Shown: positions 1 to 64,000 of the stretch, piece after piece
How positions within the stretch are numbered: position 1 is the first letter of the stretch
How the letters are laid out: every line of letters starts with the position of its first letter
Assembly (NCBI RefSeq): GCF_963675165.1
Contig: NC_087377.1
Location: 16,720,518-16,784,517 of the forward strand
Reading direction: 5' to 3'
Length of the DNA stretch: 64,000 bases
Source of the DNA: Halichondria panicea
Taxonomy: Eukaryota > Porifera > Demospongiae > Suberitida > Halichondriidae
The notes under the pieces: generated by a model
What the model was told of the DNA's origin: nothing
Database searches by the model: none
Seen by the model: only the letters and a program-made list of their open reading frames with translations
Position numbers and translations under genes: made by a program

Positions 1-132
1 ACCAGGAACTTGCCCTCCCCACCTCCTCAGCAATGGTCTCTCTCCATGGTCCTGGCTATGTCACTATGGCCCACAGTAGGACTGGACAAAGCATCCACCA
101 AATACAGATGTGGCAATTTAACTGGCTCCATG
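1..132 (-). pseudogene. Death-domain-like exon remnant, truncated by the window edge
   Basis: Read on the minus strand from position 131, this encodes a short stretch with VDALSSPTVG and DIARTMERDH. It matches the end of the Death-domain exon in the genes at 13088 and 44986 (VKALSSPIVG, HIAKTIEKDH). A stop follows after DHC. A possible acceptor AG lies directly upstream of position 132. The equivalent exon at 58261-58464 has two extra bases and stays open longer before shifting frame. It lies just upstream of, and opposite to, the CARD-like/kelch gene, so it is either part of a divergent neighbour or a leftover from a related gene. The relationship is seen in the sequence; its expression is unknown. 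Confidence 0.5.
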
Positions 133-443
133 CTTAAAAATTAAAAGTGATTTGTTGTTTCTCCAGAGGCACCACGTGGCTTGCTGATTCAGCATTGGAT
201 CGAGATAGAATAGGAAAAGAGCGTGTCTTGTAGCTGTGTCACTGCCACTCTTAGTCTCGACAAGAAGTATGGGAGGGCGTGGCCAGACTAACTAGCCTAG
301 CCAGTCTATCAATAAGGGCGCATGCATCACAGAGCATCGTATCCGTATCTATGCATGCATGCACTGAAGGAAGATTATCAATGGTTTTGTGGGTCCTTCA
401 CCAGTTCACTTCCTATCTAATCCCATGACTTAGAGCTAGGGCC

Positions 444-452
444 TATATATAA
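444..452 (+). promoter_or_regulatory. Possible TATA box of the CARD-like/kelch gene
   Basis: TATATATAA lies about 200 bases before the ATG at 650. The AG at 637-638 (CACTCACAG) just before the start codon could be the acceptor of a 5' UTR intron. The motif is preserved in the duplicate block at 58696-58704. The assignment rests only on motif and position. Confidence 0.35.
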
Positions 453-649
453 GGAGTGAGTGCATGATTCATATCTCAGAAGATTTTTTTCGCAGTATAG
501 CTAGCCTATCTCAAAGTTGCAATTGATCAAGAGTCTCAGTTTAACTTCACTAAAAAATATAATAAGCCTTTTAGATTCTACATGCTAAATTGATGTGCAC
601 CATATGCCATTGTATGAAATGCCCTGGTCCACTCACAGGCTAGCTGTCA

Positions 650-3605
650 ATGGCCACTCAAGCAACCCCCGACCATTCTCCAGAGTACCTGTCCTTTCAA
701 GAGAACTTTGAAGCATTGGTGTCCACCTTCAAAGCTCAAACTGCTGCATATGCTGATAGCCTCTTCTCCAATGGCTACATACCAGATGAAGTTCTCGAGT
801 ACTCTAGACTGAATGGAGTCATGGATTCCGATAAGTCTCGAAAGATTTTAGATACCATCATCCATCGAATTAAGCTCAATCCCAGTGTATTCCATGGCTT
901 TATTGCTGCCATCGCTGGCCCTTCTACTGACGATGTTGTCAAGAAGCTGCACGATAGTTACGAACGTCACAAGACTGCGACCAGCCGTGTTGAACAGCCA
1001 CCACTCTCTCCACCCCCACACCAGCAACATCCACCAGAGGCTCCGACGTCCTTCAGCTTCCCACACCTCGACACCTCTAGCCTTGATGAAGATATTAGAA
1101 TTGAATTGGAGGATCGGCTCATACGTGATACAAGGAAAATGATAATTAGTTTCACTGCTTTTACTCTAATTATCCAAAGATCATTTGAAAACCAACGAAT
1201 CCCTTTGGAAAGGATTAAAGATCTTATTCTCAGCCTTGACGCTTTCAACGACGGGATTGGAGTCAAAGTACTTGATCCAGAAGATAAGCAAGAAATCAAA
1301 AATGCCAAAAATTTGCCTGAAGTGTTCATGACTCTACGTGATTACATCTCCTTCTTCAATTATGAGATAGTGCAGTACCTCATCGAGCTGCTGGGATCAC
1401 CAGACGACCAAGCACAACTACATGAGCATTGTTCTGCACTTGATCAGTTCTGTCATCGAAATGTGTTTGAAGTTCCGGCCGAATCTTTCTCTTCAAAATC
1501 TCGTATGAAAACGGCCAAAGTATTTGTTCTCAAATGCACGGAGCGAGTAGCCACACTGGAGTATGTGAAAAGGCTGACTTCGAGAATTGCTGAAGCACTT
1601 GGTCTACAAAGAGCAGCGCTACAACTCCGTTCAGTCAAACAAGGCTGCTTGGAGCTTCACTTTCTCGTCACTGTAGCTGTTGCCAAGCGTATCTACCCAG
1701 TGTCCCCTACTGTACAGGCTGCTCTCAGTGTGATGGGGGTCAAAGTTCTCACCTGTGGAAGTACGGATGAGGTGGAGACATTTCTGCTGGAACAGTAAGT
1801 TCTTGAAGAGGTACTATATACCCATACTCCATACTCCTGGCATAATATAATAATTATACCGTAAGTTAAGAAGCATGGGCCGTATATAGTTACAGTAATA
1901 TAATATTCGTATTATTATAATAATTACAAGTATGTACCTGTCACGTACAGGGATCTGAGCAAACTCAAACTAGAAGGTATTGAGGAGATGTCTAAAGACA
2001 CAAGAATAAGCACGACAACCTTCACTCCAATGAAGGTCACTAAAGGTGAGTGTTTGGCCAACTTGATATCCTATAATCTCTCTTAAATTAGATACAAGAG
2101 GCTCGGACACATTGGAGGCAACAAAGAGGGAGTCAAAGGACACTCAACCAGTCAAGAAGGTGCGTACATGTAGTGTGATAATGAGATTCCCACAGCAACA
2201 ATAGTATTGTACCTTAACATGCATGGATGCTATCTCATGTGTTAAGCCGTAACTACACATCCGTTTGAGTGTTCCTATAATTATGTACTTCCTTTAGCGG
2301 AAATTGTTGTTTGTTCTCATTCTGTTGTAGAATTTTCCACTATAATGATATTCACGTCTGTGTTCAAAGATATCTACCAACGTTCCCCTGTACAGGCACA
2401 CAGGGAACAGATCGAGCACAAAGATGCTGAGCTGGTCAGGAGAGACGCCATCATTCAACAGCAGAGACAGGTGAGACAAAATGCACCATTATATTATTGC
2501 AGAGCGATAGTAGAAGCTTTGATCTCTTATAATCGTACTGTACATTCTATTAGACTGGTGGGCGTGGCCTCTTAAGCTAATTAGAGAAAGTGATTTAGTG
2601 TGCATGCAATTATTGCTACAAGTAACACTCGCTTGTTAGTAGACACTATCCTAATTACACTCATTCGTTATTCAGGGTCCCCCTCCCAGAGAGTTGATAC
2701 CTCCACTCACTCTGAAATGGAGAAGAGGAAAAGACATGCCAATCAAGATGGATGGCTCGGTACAGAGTGTTGTTATCGGTGACACGGTGTATGTTGGTGG
2801 AGGTATTGCAGACAATGATCGTGACATGTGTACAGTGATGAAGCTCGAGCAAGATCAATGGGCCAAACTACCAGAGTACACTGCCAAGTGGTTTGCTATG
2901 ACATCACTCGCTAATCGACTAGTGCTGGTGGGAGGAACTGATCCGAGAAATAACAAATGCACTAATCAACTAGCACTGTTGGAGTCAGGGGAATGGACTC
3001 ACCCGTACCCACCAATGAACATTGCTCGTTCTTCCTCAACGGCTCTCTCCTTCAACAACGACATCATTGCAGCTGGTGGGTTTGATGATAAAGGATATAC
3101 CTCCTCTGTGGAGGTGTTGGACGTGGCATCAAGAAGATGGTACATTGCTCAGTCACTACCTAACCCACGATCAGAACTGAAATCGACTCTCATAGGAAAC
3201 ACCCTCTACCTAATGGGAGGTTGGGATATAAATGTGACAGTAACCAAGACAGTGTACCATGTTGACCTCAATGAACTCATTGCAAAAGCCCGATCCAACC
3301 TGGACACACCCACTCTCTGGCAGACCTTACGGGAAGTACCACTCAGGCTGTCAGCTCCTCTCAGTATTGGGGGATCACTATTAGCCGTTGGTGGAGTAAA
3401 CAACAGAGGCAACCCAAGTTCATCGATCCACCTCTACCAGCCTGACACCAGGAGGTGGGTGAAAGTAGGAGACCTGCCTACTGCACGATACAGCTGCACA
3501 TGCTCAGTACTTCTTAGTGGAGAGGTCATTGTAGCCGGAGGACAGACAAGTGCATATATTAATTATATTCCAACTGTTGATTTCTTCTCTATAAGTGCTA
3601 ATTAG
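650..3605 (+). CDS. CARD-like / kelch-repeat protein, 5 exons, about 770 aa
   Basis: Exons 650-1794, 1951-2045, 2092-2159, 2396-2470 and 2676-3605 join in phase with GT-AG introns to give 770 residues. Residues about 14-108 look like a CARD-type death fold (helical, ending HGFIAAIAGPSTDDVVKKLH). Residues about 150-380 are a second globular region with FVLKCTERVATLEYVK and LQLRSVKQGCLELHF, a type I recall from sponge receptor-like proteins. Exon 4 encodes a charged coiled-coil segment (HKDAELVRRDAIIQQQRQ). Exon 5 is a six-blade kelch propeller with Gly-Gly motifs VYVGGG, LVLVGG, IIAAGG, LYLMGG, LLAVGG and VIVAGG. No signal peptide or membrane segment is seen. A cytosolic adaptor or sensor role is inferred. 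A near-identical copy lies at 58901-61854. Confidence 0.85.
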
Positions 3606-3766
3606 TTATTTTGTTATTGTTTCTCTTTGTAATGTTGTGCATTGAGTTAACGATATTAATATTATCATGTTCTAATTATAAGTTGCAACAACATTTCATC
3701 GTACATAGTTAATATGATGACATGAAGTGGTACGTACAAAAACAGACACAATAATATATAACAGTC

Positions 3767-3885
3767 TCATAACAAGTTCAGGTCCTTGGTTGGGGTCTTG
3801 TCCGAGGGTAGGGTGGACGCCTTCTCCCAGAATCCAAAATCTATCTCCTCTTCCGAGTCAGACAGTGAGGAGTGGGGCTCGGGAA
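3767..3885 (-). pseudogene. Terminal exon of an unidentified convergent gene (copy 1)
   Basis: On the minus strand, an acceptor (CCCCTCAG) is followed by an open stretch with SDSEEEIDFGFWEKA and PTKDLNLL, ending in a stop. Exactly the same 119-base exon, with few substitutions that keep the frame, recurs at 48055-48173 and 62016-62134, each time downstream of a kelch gene. Frame preservation suggests a real acidic C-terminal exon. I see no upstream exon joined to this copy, so it may be a co-duplicated orphan. Protein family not recognised. Confidence 0.45.
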
Positions 3886-4982
3886 CTGAGGGGTTAAAGA
3901 GTCACATGGTCATAGTCATACTGAGTGGAAGTTTGAGGGCTTAGGAAGTAAGGGGGGAGAAAATCACATGATAACAGTAGCTATAATTTATACTGGCTAA
4001 ATGCAAAATGGCTCAACTATGATAAAAGGGACACCACACACAACACATGTACGGGTATAAAATATGTACGTTCTGCTGCAGAAAATCATGCAGCACCATG
4101 CAATCAGATTGCAGACTGCTTACGTAATGCATTTCAGCACCAATCAGATTGTATAGTTCTTACGTAATGCATTCCCTGGCTTCCCAGCTCCTCCCCTTCT
4201 CTGCAGCAAGCTGAGCTCTGTGGTTAGAGGCGCGGCTAGTATATTAGTATGGGATGCAGCAGAACGAATGCTAGATAGGGCTGAAACCTGTCCCCCCATT
4301 TTATGGCTGGGGACGGGCACGCCCATCTAACACATCACATGCTGAAGTACCTACCCACACAAATAATCAAAGTGTTATACAGTAGTGTACAATGTATAAT
4401 CTGGTAACGGGAGCCATATAATTAAACTAGACTAGAGGCTGAAACTTTTGAGAAAGGAGTTGTAGTAGGATCATAGACACTATTATTGCACTACATAACT
4501 AGTGTTCAAGCTGGCGCTGTGCTAATGCCTCTCGCCATGTTTTTGCTTTCGCTCAAAAGTATTAGTGTTATCTATAATGAATTTTATATTAAAGTTAGCT
4601 TATCTATATAAAGTCACTGAGAAGAAAAGACTTATTTACATGCATCTATTGTAAGTTGTTATTTATTGTATTATGTGGCTTACCAGGACATCAAGAAAGA
4701 AGAAAATTGATTCTTCCAGGATCTATAGTTCAGTGTATATAATATCTAAGAAGAAAAGACCTGTGTACATGCATATTGTTATCTATATTGTTATATGGTA
4801 GTGTTTTGTGGCTTACCAGGCCCTCAAGACAAAGATGATTCTGCCAGGAGGATCTGGATCTGGATCTTGGATATTATTTTCTCACACACATGGGGAATGA
4901 GCGCGCATGCGCATTACATCCACAGGAATAATTAAAGGGTGTGTCCAAAGAGATCAATTTCACAAAATTAATGGCTACTAGC
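3886..4982. other. Non-coding 3' flank with dispersed-repeat fragments
   Basis: No convincing coding region. It contains a segment near 4025-4090 (GGGACACCACACACAACACA) that matches the left flank of the inverted-repeat element at 17680, and half of a TAGATGGGCGTG inverted element near 4310. It also holds two diverged copies of a segment with GAAGAAAAGAC and GGCTTACCAGG (4620-4690 and 4748-4830). The whole stretch is repeated in the second block at 62135-63233. Confidence 0.6.
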
Positions 4983-5027
4983 TAGCCTCGATTCCAGGCC
5001 GCTTGAACCGGCCTGGAATCGAGGCTA
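4983..5027. repeat. Short perfect palindrome (TAGCCTCGATTCCAGGCC family)
   Basis: Arms of 19 bases (TAGCCTCGATTCCAGGCCG and its complement) surround a loop of 7 bases. The arm is the terminal repeat of many elements here (7698, 7875, 8669, 5735, 53187), so this looks like a minimal end-to-end derivative of that family. Identical copy at 63234-63278. Confidence 0.8.
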
Positions 5028-5433
5028 ACTGCTAGCTAGCTGTTTTAACAGATATTTTCTGAGTATTGTAGCTAACAAAAAGCTAGCGCTTTAGTGCAAG
5101 GCTAACTCATATGTTGAATAGAAAGTTTATGCGGACAGATGATGCTATGAAAGATTCTGCAACAGCCTTCAATGTGAGTCAAACTAGCCATAACTCGAGA
5201 AAGAAGCTTTAGTTTGCTAATCCACAAATCAAAATCCAAGAGAACGTGGCTAGAAGCCTATAGAAGCTGTTAGTTTTCGTCGCATTGCAACCGTTGAGCA
5301 GTTATAGTAGTTGGGTGGAGCCCGACCGTCCCTAACAGGAGGTCGGGTTTCAAACCTATGTCTGGATCAGAGGAGGCTGGAACCACTTGACCTTAGCTAA
5401 TTAAGGTCACTAATTGGATTTATTCAAACTTCT

Positions 5434-5731
5434 CTTGCAGACTACTTCAAGCCTAGTTTTTAGTGTCTATCAGTTTAAAACGTTATTTTTCAGGGGGGGT
5501 CAAATTTTATTTTCGCCAATTTTGCTCAAAAGCAGAGATACAATCAAAAGTATTGCTCTTGCACTAGCCTCGATAGCAGGAGCGGCTTGTTCTCGAGGTC
5601 ACTGCATAGCTGGCTTTGAGACTTGTATCTCTGCTTCTGAGCAAAATTGGCGAAAATAAATTTGACCCCCCCTGAAAAATAACGTTTTAAACTGATAGAC
5701 ACTAAAAACTAGGCTTGAAGTAGTCTGCAAG
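5434..5731. mobile_element. Fold-back element with long arms
   Basis: The left arm from 5434 (CTTGCAGACTACTTCAAGCC) and the right arm ending at 5731 are complementary over roughly 110 bases each, with a short unique centre. The open frame across it is a by-product of the arms. Its copy in the second block is 63685-63983. It is a non-autonomous fold-back/MITE type element; no transposase is inside. Confidence 0.75.
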
Positions 5732-7697
5732 TAGCCTCGATCCCAGCCCCTCTCACTAGAGGGCCTGGCCTGGTAACCACTCTTTGTAATTTATCAATTA
5801 ACCTTTTGTACTATGGTCACCCACGTGGTTGATTAAACTATTTAGTGTCAAGAGAGAGAAATCAAACCCATCAAGGATACTAGCAGTCAAACCGCAATGG
5901 TTCCAGCGCATGCTCCTACGTGGAGTTTTATTTTCTCATGAATATATTAATGAGCTATTCGCAATTGCTTGCGCAAAAGTAGCATTTTTTTTATAACCCT
6001 CTTCCCTTTGCAGTTTGTTTCCTGCTTCCTGCACCAATCGATTACACATGGCAGGAACTAAATATAGCCACAAAGCAGCCACGTGGCTTTGCTTAGAAAC
6101 TTCAACAAACAAATTTAGACAAATTTACATGCCACAGCAAACTGAACTGACAAATTGTTGCAAAAGTATATGAGATGAATTTGAACATGTTCAGTGCTAT
6201 CTTATAGGATTGATGAACATTTATATGTAATTGTTTTTCGTGTCGATCCATTGAGAGTCGATGCATCGTTGAAAATGCTGTATAAAAAACCACAAAATAG
6301 TACTAGTTGGAGAGATGTGAGCACAAAATAAGCCACATTTTGTGTATTACATCCAACAGATGTCCTCCTCAATACATTCTAAGCATCGTCCAAATCAGTC
6401 GTACTTGTATTCTGTGGTACGAAAAATATGCTATTATTACAGGTCAAATATTTTTTTAATCAGGAATTGCCTGAACAGACCACTGTATATGCTTACCCCA
6501 CTGTAGAGAAGCTCAGCTAACCTACCCAGCTTATTTAGTATACCTAGCAAGTGGAATAAACCTGTAATGTTACTCATAAATTATTCCTGAACATCCAACA
6601 TTAACGAGCAACAGGTTAATTAATCTCACCGTTATTTGCCACGTAATAGCGAGTTTTTAAATGTTAGCAGCAGTGGGATGCAGCCATTATTACTGTGGCT
6701 GTGGACCAGGGTGTACTTCTGGTCCATTTGCAGAGAGATTGCTGAAACGAAAGAGCCGGAAATTGAATTGGACTCAGACAGCGAAGACCAGTGACAGTGA
6801 CAAGGAGAATATAGAGACAAAAGTTATCAATGGCCTGGAGTAAAAGACGAATTGATAGATATGCAAACATGACTGAACATTTAACCATAGATCATGTTTT
6901 AACTATGCTCTTTGTATTGTTTACATACTATTTATGATATATTCACATGTAGTGCCATCTACAAAAGTCAACTGACAAATTGTTGCAAAGAGATACACTT
7001 ACAAAACTCTGCATACACTTAGCTTAATAACATTGGAACAGACTTATATAGTTAGAAGTTGTGTCCCACCCGTAACAGACTAGCTACTCCATGTAAAAGC
7101 CCAAAATCATGTTTACAGGAATGGCAATTTTGGCTACATTACTCAACAAAACTTGCTTCAACTTGAAGTATACGCCTAATTTCAAACATATACTACAAAA
7201 CCAACTTCTGTACTTACCTTCTGAGCTTTGAACAGCTTCTAACAGTGGTCTGGGTCTATGCTACACAGCTCTAACTACAGGCAGCTACTCACACAATGGC
7301 ACCAGCTATTTGCTTCCGGACACTCCCACTTCCTGGAAAATAAACTTCTCGCATTTATTCCAGTTGCTGTTCGACTGCTAGTACCTAGCTAGCTATGAGA
7401 TGTTCATCTAGCCTTGTTTTTGAAGCTTGATCTTGGCATCTTCAAACATACTATACTATCTACGAGGGGTCCGACACTCTGTGAAATCTTGTACACCTAC
7501 TTTTGAAATCTTTTGAAATCTCATAAAATCTCATGAAATCCCGAAATCTTGAAATCTCTGAAATCCCACCTTTGACCTCATTTTCCGTAATCTTATTGTA
7601 ATCTCAGTGTCATGCTTGACTAGATGGGCGTGGCCTGCCTACAAAAAGGGGACGGGCACGCCCATCTATGCCTTCATGACCGAGGTGCATGACTAAC
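5732..7697. other. Gene-poor spacer
   Basis: No exon chain is supportable. A 60-codon ORF at 6661-6843 has four early cysteines but no relative and no splice context. Two diverged copies of a CTGACAAATTGTTGCAAA segment lie near 6146 and 6970. At 7500-7560 there is a degenerate GAAATCT repeat, and at 7621-7669 a short TAGATGGGCGTG inverted pair. Otherwise I see nothing. Confidence 0.5.
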
Positions 7698-7845
7698 TAT
7701 AGCCTCGATCCCAGGCTGATCCGTCTCTAATTGAACGCTAGGTCGCCTCCTCGTCCCAGGCCGATCCGTCTCTAATTGAACGCTAGGTCGCCTCGAGGAG
7801 GCGACCTAGCGTTCAATTAGAGACGGATCGGCCTGGGATGGAGCC
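7698..7845. repeat. Tandem plus inverted hairpin of a MITE arm
   Basis: A unit starting with CCAGGC, GATCCGTCTCTAATTG and GCTAGGTCGCC occurs twice head-to-tail and once inverted. The last two form a nearly perfect hairpin (about 43-base arms centred at 7797). A third direct copy begins the element at 7875. Transcripts would fold into a long stem. Confidence 0.8.
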
Positions 7846-7874
7846 TTGAGCTGAGAAGGAGGCTAGCCTTACAG

Positions 7875-8669
7875 TAGCCTCGACCCCAGGCCGATCTGTC
7901 TCCAATTGAACGCTAGGTCGCCTACTAGGCCTGGTATTGATTGTATTTGGGCGTGATCTGGGCGTGGTTTTTTAATACATTGACTTGTGGTACAACAAAA
8001 AATGAATCCTCCAACAGTGGTCTTCAACAACAGCCTCTGGGGCAGTATACAGCAGGAAATACTTCCCAGAAGACACTTCTTTGGCAGTGGCAACCAAATC
8101 TTTGTCAATTCCTTTATTGCTACTGAGGATGGCAGCAGAAACACCTCTATTGTTTAGACTCCTGATCTGGTCAATCGTGAGTCTCATGATGAGAGATACA
8201 AGGGAAGAGACAATTAACAAGAACAACACTTTTGTCAACAGGAGGAGCCTTGGTCCTACCTAGCTTGTAGTCCATTAAAAAGGGTAGCAACTGATATAGC
8301 AGAGAGACTTGCCATACCCCGTTGGGAACCAGATAAACACGTCCTTTCCCTCAAACAGGAGCTTGAGAGCCTGGGCCTGTTCTGCCATGAGAGTGAGGCC
8401 ATCTTGCTTCAAACAAGACAACGCGTTGCATGCCATAGCTAGCTAGCTATAAATTGAGAACATGACACGGAGCTAAATTACTGTAACTTTTACGGGAGTA
8501 AAATGCCTCTACGTACACCTTTAGTATTACAGAAAAAAAGCAGGAAAAAAATGTAAAGAATAATCTCTGCTTTTGTTTCCTGTTCCTGCCACGCCCAGAT
8601 ACAATCAATACCAGGCCGTATTTTTCAACTTCGTTCTATTAAAAAAAAATCGGCCTGGGACCGAGGCTA
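7875..8669. mobile_element. Inverted-repeat element carrying a RecQ helicase fragment
   Basis: The ends are TAGCCTCGACCCCAGGCCGAT (left, imperfect) and its near complement ending at 8669. A second inner inverted pair is at about 7925-7945 and 8597-8617 (AGGCCTGGTATTGATTGTAT and complement). The interior is not transposase but a reverse-oriented helicase fragment. This is the layout expected when a non-autonomous element has captured host coding sequence, although insertion of the element around an existing pseudogene is possible. Confidence 0.6.
7972..8436 (-). pseudogene. RecQ-type DEAD/H helicase N-terminal fragment
   Basis: The minus-strand reading from the ATG at 8436 gives LLFEGKDVFIWFPTGYGKSL. 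This holds a Walker A motif in the RecQ form (PTGYGKS). Two inserted bases then shift the frame. After further small changes the segment LTIDQIRSLNNRGVSAAIL and GKYFLLYTAPEAV follows, matching RecQ motifs Ia/Ib (QV.SL...G..A, K.LYV.PE). The reading ends at a stop near 7972 before the DEVH box and the helicase C domain. There are no introns, which fits a processed or captured copy. RecQ enzymes unwind DNA 3'-5'; this fragment cannot encode an active one. Confidence 0.7.
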
Positions 8670-8889
8670 GCCTTACAGTAGAACCTCGATTATCCGGACA
8701 CCTTGGTTCCAGAAGCAGGCCGGATAAGTGAATACGCCGGATAATCGAATAGATAAACCACGCCTTGATCCACCCACTTTATTGATAAACAGCAGTGCCG
8801 CATGGTTGTATGCGCATGCGCAGAAGATAAGCAGGCATCATGTCTCACGCTTACAATGAGAACCGGCTGGTATTCGACGGTAAAGCCAA

Positions 8890-9245
8890 GACTGACTGAC
8901 TGAACTGAGAGAGATTCTGAGAGGCGATTCTGAGAGGTACTGAACTGAGAGAGATTGGGTGTGCTGTGAGAGGCTGTGAGACTGTGAGAGACTACTTACT
9001 GAATAGACCCTGAATTTTTATTTTGACTTTTTTTTATTTTGACTTTTTTTATTTTGAGAGGTACTGTTATTATTGAACTGAGAGAGACTGGGTGTGCTGT
9101 GAGTGCTGAGAGAGCTGAGAGAGATTGTGATTGACTGTATACAGAGAGTGAGTTGAGTGGGTGAATCTAAAGAGGACGATTTTCCTTTCAAATTTTTATT
9201 TTATTTATTTTTATTTTATTTATTTTATTTATTATTTATTTTATT
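8890..9245. repeat. Degenerate minisatellite and TTTTATTTTATT tract
   Basis: Repeated ACTGAGAGAGATT/CTGAGAG units are followed by ATTTTGACTTTTTTT duplications and a TTTATTTTATTT tract. This is non-coding. It separates the left end of the inverted-repeat element from the retroelement ORF. Confidence 0.6.
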
Positions 9246-9354
9246 TTGGCCACTCAAAAGAGTGAACAGCACTTACTATAGCAAAAAATTGACTGACTAA
9301 CTGAAGGAGCTCATACTAATTCTGAAGCAACGTACTAGATTCTAGTGAAGTGAT

Positions 9355-12300
9355 ATGGTGAACTGCTGTAGGTGAAACAGAACTGGGCGATGTGGAAATT
9401 GTGCCTGTGTAAAGGCAAAAAAAAGTTGCCTAAATTGCCTCCCGAGCCGCCTAGGCTCTTGCCAGAATGCTGCACACCCTACTGGTATCACCCCTACTAC
9501 CACCACTACTGCTCATGATCAAACACCAAGTACTACTCCGACAGATGAGTCTACCACCACTACCGCTCATGATCAAACACCAAGTACTACTCCGACAGAT
9601 GAGGATCTAACTGCTCCAGATACCTCCGATTCGGAGCCTGAGCAAGACCCGACCCAACCCACCTCAACAGCAACTGACTCCCAAAATGTCAGTCAACATG
9701 AAGTAGAGCCACTACCTTGCTATACACCCATCTCAGAACCAAATTTTGTGTGGGGATGTGAAGATAGCCAGAATTTCAAGGGTGATCTAAATAGAATTTA
9801 TGATGAAGCTGTCCACTGGAGGAGAAACCTCTTCAAAGTACCATCAGGAAAACCAGGAAAATCCTTTGTCCGTGAGCTGACCCGCCTGTTTAGGGCTTAT
9901 GCAGAGGGCTCAGCACTTGAAGGTGTTGCTTTGAAAGCTGCAATGACTATGCCAGCATTACTGCTCCAGAAACCCAGCTCAAAGTCTAAAGCGAAAGAAC
10001 ATGCCTCACACCTTGAACGTCGACTAAAACTCTGGTCTGAAGGACAGCTTGTCAACTTGCTATATGAGGGTAGATCTATTCAAAAACAGCTCCACAGAAA
10101 CCAGCCCCCTCAGCAAAACCAAGACCAAGAAGATAGAATGGCAAAAAAGTTTGCCAAGCTAATGAGTGAGGGCAAAGTACGTGCAGCGATGAGGCTTATC
10201 ACAAACACAGGCAGCACAGGCTTACTCAATCTGGAAAATCCAGCAAGCCCGAATGACCCTAACAGCACAAAGACAGTTCGAGATGTACTTGTGGAAAAAC
10301 ACCCACAAAAACAGCCCCCCAAGATCACCTCTATCACGGAACAAGACTACACTGTAGAAGACCCACACCCGATTGTTTTTGAGGAAATAAACGGCCCTTT
10401 GATTCGGGACACTGTTCTGAGAATGGACGGTGCAGCAGGACCCTCGGGCCTTGATGCTGCTTCGTGGAAACGGCTGTGTACCTCTTTTAAAGGTGCATCA
10501 AACGACCTATGTGAAGCACTGGCGGCCACAGCCAGAAGAATCTGTACTACTTTAGTAGACCCATCCGGTTTGACTGCTTTTGTTGCATGTCGCCTCATTG
10601 CTCTAGACAAATGCCCGGGTGTGAGGCCAATTGGCATTGGGGAAGTCTCTAAAAGAATCATCAACAGAGCCATAGCAAGAGTGCTAAATGAGGACATCCA
10701 GCAAGCTGCCGGACCCCTGCAGGTGTGTGCTGGCCATCGCTCGGGCTGTGAAGCAGCAGTCCATGCGATGAGGCAGGTCCTTGAAGACTCAGAAACTGAA
10801 GCCATCCTTATGGTGGATGCGACAAATGCTTTCAACTCCCTCAACAGACAAACTGCCCTCAGAAATATTCATAAACTCTGCCCGCCACTATCCAAAGTCC
10901 TTATCAATACCTACAGAGAAGATATTAATTTGTTTATTGGTGGAGAAACATTACTATCACAAGAGGGCACGACCCAAGGAGACCCACTGGCAATGGCAAT
11001 GTACGCCATAGCCACCAACCCTATTATCAAGAAGCTAAGTAAGGAACACACCAAACAAGTATGGTTTGCAGATGATGCCTCAGCATCTGGTGACCTCCAC
11101 AGCCTAAGAAAATGGTGGGATACTCTTAACAACATCGGCCCAGACTATGGATATTATCCAAATGCATCCAAAACGTGGCTTGTGGTGAAAAATGGATGCC
11201 AAATTAAAGCAAATGAAATGTTTGGAAACACGGAAGTCGGTATATCTGAGGGAGGCCAGAGATACCTAGGCTCAGCAATCGGAAAGCAGTCCTTCCTGGA
11301 TACTTACGTCCAACAGAAGGTTGACACCTGGGTAGAAGAACTGAAAAGCCTCTCTTCAATAGCCACCACCCAACCTCACAGTGCTTTCGCTGCTTTCACA
11401 CATGGTTTCGCTAGTAAATGGACATATTTGGCTCGAACCACCCCAGGCATTGCTAACCTCCTTAAGCCACTAGAAGAAACAATAAGGACAGTCTTTTTGC
11501 CAAAATTGACTGGACAGAATGCCTTTGGTGATCTGGAAAGACAGATAATGGCACTCCCAGCCCGCCATGGGGGACTTGGTATAGCAAACCCGTGTGAAAC
11601 AAGCCCTGGTCAGTTCACGATGAGCATGTCAATCTCAGCACCACTAGTCAGCCTGATACTTGACCAATCCGATATATATGAACCTACAATGAAGCAAGAG
11701 CAAGCCAGACTGAGGAACAATGCCAAAAAATTCCGCCGACAGATGGAAGCCAGGACAGCAAGTGAGCTAAATGAAGAACTACCAAACAATTTGAAAAAAA
11801 TGGTTGGAATATGGTCAGAGAAAGGTACCTCAAGCTGGATAACAGCGCTGCCTATTGCAGAGCATGGTTTCATGCTACACAAGGGAGCCTTCAGAGATGC
11901 TCTTTGCCTCAGGTACGGCTGGCGGCCTCAGAACCTACCCTCTCACTGTGTCTGTGGACTTCACTTCACAGTAGAGCATGCACTCAGCTGCTCTAGGGGA
12001 GGATTTCCAACAATAAGACATAATGAAATACGCAACATCACAGCAAATCTTATGAGCGAAGTATGTCCAGATGTGGGTATTGAACCAACCTTACAGCCTG
12101 TGACGGAAGAGCAGTTCCAACTTAGGACAACCAACCGGGAGGATGGGGCTCGCCTTGATGTTGTGGCCCAGAGCTTCTGGAGCAACGATAGACAGAGTGC
12201 ATTTTTTGATGTCAGGGTCTTCAACCCGTACGCACCTACCTATCGCCGCTCCACCATGGCCCAGAGCTACAGAAGAAACGAGATGGAGAAGAAGAGAGCA

Positions 12301-12612
12301 TATGAACAGCGTGTAAGAGAAGTCGAACATGGATCGTTTACGCCTTTGGTTTTCTCTGCTGCTGGAGGTATGGGTCCGGCTGCAGATATTGTCTACAAGA
12401 AACTAGCTTCAATGCTGGCAGAGAAACAGGACAAAACATACAGCACAACTCTGAATTGGATGAGATGTAGGCTAAATTTCTCCCTCATAAGATCAGAGAT
12501 TATGTGCATCAGAGGCTCTAGGAAGTCATTCACCACCACCACACCATGGAAGGCCTTAGACACTGGCACTATTGACCTAGCAACTCAAGAAGGCCGGGTG
12601 CTATCGGTCTGA
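9355..12612 (+). pseudogene. Retroelement ORF: Cys-rich motif, reverse transcriptase, C-terminal endonuclease
   Basis: The frame runs from ATG 9355 to the stop at 12612 (1086 codons) with a single in-frame TGA at 9373-9375; otherwise it is open. The N-terminus is Cys-rich (RCGNCACVKAKKSCLNC), resembling CXC motifs, followed by a Thr/Pro/Asp linker holding an exact 17-residue-scale repeat. The RT core has AGPSGLDAASW, VRPIGIGEV, LMVDATNAFNSL, EGTTQGDPLAMAMY and the catalytic FADDAS (YxDD equivalent). The C-terminus has CVCGLHFTVEHALSC and RLDVVAQ...FFDVRVFNP, the zinc-knuckle plus PD-(D/E)XK layout of R2-like restriction-type endonucleases. Similar proteins are, from memory, multicopy in cnidarians and sponges. 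It is a single-ORF non-LTR element; target-primed reverse transcription is the family mechanism. The TGA probably inactivates this copy. Confidence 0.85.
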
Positions 12613-12743
12613 AACATGTGTTTTCACCCAGGAACTTTATAAAAATTAATTATGTCACATGTTTTTGTTGTTTTTTCTTGGTTTGTTTTTTTGTTTTGTC
12701 TTTTGTCTTTTATCTTCTCACTTGCAATAAGTATTATAATTAG

Positions 12744-12767
12744 AAAAAAAAAAAAAAAAAAAAAAAA
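12744..12767 (+). other. Poly-A tract at the 3' end of the retroelement
   Basis: A run of 24 A residues begins 132 bases after the stop codon of the reverse transcriptase ORF, and pogo-like right-end sequence follows directly. It is the expected 3' tail of a retrotransposed copy and marks the junction with the host DNA transposon. Confidence 0.7.
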
Positions 12768-13087
12768 GTCTCCATGGTAACAGCTGCAACGCGCATGCGC
12801 GTTTGAGAGACACGCCCATTTTCTGATCTGATAACAAGAAAACTGCCAAGCGGGATAATCGAGGTTCTACTGTACTTCAAAACGTGATTTGCTGATTCAA
12901 ATATCCATACAGAAAAGGGGGCGTATATCTCGGTACATGTATTGTTTTTCTACTTGCTGTGATCTGAATAAAGTCTCTGGATTTAATCAGTGAGTAGTGC
13001 AGACAGCACTGATTTAGTGATTACAATGTACATGATTTAGATGCAGTTTTTGGCTCTATACATTCATACTTATCTTTTACAGAGAAG

Positions 13088-15874
13088 ATGTCTGACTATC
13101 TCACAATAGCAGATCTAAAGAGATTGTACCTCGTCACGTTTGATGCTCGAATTAAGTGGCGAAACATCTTGCTTATTCTTGACATACCCTCTGATACCAT
13201 CGACAGCATTGGGAGAGATTGGAGCAACAATCCCGATGACTGCTATCGTGAGGGTTTGAAAGAATGGCTGAAAGGTGGGGAGAGAAGCTGGGAAGATGTT
13301 GTCAAAGCTTTGTCAAGTCCTATCGTGGGTGAAGTTCACATAGCCAAGACCATCGAGAAAGATCATCCTAGTGCAAGCAATCCTAAATTACAGGGTAAGT
13401 ACCAATGGCACATTATTACATGATTAGACATTTCAACCCTCATGCACACAATATTCTACAGTTGACCAAAACCGCCAGAAGATCAACGATGATTTGACTG
13501 TTTTCCTAGACGAACCTCTCGGTAAAGGTGCATTTGGAGCAGTCTTCAAAGGCAGTTACAGGGGCGAGATATGTGCAGTCAAAGTGCTGCTTCACGATGC
13601 TATGGAGATGCAGGCAAGTATTCCAGTCGGCAAAAACGAAGAAGCTAGCGATGCAATTGATCGTGAAAGTGATTTTCTCAAGTCATTCCAGCACCCAAAC
13701 GTTGTTCAGTTTTTGTCGACTGCCAAGCACCCCAAATCAGGAAGTACAATCCTCGTTGTTGAGCTGATGGATTGCAATCTGAGATCCTATTTTTCTAGCC
13801 TTGATGAAGAGTCCCTCACTAGCGAATGTGAAATTAGCCTTTCCAAAGACATAGCTTGTGGTATGGCCTACATTCACAGCAAGCAGATTATCCATCGTGA
13901 CCTCTGTGGTGATAACGTCTTACTGAAGCTTGCACGACCAGTGCCTGTCGCAAAGATATCCGACTTTGGCATGTCACGGCTATACGATCCCTCAGAGCTT
14001 AGCCACACCCTCACAGCCATTGGTCACCGTATGGGGTATCTACCTCCTGAGGCTATTCGATTGGACAAGGATAATTACGATAATAGCTTGGATGTGTTCT
14101 CTCTTGGGGCGATTATGATGCAGATTGTTTGCAAGCTGAAGACGATCAAATCTGTGGAAGATCGATCATTCCATGTTGCCCAGATCCCTCACACACACAG
14201 GTTGAGGAAGCTTATCGACAGTTGTTTGCAAGAAAACATGAGGAGGAGACCATCTGCCAGGGACATCTGTGAGTCAGTGTGTTTTACGTTTTCCTAACCC
14301 TAACGAAAAAATCATAATGTTGGTATCGATTTTCTTTTACTTTAGATGCTGACCTGACAAGAGGCTCAGACCCAGTGGAGGCAACAAAGAGGGAGGCAAA
14401 GGACCCTCAACTAGTCAAGAAGGTGCGTACATGTAGTGTGATAATGAGATTCCCACAGCAACAATAGTATTGTACCTTAACATGCATGGATGCTGTCTCA
14501 TGTGTTAAGCCGTAACTACACATCCGTTTGAGTGTGCCTATAATTATGTACTTCCTTTAGCAGAAATTGTTGCTTGTTTTCGTTCTGTTGTAGAATTTCC
14601 ACTAATGATATTCACGTCTGTGTTTTAATTCAAAGATTTCCACCAACGTTCCTCTGTACAGGCACACAGTGAACAGATTAGGCACAAAGATCCTGAGCTG
14701 GTCAGGAGAGGCGTCATCATTCAACAGCAGAGACAGGTGAGACAAAATGCACCATTATATTATTGCAGAGCTTAAGTAGAAGCTTTGATCTCTTATAATC
14801 GTACTGTACATTCTATTAGACTGGTGGGCTTGGCCTCTTAAGCTAATGAGAGAAAGTGATTTAGTGTGCATGCAATTAATGCTACAAGTAACACTTGCTT
14901 GTTAGTAGACACTATCCTAATTACACTCATTCATTATTCAGGGTCCCCCTCCCAGAGAGTTGAGACCTCCACTCACTCTGGAATGGAGAAAAGGAAAAGA
15001 CATGCCAATCAAGATGGGCTACTCGGTACAGAGTGTTGTTATCGGTGACACGGTGTATGTTGGTGGAGGTGATGCAGGCGATGATCGTAATAGCTGTACA
15101 GTGATGAAGCTCGAGCAAGATCAATGGACCGAACTACCAGAGTACATTGCCTACTGGTTCGCTATGACATCACTCGCTAATCGACTAGTGCTGGTGGGAG
15201 GAGGAATTGATCCAAAAAACAAGAAACGCACCGATGAGCTTGCAGTGTTTGAGTCAGGGGAATGGATTCACCCGTACCCACTTATGAACATTGCTCGTTC
15301 TTCCTCAACAGCTGTCTCCTTCAACAACCACATCATTGTAGCTGGTGGGCGTGATGATGAAGGACATGCCCTCTCCTCTGTGGAGGTGTTGGATGTGGCA
15401 TCAAGAAGATGGTGCATTGCTCAGTCACTACCTAACCCACGATCAGAACTGAAATCAACTCTCATAGGAAACACCCTCTACCTAATGGGAGGGTACGATC
15501 ACAATGGGAGTGCAACCACAACAGTGCATCACGTCGACCTCGATGAACTAATTGCAAAAGCCCCTTCCCACCAGGACACATCCACTCTCTGGCAGACCTT
15601 ACAGGAAGTACCACTCGTGTGGTCAGCTCCTCTCAGTATTGGGAAGTCACTATTAGCCGTTGGTGGAGCGGACGACAGAGCCAACCTAAGTTCATTGATC
15701 CACCTCTACCAGCCTGACACCAGGAGGTGGGTGAAAGTGGGAGACCTGCCTACTGCACGATATTGCTGCACATGCTCAGTACTTCCTAGTGGAGAGGTCA
15801 TTGTAGCCGGAGGACAGACAAATTCACATACTAATGTTATTACTCAAACCGTGGATTTCTTCTCTATAAAATAA
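13088..15874 (+). CDS. Death domain - TKL-type kinase - coiled coil - kelch protein, 5 exons, about 732 aa
   Basis: Exons 13088-13394, 13462-14268, 14346-14422, 14662-14736 and 14942-15874 join in phase. Residues 1-95 are a Death-type fold (WRNILLILDIP...GLKEWLKGGERSWEDVVKAL). Exon 2 is a complete kinase: Gly loop GKGAFG (123-128), CAVKV lysine 143, HRDLCGDN, DFGMS, a PPE in place of APE, and LDVFSLG. All catalytic residues are present. Exons 3-4 give a linker and coiled coil. Exon 5 is a six-repeat kelch propeller. An acceptor (TTTTACAG) lies 6 bases before the ATG, suggesting a 5' UTR intron. The domain order recalls RIPK/IRAK-like adaptor kinases fused to a kelch recognition module. The function in immune or stress signalling is inferred. 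Its paralogue is at 44986. Confidence 0.85.
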
Positions 15875-16009
15875 TGATTAGTTAGTGTTTCTCTTTGTAG
15901 TGTTAATGATCTTGATATTTTTTATCTGTGAGAAAGCTTTTCTATTTGTTAAGTTGCAACAGAATTTCATCGTAGTTAATATGAAGTGGCATGTAGACAT
16001 GCAGACAAA

Positions 16010-16330
16010 ACGGTTTACAAACTGTTGATTTCTTCTCTATAAGTGCTAATTAGTTAATTATTTTGTTAATTGCTTCTCTTTATAATTGTGCGATGAGTTT
16101 ATAACGATATTGATATTCTTTTATCATGTTGAGAAATTAAGTTGCAACAGAATTTTATCGCATATATTATTATGATGACATGAAGTGGTACATACATAAT
16201 TACATTGGCAGAAAATAGTACAAAAACAGACAAAATAATATTTAACAGTCTTATAACAAGTTCAGGTTCATAACAAGTTCAGGTCCTTAGTTGAGGTCTT
16301 GTAAGAAGTGTACAATAGTATGTATGATCT
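16010..16330 (+). pseudogene. Orphan 3' end of another kelch gene
   Basis: About 140 bases after the stop of the preceding gene, a segment encodes TVDFFSISAN and a stop. It is followed by a 3' flank that matches the ends of the kelch genes at 3580 and 47830 (AACGATATTGATATT, GACATGAAGTGGTAC, ATAACAAGTTCAGG) better than the preceding gene's own end. It is a leftover of an unequal exchange or of a deleted neighbour. The rest of the terminal-exon fragment seen at 3767 is missing here. Confidence 0.7.
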
Positions 16331-16438
16331 GGCTAAGCAAGTAACGTGAGTAATAAAATAAAACTAGACTATAGGCTGAAACTTTTGAGAAAAGAGTTTT
16401 AGTAGAATCATAGACACGTACTTTATTGCACTATATAA

Positions 16439-16713
16439 GGCCACTCCAAGTGACACTCTGGTTTCTGGTCCTGAAGTTTTTCTAATTGCATGCGGGCGGG
16501 CGGCTTTTCTCATTATGTCATTATCAATTTCACCTTATGAATTCATTATTTTTGCAAATGAATATCATTATCACACTATTTTGTACCACATGGACCATTA
16601 TGCGCATGCGTAGTAGAAATAATGGGATAGAAATCCAATAATGAGATAGAAATCCAAGAATAAAATCTTATGCGGGCGGTGGACCAGAAACCAGAGTATC
16701 ACTTGGAGTGGCC
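16439..16713. mobile_element. Harbinger-like MITE, TAA target duplication
   Basis: Inverted ends GGCCACTCCAAGTGA and its complement (with CTCTGGTTTCTGGTCC continuing the arm) are flanked by TAA at 16436-16438 and 16714-16716. A 3-bp TWA duplication and GG-starting ends fit PIF/Harbinger MITEs. The 275-bp interior is non-coding, with repeated GCGGGCGG and AATGGGATAGAAATCCAA. Confidence 0.75.
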
Positions 16714-17489
16714 TAATTATACTTCCAGTGAAACAGTAAAACAGTAGCTGTACTCTATAATTTTTAGATCCCACTTGAGTGTATTTAGCAGGGAACTATG
16801 AGCTATAGTACCGGTACTACAGATTGCTCTGGGCTACAAACTACAATATTGTACATTGTATTGTGATTTACAAGAAGATACACATGTAATAACATAAAAA
16901 TTATTGTAGCTAGCTAGATGCTTTGTCTAGTAATATAATAACAGAACTAGAATGAAAGAGAGAAGCTCTAGTTTCTTTTTTTGGCTTTGTTCGAAAGCAG
17001 TAGGAGACGCTCGTTTTTTGGGCATTGTGCTGTGCTTTTTTGCTGCAAGGCTGCATGGGGGAGGAGCTGGATGTATGGAAGTGCTGGGATTCCAGCTTTG
17101 GCTTCTTCCTAAAGTTCCTTTCGCTTTGTTTAAGAGTAGTATAGGAGCCGCTTGTTTGCTGCAAATTATAGCTTATAGGTGTCTTCCTTTCGCTTTGTGA
17201 GAGCCGCTCGTTTCTTGGGAAGTGTGCTGGGCTTGTTTGCAGCTGGATGTTTCCTTTTTGTGGGTGGAGCTATATATAGGACTATAATTTTGTCCATCAA
17301 ACTGAGATGGAGGAACAGGGTTGACTTGAATAGAGACCACAGATTTAGTAGAGACACAGAGATGCCAACTCTTCAGATATTAGTTTTCAAAAAAATAATG
17401 ATGCAGTTGCTAGGAAGGCTGTTTATATAGGTTGACTGTTGCTAAGCTAGTGCATTTCTAGTAGCCAATAGGTTTTGGGATCTAAATCA
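16714..17489. other. Spacer with degenerate internal repeats
   Basis: Around 16960-17260 three diverged copies of a segment with CTTTCGCTTTGT, GAGCCGCTCGTTT and TGCTG occur. Open frames across them on both strands are short and unrelated to each other. No gene is supportable. Confidence 0.5.
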
Positions 17490-17593
17490 GTTAGAACATG
17501 TGCATTCGGTATCTATGGTTATAGTGTCCCTCACCCTCGGGCTAAAGTTTTGGGACACTATAACACATAGATACCTCATGCCCATGTTCTAAC
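17490..17593. repeat. Imperfect hairpin
   Basis: GTTAGAACATG...GGTATCTATG...TATAGTGTCCC pairs with GGGACACTATA...CATAGATACC...CATGTTCTAAC around a 21-base loop near 17545. A compact fold-back element or stem-loop; no flanking duplication is obvious. Confidence 0.75.
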
Positions 17594-18303
17594 TATAACA
17601 TAAAACCCCTATAGAGTGACAAGATTAAGTAGGCAAAAGGGACACCACACACAACACATGTACTGGTACGGAATATGTAGTCTCGCGAGCAGACGTGGGA
17701 GGGAGGGAACGTCTGGTAACTATTGCAGCAATTCCGTGGACCACTGCCAGAATGTTGGCAGTGCCAATCAGATTTGTACACGTCATAGTGGGCGGGTAAC
17801 ACCCCGTATATTTTCCTATTATAGCATAAAATGAACGTGAAAAGAAGGATTATTACTCTAGCAAAGGCTAATTTTAGTGTTGAACTATACCTGGTTGCGA
17901 GGGAACTTGGTTACAAGGAGCTCAGACCAAGCAAGAGCTAGCTAGCTGCATATGAAAATATTTGTCTACATGTGAATTTGTTAACAACTTGTGTCGCAGT
18001 ATCGGGTATAATTCTACGAGTATATCGTTATGCAGAATTACTTGCTAATAATATTATATGCAAACCAATAGCATAATGATATTGGTTGGGGTTCAAGAGC
18101 ATTGTTCATCTGAATGGGCATCCCCGCCTAGGGGATTAACCCCTCAGCCTTTCGGGGGTTATATTTTAGCCAGATCTTATTTTCTTTAAAATGGTATTTT
18201 ACCACAGTAACCTATTACTCAATCTGGTGCCCATGCACATGATATGCTCTTGTCACAGTGCCGGACAGGGTGCAAACTGACCGACACTGGAGATACAAAA
18301 AGA

Positions 18304-18417
18304 ACTAAAAGAACTAAGCATAATTATAAGTACAAGGGGTGGGAATGAGGAGGGGAATGAACTAAAAGAACTAAGCATAATTATAAGTACAAGGGGTGGG
18401 AATGAGGAGGGGAATGA
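18304..18417. repeat. Two 57-bp tandem copies
   Basis: Two essentially identical direct copies beginning ACTAAAAGAACTAAGCATAA abut at 18360/18361. Non-coding; lies inside the larger inverted-repeat element. Confidence 0.9.
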
Positions 18418-18554
18418 ATGATGGACGTCTGATATGCTCACAAAGTGACTGCTAATAGTTCTGAGACTGCCACGAGGCTTCAACTTTAGTGCACATGCGT
18501 TGAGATGAGTGACGTCATTGCGGCCTCCATTTAATATGCTATTAAATTCCACGT

Positions 18555-18937
18555 TACCGTATATGCTCGATCAGAGGCCGCTCTTGTATAAAGGCCGCAC
18601 TCAAATAGTAGCCTCCCTTGCTAGCAAAATGAAACATTTAGTAGCCGCTCTCAAATAGTAGCCTCAGTGAACTAGCATTTCTGCACGTGGGCCAAAAAAT
18701 TATTACTAGCTAGCTACATGTACGTAGCTACAAGTAGCAGCTTGTTAGTGCTTCACAAAGACTTTCTCATGGCAGAGTTCAAGTTTATGCAGGTGAAAAC
18801 AACTTTAGATGACAAACTAAATTATCTGGAGCTAATAAACGCCGCTCTTGAACAGTGGCCTCTCTTGAATTGTAGCCTCCTCTTCCAGCAAAATGAAACA
18901 TTTAGTAGCCGCGGCTCCTGATCAAGCATATACGGTA
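18555..18937. mobile_element. MITE with TACCGTATATGC ends
   Basis: The left end TACCGTATATGCTCGATCAG and the complementary right end (CTGATCAAGCATATACGGTA) enclose direct duplications of GTAGCC and AAAATGAAACATTTAGTAGCC. The palindromic TA at each end makes a TA target duplication likely. No coding content. Confidence 0.75.
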
Positions 18938-19099
18938 ATTAACAAATATCTTGCACGTGACTACATTCCTCAGTGCTATGGAATTGCTGCAATAGTTACC
19001 AGACGTTCCCTCTAGGAGTCTGCTCGCAAGACTACGGAATATGTACGTACTTACATTATGAATACTAGAATGATCGTAAGAGTCAGTTAAAAGTGATAC

Positions 19100-19179
19100 C
19101 TTTTGTGGAGAGTGAGAGCTGCTGAGCTTTGGCACTCTCCAGGAACTTATTAAAGTCCTCCTCGTCCTGAGTCAGTGTT
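19100..19179 (-). pseudogene. Isolated exon of an unidentified gene
   Basis: On the minus strand, the acceptor CTGGCTACAG precedes an 80-base open stretch (TLTQDEEDFNKFLESAKAQQ, then LSLSTK), followed by the donor GTATCA. Composition and splice sites look like a true coiled-coil-forming exon. The intron upstream of it (19180-19510) is repeated at 48690-49045, where the exon itself is replaced by unrelated sequence. Orphan exon; family not recognised. Confidence 0.45.
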
Positions 19180-19510
19180 CTGTAGCCAGGATAAACAACA
19201 CATGGACACATTCAAACTGGTAGTGTGATGAAGGGTCTGGTACACGTACTGTACAATGTCATGTACAAATATTGTGAGCTAGTGTTCTCAATTGACACAC
19301 GTTTCCCTGTACACACCTAAACTGCATACATTGAAGCATACCTTGTATACAAGTGCATGTACATACAGACTAGTGAGCATACTAGGTTCCCATTCTTTGT
19401 ACTGTACATTCAATAGTACACAGTGGACTCATTGCACTGCATAACTACACATTATACACACGTACCTTGTTCTTGATGAAGGTTCTTCTCAATGCCAGCT
19501 ATAATGGTTA
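19180..19510. repeat. Dispersed non-coding repeat (copy 1)
   Basis: Starting CCAGGATAAACAACACATGG and running through GTACACGTACTGTACAATGT to ACGTACCTTGTTCTTGATGA, this segment is about 95 percent alike by eye to 48690-49020. It includes a common GCGCATGCGCAAGCAGTC element just downstream in both. It probably represents a duplicated intron. Confidence 0.85.
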
Positions 19511-19739
19511 GCGCATGCGCAAGCAGTCGATTACCATAGATATGGCACGATTGTTAAATTACAAGCTTTTGACTACCATTGGTAGCCAGTAATGTTGTAG
19601 TCAACAAAGACAGCCGATTTTCAGTGAATGAGGAAAGAACTGAGTAGACTCTAGTTGTGGTCACATGTAAAAAAAAGTATATATCTAGGATGGGCAGTCA
19701 CGTATATATCTATATGCTGAGTGTCTATGTATTGTATAT

Positions 19740-20235
19740 AGCCAACTGAGTAGTTTGAGCATTTAAGACTTAGTTGGGTAGTAGCCAGGTAGTTCAGTTG
19801 GTATAGTCGAGTAGCTATATAGTTGGGTAGTGGAGTAGCTATAGGTAGTTGGGTAGTCAAGTAGTCGAGTAGTTAGGTATAGTGAAGTAGTGCAGTAGCT
19901 AGGTAGTTGCATGGGTAGTAAAGTAGTTGGGTAGTCAAGTAGTTGGGTAGTCAAGTAGTCGGGTTAGTCAAGTAGTTGGGTAGTTGGGTAGTCAAGTAGT
20001 TGGGTAGTGAAGTAGTCAAGTAGTTGGGTAGTGAAGTAGTCGGATAGTTGGGTAGTGAAGTAGTTGGGTATATATAGTGAAGTAGTGAAGTAGTTGGGTA
20101 GTGCAGTAGCTAGGTAGTTGGGTAGTGAAGTAGTTGGATAGTGCAGTAGCTAGGTAGTTGGGTAGTGAAGTAGTTGGGTAGTGAAGTAGTGAAGTAGTGA
20201 GTGAGGTAGTGAAGTAGTCGAGTAGTGAAGTAATT
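19740..20235. repeat. GTAGTTGGGTAGTGAA-type minisatellite
   Basis: Dozens of variants of GTAGTTGGGTAGT, GTCAAGTAGT and GTGAAGTAGT fill this region. It ends abruptly at the start of the PHD-gene fragment at 20241, as if it had replaced the upstream exons. Not a telomere repeat: the TAGTTGGG phase is irregular. Confidence 0.9.
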
Positions 20236-20240
20236 GTACG

Positions 20241-21236
20241 GGAGCTCTGTGCTGCATTTAGTGACAAACAGATCTCAATCACTGTGCAAGACTTTCAGAA
20301 GAGAATTGCCAACTTCCCTTTGAACACTGTCAATCCCCAATGGTTCCTAAACAAAACAACTGACAGGACCACGATGCCATCTAGCTAGCATCCATGCATG
20401 CTAAGCAAAAGAAGTGCTCGCAGATCTACCAGTCCACCTTTGACGAGTCTTTTCTCGAAAAGTTGGAAGCAGGTATATGTAATTATAATAATTATAACAT
20501 TCATCAATATTCATGCTAAAATTATAATTTATCAGGGCATACCTTTAATAGATAGTATATGCAGCATGCACATAATTATAATCATACAATTTTGTGTCCT
20601 TTTTATAGCTATACATGGAGAAGAGGTGTGTTCAGCTATAGAGGAAGTTGACAAGGACTCCAGTGGCCTTTGGGGCGGGGAGAGTCAGACTCCTCCAAAG
20701 GAAACCAGTGTGGAAAGAGAGACCCCTCCATCATCAGACACTCCTCATGTTGTAGAGACCCCTCCATCAAACAGCAGTACAACTCCTCCTTTGGTAGAGA
20801 CCCCTCCATCATCAGACACTCCTCACGTGGTAGAGATCCCTCCATCAAACAGCAGTACAACTCCTCCTGTGGTAGCTGTAGAGACCCCTCCATCAGACAG
20901 TGGTACGAACAGAGATCCAGCGAGCAGTGGTGAAGCCGTGACAAAACAACTAAAGCGTGCTCTTACACTTTGCACTGAAGACAATACTCCTGTGTTGAAG
21001 CGCAGCAAACGGATGAAGGGGAGACACAGTACCACCCCTGTGGTGAAACGCAGACGCATGAACAAAAAGATCAACAAAAAGATCGACACAAACATTTGTC
21101 AGCAGTGCCAGCAGGCAGGAGACGAGGAGAATTGGGTGGGATGTGATTACTGTCCACGTTGGTTCCACATTAATTGCGTGAGGATTGACCAACATGCATG
21201 ACATCCGTGAACAGTGGAAATGCTCAATATGTTAAA
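20241..21236 (+). pseudogene. 3' fragment of an NTPase-PHD gene (third copy, inverted)
   Basis: The first exon portion (20241-20472) reads ELCAAFSDKQISITVQDFQ, then after a small frame disturbance QKKCSQIYQSTFDESFLEKL, with a donor at 20473. Exon 2 from 20609 is in phase and encodes a linker with repeated ETPPSSDTPHVVE/PPSNSSTTPP units, a basic segment, and a PHD finger (CQQCQQAGDEENWVGCDYC, then PRWFHINC). The last Cys pair (WKCSIC) is recovered only after a one-base shift near 21195. It matches the 3' half of the minus-strand genes ending at 24463 and 33098, including the junction before the linker. The NTPase domain is missing, replaced by the minisatellite upstream. Confidence 0.75.
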
Positions 21237-21854
21237 CAGATTGTTCTAAGTTTCTGAGCTATCACTTACGTTTTGTGTTCACCTAGTAGATATATATCTA
21301 GATCTATACTCATTTATTTACTCATTTATTTACTCAATAACAGCTCAATGTTCACTTTGTAGTAAATGTCATGGTGTTTAGTTATTATGCTTCGGTGCGC
21401 ATGCGCAAGTGAGGTATACGGTAGTGTGTCTGTGTGTCTGTGTGTGTGTAGACTGTTTCAGCTACTCAAGGATCAATGAAGTGCAAGTAAGAGTTTCTAT
21501 AGGCTGCTAGTCATGTTTTCTTGGCTTGGTATTTGTGGATTTGCAAAATAAAGCTTCGTTCTCGAGTTATGCCTAGTTTTGCTTACCATTGCTGCCTTTT
21601 CAGAAGAGTCCGTAGCAAAACTTGTTCACCGAGTGTTGCTACTCTACTTAGTGATATAATGCATGATTTGAGAGCACATGAATTGTGTGTGTTCTGTGGT
21701 AAGGGATGACGTAAGTAAAATAACTTATACCCTGAGCTGAGCTGTGGCCGGGCCATGCCTTGCCTCGAGACCAGGCCTGTTGATCTTTACGTATATACCT
21801 CCATAGATAGTATCTATGATACCTCTCAGCTTTTGGAGTGATAGTTATTGCGCG
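21237..21854. other. Spacer without recognisable genes
   Basis: Contains ACTCATTTATTT duplications, a GTGTGTCTGTGTGTC microsatellite near 21430 and one 62-codon ORF without splice context or relatives. I see no supported feature. Confidence 0.5.
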
Positions 21855-21931
21855 TGTACAGTGTAATCTCGCGGACCCTTGGAGACCCTGGTATATTATA
21901 ACCTCTGGCTTGCGAGACTATGTACAGTGTA
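21855..21931. mobile_element. 55-bp mini-insertion flanked by 11-bp direct repeats
   Basis: TGTACAGTGTA occurs at 21855-21865 and 21921-21931. The 55 bases between begin ATCTCGCGGACC and end GGCTTGCGAGACTA, an imperfect inverted repeat that resembles the GTCTCGCGAGC end of the 17680 element. Probably a minimal member of the same family. Confidence 0.55.
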
Positions 21932-22099
21932 TGTTATAATTTTGGCGGGTAATTATTTTTCAAGGGTAGACTCTATAATGAACAGGCACTTTTTGCGGTT
22001 GATATTTTCGCGGGTTGGTGCAATTTATGAAATGCACATTGACAAAACATAATTATTAGCACTCGAAGATTATACCCGCCATATATACATGTACCATAT

Positions 22100-23480
22100 A
22101 GGTAGATATGCATGTGTGTGTGTGTGTGTGTGTCCACAAAGTTCCTTACATCAAGGTAAATTCTCACAAATGGCAGACTGTGAGTTGAGTGCATGCGGTT
22201 ATATGGGTTGCATGTATATGTGCATTCTTTACGTAGAGATAAATTTCTCACACATGCAGCGTCTGTTGTGTATACATGCATGTATATACATGTCCTAAAA
22301 GTTCCTTACATGAGTATAAATTCCTTACAATGTGTGCCAATCACACATACATGCATGCATGCATGTATGTGTGCATGTGTACATAATTATGTATATATTT
22401 ATATATATATATATGTCCCTGACAGTTCCTTACATAAGGATAAATTGCTTACAAATATAATTATAGTTGTAATTTCGTTGTATATGCATGCATGCATGTG
22501 TATGTCCTGAAAGTTCCTTACAATAAGGAGAAATTCCTTACAAGTATTGTGTATCACATGTGCATGTATGTATGCATGGGTGTGCATCACATGTGTATGC
22601 CTGAAAGTTCCTTACATAAGGAGAAATTCCTTACAAATAAATTATGGTGTCCAATTTTATTGTGTATCACATGTGGGTGTGCATCACATGTGTGTATGCC
22701 TGAGAGTTCCTTATACATAAGGAGAAATTCCTTACAAATAAAGTGTCCAATTTTATTGTGTATCACATGTGCATGGGTGTGCATCACATGTGTGTATGCC
22801 TGAACGTTCCTTACATAAGGAGAAATTCCTTACAAATAAATTATGGTGTCCAATTTTATTGTGTATCACATGTGGGTGTGCATCACATGTGTGCATGTAT
22901 GCCTGAGAGTTCCTTATACATAAGGAGAAATTCCTTACAAATAAATTATAGTGCCCAATTTATTGTATATCACATGTGGGTGCATGTGCATCACATGTGT
23001 GTATGCCTGAAAGTTCCTTACATAAGGAGAAATTCCTTACAATTAAATGATGGTGTCCAATTTTATTGTGTATCACATGTGGGTGTGCATCACATGTGTG
23101 TATGCCTGAAAGTTCCTTACATAAGGAGAAATTCCTTACAAATAAATTATGGTGTCCAATTTTATTGTGTATCACATGTGGGTGTGCATCACATGTGTGT
23201 ATGCCTGAAAGTTCCTTACATAAGGAGAAATTCCTTACAAATAAATTATGGTGTCCAATTTTATTGTGTATCACATGTGGGTGTGCATCACATGTGCATG
23301 TGTATGCCTGAAAGTTCCTTACATAAGGAGAAATTCCTTACAAATAAAATATTAGTGTCCGCATTGTGTATAATTATACATGCATGCATGCATGTGCATG
23401 GGTGTGCATGCATCACATGTGTGTATATGTTCTGAAAGTTCCTTACATAAAGATAAATTCCTTACAATTATGGTGGGCCG
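22100..23480. repeat. About 100-bp minisatellite, around 12 units
   Basis: Units contain AGTTCCTTACATAAGGAG, AAATTCCTTACAAATAAA, ATTGTGTATCACATGTG and GCATCACATGTGTGTATGCC. The central units (about 22600-23350) are nearly identical, while edge units are diverged, as expected from unequal exchange or slippage. TTCCTTA/TAAGGA inside each unit can pair. Long open frames across it are periodicity artefacts. Confidence 0.9.
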
Positions 23481-24003
23481 TTTGTTTCAAAATTCAAATG
23501 TTATATTTTCATTCAGATTACAATACATTCATTCAAGATGCATATATACAGTATTCATTCAAGACCTGCAATTGTCATTCAAGATTTTAATGCATTCAAG
23601 TCGACAATAATTATTCAAGATATGCATGCATGCATGCATATACAGTCAGATGTCCTTTGCTTAATGCTCAAAACTCGGAGGTCAGCAACGAACCCTGACC
23701 TCTTGTTAATTTTCGTCAATCAATGTCATGTTTCTGGTTTGGGAATTACCACTACTGAGGGAGGGAGTTGATTATTGTGAACCCCATTTCCTGTTAATTA
23801 CAACTACACCATGCAATAAAACCACAAAGTGTGGCTATTAGTAAAGTCATCTGAAATTATGCATGTTTATGCATCCATCAAAATCTTGAATCTTGAATGA
23901 ATAATCTTGAATGCTCTTCAATGAAAATTGCACATCTTGAATGAATGTATTGTGATCTGAATGAAAATGTAACATTTAAATTTTGAAACAAACGGCCCAC
24001 CAT
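23470..24003. mobile_element. Inverted-repeat element, ATGGTGGGCCG ends
   Basis: The left arm ATGGTGGGCCGTTTGTTTCA and the complementary right arm ending at 24003 extend for about 90 bases each (including TTTTCATTCAGATTACAATA). The interior has repeated ATTCAAGA motifs and no coding region. Confidence 0.75.
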
Positions 24004-24462
24004 ATACAAATTGGTTTAATTGGATGCAGGAGCGCAAAGAAATATTATACAGTTGTTCAACTGACTGACATGCATGCACTAAGAAGAGAATTTTACTGGT
24101 ATACTTATACGTTATGTGCATGCATGTGTATATATAATTATGCATGCATGTATAAATTATACTAACCCTAACCCTCACCCTATAAATTATACATGTTATT
24201 TATTGATACACGACAATAAAATTATATTTTATTAGCACTACATGTATATAATAATACACTGACTTTGCTATTATTCATTACGATCAATCGATAATCGCAT
24301 GAATAAAGAATATATAATTATGATGTGATTAAATGATTTACTGCCAGAAAAAAGAGTTGAAATCAACATAATGCATGCACATGCGCATGCTGAAACGCAA
24401 AACAGATTAATATATATAATTATATATAGTCAGTCGTATTTTGAATTATTAAGTTTCATTAG
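24004..24462. other. AT-rich spacer with a short telomere-like tract
   Basis: AACCCTAACCCTCACCC at about 24165-24180 resembles two interstitial TTAGGG repeats. The remainder is TATATAAT- and ATGCATGC-rich. No gene is seen. Confidence 0.5.
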
Positions 24463-27400
24463 TCAATGCTTGAAAGAACATTTCCATTTCCTTTTGAGTA
24501 CGTACCCTTTTATACATTTCTTATGAAACCACCTTGGACAAAAGTCACACCCCACCCACTTGGCTTCTTGACCATCTATAAATGGTTCTTTACATACATG
24601 GCACCTCGACTCGTCAATCTTAGTGCGTTTTCTTTTTGACTTGGGCTGGTGATCATCCTCCAAGGCTGTAATTGTTAAACACCCTTAATTGAAGTTTGTT
24701 TGCAGCTTGTACCAAGGGATCTGTAGGTGGTCGTACACGCTTCCTTCTTGCTGACCGTTTTGCTCTGGTTTGCTTCACAATGAGTTTGGACTGGGTGTCA
24801 GAATCTAGAGTATCCTCTACCCGGAGAGGATTTGTTTGATCAACAATGAGTTTGGTGGACTGGGCGTCAGAATCTAGAGGACTCGTTTGCTTAACAACAA
24901 TGAGTTTGGACTGGGCATCAGAATCTAGAGTATCCTTTACCCGGAGAGGACTCGTTTGCTCAACAATGAGTTTGGACTGGGCGTCAGAATCTAGAGTATC
25001 CTTTACCCGGAGAGGACTCGTTTGCTCAACAATGAGTTTGGACTGGGCGTCAGAATCTAGAGTATCCTTTACCCGGAGAGGACTCGTTTGCTCAACAATG
25101 AGTTTGGACTGGGCGTCACAATCTAGAGTATCCTTTACCCGGAGAGGACTCGTTTGCTCAACAATGAGTTTGGACTGGACGTCAGAATCTAGAGTATCTT
25201 CTACCCGGAGAGAACTTGCTTGCTCATCATTAATGGTGAATGAGTTGCCTGCTTCTGGTCGGCGAGGCGTATGATGGTGTACGTCCTGTTTGCGAATAAT
25301 AATTATGTGCAGGAGTGTCGGGTGGAGTAAGGACGACAGAGTCCAACTCTTGTTCTGTATATGGAGACACATTTTTTTGATTACATATAATGCTTATACA
25401 TGAGTCATTTTAAAATTAAAAAAGACGCACATGCATGCATGCATAAACATTCACCCCTTGCGTTAAGCTTCATCGCACAGCGGCAAAACAACTTTTACCG
25501 TAATTACATATAATTATAATCTTGAATCTATATACAGCATATGCAACGACAGTGTTTTTGTCGCCTTCTACAACTTTCAAGTAAGTAGTAACTCATTAGC
25601 AGTTCAAGCAGTCCATGAAAGTGTATAATAATAGCTCGCTCACACGCTGCACACATGTAAAGTGTGTATTGTTATACTTAAGTCACCACTGATTGTCATT
25701 TTATTATCTATATTTGTACAATACATATCTCGTGCACGTCAGGTGACAGTGTCAGCCACATGTTATAATTATAAAAAGTGCATGAAGTGAATACAAATCT
25801 AAATAGCAAGCCAGTACGTAGACAGCTATACTATAATTATGGAGATCTATTTAGGCCATTACACAGGGTAATAATAATGCTAATGCATATAGATCTGCAT
25901 CATGCATGTATTATAATTTACCTTCTACTTTGGCCTCCACGATGTCAAAAAATTCCTGGGGTACATCTGAATGGGGAGCGATCATGCAGGAATGGCCTAC
26001 ACCATTCTCTCGTGTGATTTTTGTTCCTTCATTCTTCTCGGCCAGAAAATACTGGGTGGCAGTTGTCTTCACATTCGCACGTCTCCTAAGCTTTTTCCTA
26101 ATCCCACTTTCCTCTTCGTGCGGTATTTCCTTAAGGTCTAAGCCTTTCAAGAATTGCTTGAGTAGTACGGCAACTCCAATTTGCTTTCTTCGTTCGTCAC
26201 CAATAAAATAAGAGCATTTGGGGTTGATCACTCTCAGAATCTATCAAATGTGTTTTTTCAATATGATAAATATATAATAATAATTATACGTATACTGCGG
26301 CATAAAGTTCACGGTCATGAATTGACGTCATGCATGCATGATTATAATACCTCAGAAATGGAAGAAGCTCTGGCATATGCCACCAAGTAATTTCCAAGGT
26401 TACTGGTGACTGAACTCTGAAATTTCTTTATTCCCGGCACAAGTATATCGTCAAACCAAGAAATCAGACTATCTCCATCAACTAGCTATGTCACTCATCC
26501 CGGATATCTGCGCATACATGAATGCATGTGTAAAGTGTATATATCATGCTGCATGCATGTATATAATTATATAGCAAAAAGTAGAAGTGCATGATTTTGC
26601 AGCGTATGCATATACAGGCAATCATGATTATGGGCTGATTCCAAAAATGAAACAAACCTCCAGAGCAGAAGCCAGAAGAAGACTGTATTCAATCACTGCT
26701 CTGGAGTCAAGGTTGGGTAACATCTCCTTAATGTGTGCTTGAATATTCTTGAGCTTTGTGGGCTGCATACAAGCCACATTGTACCCAATCCTCACAACGG
26801 CTGGTCCGGCTGCTGGTGCCAATGAGAAAATCTCATTTATTGCCTCTGTCGACTGGAGATTGTACTCAAGGTGATGAGGAAACATTACAATTCTTCCTCT
26901 GCATACCACCCTATATAGAGTGTGGGGGAGCACGGGTGTAGCAACTTAAGGCAATAATTATTATAGGAAGGCTCTGCATAGCAAGGCGCGCTGACTACAT
27001 AATTATAACCATGCAATAGTTAGCTTTTATTAAATGCCGATTAGCAACTACGTACGTAAACTGTATAATACTATAGGTTTATAAGATTATATACCTCTTG
27101 TCCATTGAAGCTAGAGCATCCAAAATGTGCACATTGGCTGTTACTAGAGGAGACACACGACAAAAATTAAGAGCCACTTGACAGTGCATTATCAGTTGTA
27201 TTACCACCGAAGACTGTCAGCAGGATCTTCATAACTTGCTCTGCCGTGTCAGGGTCGTCAAAACACCACGGCATACCACCATGAAGCAACTTCCGTAAGA
27301 GAGCATCACTGATGGAAGAGAAACGAGCATGTATGACTCCTAGTGCAGCTAGACAGAGCTCCACACTCTTGGTTTTACCACGGTTTACTTCTCCCACAAC

Positions 27401-28282
27401 CATTGTGACACCAAAACTCCCGTAAGTTGCTTGTAGCTTCTCATAAAACAACGAGGAAGCCACAGAGCCTATAAAAAAGGTAATGGATGACATGCAGTCA
27501 CATGCGTGCAGTTATAGGATGGACATTAATATTAACTAACCTAACACAAAGACAGCAGAGTAGAAATTGCTGAGTCAGCTCACGCAGGCCACCTAACAGT
27601 ACATCCAATGGCCTATCAGGAGTAGGGATGGTAGGGAGTGTCTTGTAAAACTGTACCCCGCTTGGAACTACTCCTTCTTTCTTGATTACACTCTCGACCC
27701 ATACGTAAGTGCATTCTCGAAGTGGTATGATCTCACCGTCCTCTTTCACATGGACATAAGGACTGAGAACAATAATCTCACTATCAGGCTGCCTTCCTAG
27801 TGCAACAATTGCTTTTCTGATTCTTCGAGAATAGTCAGGGTCACTAAAATTATATTTCATTAGATATAATGTACATGGATAAATCTCACTTTTCGAAGTC
27901 CACAAGCTTGTTCCAGAAGATGTCAGTGAGCTGACTGCTTTTAAGCTTAGACATTAACAATTTCTCGGGAACAGCACTGCCCAACTCTTTAGCAATGTTA
28001 AAGCCTTTTTGGTGGGTTTTATGCCAGGGAAGAAAACAAACCCTATAAAACAGTAAAACACAATTCATAGTAATTTAATAGTCACCATGCATGCAATCAC
28101 TAACCCCTTGTCGTCTGTTCCAGAGGCCTTCACCTCCACAATGAAGCCACTGTAATCTGTGTTGTCATCACTTTCAAAAGGTGACGAAACTCTGCAAACG
28201 AACTTGAAAGTAAAGTTTGTCAGGGGAGTAAATATGTCGCCTGCTTTCAGGTAGCCAATGGCATTGTTTTGCTCTGTGAATT
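24463..28282 (-). pseudogene. P-loop NTPase with C-terminal PHD finger (unit A)
   Basis: Exons (5' to 3') 28282-28105, 28042-27890, 27843-27541, 27468-27205, 27143-27095, 26910-26658, 26485-26351, 26240-25922, 25354-24713 and 24665-24463. Most junctions match in phase. The upstream start exon was not found. Walker A is VVGEVNRGKTKS, and a Walker B-like CFDDPDT follows. Later comes CRGRIVMF, an arginine-containing segment after the core. The linker exon has 22-residue repeats and basic KSKRKRTK. The PHD finger has CHVC, WVGCDFC, PRWFHKKC and WKC but lacks the final cysteine. A one-base shift lies near 25260-25350. It is head-to-head with the plus-strand gene at 29046 and homologous exon by exon with 33098-37753. 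The NTPase family was not identified with certainty; a helicase- or primase-like ATPase is a guess. Confidence 0.7.
24775..25230 (-). repeat. 66-bp in-frame coding repeat in the PHD-gene linker
   Basis: About seven units of 66 bases encode variants of SKLIVEQTSPLRVKDTLDS followed by DAQ. Two units are shortened. Substitutions are mostly in-frame. It forms an acidic/basic low-complexity arm between the ATPase and PHD parts; the third copy at 20241 has an unrelated repeat (ETPPSSDTPHVVE) in the same place. Confidence 0.85.
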
Positions 28283-29045
28283 CTGCACAAAAACAGTACA
28301 TAATTATATGGTTTTACCAAGGAAATTACATGTAATTGTCACATGCAATTCCTGCTAATATACATGTTTTGGAAAAATATTTTCACAAAATAGATCTAAT
28401 ATCTCGGCAAAAGGCTGTCTGTTCAGAGACAGGCATGCATGCAAGGGATAATGATGCCAGTATACAATCTAAAAGTCATTCCAAATGGCTGTACATTCAT
28501 GCAGTTGACTAACCTGGTGATGAGTGCTCCATGCTTGCCAGAGGTCAACTTGCACTTGTTTCTTGCTTGTCTGAGGCACACTGACGCTAGATAGCAGCTA
28601 CTATTGACAGCAAAGACATGATAGACTTCTCTCTTAGATTTACCATGCAGGTCTCCGGTATGTGGCAAGTCAGCGCGCCATACACCTCAGTCCACCAATG
28701 ATAATGCTCATATTTGACCGCAATGACGAAATCAGTGCGCCTTACAGTACTGGAACCATACACTGGAAGCAGAGTAGAGGACACAAACCACCAGTAACTG
28801 GACACCTTGTCCACCAATGATAATGCTTATACTTTACCACAATGGCGCGCCTTACAGTAGGTTATTGTACTGGAATAGAATATTCTACACAACTAGATCT
28901 GGACACCACCTTGACACACCTCACCCACAAAAATCACAATTAATGCTGATTCATCTTGCAACTGCTAGAATATAGGCTATATTTCATGCCAAGGTTTAGC
29001 TAATCAAAGTTTATAGCATACACAGTCACTTATAGCTACAGAGAT
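28283..29045. promoter_or_regulatory. Divergent intergenic region of unit A
   Basis: This 760-bp gap separates the 5' ends of the two divergent genes. It contains a duplicated segment (CCACCAATGATAATGCT...GCGCCTTACAGTA) at about 28690-28755 and 28810-28865. No TATA motif stands out. It may hold a bidirectional promoter and the unseen first exon of the minus-strand gene. Confidence 0.35.
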
Positions 29046-32014
29046 ATGGATGCTAAGAAGAAGAGAAAACTGCCAAAGAATTTAACTGAAGCATCAAAAC
29101 AGTTATGTCATCAAGCAAGATTACTGAAGCTTGTGAATTGTTCAAGACTATTGAGCTGCCTGCATCTTCAAAAGACATATCTGAGCATGATATCGCTACG
29201 TACCTGGTGGGACGATATGGTATCAACAAGATAGCACGGATATGTTCCGTGCTTTCTGGATTTCCGAAGACACTAAACACCTTCCATGTATCCAAGTACA
29301 TAGCAAAAGTCACAGATATGGATGATGCACACTTGCTAGCCTCTTTCATTACGATTCATTGTCCACACCTAATAGCCACATTCACATCTAACCATCCATC
29401 ACCAACTCTGTTAGCTCCTCCAGTGTGTAACTGCTTTGAATGCCAACGTCAATTGACTTCAAATCATGACTGTGAAGTAAGTAATAAAATATGCACTTTG
29501 GTTTTATAAACTTCTCCAGGTCACCCTTTACACATTATCTGGTGTGAAGAAATTGCCGAAAGTCACTCTTATAGGTGTCAGCCATGTGGTTTGACTTATA
29601 ACTATGCGATGTGGGGGAGAAAACAAACCTCTGGCTTTCAATACTATCAGAGCCAGCAAAATTTAATTGAAGTTTATGACACCGTTTTCTTCACTCGGCC
29701 TCTCCTAGAATTTCAGTGCTCCCTTGCGTAAGTACATTATGTATAATGCACTGTATATATAATTATATATAGCGCGGAATTTTGGGTTGACTGCTTACCG
29801 GAATCACTCCCATGCAGGTTACGCTTTCTATCTTTGCACCTAACTGCTATATTATACCTCAAAAACAGTGAAAATTAAGCCCCTCGGCTATGTATATGGT
29901 ATTATTATATTATAACAGTCATTGCAATCATTTGCTCCTATCAAGTTTATCACTCCGCAGGAACCACTCATGGGTTTCCTTCCAGGGTTTTAGTGAAACA
30001 TACAATGACACTCATTCTCTCAACAAGGACCAATGTTTTATGCTATAATTATAATTATATTAATGTATATAAATTCAATTATATACACATGGCTTGCATC
30101 CGCATTAATTTTACTTCTTGTTAATTCAGCCATGACAGAAAAGATTGCAGCAGATGCATTCTACAATGGAGAGATTGAGAATGAAATTAGGTTTCTTGTA
30201 CTAGCAACCAATCCTACTTTTTCCCTAAGTCATTTCACCTTCAAACGAGACAGTGACAGAGAGGAAACAATGGAAATGATTGAAACAATTTGCTCATGCA
30301 GTATATATACCCTCACTGTGAAACTGACTGCACTGCTGTTTGCAAGAAAAGAGGAAAGTTTTTCTACTCATAATAATAATAATATATACATTGCTATTAT
30401 CATTATAATATAGGTTGTGGCACTCTGTGGGTTACTGACGGATTTGGAAACTTGTTTTTCCACATTGCGTGCACAGACTGAAGGTAAATGCACAAAAATT
30501 ATCATCCAAGTCCTGCAACATACATTCAGTATTATTATTATTGTCATCGTTCACAGTATGTTGTGGACCGAATTCCATCAATATCTATGCCAGATGTGTG
30601 CACCTATCCGCCGGTGCCTGGAAAAGCTTTTTGTCAGGATCACTGCCAGTATTTGGAGTCACAGGTACCACCAGTACCAACAGATCTCAGGAGTTTTTTG
30701 AAGCACTGCAAAGTTCAAAATGGTGAAATAATTACAATAATTATACACCATTATACTGAATAGTCTATATGCATGATGTGCTACAAAATAATATTACTGC
30801 ATGTATATATACACTGGAACTTGTATACTATAATTATTAATCCCGTATCACATCCGGTCCAGTAATATTGCTGATATACTTTGTTGAGTATATAATTATA
30901 ATTGCTATGTGAACTTTATCCTCAGTCTGAGAGAAAGCAGCTGGTTAATTCAGCATGCTGCCAATAACTGTATTCGAATAACGGCGGCAGCTGAACATTT
31001 TTTAGAGATAATCTTAAAAGATTGTTACTTAAGCTATATATTAGCACTCTTTAACCATGCATGCATGTACTCACTAATTATGTGCACCCTGATAATTATA
31101 GGAGATGATGTTTCGGTTAACTTTGATGAAGAGAAAACAATAGACACGGTTCTACAAAACACTACTTCTGAAATTGAAATAGGAAAATCTGCAGCTATTT
31201 CTCAAGGTATATAATATTTAATGTGTATAGTGTGCGCATAATTATACTATAATCAGGAACCCATGATCTACTAGCAACAAACCCATCACTGTTGTCAAAG
31301 AGCCTTCATGTTGCCAAACCGATGATAGAGTCTACAGAATGTCGCAAAATTACTGGAAAAGCAAAACGTCTCCGGAGGTGGTCGAGGGGACACCAATTTG
31401 TTGTGAGAGCAGGAGGCCATATAGAAGCTTGGCAACCATTATACAAGTGAGAACACGCATGCAGTATAATGTACTGCACACATAATTATGTGGATGCGTT
31501 ATTTTATATAATGATATACGTGCAGGTCGGAATCACCAATGCAAGTTTTTTTCATCCTAATCAAGTGGCTTCAAACGTTGAGTCAACATGCAGACAAACT
31601 ACCACTTTCTGCCAACTGCTATGTTACAGTACCTAGCGTATGACAACATGTGCAATGTGAATAGACTGAAGTTTGCAAGAGCAGCCTTACCATTACTGCC
31701 CCCAATGGACAAGGTATGGCTCAATATCGAGAAGATAATTGACACGTTCCACCTTCCCAATCATGTAAACCCTGAATGCCATACGCTATATATATTCTCC
31801 TCAAAGGCTCAAAGAAAAGTGCCCTGACGCAAACACACAGGCTGGCGAGCAGACATTTGTCTGGCTTGGTAGATTTAAGCATATTCTGTGTGCAATGAAT
31901 AAGCAGCACCATCTATTTTACCTGCACAGAATGGTTCGAAGGAGGAATGCATACACAGTGAAATGCTATAAAGCTGGAAAAAACCCATTCTGCCAAGATC
32001 CAAACTCTAATTGA
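29046..32014 (+). pseudogene. CxC5/CxC6-KDZ-like transposase-type gene (unit A)
   Basis: Exons about 29046-29476, 29520-29727, 29961-30033, 30130-30356, 30414-30483, 30557-30722, 31102-31206, 31257-31446 and 31526-32014. The start is basic (MDAKKKRKLPK). Later: VTLYTLSGVKK...YRCQPCGLTYNY and SLNHSWVSF-type HSWVSFQGFSETY (CxC5-like), then CTYPPVPGKAFCQDHC (CxC6-like), then WSRGHQFVVRAGGHIE. The final part has AYDNMCNVN, FHLPNHVNPECH and AGEQTFVWLGRFKHILCAM, giving D, H and E residues in the spacing of KDZ-type DDE cores. Frameshifts occur in exon 1, exon 2, exon 4 and twice in the last exon, one at a TATATAT expansion (31787-31797). Recognition of the family is from memory. Confidence 0.65.
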
Positions 32015-32558
32015 CTCATTCTCCTGCTGAAATGCTATACTTGCATGCATACCTATGTATTCCCTTTAACAATCTCTATAGTTCCGTGTAGCAATCATGC
32101 AAATGTTCATGCAATGTTTGATGATCAGTGATTCGCTGGTCACTAGTCATGCATGCAATTGGAAGGGATGTTGCCACAATGGAACGAGCTCCTCTGATGG
32201 CTTGAGTGAAAATGAGAGGCAGAATCTTAGCCATCTCTGCCAATTCATTGCCGAGATGTAGGATTGCCCCATTTGTGTACAAATATTATTTGTCGATGTT
32301 GCAGCAGGGCCAAGGACATCACGAGTGGGGTGAAGGATTTTGTGGATTGGACTTTCATACATTCTGCTCAATAGCCCATCCGCAGCGATGTTTTGGAGGA
32401 CTCCTTATGTGACGTTTGCATGTGGTCCCAGGAGGTGTTCTCCGGAGATTGGCTGTAGGTGTGGTTCTGATAGGACGTTACGTTTCTGATCTCGTTGTGA
32501 AGTATATAACAATGGGAAACTTCCCTTGGGGCGTGTTGACCATCTATGGTTTGACGAC
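32015..32558. other. Spacer, possibly remnant minus-strand coding sequence
   Basis: The minus-strand reading has open stretches such as GAILHLGNELAEMAKILPL and QAIRGARSIVATSLP near 32090-32290. They look protein-like but I could not tie them to a family or to splice sites. Could be a decayed retroelement. Confidence 0.3.
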
Positions 32559-32750
32559 GGTTTGATAGAGAACTCAGTGTTAAATGAGAAGTGCGAGAGT
32601 CGGGCCGGCTGGGTAGGTACGTTGAAACCGAATTCTGACACGGGGAGAGCAGTCGGTTTGATAGAGAATTCAGTGTTAACTGAGAAGTGCGAGAGTCGGG
32701 CCGGCAGGGTAGGTACGTTGAAACCGAATTCTGACACAGGGAGAGCAGTC
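32559..32750. repeat. Two 96-bp tandem copies
   Basis: Direct copies begin GGTTTGATAGAGAA at 32559 and 32655 and share GTGCGAGAGTCGGGCCGGC and ACGTTGAAACCGAATTCTGA. Both strands stay open across the repeat because 96 is divisible by 3. GC content is higher than the surroundings. Confidence 0.85.
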
Positions 32751-33097
32751 AGGCAGCTTGAGGCACCTTTCTCCTAGGCTGAGTGTTTGTTTTGGGCTGG
32801 TATAGTCATTAGTGTGTACGTACCTAGCTCCAGTTTGTGTGTAATGAAAATTTTTTAACAACTGGCCTTACCTAAACAGACCACACCCTTAAGCCATCTC
32901 AAATCATGCATCAAATGCAAGAGGCAACGTTGGAGTCATTGTCGCACGTGATCCCGTTTCCAATCCCTGTTAACTACTCAATCTATGCACAAATCAAACA
33001 TATTATTATGCATGTAATTATGACCATAACTGGGTAAATAGATAATAATAGTATACCGTACAGATAGTTTTGGCATTATTCGAAAGTTTGGCATTAT

Positions 33098-36000
33098 TCA
33101 GTTAATCACGGATAACTTTCCAGCTGGTGGATGACAGCTTGGACATATCCAAACTTGGCTCTCGAAAGGCAGCTCCTTCAAACCTACACAGGTGTAGTGA
33201 TACCATCGCCAGCATGAGTCAGCCTCACACCCGACCCACATGCGTTTTCCCTTCTTCGTAAATTTCCCTCCACACTGCTGGCAGTGTTTCTCGTCTTCTG
33301 TATATATACAGTAGCACAAAATATTAATGGGCATGGTGACGTGTGCATGAATAAAATGTTGCTGTTGAGAAAACAAATTACTGTGTGCATGACAGTGTAT
33401 GCATGCATGTGTGCTGCATGATTTTTACTTTCACGCTTGAAAGCAGAGGTACGTTTGCAAAAGCCATTTTTTAGATGCTGCTGTCTTGACCAAACCACAT
33501 GATGGGTGGAGTTGGCTGAAAAAACGCTCTATGAAAAATGCACCTCTCTACAAATGCATCTCTCTACAAAATTCACCTCTCTAAAAAACGCACCTCTGTA
33601 CAAAACGTCTCTCTGAAAAATGTACCTCTCCAAAAATTGCACCACCTATTTTTTAAAACGCACCTCATAAAAAGCAGCACCAAAACGCACTAATGCATGC
33701 TGGTGGTATAATCATGCATGCATCCTCACATAATTTATATGGACTACCGTATAGCGCGAAATTTTCGAGGGGCTTAATTTTCGCGGATTTCGTGGGTTAG
33801 AATCCTACACGAAAATTAAGTCCACAAAAATTGAATTACCTGCTATAGCATGCATAGATTTAAAGGCGTGGCTTCCGGTAAGCAGTCATTCCGCGAACAT
33901 TGTGCAACGAAATAGCTTTTAGAGGCTAATCCACGAAATATAAGTGCCTCGAAAATTTCGCGCTATACGGTATGCCGGAAAAGTTACCTGGTATTTTCTT
34001 GAGTTTGATGACCGAGTCAACCACTTCAATAGCTGTGATCTGTTGTTCTGCATGCATAATTTATAATAATGCATTCGAGCTCAACATTGACATATATATA
34101 CTATAATTATTATAGTCCTGTCACCCTATAATGTACATAGTATGCATGTATGTACAGGTATTATTATAATAATTATAGGGACAGTGTCGCATGCAGTTTG
34201 GCCGAAATAGCAAGGTGGCTGCTTTAACAGCCTGCATGCATGCCAATTAATTCGTGCCTAGCGAAACAAAAGGTATAATTATGTAGAGAGGTGACCGTAA
34301 TTCAAAGAGCCGAGAGTCTATACCGTATATAGCGCGAAACACATTCTACAAAACGTCCACAAAATGGAACCTCCATTAAAAAATTATTGCTGTTATTTTG
34401 CACAATCGTGAAAACCCATAATTTATATAGATGCATGCATGCATGTATAATTATAGCTGGTCCCGGCCAACCTATCTCACTTACCAGGGGAGACTTTTTG
34501 CTGCAATTCAAGCATTGGGGGATCCTGATGTGCCCTTTGAGTAATGGATGAAATGGAGGTCTTTTTATCTGCATCATGACGACTGCCCTCAAAATGTTTT
34601 TGTAGCTTTCTCGGTTTAATCTTGTGGTAGATTGGAGAAAATGATTGCTTGAGAGCAGCCACAGAATGTTTGTTAATTGGAGTGCTATAGTAAAAACTCC
34701 TCTTGGTGTTGGCAGAGGTCTCTCTTTTCTCTTCTTTTGAGGAGTAAGTATAGTGAGGAATGCTCAATAACGTCGGACCGTGTAGTAAACTCAACTTCAT
34801 CATTGTCCGATGTAATTGGTGTGATCTGTTGAGAGGTGTGTATAATTCTGCCTCAGAACTTGAAGGTGATTCATTCAAAGAAAGTGAGAGGTGTGGTGTC
34901 GTGCATCGCTTCTTCTTGGGAGACCTACACAACTTGGCAGGAGAATACAATTTTTTCTTCAATGTAACTGCAGCTGTTTGCCTCACATTCCTGCTCTGGT
35001 GAGCCTCACGTGCAGGAGTTTGTTGAGAGGAGGATGCAGGAATTTGTTGAGAGGAGGATGCAGGAGTTTGTTTCAGTTCAGAGGAGGCTATAATTATTAT
35101 ATATATAAATGATGACTGCCATGAATTAATTATTTTTGAACATACGGCTTTTAGGGGCGGGGGGATATTGCCTCATTAATTGAATAAAGAGTTATAGCAT
35201 TTTCCTACATAACCCAATAATTAATTTACCTTTCTCTAGTTTTGCTACTGTGTCGTTGCTGAGAGACGATTTTTGTATCACAAAACTCCGCACGTACACG
35301 TTGTTGGGTGATTTTCTTCCTTTTATTCCCGTCTGCACGTAGGGAAGGTTCACTCCAGGTTTGAGGAATAGCTGTGGAACACTTGGTTTGATACTGCCCC
35401 TGAACAAATTCGTAAGAGCACTCTTAAATGAGGATGACAGGGACTTTCCCATAGATTCATTGTGCTTCCTCAACTGCCCAACGTTGATTGCAAACTGATG
35501 AGAGCTTATATTCCGTACGAAAGTCAACACCTGCATGCATGCAATGCATATACATATAAATTGCATATAATAATTAGTATAAAACTGTTTACAGTATACT
35601 CTTGCATGTTATATATAGTTGTTGTTAACTCACAGTGCTGGAAGGCTGCTGTGCAACTGATGAACACAGAACACGCTGGATGTCTTCTTTTGTTAAGTCT
35701 ACTTGGGCCTCCATAGGTTCCAGCTGATACTTGGTAATGATTGGAACCATTGTGTTTTCGAAGTACTTCCATATCATTTCTTCAGCCTCAGGTTTCAGGA
35801 CGTTTGCAACAGACAGTATCTGCATGTATTATTATAATTATAGCAAACCAACTATACACTGTGTATTGTGGGGGTCTATATATACATGAATTATAAGCTT
35901 ATATAATTATATACGCATTTTCACCTTGAAAGTTGCTCCAAGCAACCAAGAGTAAGAAACGAGAAGGCGATGACAGGTGTTATCTGGCATTAGATGCTCA

Positions 36001-37753
36001 ACACGGGTAACAATGTGTTTGAAAAAGTTGTCTGCCTCTGGTGATTTGAAGAATTTCCCCATAGACATTACAACACCTACAGCTTTCCCAGCTTCCTTTG
36101 CCATGATTCGTTTCAACTTTCTGTCAGCATCAACACGTCTTGCTGCTTCAATATGTCCACTTTCCTCAAAAGGAACGAGAACAGCCCTAGTGATGTATCT
36201 ATATAATTATAATTAAGACCTCGTATTATTATAGCCGAAATGTTTGAGGCACTTAAATGTCCTTTATCTATATATATATATATGAAAACTGGGAAAATCA
36301 TAATACCTTGGATCCATGCTTGATAAAGCTTGCAGGCAGGTAGTATTCATTGATGTGAGAAACGTAGTTTTCGGGGCATCAAAAGAAGTAGTAGTGGCTC
36401 TGGTACCTCTATCAAAATGAAAGAGCAGCTTCTCCGATACTTCAGATGGTTGAGACGGGTCATCAATAATCATGCCCAATGATGTGAGACTGCCAAACTT
36501 GATAGCTTTAACATCTGTGATAGATTTCACCTTGCTGACAGTATCCATTCCAACCAGGGATAAAGCTGCTTCAGCACTCCGTGTTTTGCCTAGCGAGACG
36601 TTCCCAACAGCAATAGCAGCTGGCACTTGAATTCCAATATCCTGCAGGAGAGAATAGTGGACTGCAAGGACTTTTGCTCCGATCATGAGAGTGGCTGCTG
36701 GAATGTTATGTTGGTACACATTCTCCAAAGCTTCCAACAATGAATGGAATTATGATGGATCAAGAGATGCCGGGACAGTCGATGCCTCTTTTGAGGTAGG
36801 AAGACTATGTTTATGTAGTACACTGCCTGAAACGTAGTCCCCGAGCCAAATGAATGGACTAGTTTTTGGATCTACTAGATCCCTATCGGCATTCATGTGC
36901 ACTTGACCGTTGAACACCCAAAGTTCAGAATGTGGTTGCAGACCTACAATCGTTGCCACTTGCTTCGTGTAATGGTGTGGATCTTCAGACTCCGACTTGA
37001 GGCAATAGAAATCCTCCAGCTTTTTCATGAGGTAAGCCTCGAGCTGTATATATAATTATGAGCTAATATTAATTATATAGATTGATAGCTTAATCAATAG
37101 CTACCATATATATATAGATAAAATCCCTCTAAAAAATCCTGCCAAATCATCAGCAAGACGTTACAATCTTATAACCTTTGTGGTAAGGATCGTGATGTAT
37201 ACATATTAACGCAATCTCATAATGTTATCGCAAAATCGCAAAAATTATCATGCATGCTTATATTTTAATATCGGGATTTGCATGCATGTGTGTAATATAT
37301 AGTTATACTTACATTGTACATCAAGACACCTAAATATATATCTTTACCTGTGTGTTTGATGCATGAGTGGTGATTGAAGGATTGTGCACAGAAAATCTTA
37401 GTGAGTCAATGAGAGATCGTCTGCCACCTTTGGTCCAATCATTGGGAAAATATCCTTCTCTATAATAATTATTATAGTGTAATGATGAATATGCTCTATA
37501 TATATAAATGTGGATGGTGACATCTATTATCAGTAACAACGTACCCGAGAGTAGTTCCATCACTGAAGGTGACTGTGCATATATATCTAGACAACGGTCC
37601 ATCCTCATTCTGAACTCCATACGAAAAGTCAATCTTGAAGTTACTCAATGCCTTGAACGATGAGTCCTTGTACACACCAAATCTGTTATTTTTTTCAAAG
37701 ATATCAATGAAATAGTCAACAGTTTGACTTTCACTGTCTGATTCAGAATCCAT
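33098..37753 (-). CDS. P-loop NTPase with C-terminal PHD finger (unit B), 9 exons, one in-frame stop
   Basis: Exons (5' to 3') 37753-37545, 37459-37348, 37043-36307, 36198-35925, 35819-35634, 35530-35230, 35087-34485, 34047-33988 and 33297-33098. Every junction is GT-AG and every phase agrees, giving 894 codons. One TAA at 36750-36752 interrupts exon 3. The N-terminus is acidic (MDSESDSESQ). Walker A is AVGNVSLGKTRS; Walker B is GMIIDDPS. DPRYITRAVLVPFEES follows as a likely arginine-finger segment. The linker is Ser/Lys rich, with repeated PASSSQQ. The PHD finger is complete: CQQC, WVGCEADSC, WRWYH, YTC, WICPSC. A DNA- or chromatin-directed ATPase is inferred; PHD fingers read histone H3 tails. 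It is head-to-head with 38086-40852. The good state of the gene apart from one stop suggests recent activity. Confidence 0.75.
33515..33680. repeat. Degenerate short tandem repeat (GCACCTCTCTACAAAA)
   Basis: Eight or so variants of ACCTCTCTACAAAA(C/T)GC with a period near 19 lie in the intron between the last two exons of the unit B NTPase-PHD gene. Confidence 0.75.
33747..33970. mobile_element. MITE, CCGTATAGCGCGAAATTTTC ends, TA target
   Basis: The left end CCGTATAGCGCGAAATTTTC and the complementary right end are flanked by TA (33745-33746, 33971-33972). The interior has TTTTCGCGGATTTCG-like repeats. Partial relatives occur at 29770 and 34322. It sits in an intron of the unit B NTPase-PHD gene. 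Confidence 0.8.
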
Positions 37754-38085
37754 GGTGGGCCCTATAAAAAATATATCAAGAACTTGATGAAAATTAACTT
37801 GGCTTGCTAAACAGAGTAGACTTGCAGAGGGATTGGCTTGGATTTACAATGTCCTAATAGGTCTAAGTAAGTCTCTATATATATGCCTGCCACATGTTAT
37901 GGAGGAGCTGCTACAGTGATCTCTATAGTGATTTCTATAGCTGCCATGCACACAAAGTGTAATAAACTTTCTGCAGTGCACCCTCTCTGCACCACTACCG
38001 TCGACCTTGACTGTACAGTATGTAGAGTGATGATCCACTAGTCTGTGCATGTATAGATACACTATAAATACATATTGATTCTGAA
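37754..38085. promoter_or_regulatory. Divergent intergenic region of unit B
   Basis: Only 332 bases separate the start codons of the NTPase-PHD gene (37753, minus) and its partner (38086, plus), so one short stretch must contain both promoters. TATATATA at 37876-37883 is the only TATA-like motif. Compare the 760-bp gap of unit A. Confidence 0.4.
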
Positions 38086-40852
38086 ATGGCTGCCAGTAAG
38101 CGTCCCAGGTATGACCCAAGTGTTGCAGAAGCCACTGCTAAAGTGAAGGTGTCCCAGGCAAAACAAATGGAGAGTCTTACCACTGAGATTGTTCCAGCTA
38201 TTGTCACTGCTGCCAAACAGTTACTCGGTAAAGGAAGTAAAGTGTCCACCGAAACGTTTTGGTTGGCACCTAAAGTTGCACAGATACTTCTTGTTGCTGA
38301 CATCGGACTCCAGAAGTGCATGCAACTGATGTATGTTACGAAGAAGGTTCCTGTGAATGTGCCTAACAGGACTAAGGTTGTGTGCTCACTGATGGATCCT
38401 AGCTACTGCATCCATGAAGACAGATGCAGAGTGTACATAGACATTATTGAAACTTGTGTGGATGCACCTGTGTTTGACAACACACATACTAGTGACAGCA
38501 CTCTGAACCACATTCCCAGGTATGTTATAGGGATTGCGTGCATGCATGTTTATAATTAGCCCGTTCCCAGGCCGAGTTTTCATATCAAATTGGCATCGCA
38601 CTACTATATAATTATGGCAATGAGTTGTTTCCACCGGTACAACTTTAATTTGCCGGTTTTAAATTTCCAAAATAGTTATATTTAATTGGTATATCGTTGA
38701 TGCATATAATTATTAGTTATAATTATTGTATACTCATGTATGCATGCTGACCCAAATCCAAATATGTATGTGCAGGTTTCTCACTCCTCCCGTTAATAGC
38801 TGCATTAATGACAGCTGTCGTATAAGTGGGCATGCAGACTCACTCAACAGTTGTCACCGTATATTCTCTATCTGGTCCTGAAATTGGTGTCAAGCATGCA
38901 CTAAAATGTCGAAATTGCAACTACATATATCACTATTCAGCGTATGGTCGGAAAACAAGTACCGGTGAAAAGTTGTACAATCAACCTAGAGATTTGGTTG
39001 AGGTTTCGGATGTGATCTATTGCGAGAGGGAATTGTACGAACTTTTATGCAGCTTGAGGTATATAAGTTATATATGTGTATATTATAACCACACACAGCT
39101 TACATTGCTGGGTATCTTTTTCAGGATTCAGCGAATCATACACAGAATTCTCAATGAAATCGTGTAAGCAACAAAATGTATATGCAAGCTTGGATGAAAA
39201 ACAGAAAAGGTATATTTATACTATACTTTATAGTCTTGTCTGCTGCATGCATGCATGATCTGCTGCCTGCATGCTGTGTATTTTTATTTACAAAATGCAT
39301 ATTATGATGTTTTCATATACTGCATGTTCTGTCATTGAATTTATATAATTATAGGTTCACCTCATGAATTGACACGCAAAGCAGTGTCACAAATGTTCTA
39401 CAATGGAGAGCTTGAGGATGAAGCAAGAAATGGGCACCTCCGTCCTGATGAAATGATAGTCCACTTGAACAGTGACAAGCTGGAATACATGCAATACATT
39501 GTCGAAAAGCAATGCAGCAGTATGTACCAGCATGTCCCTAGAAAAGGGTGCATTGAACGAGGTATGCATGCATAAGAAAATGTTGTTCAATTGACCAGTT
39601 GCATAATTATAACAGGTTGTGGCAAGTGTTGGTCCATTGATGGCAACTGGAAACTTTGTTTCCCTCACTGCATGTTTCCTGTCTTGTGTAAAGTCCCTAG
39701 TATGCCACTGCTGAACTTTCCAAGTGTATAATAATAATATGCGTTAAGCAGCCCAGAGCAAACAGTGGTTTCTGCATTCAACATCACTCGAAAGCGGAAT
39801 CGCTCAGCTATCCAACAGATGTAAGAGGCTTCCTTGGTTACTGCATGTGGAGCGAAGAAATCAGCTGGACAGGTATATATAGATTGAAGTCCTATAATTA
39901 TTATATAATTATATACATGCATGCATGGATATATACATGCATGCATGGATGTATATATGCACGTGCTCTATTTATTATGCCCGTGCTCTATTTATTATGC
40001 ATTGACATGCATATATATAATACTCTTTTTAACTCCATATTTGCAGGAGTACAAGACTTTGCTCGAGAGTTCCCTTCTGTTGCTGTAAGCATCTCTATAG
40101 TTGTGAAGAAGAGTGTGATTCAGTGCAAAAAATATCTAGGGGAGCGAAAAAAGATTCAGCTGTGGAGTAGAGGACATGTATTTCTTGTGCGCCCCTGCGG
40201 ACATATTGAGTTTTGGAGAACAATCTATCGGTAAGTTCATGCTGCATTGCATATAATTATATAATTATACGCATGCTGTTGTGCATGATGTTATAAATGC
40301 ATGCAGGTCTGAATCACCCTCTCAAGTATATTCTTGATTGTGATTGTCTGGCTCTATCAGACTCTGAAGGACGTACCTCCAGACAAATGGGGAGAGATTA
40401 TACTTCACTGAAGTTGCTTATGACAATATGTGCCAGCTTGATAGTCTCCGTGCAGCAAAACAGCCCCTTGCACTGCCAAAACCATATGACCTAATGTGGC
40501 AGAAAATCACCAAGGTATGTATATTATTATTATAATCATGACATCATTACATATATACATGCATGCATGCAGGTTATTGATGATTTGCACATTAAAAATC
40601 ATGTACGAACAGACTGTCACAGACAACATACCATCGTCCCAAGGTTCAAGAATTGAACCCTCTATACTTAACCTCATGACAGCAGAGCAAACATTTGCTT
40701 GGATTTCCAGATACAAGCGTATTCTGTGTAGCATGAACAAACTTCATCATCAGTTTTTCTTACACAGAATTGTATACAGGAGAAACAGATATACTGAGTG
40801 GTGCATTGACACTGGTAGAAAGGTTCTTCTCCCTGTGAACGTTTCTAAGTAG
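38086..40852 (+). pseudogene. CxC5/CxC6-KDZ-like transposase-type gene (unit B)
   Basis: Exons 38086-38519, 38776-39058, 39099-39209, 39355-39561, 39616-39872, 40047-40230, 40307-40514 and 40573-40852. Exon 1 is fully open (MAASKRPRYDPSVAEA...TFWLAPKVAQIL). Exon 2 gives VVTVYSLSGPE, KHALKCRNCNYIYHY and VEVSDVIYCEREL (CxC5-like). Exon 5 has GCGKCWSIDGNWKLCFPHCM and SGFCIQHHSK...YPTDVRGF (CxC6-like). The tail has AYDNMCQLD, DDLHIKNHVRTDCH and TAEQTFAWISRYKRILCSM. Frames shift in exons 2, 5 (an inserted TAATAATAATA near 39728), 7 and 8, and the exon 3/4 phase does not match. In KDZ transposases the D/H/E residues form the catalytic core; here E is preserved in TAEQ. Probably inactive. Confidence 0.65.
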
Positions 40853-41394
40853 ATATAATTAATTATTGCACACGGTAATTATGCCGGATATAATAATAAA
40901 TGCAAGCAGTGATAATTGATGATGTTGACACCACAGTAAAAAATGCGTGCATGACTGAAAGGATGCATGCATGCATGGTATAGCTATATTATATACATAT
41001 CTAATTATGTGTATGACTATAATTATATAAATGAGAGTGCATGCATGCATGCATACATGTGTGCAATTTACCGAGTGCATATATGATGTATCACAACATC
41101 CATGCACTTTATAATTCATTATTATAAGTCACATTATTTTGAACACTATAATTATATAGCATGCATGCATGTATATTAAATAGCTATATATAATTATAAT
41201 TATAGTCTCCACATGCATGCAGTCAGGTATTATAGTTCAGAGGGTCCTCCACAGCTTCTATATATATATACATGCCGTCATGCATGCATGTTCTCTCTGC
41301 ATGCAGTGACTGCATGCAGTGACTGCATGCATGGGAAAGAAATTATTAACATAATAATTCAGCATAATAATAATTATTATAATTATGCAACAGA
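40853..41394. other. ATGCATGC- and TATAATTA-rich spacer
   Basis: Repeated ATGCATGCATGC, TATAATTAT and GCATGCAGTGACTGCATGCA palindromes. No coding feature is supported. Confidence 0.6.
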
Positions 41395-41945
41395 ACGTAT
41401 ACGTATACAGTGCAACATGCAGATGCAACGGTGCAACAGATGCAACGGTGCAACGATACAACAGATGCAACGGTGCAACAGATGCAACGGTGCAACAGAT
41501 GCAACGGTGCAACAGATGCAACGGTGCAACGATACAACAGATGCAACGGTGCAACAGATGCAACAGATGCAACAGATGCAACGGTGCAACAGATGCAACA
41601 GATGCAACAGATGCAACGATGCAACGGTGCAACAGATACAGCAGGTGCAACGGTGCAACAGATGCAACAGGTGCAACAGATGCAACAGATGCAGCAGATG
41701 CAACGATGCAACGGTGCAACAGATGCAACGGTGCAACAGATACAGCAGGTGCAACGGTGCAACAGATGCAACAGATGCAACAGATGTAATGGTGCAACAG
41801 ATGCAACAGTGCAACAGATACAGCAGGTGCAACAGATGCAACAGATGCAACGGTGCAATAGATACAGCAGGTGCAACGGTGCAACAGATCCAACGGTGCA
41901 ACAGATGCAACGGTGCAACAGATGCAGCGGTGCAACAGATGCTAT
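41395..41945. repeat. GATGCAACGGTGCAACA minisatellite
   Basis: A run of 8- and 9-base modules (GGTGCAAC, AGATGCAAC, AGATACAGC, AGGTGCAAC) assembles into 17-base and larger higher-order units. Because the modules lack stop codons, several frames on both strands stay open (for example repeated CNRCNGATDAT). These are not genes. Confidence 0.9.
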
Positions 41946-42233
41946 AATCCACTACAAGCCTTCCCTTAATTGTCAGAAAAGAGCTGCATATAAAGCTTAA
42001 TCCGAAATGATATAAAAGTTTAATTAAACTGCGTTGTCCTATAAATTATTATAATCAATAGAACTGTTAGCTTAAGAAGAACAGCTACAGCTGCAAGGCC
42101 GGGCAGACAATGTGCCACCAGGTGGCAGTATAGATTTGCATTAATTAGGAGGGTGTGTGGCAATCAAAAATCGTTTTGCGCACAAGGAAATTTGGGATTT
42201 CTGTAGCAGCAATTTTTATCAATTGAACTTACA

Positions 42234-43356
42234 AAGTGGTAAATATAAAGTCCCCGTTCCGTTTACGTAGTACGTGCATAATACACTGATACAGCGCAAA
42301 TTAAATACTAAAAAGGACGCTCAAGATAAGAGCTTTTTTCTGTTGTTAAAATTACTTTGGTCACCCATGCAGCTATAGTTATCATGACATTTTGCAGCTT
42401 GCTAGCTTTGTATTATAGCTACATGTAAGATAGCTATAGCAATTATGCTAAGATTAAAATAGTGCGGTGAATGGTGCGTTATATTTCTCAGTTGTTAGAT
42501 CTATGTAGAACTATAGGCTTATAGCTAAGCAAAATTTAGCTGGATATTATGTTACTAGAGGATTGTCGCTTTGTATTAAAAAACACAGCACACCGCATTT
42601 GTAAAGTGCAATGGTATATAGCAACGGTACAGTAAAATACGCTTTTAATACAGTACTTATCAAAATGGAAACACTTTAAACGTACTATGCAAACGGAATG
42701 GGATATTGACCGCTGTATATGTATATAGACAGATAACTAAGTCAGATAAGTATGGTATACTGTTGCAATTGTTTTTTTGGGTGAAGCCACTATACCTAAA
42801 ACATTGTGGCAATACAGCAGCATAATAATACATACCTCCAATTGTGTCGATACTTTACAGTGGTCTGGTCATACAAGGGTGTCCAGTATAATGCTCTCTC
42901 CAACACGTGTCACTTTCAACATCATCCTGCAATATGGTTTTTCACATCAATTCTTACAACAATAATTAATTATAATTATAGTACCTTCAAAAAAGTACGA
43001 CCACCATTTTGAAAGAACTTTAGACGTGAGAGGGAATTAGGCGTATTTTTGCGTATTTTTGCGAATGGCGTGGTTTCCCTCTGGGCAGTTGGCGTCTCAC
43101 AACTATAATGTATATACACGTGAAAAGCAGTAGATCTAGTATGTACAATAATTATAAATCGAAACATAGCATCAAATATGTACAGCATATAGCTAAGTAA
43201 CTAGTCTAGCTACGATACTCGAGGTGACTAGGATTGTCTCTTTGTTTGTTTTTTTGCAAAATGTATACTTGCAACGTGCAACGGTAAATTGCAACGCTTT
43301 TAATACAGTGTAAACGTACTGGCGTACTACATAAACGGAACTTATATTGACCACTT
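42234..43356. mobile_element. Inverted-repeat element, AAGTGGTAAATATAA ends
   Basis: The left end AAGTGGTAAATATAAAGT, with GTTCCGTTTACGTAGTACG, pairs with the right end TACTACATAAACGGAA...CCACTT. An extra right-end-like copy at 42680-42710 (AAACGGAATGGGATATTGAC) suggests an internal partial duplication or nested copy. The interior is non-coding. The ends share the GTTCCGTTT core with the element at 50613. Confidence 0.65.
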
Positions 43357-43720
43357 ACTGCATCTATGCAATAATAGTGCAACGTACGCTATGACAAGTA
43401 CAGTTGAAAACAGCAGTGGTTCTTGGTCAGACATGCATGCAATGAAACTAAACTTTATGTGTTACGAATAGCTATAGCGCTCCGGACATTCACCGGGACC
43501 AGAGTAGTCTCACAGTAAAGAACTGTGAGTTTAAAATCCTGTATGACACCCAGGATTTTAAAGTAGAGGGGGGAAATATAAGGCATTCTTTTAAAAAAAG
43601 TCAACTGCATGCTATTTCAATACCCTGGTTAGTATACAGGCTATGGATACTCAGTCATACAACATTACTAATACCTGAATGCAAATTTTAGGGGGGGGGG
43701 GGTTGGAGCCAGAGGGGATA
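43357..43720. other. Spacer
   Basis: A short hairpin GGATTTTAAA/TTTAAAATCC (about 43528-43562) with duplicated TGTATGACACCC-like text, and a G12 run near 43690. No gene is seen. Confidence 0.5.
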
Positions 43721-43721
43721 C

Positions 43722-43945
43722 TCCCCCTGTGTACTGTATGACACCCTGGTACAATTGGCACAATAATTATTATACAATAGCTGTGCAATTGCATTGTACA
43801 GATACTCCCCTGTGTACTGTATGACACCTGGTACAATACAATAGCTGTGCAATTACATTGTACAGATGCTCCCCTGTGTACTGTATGACACCCTGGTACA
43901 ATAATTATTATACAATAGCTGTGCAATTACATTGTACAGCATTGT
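43722..43945. repeat. Three tandem copies, about 65-80 bp
   Basis: Each unit has CTCCCCTGTGTACTGTATGA, CACCCTGGTACAAT and ACAATAGCTGTGCAATTACA. Length differences come from an ATAATTATTAT insertion present in units 1 and 3 only. Confidence 0.85.
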
Positions 43946-44229
43946 TCAGCATGTTGAGGGAACTTACCTAGTTCCACAGTTTTGTCAAACAGCTCTCAAA
44001 CCATGTCTAAACTCAATTTCTTTTCTTCTTTGCAAGAACAGCAAATAAAACAAAGTCTTTGTTGCTATGCAGCTGCAGCTGCACATCTGTTGTACTGCAT
44101 GCCCTTATTGGTCTTCAGATGTACAACATGCATGCATACCCATGCAGTCTGAGCACAGTGATGCTGTTATATAGGATGCATGTTCACGTAACATAGCACA
44201 CCTTCTTGTGTACACTAAAAAGGTCTAAC

Positions 44230-44985
44230 TTCCGCCCACACTCCATCTTCGCATGTCCTTTTATTAATATAAACAGCACAAAAAAAAGACAGAGACAACT
44301 CTAGACACAGTTCCATCTCTTCTCTCTTCTAGACGCCAGTATCTGCAGCGTATAAGATCGGCATGACCGACGAATGGCTTGACACAAAATTGTTGGAGTT
44401 CCAACTGAAATCTGCAAAACAGCCCCACCCCACTTCTGGTGCTGCAAAACAGCCCCGCCCCACTTACTACTGCAAAGAAACAGCCCCACCCCACTACTCA
44501 ATGAATACATGTATTAGCTGCTGGTTTACGCTCGGCCTCATAACCAAGGGCTCAAGAAAGCTCGCTTCTACACTGCTACAAAACAGCTCATGCCCCCAGC
44601 AAAAAGAGCCACTTCTAGTGCTACGGTGAAGCAGAATTGACATGCATCACAAGGTCGAGGACTAGGTCGATCTAGGAACACAGAATCTTCCACAAAATGA
44701 ATCTTGGACAATTTTAAAACCTGCATGGTTGCAAGAAGAAACTCCAGCAGTGCTGAACATTCATTCCTGCATGGCTGGACATACTTTGATACTTGTTATT
44801 TCTCATGTGTATTAATTTAATTTTAATTTAATTGTCTGTCTAATTGCCAGAGGGGCGTTTTGTGGTTAGTGCATTATGACTTTGCGGTCAGTGCATTATG
44901 ACTTTCAGCAGTGCATTATGCTGCATATTGCACTTGGCAACAACGTAGCAACAGGATATAAAACCATAATTATTCTACAGAGAAG
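44230..44985. other. Upstream region of the second Death-kinase-kelch gene
   Basis: A CAAAACAGCCCCACCCCACT repeat (three copies, 44415-44495) lies in an 88-codon frame starting at 44363 that has no relative. GTGCATTATGACTTT occurs three times at 44868-44915. A polypyrimidine/AG (ATTCTACAG) sits 6 bases before the ATG at 44986, as in the paralogue, implying a conserved 5' UTR intron. Confidence 0.4.
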
Positions 44986-45391
44986 ATGTCTGACTATCTC
45001 ACAATAGCAGATCTAAAGAGATTGTATCTCGTCACGTTTGATGCTCGAATTAAGTGGCGAAACATCTTGCTTATTCTTGACGTACCCTCGGATACCATCC
45101 ACAGCATTGGGAAAGAATGGAGCAACAATCCTGATGACTGCTATCGTGAGGGTTTGATTAAATGGCTTAATGAAGGAGGGAAGAGCTGGAAAGAGATGGT
45201 GGAGGCTTTGTCAAGTCCCATCGTGAGTGAAGTTCACATAGCCAGGACCATCAAAAGAGATCATCTACAGTCTACTGATGCAAGCAATCCTACTGATGTG
45301 AAGTCAGAGGGTAAGCACTAGTTCAGCACAGGAATCATACAGTCATAATGCTTAGTTCGTTAGCTGCTATAGTATTCACCCCCCCCACACG

Positions 45392-45427
<36 letters not shown>

Positions 45428-47857
45428 TATACACACACACAATGTTCTACAGTTGACAAAAACCGCCAGAAGATCAACGATGATTTGACTATTTTCTTAG
45501 ACGAACCTCTAGGTAAAGGTGCATTTGGAGCAGTCTTCAAAGACAGCTACAGGGGCGAGATATGTGCAGTCAAAGTACTGCTTCACAATACTATGGAGAT
45601 GCAGGCAAGTATTCCAATCGGCAAAAACGAAGAAGCTAGCAATGCAATTGATCGTGAGAGTGATTTTCTCAAGTCGTTCCAGCACCCAAACGTTGTTCAG
45701 TTTTTGTCGACTGCCAAGCACCCCAAATCAGGGAGTACAATCCTCGTTGTTGAGCTGATGGATTGCAATCTGAAATCCTATTTCTCCGGCCTTGATGAAG
45801 AGTCCCTCACTAGCAAATATGAAATTAGCCTCTCCAAAGACATGGCTTGTGGTCTGGCCTACATTCACAGCAAGCAGATTATCCATCGTGACCTCTGTGG
45901 TGATAACGTCTTGCTGAAGCTTACACGACCAGTGCCTGTCGCAAAGATATCCGACTTTGGCATGTCACGGCTATACGATCCCTCCAAGCTTAGCCACACC
46001 CTCACAGCCATTGGTCACCGTATGGGGTATCTACCTCTCGAGGCTATTCGATTGGACAAGGATAATTACGATAATAGCTTGGATGTGTTCTCTCTTGGGG
46101 CGATTATGATGCAGATTGTTTGCAAGCTGAAGACGATCAAATCTGTGGAAGATCGATCATTCCATGTTGCCCAGATACCTCACACACACAGGTTGAGGAA
46201 GCTTATCGACAGTTGTTTGCAAGAAGACATGAGGAGGAGACCATCTGCCAGGGACATCTGTGAGTCAATGATAAGTATATTATGTGTTTTACGTTTCAGC
46301 TAACTGTAACCCTAACGAAAAAATCATATCCGTCTATTAATGTTGGTATCGATTTTAGATACTTACCTGACAACAAGCTCGGACCCAGTGGAGGCAACAA
46401 AGAAGGAGTCAAAGGACCCTCATCCAGTCAAGAAGGTGCGTACATGTAGTGTGATAATGAGATTCCCACAGCAACAATAGTATTGTACCTTAACATGCAT
46501 GGATGCTGTCTAAGTCGTAACTATACATCCGTTTGAGTGTGCCTATAATCATGTACTTCCTTTAGTGAAGATTGTCTCGTTCTGTTGTAGAATTTTCTCT
46601 AATGTTATTCACGTCTGTGTTTGATTTCCACCAACGTTCCCCTGTACAGGCACACAGTGAACAAATTGAGCACAAAGATGCTGAGCTGGTCAGGAGAGAC
46701 GCCATCATTCAACAGCAGAGACAGGTGAGACAAAATGCACCATTATATTATTGCAGAGCTATAGTAGAAGCTTTGATCTCTTATAATCGTACTGTACATT
46801 CTATTAGACTGGTGGGCGTGGCCTCTTAAGCTAATTAGAGAAAGTGATTTAGTTTGCATGCAATTATTGCTACAAGTAACACTCGCTTGTTAGTAGACAC
46901 TATCCTAATTACACTCATTCATTATTCAGGGTCCCCCTCCCAGAGAGTTGAGACCTCCACTCACTCTAAAATGGAGAATAGGAAAAGACATGCCAATCAA
47001 GATGGGTACCACGGTACAGAGTGTTGTTATCGGTGAGACCGGTGTATGTTGGTGGAGGTAGTGCAGACAATGATCGTGACATGTGTACAGTGATGAAGCT
47101 CGAGCAAGATCAATGGACCAAACTACCAGAGTACACTGCCAGGTTCTTTGCTATGACATCACTCGCTAATCGACTAGTGCTGGTGGGAGGACGTGATCCA
47201 AGAAACAAAAAACGCATCAATCAACTTGCAGTGTTTGAGTCAGAGGAATGGCCTCACCCGTACCCACCAATGAACATTGCTCGCCATTCCTCAACAGCTG
47301 TCTCCTTCAACAACTACATCATTGTAGCTGGTGGGCGTGATGATAAAGAACGTACCCTCTCCTCTGTGGAGTTGTTGGACGTGGCATCAAGAAGATGGCA
47401 CATTGCTCAGTCACTACCTAACCCACGATTAGATCTGAAATCAACTCTCATACGAAACATCCTCTACCTAATGGGAGGGGTGGATCACACTAAGAGGGCA
47501 ACCAAGACAGTGCACCACGTCGACCTCAATGAACTCATTGCAAAGGCCCTTTCCAACCTGGACACACCCACTCTCTGGCAGACCTTACAGGAAGTACCAC
47601 TCGTGTGTTCAGCTCCTCTCAGTATTGGGAGGTCACTATTAGCCGTTGGTGGAGCGAACGACAGTTACAAGCCAAGTTCATCGATCCACCTCTACCAGCC
47701 TGACACCAGGAAGTGGGTGAAAGTAGGAGACCTGCTTACTGCACGATCCTGTTGCACATGCTCAGTACTTCCTAGTGGAGAGGTCATTGTAGCCGGAGGA
47801 CAGGCAAATTCATTTATTTATGCTCAAACTGTTTTCTTCTCTATAAGTGCTAATTAG
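44986..47857 (+). pseudogene. Death - kinase - coiled coil - kelch gene with frameshift in the kelch exon
   Basis: Exons 44986-45310, 45453-46259, 46359-46435, 46650-46724 and 46930-47857 correspond one to one with the gene at 13088. The Death domain and kinase are open and keep GKGAFG, CAVKV, HRDLCGDN and DFGMS. The activation-segment PPE is PLE here. In exon 5 the sequence GGTGAGACCGGTG replaces GGTGACACGGTG near 47035, a net +1 that brings a stop within eight codons. The remaining kelch frame to 47857 is intact with all later Gly-Gly motifs. So either a recent frameshift leaves a Death-kinase protein without a propeller, or the extra base is an assembly error. A CA microsatellite lies in intron 1 (45383-45442). 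Confidence 0.8.
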
Positions 47858-48054
47858 TTATTTTGTTAATTGCTTCTCTTTAATTGTGCGATGAGTTTAT
47901 AACGATATTGATATATTATTTTTATCGTGTTGAGTTGCAACAGAATTTTATCGCATATAATTATAGTTATTATGATGACATGAAGTGGTACATACATAAT
48001 TACATTGCCATGCAGAAAATAGTACAAAAACAGACAAAATAATATTTAACAGTC

Positions 48055-48173
48055 TCATAACAAGTTCAGGTCCTTGGTTGGGGTCTTGCCCGAGGGTAGG
48101 GTGGACGCTTTCTCCCAGAATACAAAGTCTATCTCCTCTTCCGAGTCAGACAGTGAGGGATGGGGCTCGGGAA
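48055..48173 (-). pseudogene. Terminal exon of an unidentified convergent gene (copy 2)
   Basis: Same 119-base minus-strand exon as at 3767, with SDSEEEIDFVFWEKA and PTKDLNLL before the stop. It keeps the acceptor and the frame. Just upstream on the minus strand are repeat fragments rather than a matched exon. Confidence 0.45.
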
Positions 48174-48680
48174 CTGAGGGGTTAAAGAGTCACATGGTCA
48201 TAGTCACACTGAGTGGCCAGTTTATGTGAGGCCCCTCTCTTTCTTAGCAGCATAGTAGGCTTATCTTTTCCGGCCCCCAGTTATCCTAATGGAACTGAGG
48301 GGTTAAAGAGTCACACGGTCATAGTCACACTGAGTGGCCTTCTTAGCAGCATAGTACGCCTAAAGGTGTGTGTGTGTGTGTGGGGGGGGGTCGTACATGA
48401 TTGTACATTGCACACCTCAAATAGGACACACTATAGCTGACCTTGAATGACTTTAAGGGACTCTACAAAGTATGACACAAATGCATTTTCCAGCTAATGT
48501 ACTCTGTACCTCTACCTCCATTCTCAGTGCCTCTTCTTGTCTCCTCAACACTTGGCCGGGATGAAAATGGCCGCATAACTGGGGGCCGAAAAAGATGAGG
48601 GGCGGAAAAATCAAACAATAGTACAGAAGACAAATCGATCAGTCAATCTACAATTAGAACTAGAGCACTGAAGTGCTACC
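48174..48680. repeat. Duplicated block shared with 53540-53940
   Basis: CTTAGCAGCATAGTA, a (GT)n-G8 tract at 48366-48391, GACCTTGAATGACTTTAAGG, CAAATGCATTTTCCAGCTAA and a short minus-strand exon-like piece (QVLRRQEEALRME, donor GTAGAG) occur in the same order near 53560-53830. Both copies end with a GAACTAGAGCACTGAAGTGC segment. The two blocks flank the USF-type gene. Confidence 0.75.
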
Positions 48681-48689
48681 CTCGGCAGT

Positions 48690-49045
48690 GTCCTGTAGCC
48701 AGGATAAACAACACATGGACACATTCAAACTGGTAGTGTGATGAAGGGTCTGGTACACGTACTGTACAATGTCATGTACAAATATTGTGAGCTAGTGTTC
48801 TCAATTGACACACGTTTCCCTGTACACACCTAAACTGCATACATTGAAGCATACCTTGTAAACAAGTGCATGTACATACAGACTAGTAAGCATGCTAGCT
48901 TCCCATTATTTGCACTGTACATTCAATAGTACACAGTCAACTCATTGCACTGCATAACTACACATTATACACATGCACGTACCTTGTTCTTGATAAAGGT
49001 TCATCATCAGCACAGTTTCATGGTCAGCGCATGCGCAAGCAGTCT
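48690..49045. repeat. Dispersed non-coding repeat (copy 2)
   Basis: Same segment as 19180-19510, in the same orientation, from CCAGGATAAACAACACATGG to CTTGTTCTTGATAAAGG. It is followed by GCGCATGCGCAAGCAGTC in both. The exon found beside copy 1 is absent. Confidence 0.85.
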
Positions 49046-50522
49046 ACACTACCAGGCCAACTTTCGAGGAAGTGCGGCTTGAGATGGAGGCTAGGCTGCA
49101 CATAATTATAATGGGCGTAGCTATGTTCACAACATTTTTTTTCTAAATTTATATATGTTCGGGTTCAATAACACAAATATCATGTATAAAAACTATGTAT
49201 ACATAATAATACTGACAATGTAGCTATGTAGCTAGTGAAGGGGAGATTCTGGCCAGAAGAGAGTTTAGAAGTTGCTGGTTAGGTTGCTTCTGACCAGAGG
49301 AGGCAGCTCCATCGATTCCGAACTGGATAATCTGTGCTCGAAGAAATGCGTTCTCTTTCTCTAGGACTAGGATTTGGTTCAAAGCTTTGGTTGATTTCTC
49401 TGCGATTTTGGCACTGGCTGTGAGTTGTTAGTTTGAAACACGAGCTCTTTCAAGTAGTCCACTGTCTGGTCCAGTACCGTTCCCTTGCTGTACACATACT
49501 GCAGTCAGGGAAACATGACGTGAGGGTGAGACATGTACGTGGATATAACAAAAAAACATGCTTAGTTGCTGTTAAAAAAATAGCAATTTTATTTTATGTG
49601 TAACTAACTACATGTGTTATATATGATGAACTCTGCTGGATTCTAGTAACTAACATAACACTGTGCTCTGCACTAAATGCATGCTTAGCAATAATAGTAA
49701 TTTTACCTTTAAAAAAAAACCAGGTTAGTGATATTTCGATGGTTTTTCCAATAGTACTTTAGTACACACACTCACAGACACGCACACTCACCCCGACAAT
49801 GGAACCAGTAGTTGCGTCTTTCTTCTGACAAGCAGGCACTATCTGAGCCAGTATCTTGATGAGCTCGTTGATCCTGTCCCGACGCCAACAACGCTCAACT
49901 GGGCGTGGGAAGAACAACAACAACTGGTAATTATCGTGTTTAGGGCATGTACAATGAAGCTGAGCCAATTGGCAAAATGAATGAACCTTGACCTCACACA
50001 CACACAGGTACACCAGTATAAAAACCAAGGCATAATTAATAATTAAGATGGACAATAATGCGTTTACAGCATTAGATAGCCTCTACACAACAAATAAGTT
50101 ATTAGTTTTGAAAGTGGCAGATTTGATGTTAAAGCTTCGTAACTGTACTTTGTGGGAAATGCTTCTATTTGATTATGACCACGTACGTACATGTACATCT
50201 GTTGTACACTATAACTTTCAGTATTGAATTTGTATCACCTTCATTGTGTGTAGCCTTCCTCTGAGCTTCCCTGTTGGTGGCCATATCCCCAGACCTGCAA
50301 ACCAACCACCATAATAACAACACTCCTCACAGTTACCGTATTACTAGAATGTTTACGAGCATAATTATGCGAATTTTTAAACAATAAAATTGCAAAACCT
50401 AATTTTGGGTAAATACACACGATCCTTGCCAGAACGCAATAGTTAGATCGCAAAGGGTTGCCAATTTGGCTGATTCGCAAAGGTTTTTCACCAACAGCAA
50501 AGTATTCTAGTAATACGGTATG

Positions 50523-51894
50523 CAGGGTTCTGCCTAGGAATTTTGAGAGGTGCTTAAAAATGATGGGGGACACAAATTTGAACAAGCATGTGTTGTAAGC
50601 CATGTAAGTATATACAGTATACATCAATAAAAAGTTCCCGTTTCGTTTCTAAAAACGCACATATAAACGGTAGCGTTAAACTGGATGCACAACGCGACCA
50701 ATTTCTCATTATAAATTAAAATGGTGACGTCATCATGAAAAATTGAAATTACTTACACAATCAGGGTTCTATCTAGTGGGGGGGGGCAGGGGGGAAGCTT
50801 TCCCCCCAAACTACCCAACTTCCCCCCCAAACCTTCCACCTTATTTGCGTCTCTGGCCATCTAGAATAAAAAATTTTCCGAGGAAGGACCCCTGGACCCC
50901 CCTTTCAGCCTACGGTTCGTGCTTCCCCCCACAAAATATTTCTTCTAGATAGAACCCTGACAATGATACTGTATGATTTGTAGTACAATGAGCTAGCTAG
51001 CTAGTTATTATAAAGTACGCAGTCAGACATACTGGAGAAGAGACGATGGTCTTCAAAAACGGTCATTCCAGGTCACAAATAACTTGCATGGAGGGCAACT
51101 TAGTCTTGGGGCTGATGCGAGACCGAGAACAACTGGGGAAACGGTCCACTGTTGCAAAATAGCATCTATAAGCTAACTAAGAAGATTAAAGCGCTAGACA
51201 ATCAGCTATACTGTAGTACACAAGCTAGCTAGCTAGCTACTGCTACACTGTACGCACGATCACAAGTTAACGAATCTGCTTACCCAGCAATTTTTCTGCA
51301 CATGCGTGAAAACGGTAGCGTTTTGCATAATACAATGCGTTCAACTATGCGGTGTTTTATGCGTTTAAACCGGAATTGTGCGTTTTACGCAAACGGAACG
51401 GGAACTTTTTATTGATGGGTACTGTAGCTGAAATAATTATATATGTACATTGTTGTACTTGCATCAGTACAGTATGGTGCTATACTAAGATTTCTTCATC
51501 ACAGGCCGGGTCATAATCAGTACTTGGAAGTGTTAACTGCACCCAGTTGCTCACTCTCTAGCTTGTCTTTTCCTTAGCAGGTGGTCCAACTCCCTGTTTT
51601 AAGGCAGAGTATAGCTAGCTAGCTAGCTGCAGTACTCCTCGAACTCAACAAAGCCATGCTGCAGCTTCAATTAATTCAATTAATTGTTCTGGTCATGCAG
51701 TAGAGTTCAATTAATAGTTAGCTCTATATAAGGCACATCAAGACAGTAAAACTGGTCAGCAAAGACTAGCAGCTAAACTGGACTAGCCAGTACTTGTAGA
51801 ATGTAAAGCAGTGGTCGGAAAGGCTAAGTGGTGGTCGGAAAATATCTAGTGGTGGTCGCAGCTTACCTAAACGACCACTGTAGGCAGAACCCTG
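50523..51894. mobile_element. Three nested inverted-repeat elements inside a USF intron
   Basis: The outer pair is CAGGGTTCTGCCTA (50523) and its complement (to 51894). The middle pair is TACAGTATACATCAATAAAA (50613) and its near complement (to 51426), with AAAGTTCCCGTT continuing the arm. The inner element is 50762-50959, with CAGGGTTCTATCTAG ends flanked by ACAAT on both sides (50757-50761, 50960-50964). The inner interior is a C- and G-run rich fragment. No transposase is present. Confidence 0.75.
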
Positions 51895-52534
51895 TGTATG
51901 TAGCAAGAGAATGATGCTTTCCCTAACATACTGTCATACATGTTATGCAGAGGTAGGCAATCACATGAACTGTGTACTCACAACTGCATTTGAACGATGG
52001 GGTCGGCCGTGTGATAATCCATAGTTGATGTCCCGCTCATCTTGGGTGCTATAGGTCGACCCATTGCATGCAGTATCTCAGCACTACTGGATGGTGGGAT
52101 CATCACATACAGAGGACCTGAACACACACACAACAACATATAAAAACTGACTAGAACAATTTTTCAACACCACTTCCAAGAAACCTCAAACATTAGCAAT
52201 AATACTCATGGTTCTACATGTAATTAGTATGTACTAGCACTTGGATAACTTATTGAGGCCTATATATAACTTTTGGATTTGCCCCAAAAATGTATCGTCA
52301 CACTGATAAATTTGGCCTCCATTACTCACCATTTTGTCCAGACTCTGAACCAGATGAGGTGCTCCTAGTGATGAGGAACTGAGATGAGGGGGTGGTCTGT
52401 CCACCTTGCTGCATCTGGATAAGGGCGTGGCCTATAGCGTTGAGGGTAGAGCCATCCTCAGAGGTCATGTCAGAGGGCAAACCATCATCGCTAGTTAGCG
52501 TGTGGACCTCCTGTGTGAGTGGGCGGGAACAACA

Positions 52535-52537
<3 letters not shown>

Positions 52538-52576
<39 letters not shown>
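52538..52576. repeat. (GT)n microsatellite
   Basis: About 19 GT units in the intron between two exons of the USF-type gene; another shorter tract is at 52722-52736. Confidence 0.95.
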
Positions 52577-52578
<2 letters not shown>

Positions 52579-52925
52579 CGTTATTTGGGAGGTAGTTACC
52601 ATCATGCAAATTCTAACCATGTAATACGAAAGCGAAAATAATACGAAAACGAAACGTCCTAGGATACACCTTTAAAAAAGCGTTTTAAGTGCTAAGTTTT
52701 TATATGTTACTTGGTGTGAACTGTGTGTGTGTGTGTTACCTGGGTTCATGCACAAGGCCAAAGTTAGGGCCCAAGTCACTGGCCTGTAGCTGCTCCACAC
52801 TCTCCCCATCATCACTCTGACTTATCTCTATCTCAAACTGTGAACTGGGTACCACCTCTTCAGTAGCGATAGTAACCGTCTCCACGTCGGTCGGCTCTGT
52901 TCCTACGTGTAGTATCTCTGTATTA

Positions 52926-53021
52926 AAACAGTTTTTAAGTGTTTGCTTTTATGTTACTTGGTGTGAACTCTGTGTGGGTACATACCTGGGTATCATGCAC
53001 AAGACCAAAGTTAGGGTCCAC
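52926..53021 (-). repeat. Local duplicate of a USF exon end and its intron
   Basis: TATGTTACTTGGTGTGAACT and the exon end from GTGGACCCTAACTTTGG to CATGATACCCAG repeat the segment at 52670-52780. This copy retains the base lost in the main exon and would keep phase 0 into the next exon. It may be an alternative or ancestral exon end. Confidence 0.65.
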
Positions 53022-54083
53022 ATTATAAACTACACATTATACACAAGTACCGTACTTGTTCAATTTAAGGCGACCCTCCAAATATGCGACACCCTCGATC
53101 TTAGGCAATTTTCTGACCTTAAAAGTAGCAACTGCTGTGTGTGACAATTATTTTTTATGTTGCGTCCTAAATAGAGGTCAAACCATAGCCTCGATTCCAG
53201 GCCGCTAGAAACAATGTAATTTTAAGGGGCCTGTTATCGAGGATAGTAGAGTAACCTCCAATTAGATGCGACCCTCTAAATATGCGACACCAGGACTTCA
53301 ACATAATTGTTCAGTCTCCAAAGAAATGACCTCTGTGGCTTCCTAATATTTACGCTTTAACTCGAATAAGTACCTTGGAGGTTTCTCGGTAGCCCCTGTC
53401 CATGGACCCATGTCTTCAGACTGTCCCTCACTGCTTATAGGCTGCTCACCAGACTGGAGGTGGGCTGCATGTAAGGGCTGGGCAGTTTGTAGTCTCTGAT
53501 GACAGACCCTTTTCCATACTGCTGAGGTCTGTTAGCGTCTGAGTGGCCAGTTTACGTGAGACCCCTCTCTTAGCAGCATAGTAGGCCTAAAGCTGTGTGT
53601 GTGTGTGTGTGCGGGTCGTACATGATTGTACATTGCACACCCTCCAATACATTACAGGGAAACACACATCATGTGCTGAATAGGACACACTATAGCTGAC
53701 CTTGAATGACTTTAAGGGACTCTACAAAGTATGACACAAATGCATTTTCCAGCTAATGTACTCTGTACCTCTACCTCCATTCTCAGTGCCTCTTCTTGTC
53801 TCCTCAACACTTGGCCGGGCTGAAAAATGGCCGCATAACTGGGGGCAAAGGTCAGGGGTGGAAAAATTAAACAATAGTACTGTATGGGAGCCGAATCAAT
53901 CAGTCGATCTACAATTAGAACTAGAGCACTGAAGTGCTAACCCTGCTGATACAGCTGTTTGCATACATACAAGAGTACAATAATTATCTACTCTTGATAC
54001 ATATCATTCACTGCTTACCACAAAACCACCATGCAATGTTGCTATGCAAACAAATAGTATTGGGTACATCACATTCACATGAC
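53022..54083. other. Repeat-rich spacer upstream of the USF gene
   Basis: Two copies of GCGACCCTC(C/T)AAATATGCGAC (53071 and 53272) and a TAGCCTCGATTCCAGGCCG end (53187) mark element fragments. A minus-strand open piece at 53372-53470 (GEQPISSEGQSEDMGPWTGA) with acceptor and donor could be an upstream exon, but its phase does not fit the next USF exon. 53540-53940 duplicates 48200-48680. Confidence 0.4.
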
Positions 54084-54555
54084 CAAGAGTTTATGATAGA
54101 GAGTCTATGATAGAGAGAGAGTATCGAACGTAGGCATGTAACTGTGCATCAGATGTATGCGGAGAGTAACGTGACTTCCTGTATCTGTCACAAGCTTGGA
54201 ATTTGCACACTGACCAATCCAGTGTGGGTGATGTAATCTATCAAGAAAGTAGATTACATCACCCACACTTGGATGGGTTGATAGATTACATCACCCACGC
54301 TTGGATGGGTTGATAGATTACATCAAGAAAGTAGATTACATCACCCACACTTGGATGGGTTGATAGATTACATCAAGAAAGTAGATTACATCACCCACAC
54401 TTGGATGGGTTGATAGATTACATCACCCACGCTTGGATTGGTCAGTGTGCAAATTCCAAGCTTGTGACAGATACAGGAAGTCACGTTACTCTCCGCATAC
54501 ATCTGATACACAGTATGCCTACGTTCGATACTCTCTCCTCTATCATAAACTCTTG
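54084..54555. mobile_element. Fold-back element with internal 50-bp tandem repeats
   Basis: Arms of about 130 bases (CAAGAGTTTATGATAGAG at the left, complement ending 54555) surround direct repeats of GTAGATTACATCACCCACAC and TTGGATGGGTTGATAGATTA with CATCAAGAAA. The design is that of Foldback-type elements. No coding region. Confidence 0.8.
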
Positions 54556-55703
54556 ACATGACTAAATAAAAAGTGAGCAATGGTGCATGCCTTCTAGAAC
54601 TAGACTATGGAGACTCATAGAACCGGGAGGATTTGAAGTAGAGAATGGTCTAATGCTGAGACTTGTACTGTACGAACAATTGTTACGCTAAAGAACCTAC
54701 TAACTCGCTCACTGCCGTATACCGGTTTTGAACATCAGGTCCGAACATAATTATTCCTCTACTAGATAAGCTATAGGCTTTCACTCCCTTCACTTCCAAA
54801 CAATATTTGGTGATCTGTCAGTGTTTAAGGTTATGGGCAACAGTTGCACCCACGCATACAAATTTCGCTATGAATATAATTACAAAACCTGCAAAGCCCA
54901 CAAAGACACTCGTGCGATAGTGGTCCAATAGTTCTGCGTCAGTTTTTGCACCTCTGACAGCATGCTTAGCTCTGAAATATTGATTTTCTAATTATCAGAA
55001 TGTCAGGGCAGGGCCAGAAACAAAAAATCCAAGTACACTCATAATTAGAGAAGAGTTATTCTTGTTTTAGTCTGCTTTCTTTCTGCTCTACTGAGTAATC
55101 CACGGTATGTTCTCAAGTACTGAGCTCTCTATGGAATGAAAAAGAAGGATCTGGTTATTTCTGGCCCTCCAGTATAGGTTGATACCTTGCCATGGATACT
55201 GCAAGCCCCTGGTTCTGAGCCTTCTCCTGTCCATAAACTGTTGCGAAAAATTTATTTTTATGCAATCATGTATATGTTAGACCAGCACCTACAATAAGCT
55301 GGAATAGTGTCCATATTTTCTTTTCTAGGTTATTTGTGCTGTTGAGATATGTGTATAAAGTTTGGTACTGCAAAACTTTCTTTGTTCTCTGGATATAATT
55401 ATAATAAACATGTACCTAATTAAATATTCATAAACATTGTTTCCCATAACCTTAAGGTACTTCGTACTAACAGTTTCTTCAGCCTGAAACTTCTTCAAAC
55501 CTCACCATAATTTATATGTGAGTTTCCACACACCAAGAGTAGATAAAAGCATCTACTCTTGATACCTTATAGTGGGTACTACCTTATAGTGGGTACTTTT
55601 GAGGGTCTACTCAAAAAGTACAGCTATACAAATTCTAGAAGCCCTTATTGCTCAGGACTACATGTTGTTTGCATAGCAACATTGTATAGTGATTTGTGTT
55701 ACA
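54556..55703. other. Spacer without supported genes
   Basis: Contains a pair of CTACTCTTGATAC copies (53980 and 55550) and duplicated ACCTTATAGTGGGTACT at 55565-55600. Nothing else recognisable. Confidence 0.5.
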
Positions 55704-56341
55704 ACCTCACTTGAAATATCAGTTTAAAAACAAAAAAAGAAATGTACCACTAATTGACCTCTGGTATGTGTACATATAGTAATGGTCAGAGCTGCATGCT
55801 CACAGTTTCAAATTGTGATTGGTTGTGCAAGACCTACATCTATTTTTAGAGCGTTGTATTGATGTGTTTAGCCTTCTTTCGAGTGAATCCTAGGCGTTTA
55901 AGTAGACAGCATAATGTGGCAGCAGCTTTAGATCTACTTTAGATCTGACGCAATTGGGTCTGAATTTTAGGTAGTCGGCTTTTCACAAATCATCATCGTG
56001 AGACAGTGCTCCCTTGGGCTGGCTTTATAAGCAGCGACACATCTCCAGTGCATTGAAATCTATCAACAACCCTCAGGCCAAACATGTAGTAGCTTCAGCA
56101 ACAAACAATCTATCTGCTGCTTCCCGATGGTACAGCAATTGACAAGCTTTTGCCATACCATTCTCCACCTCAGATACAAATAATTATAGGATTTTGAACA
56201 GCCAGGTTCCCCCATTATTACTTGCAATCATTCATTTACTGTGAGCATGCAGCTCTGACCATTACTATATGTACACATACCTGAGGTCAATTAGTGGTAC
56301 ATTTCTTTTTTTGTTTTTAAAATGTACATTTCAAGTGAGGT
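55704..56341. mobile_element. Fold-back element, about 105-base arms
   Basis: The left arm ACCTCACTTGAAAT...CAAAAAAAGAAATGTACCAC...GGTCAGAGCTGCATGCTCAC pairs with the complementary arm ending at 56341. The 430-base centre is non-coding. Another short inverted pair (GTCTCAGTTGTAGGAGATT at 56381 and its complement near 56850) lies just outside, suggesting a second nested element. Confidence 0.8.
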
Positions 56342-57746
56342 GAAAAAGGTTGTACTACAGTGGTTTGCAAGTCGCTTACAGTCTCAGTTGTAGGAGATTT
56401 GATACCTTGTGGTTTGTCTTAATGTAAACTATCCCACAACTTTGGAATGCAAAATTAATAGATTAATAGGCACATATCCATCCAATTGCCAAGTATGTTA
56501 CTGTTAGGTTTTAAAGCGGCTGTGTGTAGCTCCTCCATGTACATTGTTGGCTTATTCGCAAATATTGCAATATCGATAAATCAGAGAGTAAATATTTGAG
56601 GTCCATGGCGTTGCTTAGCTGCTTGTCAGTACCTGTTGTATTGTACAGAGCAATGTACCTATTTATGACCTCTTTGACATGAAAAGAATATTTGTATGCT
56701 ATTTCATATGTTTAATTGATATGCCACATATCAAATCAATCCAAACAGCTCTCCATGCACCTAAGGTCCACAGAGTATTCAATATAGATTTCCTCAGATC
56801 AGTTGTAGCCAATGTTTACATAACTAAAACCTCACATGCAACAATCTCCTACTACTGAGACAAGCAACTATAGTAATTTTAAGGTTGGTAAACAGTTTGC
56901 TCAATGAATATTCATGATTTTCTTATAATGATTTTTGTGAAACTATAAGTGCCATGATAAAAGTTTGAAGCACATACATGATAAATATATTGGTGTATCT
57001 ATCTGTATGACAAGTATCAATCTTCAAAACATCTTTCAGTGGAAGCTCTGAGCGATCATCAAGTTACTGGAAACAACACAAACTAGTAGTCATTTTATGC
57101 TTCCAAAAATACTTTTAGCTTCGTGTTCTTGTTATTATAGGATACTTCTTACCATTTTGGAGGGCTACACGAAGTGTTTTTTCGTTCCAGGCCAGGAAAC
57201 TCTCACAAAACACAAATGGCTGACAGAGCCAAGGAAAACAGCCTCTTCAGTAGCCTTTTTTAAAATATCTCTTCGTGTGGCCCTGCATATAGCTTAGTTC
57301 AGACTGCACCTAAAAGTGTCTATTCGAGCCATGAAATGACTACTGCGTTTCAGCTGGACTTCCAGCTCATTCTAGCTGGAAAGATCTAGCTCATGAATAA
57401 TTAATGAGCAAACGGTTACCGTAACCTTAAGATTTTCCTCTGTTTTTAGGGTACTAATTTTTTATATTTGTCAAGATCGATGTACAAGTATGAGTTTTAA
57501 GGAAGTTTGCGGTTAGATACAGATACTTAGGTAGCTGGTTATTTTCAATTAAGTACAATTTGCAATTTGGGCCTGAAATAAATACTATTATTGATCTAAG
57601 CACACTATAATTATTGCAGCACTATTAAAGATGCTATTAAATACGATAAAATCGGAGGTTTGCAACACAAGATGACTACACAAGTCAACAAAGCTCTCAG
57701 AAAGAGACCTACAATGTGTGTAGTTGTCTGACATGCTAGCACTCAC
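56342..57746. other. Spacer
   Basis: A short inverted pair (AGGGCTACACGAAG at about 57160 and TCTTCGTGTGGCCCT at about 57270) with a 66-codon frame between them; no gene is supportable. Confidence 0.45.
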
Positions 57747-58464
57747 TTCTCCAGTATTAGTTTCTCATTGTATCTGATCCACTCCAGGTGCGTTGCTACC
57801 GCTGGTTGCTAGGTGGAGCTCCGCTAGTAAACTCTCATAGTTGGGGTCAAAGTCCACCTCACCTGTTTTGTACAAATCCTCAGGTCTAGAAGGGAGAAAA
57901 CATGTGAACAGTACTTACTACGAATTATGGCCAAACAATAATAACGCTACACACACAAGCACGTCTTCAAACACTGCACATGTAACCAAGGCAATGGCTA
58001 TAATAGTCTCAAGCAACTTCACCATAACATGACCCCTGGCTATAAGGTCAAATACTCGTGTCATTAGAGCCCTTGTCAGAGCTTGCTACATGATGGTAGT
58101 CTACTGGCGCACTCTTCAACATACTATTTAAAAGTTTCAAACAGCTTTAATTCTGAACAATCCAAACAAAATCAAATGCGTCCTATAGGAACAGTGAACA
58201 TGACAATGTTGGCAGTAGGTATATCCTATCAGGCTATTAAATAACAACACTATCACTCACTCATCATCCTGAGTTTGTCATCAGACTCTGCATCTTTACG
58301 AGCAGCTTTGTCATGTAAGATCATCTGATTGACCAGGAACTTGCCCTCCCCACCTCCTCAGCAATGGTCTCTCTCTCCATGGTCCTGGCTATGTCACTAT
58401 GGCCCACAGTAGGACTGGACAAAGCATCCACCAAATACAGATGTGGCAATTTAACTGGCTCCAT
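57747..58464 (-). pseudogene. Two exons of an unidentified minus-strand gene
   Basis: The 5' exon 58464-58261 starts with the Death-domain-like VDALSSPTVG segment (as at 1-132) and, after a one-base shift, reads GKFLVNQMILHDKAARKDAE and SDDKLRMM, then donor GTGAGT. The second exon 57885-57747 has acceptor TTCTAG, PEDLYKTGEVDFDPNYESL, and, after another one-base shift, LEWIRYNEKLILEK before donor GTGAGT. Both look protein-coding but need frame corrections. It might be the 5' part of the transcription unit ending with the USF exons, but I see no evidence joining them. Confidence 0.4.
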
Positions 58465-58695
58465 GCTTAAAAATTAAAAGTGATTTGTTGTTTCTCCAGA
58501 CGTGGGCTTGCTGATTCAGCATTGGATCGAGATAGAATAGGAAAAGAGCGTGTCTTGTAGCTGTGTCACTGCCACTAGCACTTAGTCTTCGTATCCGTAT
58601 CTATGCATGCATGCACTGAAGGAAGATTATCAATGGTTTTGTGGGTCCTTCACCAGTTCACTTCCTATCTAATCCCATGACTTAGAGCTAGGGCC

Positions 58696-58704
58696 TATAT
58701 ATAA
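58696..58704 (+). promoter_or_regulatory. Possible TATA box of the second CARD-like/kelch gene
   Basis: TATATATAA in the same context as 444-452, about 200 bases before the ATG at 58901. Supported only by motif, position and conservation between copies. Confidence 0.35.
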
Positions 58705-58900
58705 GGAGTGAGTGCATGATTCATATCTCAGAAGATTTTTTCGCAGTATAGCTAGCCTATCTCAAAGTTGCAATTGATCAAGAGTCTCAGTTTAACTTCA
58801 CTAAAAAATATAATAAGCCTTTTAGATTCTACATGCTAAATTGATGTGCACCATATGCCATTGTATGAAATGCCCTGGTCCACTCACAGGCTAGCTGTCA

Positions 58901-61854
58901 ATGGCCACTCAAGCAACCCCCGACCATTCTCCAGAGTACCTGTCCTTTCAAGAGAACTTTGAAGCATTGGTGTCCACCTTCAAAGCTCAAACTGCTGCAT
59001 ATGCTGATAGCCTCTTCTCCAATGGCTACATACCAGATGAAGTTCTCGAGTACTCTAGACTGAATGGAGTCATGGATTCCGATAAGTCTCGAAAGATTTT
59101 AGATACCATCATCCATCGAATTAAGCTCAATCCCAGTGTATTCCATGGCTTTATTGCTGCCATCGCTGGCCCTTCTACTGACGATGTTGTCAAGAAGCTG
59201 CACGATAGTTACGAGCGTCACAAGACTGCAACCAGCCGTGTTGAACAGCCACCACTCTCTCCACCCCCACACCAGCAACCTCCACCAGAGGCTTCGACGT
59301 CCTTCAGCTTCCCACACCTCGACACCTCTAGCCTTGATGAGGATATTAGAATTGAATTGGAGGATCGGCTCATACGTGATACAAGGAAAATGATAATTAG
59401 TTTCACTGCTTTTACTCTAATTATCCAAAGATCATTTGAAAACCAACGAATCCCTTTGGAAAGGATTAAAGATCTTATTCTCAGCCTTGACGCTTTCAAC
59501 GACGGGATTGGAGTCAAAGTACTTGATCCAGAAGATAAGCAAGAAATCAAAAATGCCAAAAATTTGCCTGAAGTCTTCATGACTCTACGTGATTACATCT
59601 CCTTCTTCAATTATGAGATAGTGCAGTACCTCATCGAGCTGCTGGGATCACCAGACGACCAAGCACAACTGCGTGAGCATTGTTCTGCACTTGATCAGTT
59701 CTGTCATCGAAATGTGTTTGAAGTTCCGGCCGAATCTTTCTCTTCAAAATCTCGTATGAAAACGGCCAAAGTATTTGTTCTCAAGTGCACGGAGCGAGTA
59801 GCCACACTGGAGTATGTGAAAAGGCTGACTTCAAGAATTGCTGAAGCACTTGGTCTACAAAGAGCAGCGCTACAACTCCGTTCAGTCAAACAAGGCTGCT
59901 TGGAGCTCCACTTTCTCGTCACTGTAGCTGTTGCCAAGCGTATCTACCCAGTGTCCCCTACTGTACAGGCTGCTCTCAGTGTGATGGGGGTCAAAGTTCT
60001 CACCTGTGGAAGTACGGATGAGGTGGAGACATTTCTGCTGGAACAGTAAGTTCTTGAAGAGGTACTATATACCCATACTCCATACTCCTGGCATAATATA
60101 ATAATTATACCGTAAGTTAATTAAGAAGCATGGGCCGTATATAGTTACAGTAATATAATATTCGTATTATTTAATTACAAGTATGTACATGTCACGTACA
60201 GGGATCTGAGCAAACTCAAACTAGAAGGTATTGAGGAGATGTCTAAAGACACAAGAATAAGCACGACAACCTTCACTCCAATGAAGGTCACTAAAGGTGA
60301 GTGTTTGGCCAACTTGATATCCTATAATCTCTCATAAATTAGATACAAGAGGCTCGGACACATTGGAGGCAACAAAGAGGGAGTCAAAGGACACTCAACC
60401 AGTCAAGAAGGTGCGTACATGTAGTGTGATAATGAGATTCCCACAGCAACAATAGTATTGTACCTTAACATGCATGGATGCTGTCTCATGTGTTAAGCCG
60501 TAACTACACATCCGTTTGAGTGTTCCTATAATTATGTACTTCCTTTAGCGGAAATTGTTGTTTGTTCTCATTCTGTTGTAGAATTTTCCACTAATGATAT
60601 TCACATCTGTGTTCAAAGATATCTACCAACGTTCCCCTGTACAGGCACACACGGAACAGATCGAGCACAAAGATGCTGAGCTGGTCAGGAGAGACGCCAT
60701 CATTCAACAGCAGAGACAGGTTAGACAAAATGCACCATTATATTATTGCAGAGGTATAGTAGAAGCTTTGATCTCTTATAATCATACTGTACATTCTATT
60801 AGACTGGTGGGCGTCACCTCTTAAGCTAATTAGAGAAAGTGATTTAGTGTGCATGCAATTATTACTACAAGTAACACTCGCTTGTTAGTAGACACTATCC
60901 TAATTACACTCATTCATTATTCAGGGTCCCCCTCCCAGAGAGTTGAGACCTCCACTCACTCTGAAATGGAGAAGAGGAAAAGACATGCCAATCAAGATGG
61001 ATGGCTCGGTACAGAGTGTTGTTATCGGTGACACGGTGTATGTTGGTGGAGGTATTGCAGACAATGATCGTGACATGTGTACAGTGATGAAGCTCGAGCA
61101 AGATCAATGGGCCAAACTAGCAGAGTACACTGCCAAGTGGTTTGCTATGACATCACTCGCTAATCGACTAGTGCTGGTGGGAGGAACTGATCCGAGAAAT
61201 AACAAATGCACTAATCAACTAGCACTGTTGGAGTCAGGGGAATGGACTCACCCGTACCCACCAATGAACATTGCTCGTTCTTCCTCAACGGCTCTCTCCT
61301 TCAACAACGACATCATTGCAGCTGGTGGGTTTGATGATAAAGGATATACCTCCTCTGTGGAGGTGTTGGACGTGGCATCAAGAAGATGGTACATTGCTCA
61401 GTCACTACCTAACCCACGATCAGAACTGAAATCGACTCTCATAGGAAACACCCTCTACCTAATGGGAGGTTGGGATATAAATGTGACAGTAACCAAGACA
61501 GTGTACCATGTTGACCTCAATGAACTCATTGCAAAAGCCCGATCCAACCTGGACACACCCACTCTCTGGCAGACCTTACGGGAAGTACCACTCAGGCTGT
61601 CAGCTCCTCTCAGTATTGGGGGATCACTATTAGCCGTTGGTGGAGTAAACAACAGAGGCAACCCAAGTTCATCGATCCACCTCTACCAGCCTGACACCAG
61701 GAGGTGGGTGAAAGTAGGAGACCTGCCTACTGCACGATACAGCTGCACATGCTCAGTACTTCCTAGTGGAGAGGTCATTGTAGCCGGAGGACAGACAAGT
61801 GCATATATTAATTATATTCCAACTGTTGATTTCTTCTCTATAAGTGCTAATTAG
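58901..61854 (+). CDS. CARD-like / kelch-repeat protein, second copy, 5 exons, about 770 aa
   Basis: Exons 58901-60045, 60202-60296, 60343-60410, 60645-60719 and 60925-61854, all phase-compatible. The protein is nearly the same as the gene at 650: a CARD-like domain (about 14-108), a second globular region (about 150-380), a short coiled coil and six kelch repeats with Gly-Gly motifs. Differences include HQQHPPEAP to HQQPPPEAS, one His to Arg (QLHEHC to QLREHC) and Pro to Ala in the first kelch blade. The donor after exon 4 is GTTAGA instead of GTGAGA, which is weaker and could affect splicing. No frameshift or stop is seen. Confidence 0.85.
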
Positions 61855-62015
61855 TTATTTTGTTATTGTTTCTCTTTGTAATGTTGTGCATTGAGTTAAC
61901 GATATTAATATTATCATGTTCTAATTATAAGTTGCAACAACATTTCATCGTACATAGTTAATATGATGACATGAAGTGGTACGTACAAAAACAGACACAA
62001 TAATATATAACAGTC

Positions 62016-62134
62016 TCATAACAAGTTCAGGTCCTTGGTTGGGGTCTTGTCCGAGGGTAGGGTGGACGCCTTCTCCCAGAATCCAAAATCTATCTCCTCT
62101 TCCGAGTCAGACAGTGAGGAGTGGGGCTCGGGAA
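62016..62134 (-). pseudogene. Terminal exon of an unidentified convergent gene (copy 3)
   Basis: Identical in layout to 3767-3885 (SDSEEEIDFGFWEKA, PTKDLNLL, stop). It is part of the second duplicated block and keeps the acceptor. Confidence 0.45.
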
Positions 62135-63233
62135 CTGAGGGGTTAAAGAGTCACATGGTCATAGTCATACTGAGTGGAAGTTTGAGGGCTTAGGAAGTAA
62201 GGGGGGAGAAAATCACATGATAACAGTAGCTATAATTTATACTGGCTAAATGCAAAATGGCTCAACTATGATAAAAGGGACACCACACACAACACATGTA
62301 CGGGTATAAAATATGTACGTTCTGCTGCAGAAAATCATGCAGCACCATGCAATCAGATTGCAGACTGCTAACGTAATGCATTTCAGCACCAATCAGATTG
62401 TATAGTTCTTACGTAATGCATTCCTTGGCTTCCCAGCTCCTCCCCTTCTCTGCAGCAAGCTGAGCTCTGTGGTTAGAGGCACGGCTAATATTAACTATAT
62501 TCATAGTTAGTATGGGATGCAGCAGAACGAATGCTAGATAGGGCTGAAACCTGTCCCCCCATTTTATGGCTGGGGACGGGCACGCCCATCTAACACATCA
62601 CATGCTGAAGTACCTACCCACACAAATAATCAAAGTGTTATACAGTAGTGTACAATGTATAATCTGGTAACGGGAGCCATATAATTAAACTAGACTAGAG
62701 GCTGAAACTTTTGAGAAAGGAGTTGTAGTAGGATCATAGACACTATTATTGCACTACATAACTAGTGTTCAAGCTGGCGCTGTGCTAATGCCTCTCGCCA
62801 TGTTTTTGCTTTCGCTCAAAGTATTAGAGTGTTATCTATAATGAATTTTATATTAAAGTTAGCTTATCTATATAAAGTCACTGAGAAGAAAAGACTTATT
62901 TACATGCATCTATTGTAAGTTGTTATTTATTGTATTATGTGGCTTACCAGGACATCAAGAAAGAAGAAAATTGATTCTCTGTAGTTCAGTGTATATAATA
63001 TCTAAGAAGAAAAGACCTGTGTACATGCATATTGTTATCTATATTGTTATATGGTAGTGTTTTGTGGCTTACCAGGCCCTCAAGACAAAGATGATTCTGC
63101 CAGGAGGATCTGGATCTGGATCTTGGATATTATTTTCTCACACACGTGGGGAATGAGCGCGCATGCGCATTACATCCACAGGAATAATTAAAGGGTGTGT
63201 CCAAAGAGATCAATTTCACAAATGACTACTAGC

Positions 63234-63278
63234 TAGCCTCGATTCCAGGCCGCTTGAACCGGCCTGGAATCGAGGCTA
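63234..63278. repeat. Short palindrome, duplicate copy
   Basis: TAGCCTCGATTCCAGGCCG arms around a 7-base loop, the counterpart of 4983-5027. Confidence 0.8.
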
Positions 63279-63684
63279 ACTGCTAGCTAGCTGTTTTAAC
63301 AGATATTTTCTGAGTATTGTAGCTAACAAAAAGCTAGCGCTTTAGTGCAAGGCTAACTCATATGTTGAATAGAAAGTTTGTGCGGACAGATGATGCTATG
63401 AAAGATTCTGCAACAGCCTTCAATGTGAGTCAAACTAGCCATAACTCGAGAAAGAAGCTTTAGTTTGCTAATCCACGAATCAAAATCCAAGAGAACGTGG
63501 CTAGAAGCCTATAGAAGCTGTTAGTTTTCGTCGCATTGCAACCGTTGAGCAGTTATAGTAGTTGGGCGGAGCCCGACCGTCCCTAACGGGAGGTTGGGTT
63601 TCAAACCTATGTCAGGATCAGAGGAGGCTGGAACCACTTGACCTTAGCTAATTAAGGTCACTAATTGGATTTATCCAAACTTCT

Positions 63685-63983
63685 CTTGCAGACTACTTCA
63701 AGCCTAGTTTTTAGTGTCTATCAGTTTAAAACGTTATTTTTCAGGGGGGGTCAAATTTTATTTTCGCCAATTTTGCTCAGAAGCAGAGATACAATCAAAA
63801 GTATTGCTCTTGCACTAGCCTCGATAGCAGGAGCGGTTTGTTCTCTAGGTCACTGCATAGCTGGCTTTGAGACTTATATTTCTGCTTCTGAGCAAAATTG
63901 GCGAAAATAAATTTGACCCCCCCCTGAAAAATAACGTTTTAAACTGATAGACACTAAAAACTAGGCTTGAAGTAGTCTGCAAG
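63685..63983. mobile_element. Fold-back element, duplicate copy
   Basis: The counterpart of 5434-5731, with CTTGCAGACTACTTCAAGCC at the left and its complement at the right. A few substitutions and one extra C distinguish it. Confidence 0.75.
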
Positions 63984-64000
63984 TAGCCTCTATCCCAGCC

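Follow-up and report, generated by a model that had tools for sequence, protein, structure and literature searches.

What is an NTPase with a PHD finger doing beside a transposase-like protein, and why does this gene pair occur twice in a row? The window (the whole 64,000-nucleotide stretch of Halichondria panicea DNA analysed here) contained two units, A and B, each with a minus-strand NTPase-PHD gene and a plus-strand gene for a cysteine-rich protein arranged head to head. The original prediction of two tandem copies of a divergent gene pair, homologous exon by exon, was upheld. The best three transposase exons shared 37-56% identity between A and B (E 8.8e-19 to 7.8e-14), and two further ones matched at E 4e-7 and 1e-4. 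The two matched NTPase exons were 23 and 31% identical (E 2e-5 and 3e-5), and the PHD exon 38% (E 2e-4). Each unit is a DNA transposon of this sponge, the two having diverged from one another, and both window copies are broken.

Ends, target duplications and copies of elements A and B

Among the 25 longest repeat pairs displayed when terminal repeats were sought in the window alone, most were low-complexity; the element ends were obtained solely through comparison of copies (Table 1). Element A exceeded the unit outlined in the original prediction. At least 12 left-end places and at least 10 right ends of A were found in the genome; these copy numbers are lower bounds, the genome searches scoring best candidates only. 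The 21-bp terminal inverted repeat (TIR) pair of A was imperfect (18/21), and none of 100,000 shuffles was equally good. The left subterminal array was present likewise in sister copies L071, L072, L073 and L075. The NTPase frame of A in the window was disrupted when compared with sister copies. Copies of B on contigs C13 and C9 were about 400 bp longer at the left and terminated beyond the minisatellite, and full B elements were located elsewhere in the genome. The TIRs of B were identical at 13 of 21 positions. In window B, an in-frame TAA followed position 36753 in the NTPase gene and an in-frame stop followed 39728 in the transposase gene.

Table 1. Features of elements A and B (window positions)
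Feature	Position	Strand	Remarks
Element A, complete, 11.3 kb	21653-32917		Ends are where differently flanked copies cease matching
A left TIR	21653-21673	+	18/21 identical to reverse complement of right end
A left subterminal tandem array	22497-23360		99-bp unit x 8.6
A NTPase-PHD gene	24463-28686	-	5' limit uncertain
A NTPase motifs	Walker A 27359-27400; Walker B 27248-27268; PHD 24505-24603	-	
A KDZ-type transposase gene	29046-32014	+	CxC5 cysteines within 29426-29620
A transposase candidate catalytic residues	D 30416-30451; D 31636-31668; E 31841-31876	+	
A right subterminal repeat	32558-32750		96-bp unit x 2
A right TIR	32897-32917	-	Copy comparison and shuffle test
A/B spacer	32918-32987		Common to three duplicated places
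Element B, truncated at both ends	32988-41942		
B NTPase-PHD gene	33098-37753	-	About nine exons by eye
B NTPase motifs	Walker A 36570-36611; Walker B 36450-36476; PHD 33182-33283	-	
B KDZ-type transposase gene	38086-40852	+	CxC5 cysteines within 38801-38951
B transposase candidate catalytic residues	D 39618-39653; D 40416-40448; E 40679-40714	+	
B right subterminal minisatellite	41420-41942		9/17/26-bp units; likewise in C13 and C9 copies

The flanks of many copies, where the original prediction had suggested looking for shared terminal repeats and target duplications, contained both. Perfect 8-bp target site duplications (TSDs) bordered 6/7 two-ended B copies and 2/7 tested A copies (seven of the eight two-ended A copies were tested; the C3 copy, with its right end cut short, was excluded). 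One B insertion had an exact empty site in sister copies. Solitary A and B elements, flanked by TSDs of their own, were also present on other contigs, and copies were dispersed over several contigs. Both families are mobile. Six of the seven two-ended B copies were only 3.4-4.2 kb long, gave no match to the NTPase core and held just a piece of the transposase; they moved nonetheless, and so must move in trans.

The two encoded proteins

The plus-strand gene encodes a KDZ-type transposase, with the KDZ profile (PF18758, cut-off 26.6 bits) exceeded solely in cut pieces of the intact C13 copy of B (33.6 bits for a 416-aa and 32.9 bits for a 156-aa piece). Scores were below the cut-off for window B (21.9), a piece of an A sister copy (23.8) and a D-type piece (20.8), and the profile search gave no match for window A, full-length intact B or a 371-aa D piece. 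The tail of spaced D, H and E residues pointed out in the original prediction is the region matched by this profile, above cut-off in the C13 pieces and below it in window B. The predicted cysteine clusters were also confirmed in part: CxC5 (PF18718, cut-off 26.9 bits) scored 38.4 in A, 43.0 in window B and 58.4 in intact B, but no CxC6 match emerged, the E limit being 1 for the transposases and 10 for pieces. In the A, B and D types alike, the candidate catalytic D and E could be aligned and were separated by 66 residues; the first D was assigned by eye. No homologue of the intact B transposase was found at E <= 1e-3, and none of the 53 matches listed in a genome-wide KDZ profile search lay at A, B or D loci.

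The elements resemble KDZ (Kyakuja-Dileera-Zisupton) transposons in the KDZ domain, the CxC5 cluster (described in Pfam as KDZ-associated), the short TIRs and the 8-bp TSD, a length reported for Zisupton (PMC12730594). They differ in their two-gene, head-to-head layout and in a Cch-like NTPase with a PHD finger. The accessory gene described for fungal KDZ elements encodes a TET/JBP dioxygenase.

The Walker A and B motifs expected in the minus-strand NTPase were located in both units, and its PHD finger was verified: PF00628 (cut-off 24 bits) scored 30.8 in the A and 27.7 in the B PHD exon. The full-length predicted B protein, P0001, scored 23.0, slightly under the cut-off. No Pfam profile reached its cut-off for the NTPase itself. 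The commonest weak match was DUF927, found in 20/33 NTPase relatives at E up to 1 (best E 1.9e-4); its profile (PF06048, cut-off 22.6 bits) reached at most 20.7 bits, and 16.4 bits in the genome scan. A single-sequence search of the PDB returned nothing, and two NCBIfam matches had E values of 0.13 and 0.14. A single-sequence homologue search with the B NTPase recovered one protein, from the same sponge, and a profile search 25. All 25 were aligned with P0001 and seven genomic NTPase loci; a further alignment excluded P0025 and the window B exon.

Both fold models of the NTPase ranked Cch first, and one placed SaPIBov1 Rep second. Cch was also the top sequence-profile match, a non-significant one, and replicative-type helicases (Cch, SaPI Rep, MCM) headed the fold and profile rankings. 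In these models the NTPase fold resembles those of SaPI Rep and Cch, the latter an MCM-like helicase of the DUF927 type from SCC elements. Like those proteins, the NTPase is carried by a mobile element; unlike them, it falls under the DUF927 cut-off, has an added PHD finger, and partners DDE transposases in an animal rather than site-specific recombinases.

Pairing of the NTPase with two kinds of transposase

A DDE transposase lay within 10 kb of 22/31 NTPase loci. For this count, some adjacent exon matches were dropped from the NTPase and transposase lists before merging, and the NTPase of window A was entered manually; the A NTPase of the C1:17150392 copy, missed by the searches, is omitted, and a short C9 derivative of B is near an NTPase only because it is nested in a family C element. 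Ten of these 22 partners were MULE transposases, so KDZ is not the exclusive partner of the NTPase. The original prediction had asked whether its two genes are always adjacent and divergent; in this sponge a DDE transposase is commonly the neighbor, but often one of another kind. Set against the refuting condition of that prediction, the outcome was mixed. The NTPase was kept in families A, B, C, F and G, with two transposase kinds and the same divergent layout.

In family C, the same NTPase family stood head to head with MULE/Rehavkus-like transposases (MULE PF10551, 45.0 bits; cut-off 27.6). The one copy tested for a TSD, on C2, was flanked by GTACTGATA (9 bp, or 10 bp with the ends shifted inward by a single base) and had a long TIR, recognized by eye, and arrays of 9-bp units at both ends. 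A PHD-like Cys/His pattern was found downstream on the transposase strand, in a frame different from that of the preceding ORF, so that its splicing into the transposase was assumed. This finger scored 20.1 bits with PF00628 (cut-off 24) and higher, 24.5 bits, with Znf_SCAND3 (cut-off 27). The PHD finger belongs to the NTPase in A and B, and in the MULE-type relatives a PHD-like finger apparently goes with the transposase.

Family C shares with Rehavkus, as described in PMC6446971, the MULE transposase, minisatellites close to both ends and, in the one copy tested, a 9-bp TSD; the PHD-like finger also described there has a candidate counterpart in family C. The same source gives Rehavkus one ORF and places it in arthropods and annelids, whereas family C carries a second ORF, the NTPase, head to head with the first. 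Also tabulated there is a MULE group found in Filozoa whose second ORF is given as unknown (PMC6446971). AcademH, cited in PMC10045372, is another eukaryotic DNA transposon that encodes a helicase; it belongs to a different transposase superfamily. The pairing was unmentioned in the literature within reach (titles and abstract openings, with most subscription papers, Repbase and the founding KDZ/Zisupton papers lying beyond it).

Possible roles of the NTPase

We favor, at a probability of about two in three, the reading that A and B are two families of two-protein transposons of the KDZ kind, in which an AAA+ NTPase of Cch/SaPI-Rep fold (DUF927-like, MCM-like) provides the element with a helicase or DNA-remodelling activity of its own. 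Each element encodes both proteins from a common central region. The KDZ-type transposase, with its candidate D, D, E core and CxC5 zinc cluster, would recognize the short TIRs and join the element to its target with an 8-bp stagger. The NTPase would load on the element, perhaps by binding the subterminal tandem repeats, and may unwind DNA; during transposition it would contribute either to dismantling the transposase-DNA complex or to copying or repairing the element. The PHD finger, probably by reading histones, would anchor the complex to chromatin.

In bacterial Tn7, Mu and IS21, a DDE transposase works with an AAA+ partner (TnsC, MuB or IstB). The sponge NTPase could likewise be a target selector or transposase regulator: bound to target DNA in ATP-dependent assemblies, it would draw the transposase there, and the PHD finger would pick the chromatin, with no unwinding. 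This known bacterial pairing, an AAA+ fold beside two kinds of DDE transposase, and a PHD finger as the obvious target reader all speak for such a role. However, the top fold and profile matches were replicative-type helicases; none of the TnsC/MuB/IstB group appeared among the listed fold matches, an absence that does not exclude likeness. The AAA+ domains of these three probably belong to another group than the sponge NTPase, and the bacterial systems are without a PHD finger. We consider target selection unlikely, though worth keeping in view.

It is improbable that the NTPase is a mere passenger, acquired from the host or from a foreign source and uninvolved in transposition. Most two-ended B copies did move with no NTPase-core match, in trans though, and retention of the gene in five families, with two transposase kinds and one layout, argues against a passenger.

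The idea that the two units form a composite element moving as one is very improbable. Tandems of A and B occurred at three places (the window, C1:17150-17170k and C1:15660-15679k), as a composite might, but all three had one and the same A-B junction, at 97.6-98.7% identity, inside longer duplicated stretches of one contig. Element A retains both ends, those of B are missing, and the junction is common to the three duplicated places, showing that the tandem arose by segmental duplication; solitary A and B elements with their own TSDs likewise argue against a composite. Domestication of the pair as host genes under selection, suggested by multi-exon genes resembling host genes, can be set aside given the dispersed copies, 8-bp TSDs, exact empty site and broken frames of both window copies.

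Returning to the helicase reading, a bolder and distinctly speculative version is that animal two-component transposons use a self-loading, MCM/Cch-like replicative helicase, common to two DDE superfamilies, which loads at subterminal repeats resembling iterons and replicates the moving element, while a PHD finger shuttled between the partners ties the process to chromatin. If true, eukaryotes would have transposition coupled to replication, organized like that of the SCC and SaPI elements of bacteria. Little besides a transposase is generally considered necessary for cut-and-paste transposition in eukaryotes. That a helicase-like partner stands beside both KDZ and MULE transposases, in one divergent arrangement, suggests a repeatable second function in animal DDE transposition, and the NTPase is a candidate identity for the second ORF, so far "unknown", of MULE-type elements. 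The sponge also offers recently active copies, marked by exact target duplications and by an empty site, as material for experiments.

Gene pair and domain content of the two units

The genome containing the window comprised 131 Mb in 39 contigs. Units A and B each held one minus-strand and one plus-strand multi-exon gene placed head to head, and the exons corresponded between the units, confirming the original prediction of a divergent pair with exon-by-exon homology. The predicted domains of the minus-strand gene (hereafter NTPase) were also present: Walker A and Walker B motifs and, at the C-terminus, a PHD finger, whose exon passed the Pfam cut-off in both units. When the full-length predicted B protein (P0001) was scanned, PHD scored 23.0 against a cut-off of 24. 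A homologue search with the B-family NTPase returned one uncharacterised protein from Halichondria panicea (88% identity across 74% of the query).

The plus-strand gene had been described as a CxC5/CxC6-KDZ-like protein, and this description held in part. CxC5 passed its cut-off in both units; CxC6 was not found in profile scans of the A- and B-type transposases and of A-, B- and D-type pieces. Two fragments cut from the intact B copy of contig C13 scored above the KDZ cut-off of 26.6 bits, at 33.6 and 32.9. Scores were below the cut-off in window B (21.9 bits) and in pieces of an A-type (23.8) and a D-type relative (20.8), and no KDZ match was listed when the full-length intact B protein, window A or a 371-aa D piece served as query. 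Aligned D and E residues were separated by 66 residues in the A, B and D types; the candidate first catalytic D was assigned by eye.

Ends, copies and mobility of elements A and B

Terminal repeats and target duplications, anticipated at the flanks of copies, were found for these mobile elements with KDZ-type transposases. Left ends of A were found at 12 places in the genome and right ends at 10, with both ends in eight copies. The A ends matched as inverted repeats at 18 of 21 positions (0/100,000 shuffles as good). Perfect 8-bp target duplications flanked two of seven tested two-ended copies (on C9 and C8); the five without one were all on C1 and included the window copy and two sharing its left flank. 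The A NTPase frame in the window was disrupted relative to sister copies. A 536-bp stretch inside A had 72-nt inverted ends (96% complementary); it is probably a nested small inverted-repeat element, because it was present in sister copies L071 and L072 and missing from L073 and L075.

Both B genes in the window contained in-frame stops; a B copy with open frames was located on C13. Copies on C13 and C9 extended approximately 400 bp farther at the left and past the minisatellite at the right. Seven B copies had both ends, one of approximately 10.2 kb (C13) and six of approximately 3.4-4.2 kb. The end pair matched at 13/21 positions as inverted repeats, a level reached by 143 of 100,000 shuffles, and perfect 8-bp duplications flanked all two-ended copies except one on C1 (6/7). 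The six short copies, five with perfect duplications, still contained the PHD exon together with part of the transposase. They form a non-autonomous family, necessarily mobilised in trans. One B copy on C9 (4,164 bp) sat within a MULE transposase gene, and removing it with one 8-bp duplication restored the exact sequence of two sister MULE elements. This exact empty site is direct evidence of transposition. The insertion is judged to be recent because, across the 5.1-5.6 kb compared, identity among the MULE host elements was approximately 99%.

The A-B junction was found at three places on C1, inside longer collinear stretches with 97.6-98.7% identity. A composite transposon of A plus B, as originally proposed, was rejected, since B lacked both ends and the junction was common to the three duplicated places. 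Given these collinear stretches and the lost B ends, the tandem most likely had a single origin followed by segmental duplication.

Coordinates of elements and associated features (bare numbers are window positions)
Feature	Location	Strand	Remarks
Element A	21653-32917		Ends from comparison of copies
Element B	32988 to ~41942		Stops within its own minisatellite
536-bp stretch	23469-24004		Inside element A
66-bp tandem repeat, x 5.3	24876-25226	-	95% matches; A minus-strand gene, between NTPase and PHD exon; open as repeated peptides
Short B derivatives	C17:1670760, C9:2863719, C6:936056, C2:5212906, C6:769164, C1:8899541		Similar internal deletions
Family D	C7:4143975-4149482, C1:9048640-9054155		CxC5/KDZ-type transposase and NTPase on same strand, not head to head
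Locus L057	C10:4194381-4197701		NTPase relative just downstream, same strand, of ORF resembling RecQ-type helicase by eye
Unclassified 180-aa ORF	L055 3059-3598	+	Lies divergently, on the upstream side, of another NTPase relative (C1:5241770)

Pairing of the NTPase with KDZ and MULE transposases

A KDZ or MULE transposase lay within 10 kb of 22 of the 31 NTPase loci: a divergent MULE gene at 10, and a KDZ gene that was divergent at 9, on the same strand at 2 and convergent at 1, the last a B-type NTPase within an A+B tandem. None was detected within 10 kb at nine loci. The question whether the pair is always adjacent and divergent had a mixed answer in this genome: 19/31 NTPase loci were divergent from a KDZ or MULE gene, nine had no partner detected and ten partners were MULE. 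No NTPase was in reach at 13/26 CxC5/KDZ-type loci, five of them short B derivatives, or at 4/14 MULE loci. A search of the whole genome with the KDZ profile returned 53 matches, and the known loci of A, B and D were not among them.

Seven loci carried a diverged form of the NTPase (29% identical to that of B), and each of them had a MULE transposase in head-to-head orientation. The transposase of this type of element, family C, had a MULE domain of 45.0 bits, and the C2 copy showed a long inverted repeat by eye and a 9-bp target duplication, GTACTGATA (10 bp with the ends shifted inward by one base). Both ends carried arrays of 9-bp units, oppositely oriented. A PHD-like pattern (PHD 20.1 bits vs cut-off 24; Znf_SCAND3 24.5 vs 27) lay downstream, on the same strand as the transposase and in a frame differing from that of the preceding ORF; we assume that it is spliced to the transposase. 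The PHD finger, on the NTPase in A and B, is thus apparently on the transposase side in family C. An extract of PMC6446971 describes Rehavkus with a minisatellite, a PHD finger, a 9-bp duplication and one ORF; family C shares the minisatellite and, in the C2 copy, the 9-bp duplication, and shows the PHD-like pattern.

Among the other NTPase relatives, L057 may represent another class of element or else a fusion, and the ORF in L055 is perhaps a third transposase type.

Possible role of the NTPase partner

Titles and abstract openings retrieved in a literature search contained no mention of KDZ or MULE elements carrying a Cch-like NTPase. Excerpts of published work describe fungal DNA transposons with TET/JBP dioxygenases, associated with KDZ transposases (PMC12730594), a MULE group that has a second, unknown ORF (PMC6446971) and AcademH elements encoding a helicase (PMC10045372).

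The divergent partner gene has been kept with two kinds of transposase, and modelling gives its product an AAA+ fold like that of Cch, the DUF927, MCM-like helicase of SCC elements. The main rival is that the NTPase acts in a TnsC-like manner, without unwinding. As we propose, the NTPase would unwind or remodel DNA during transposition and may bind the long subterminal tandem repeats, with units of 99 bp in A, 9/17/26 bp in B and 9 bp in C. Related helicases bind origins containing short repeats, according to an excerpt of PMC7581432, a parallel that is suggestive only. The PHD finger may tie the transposition complex to chromatin.
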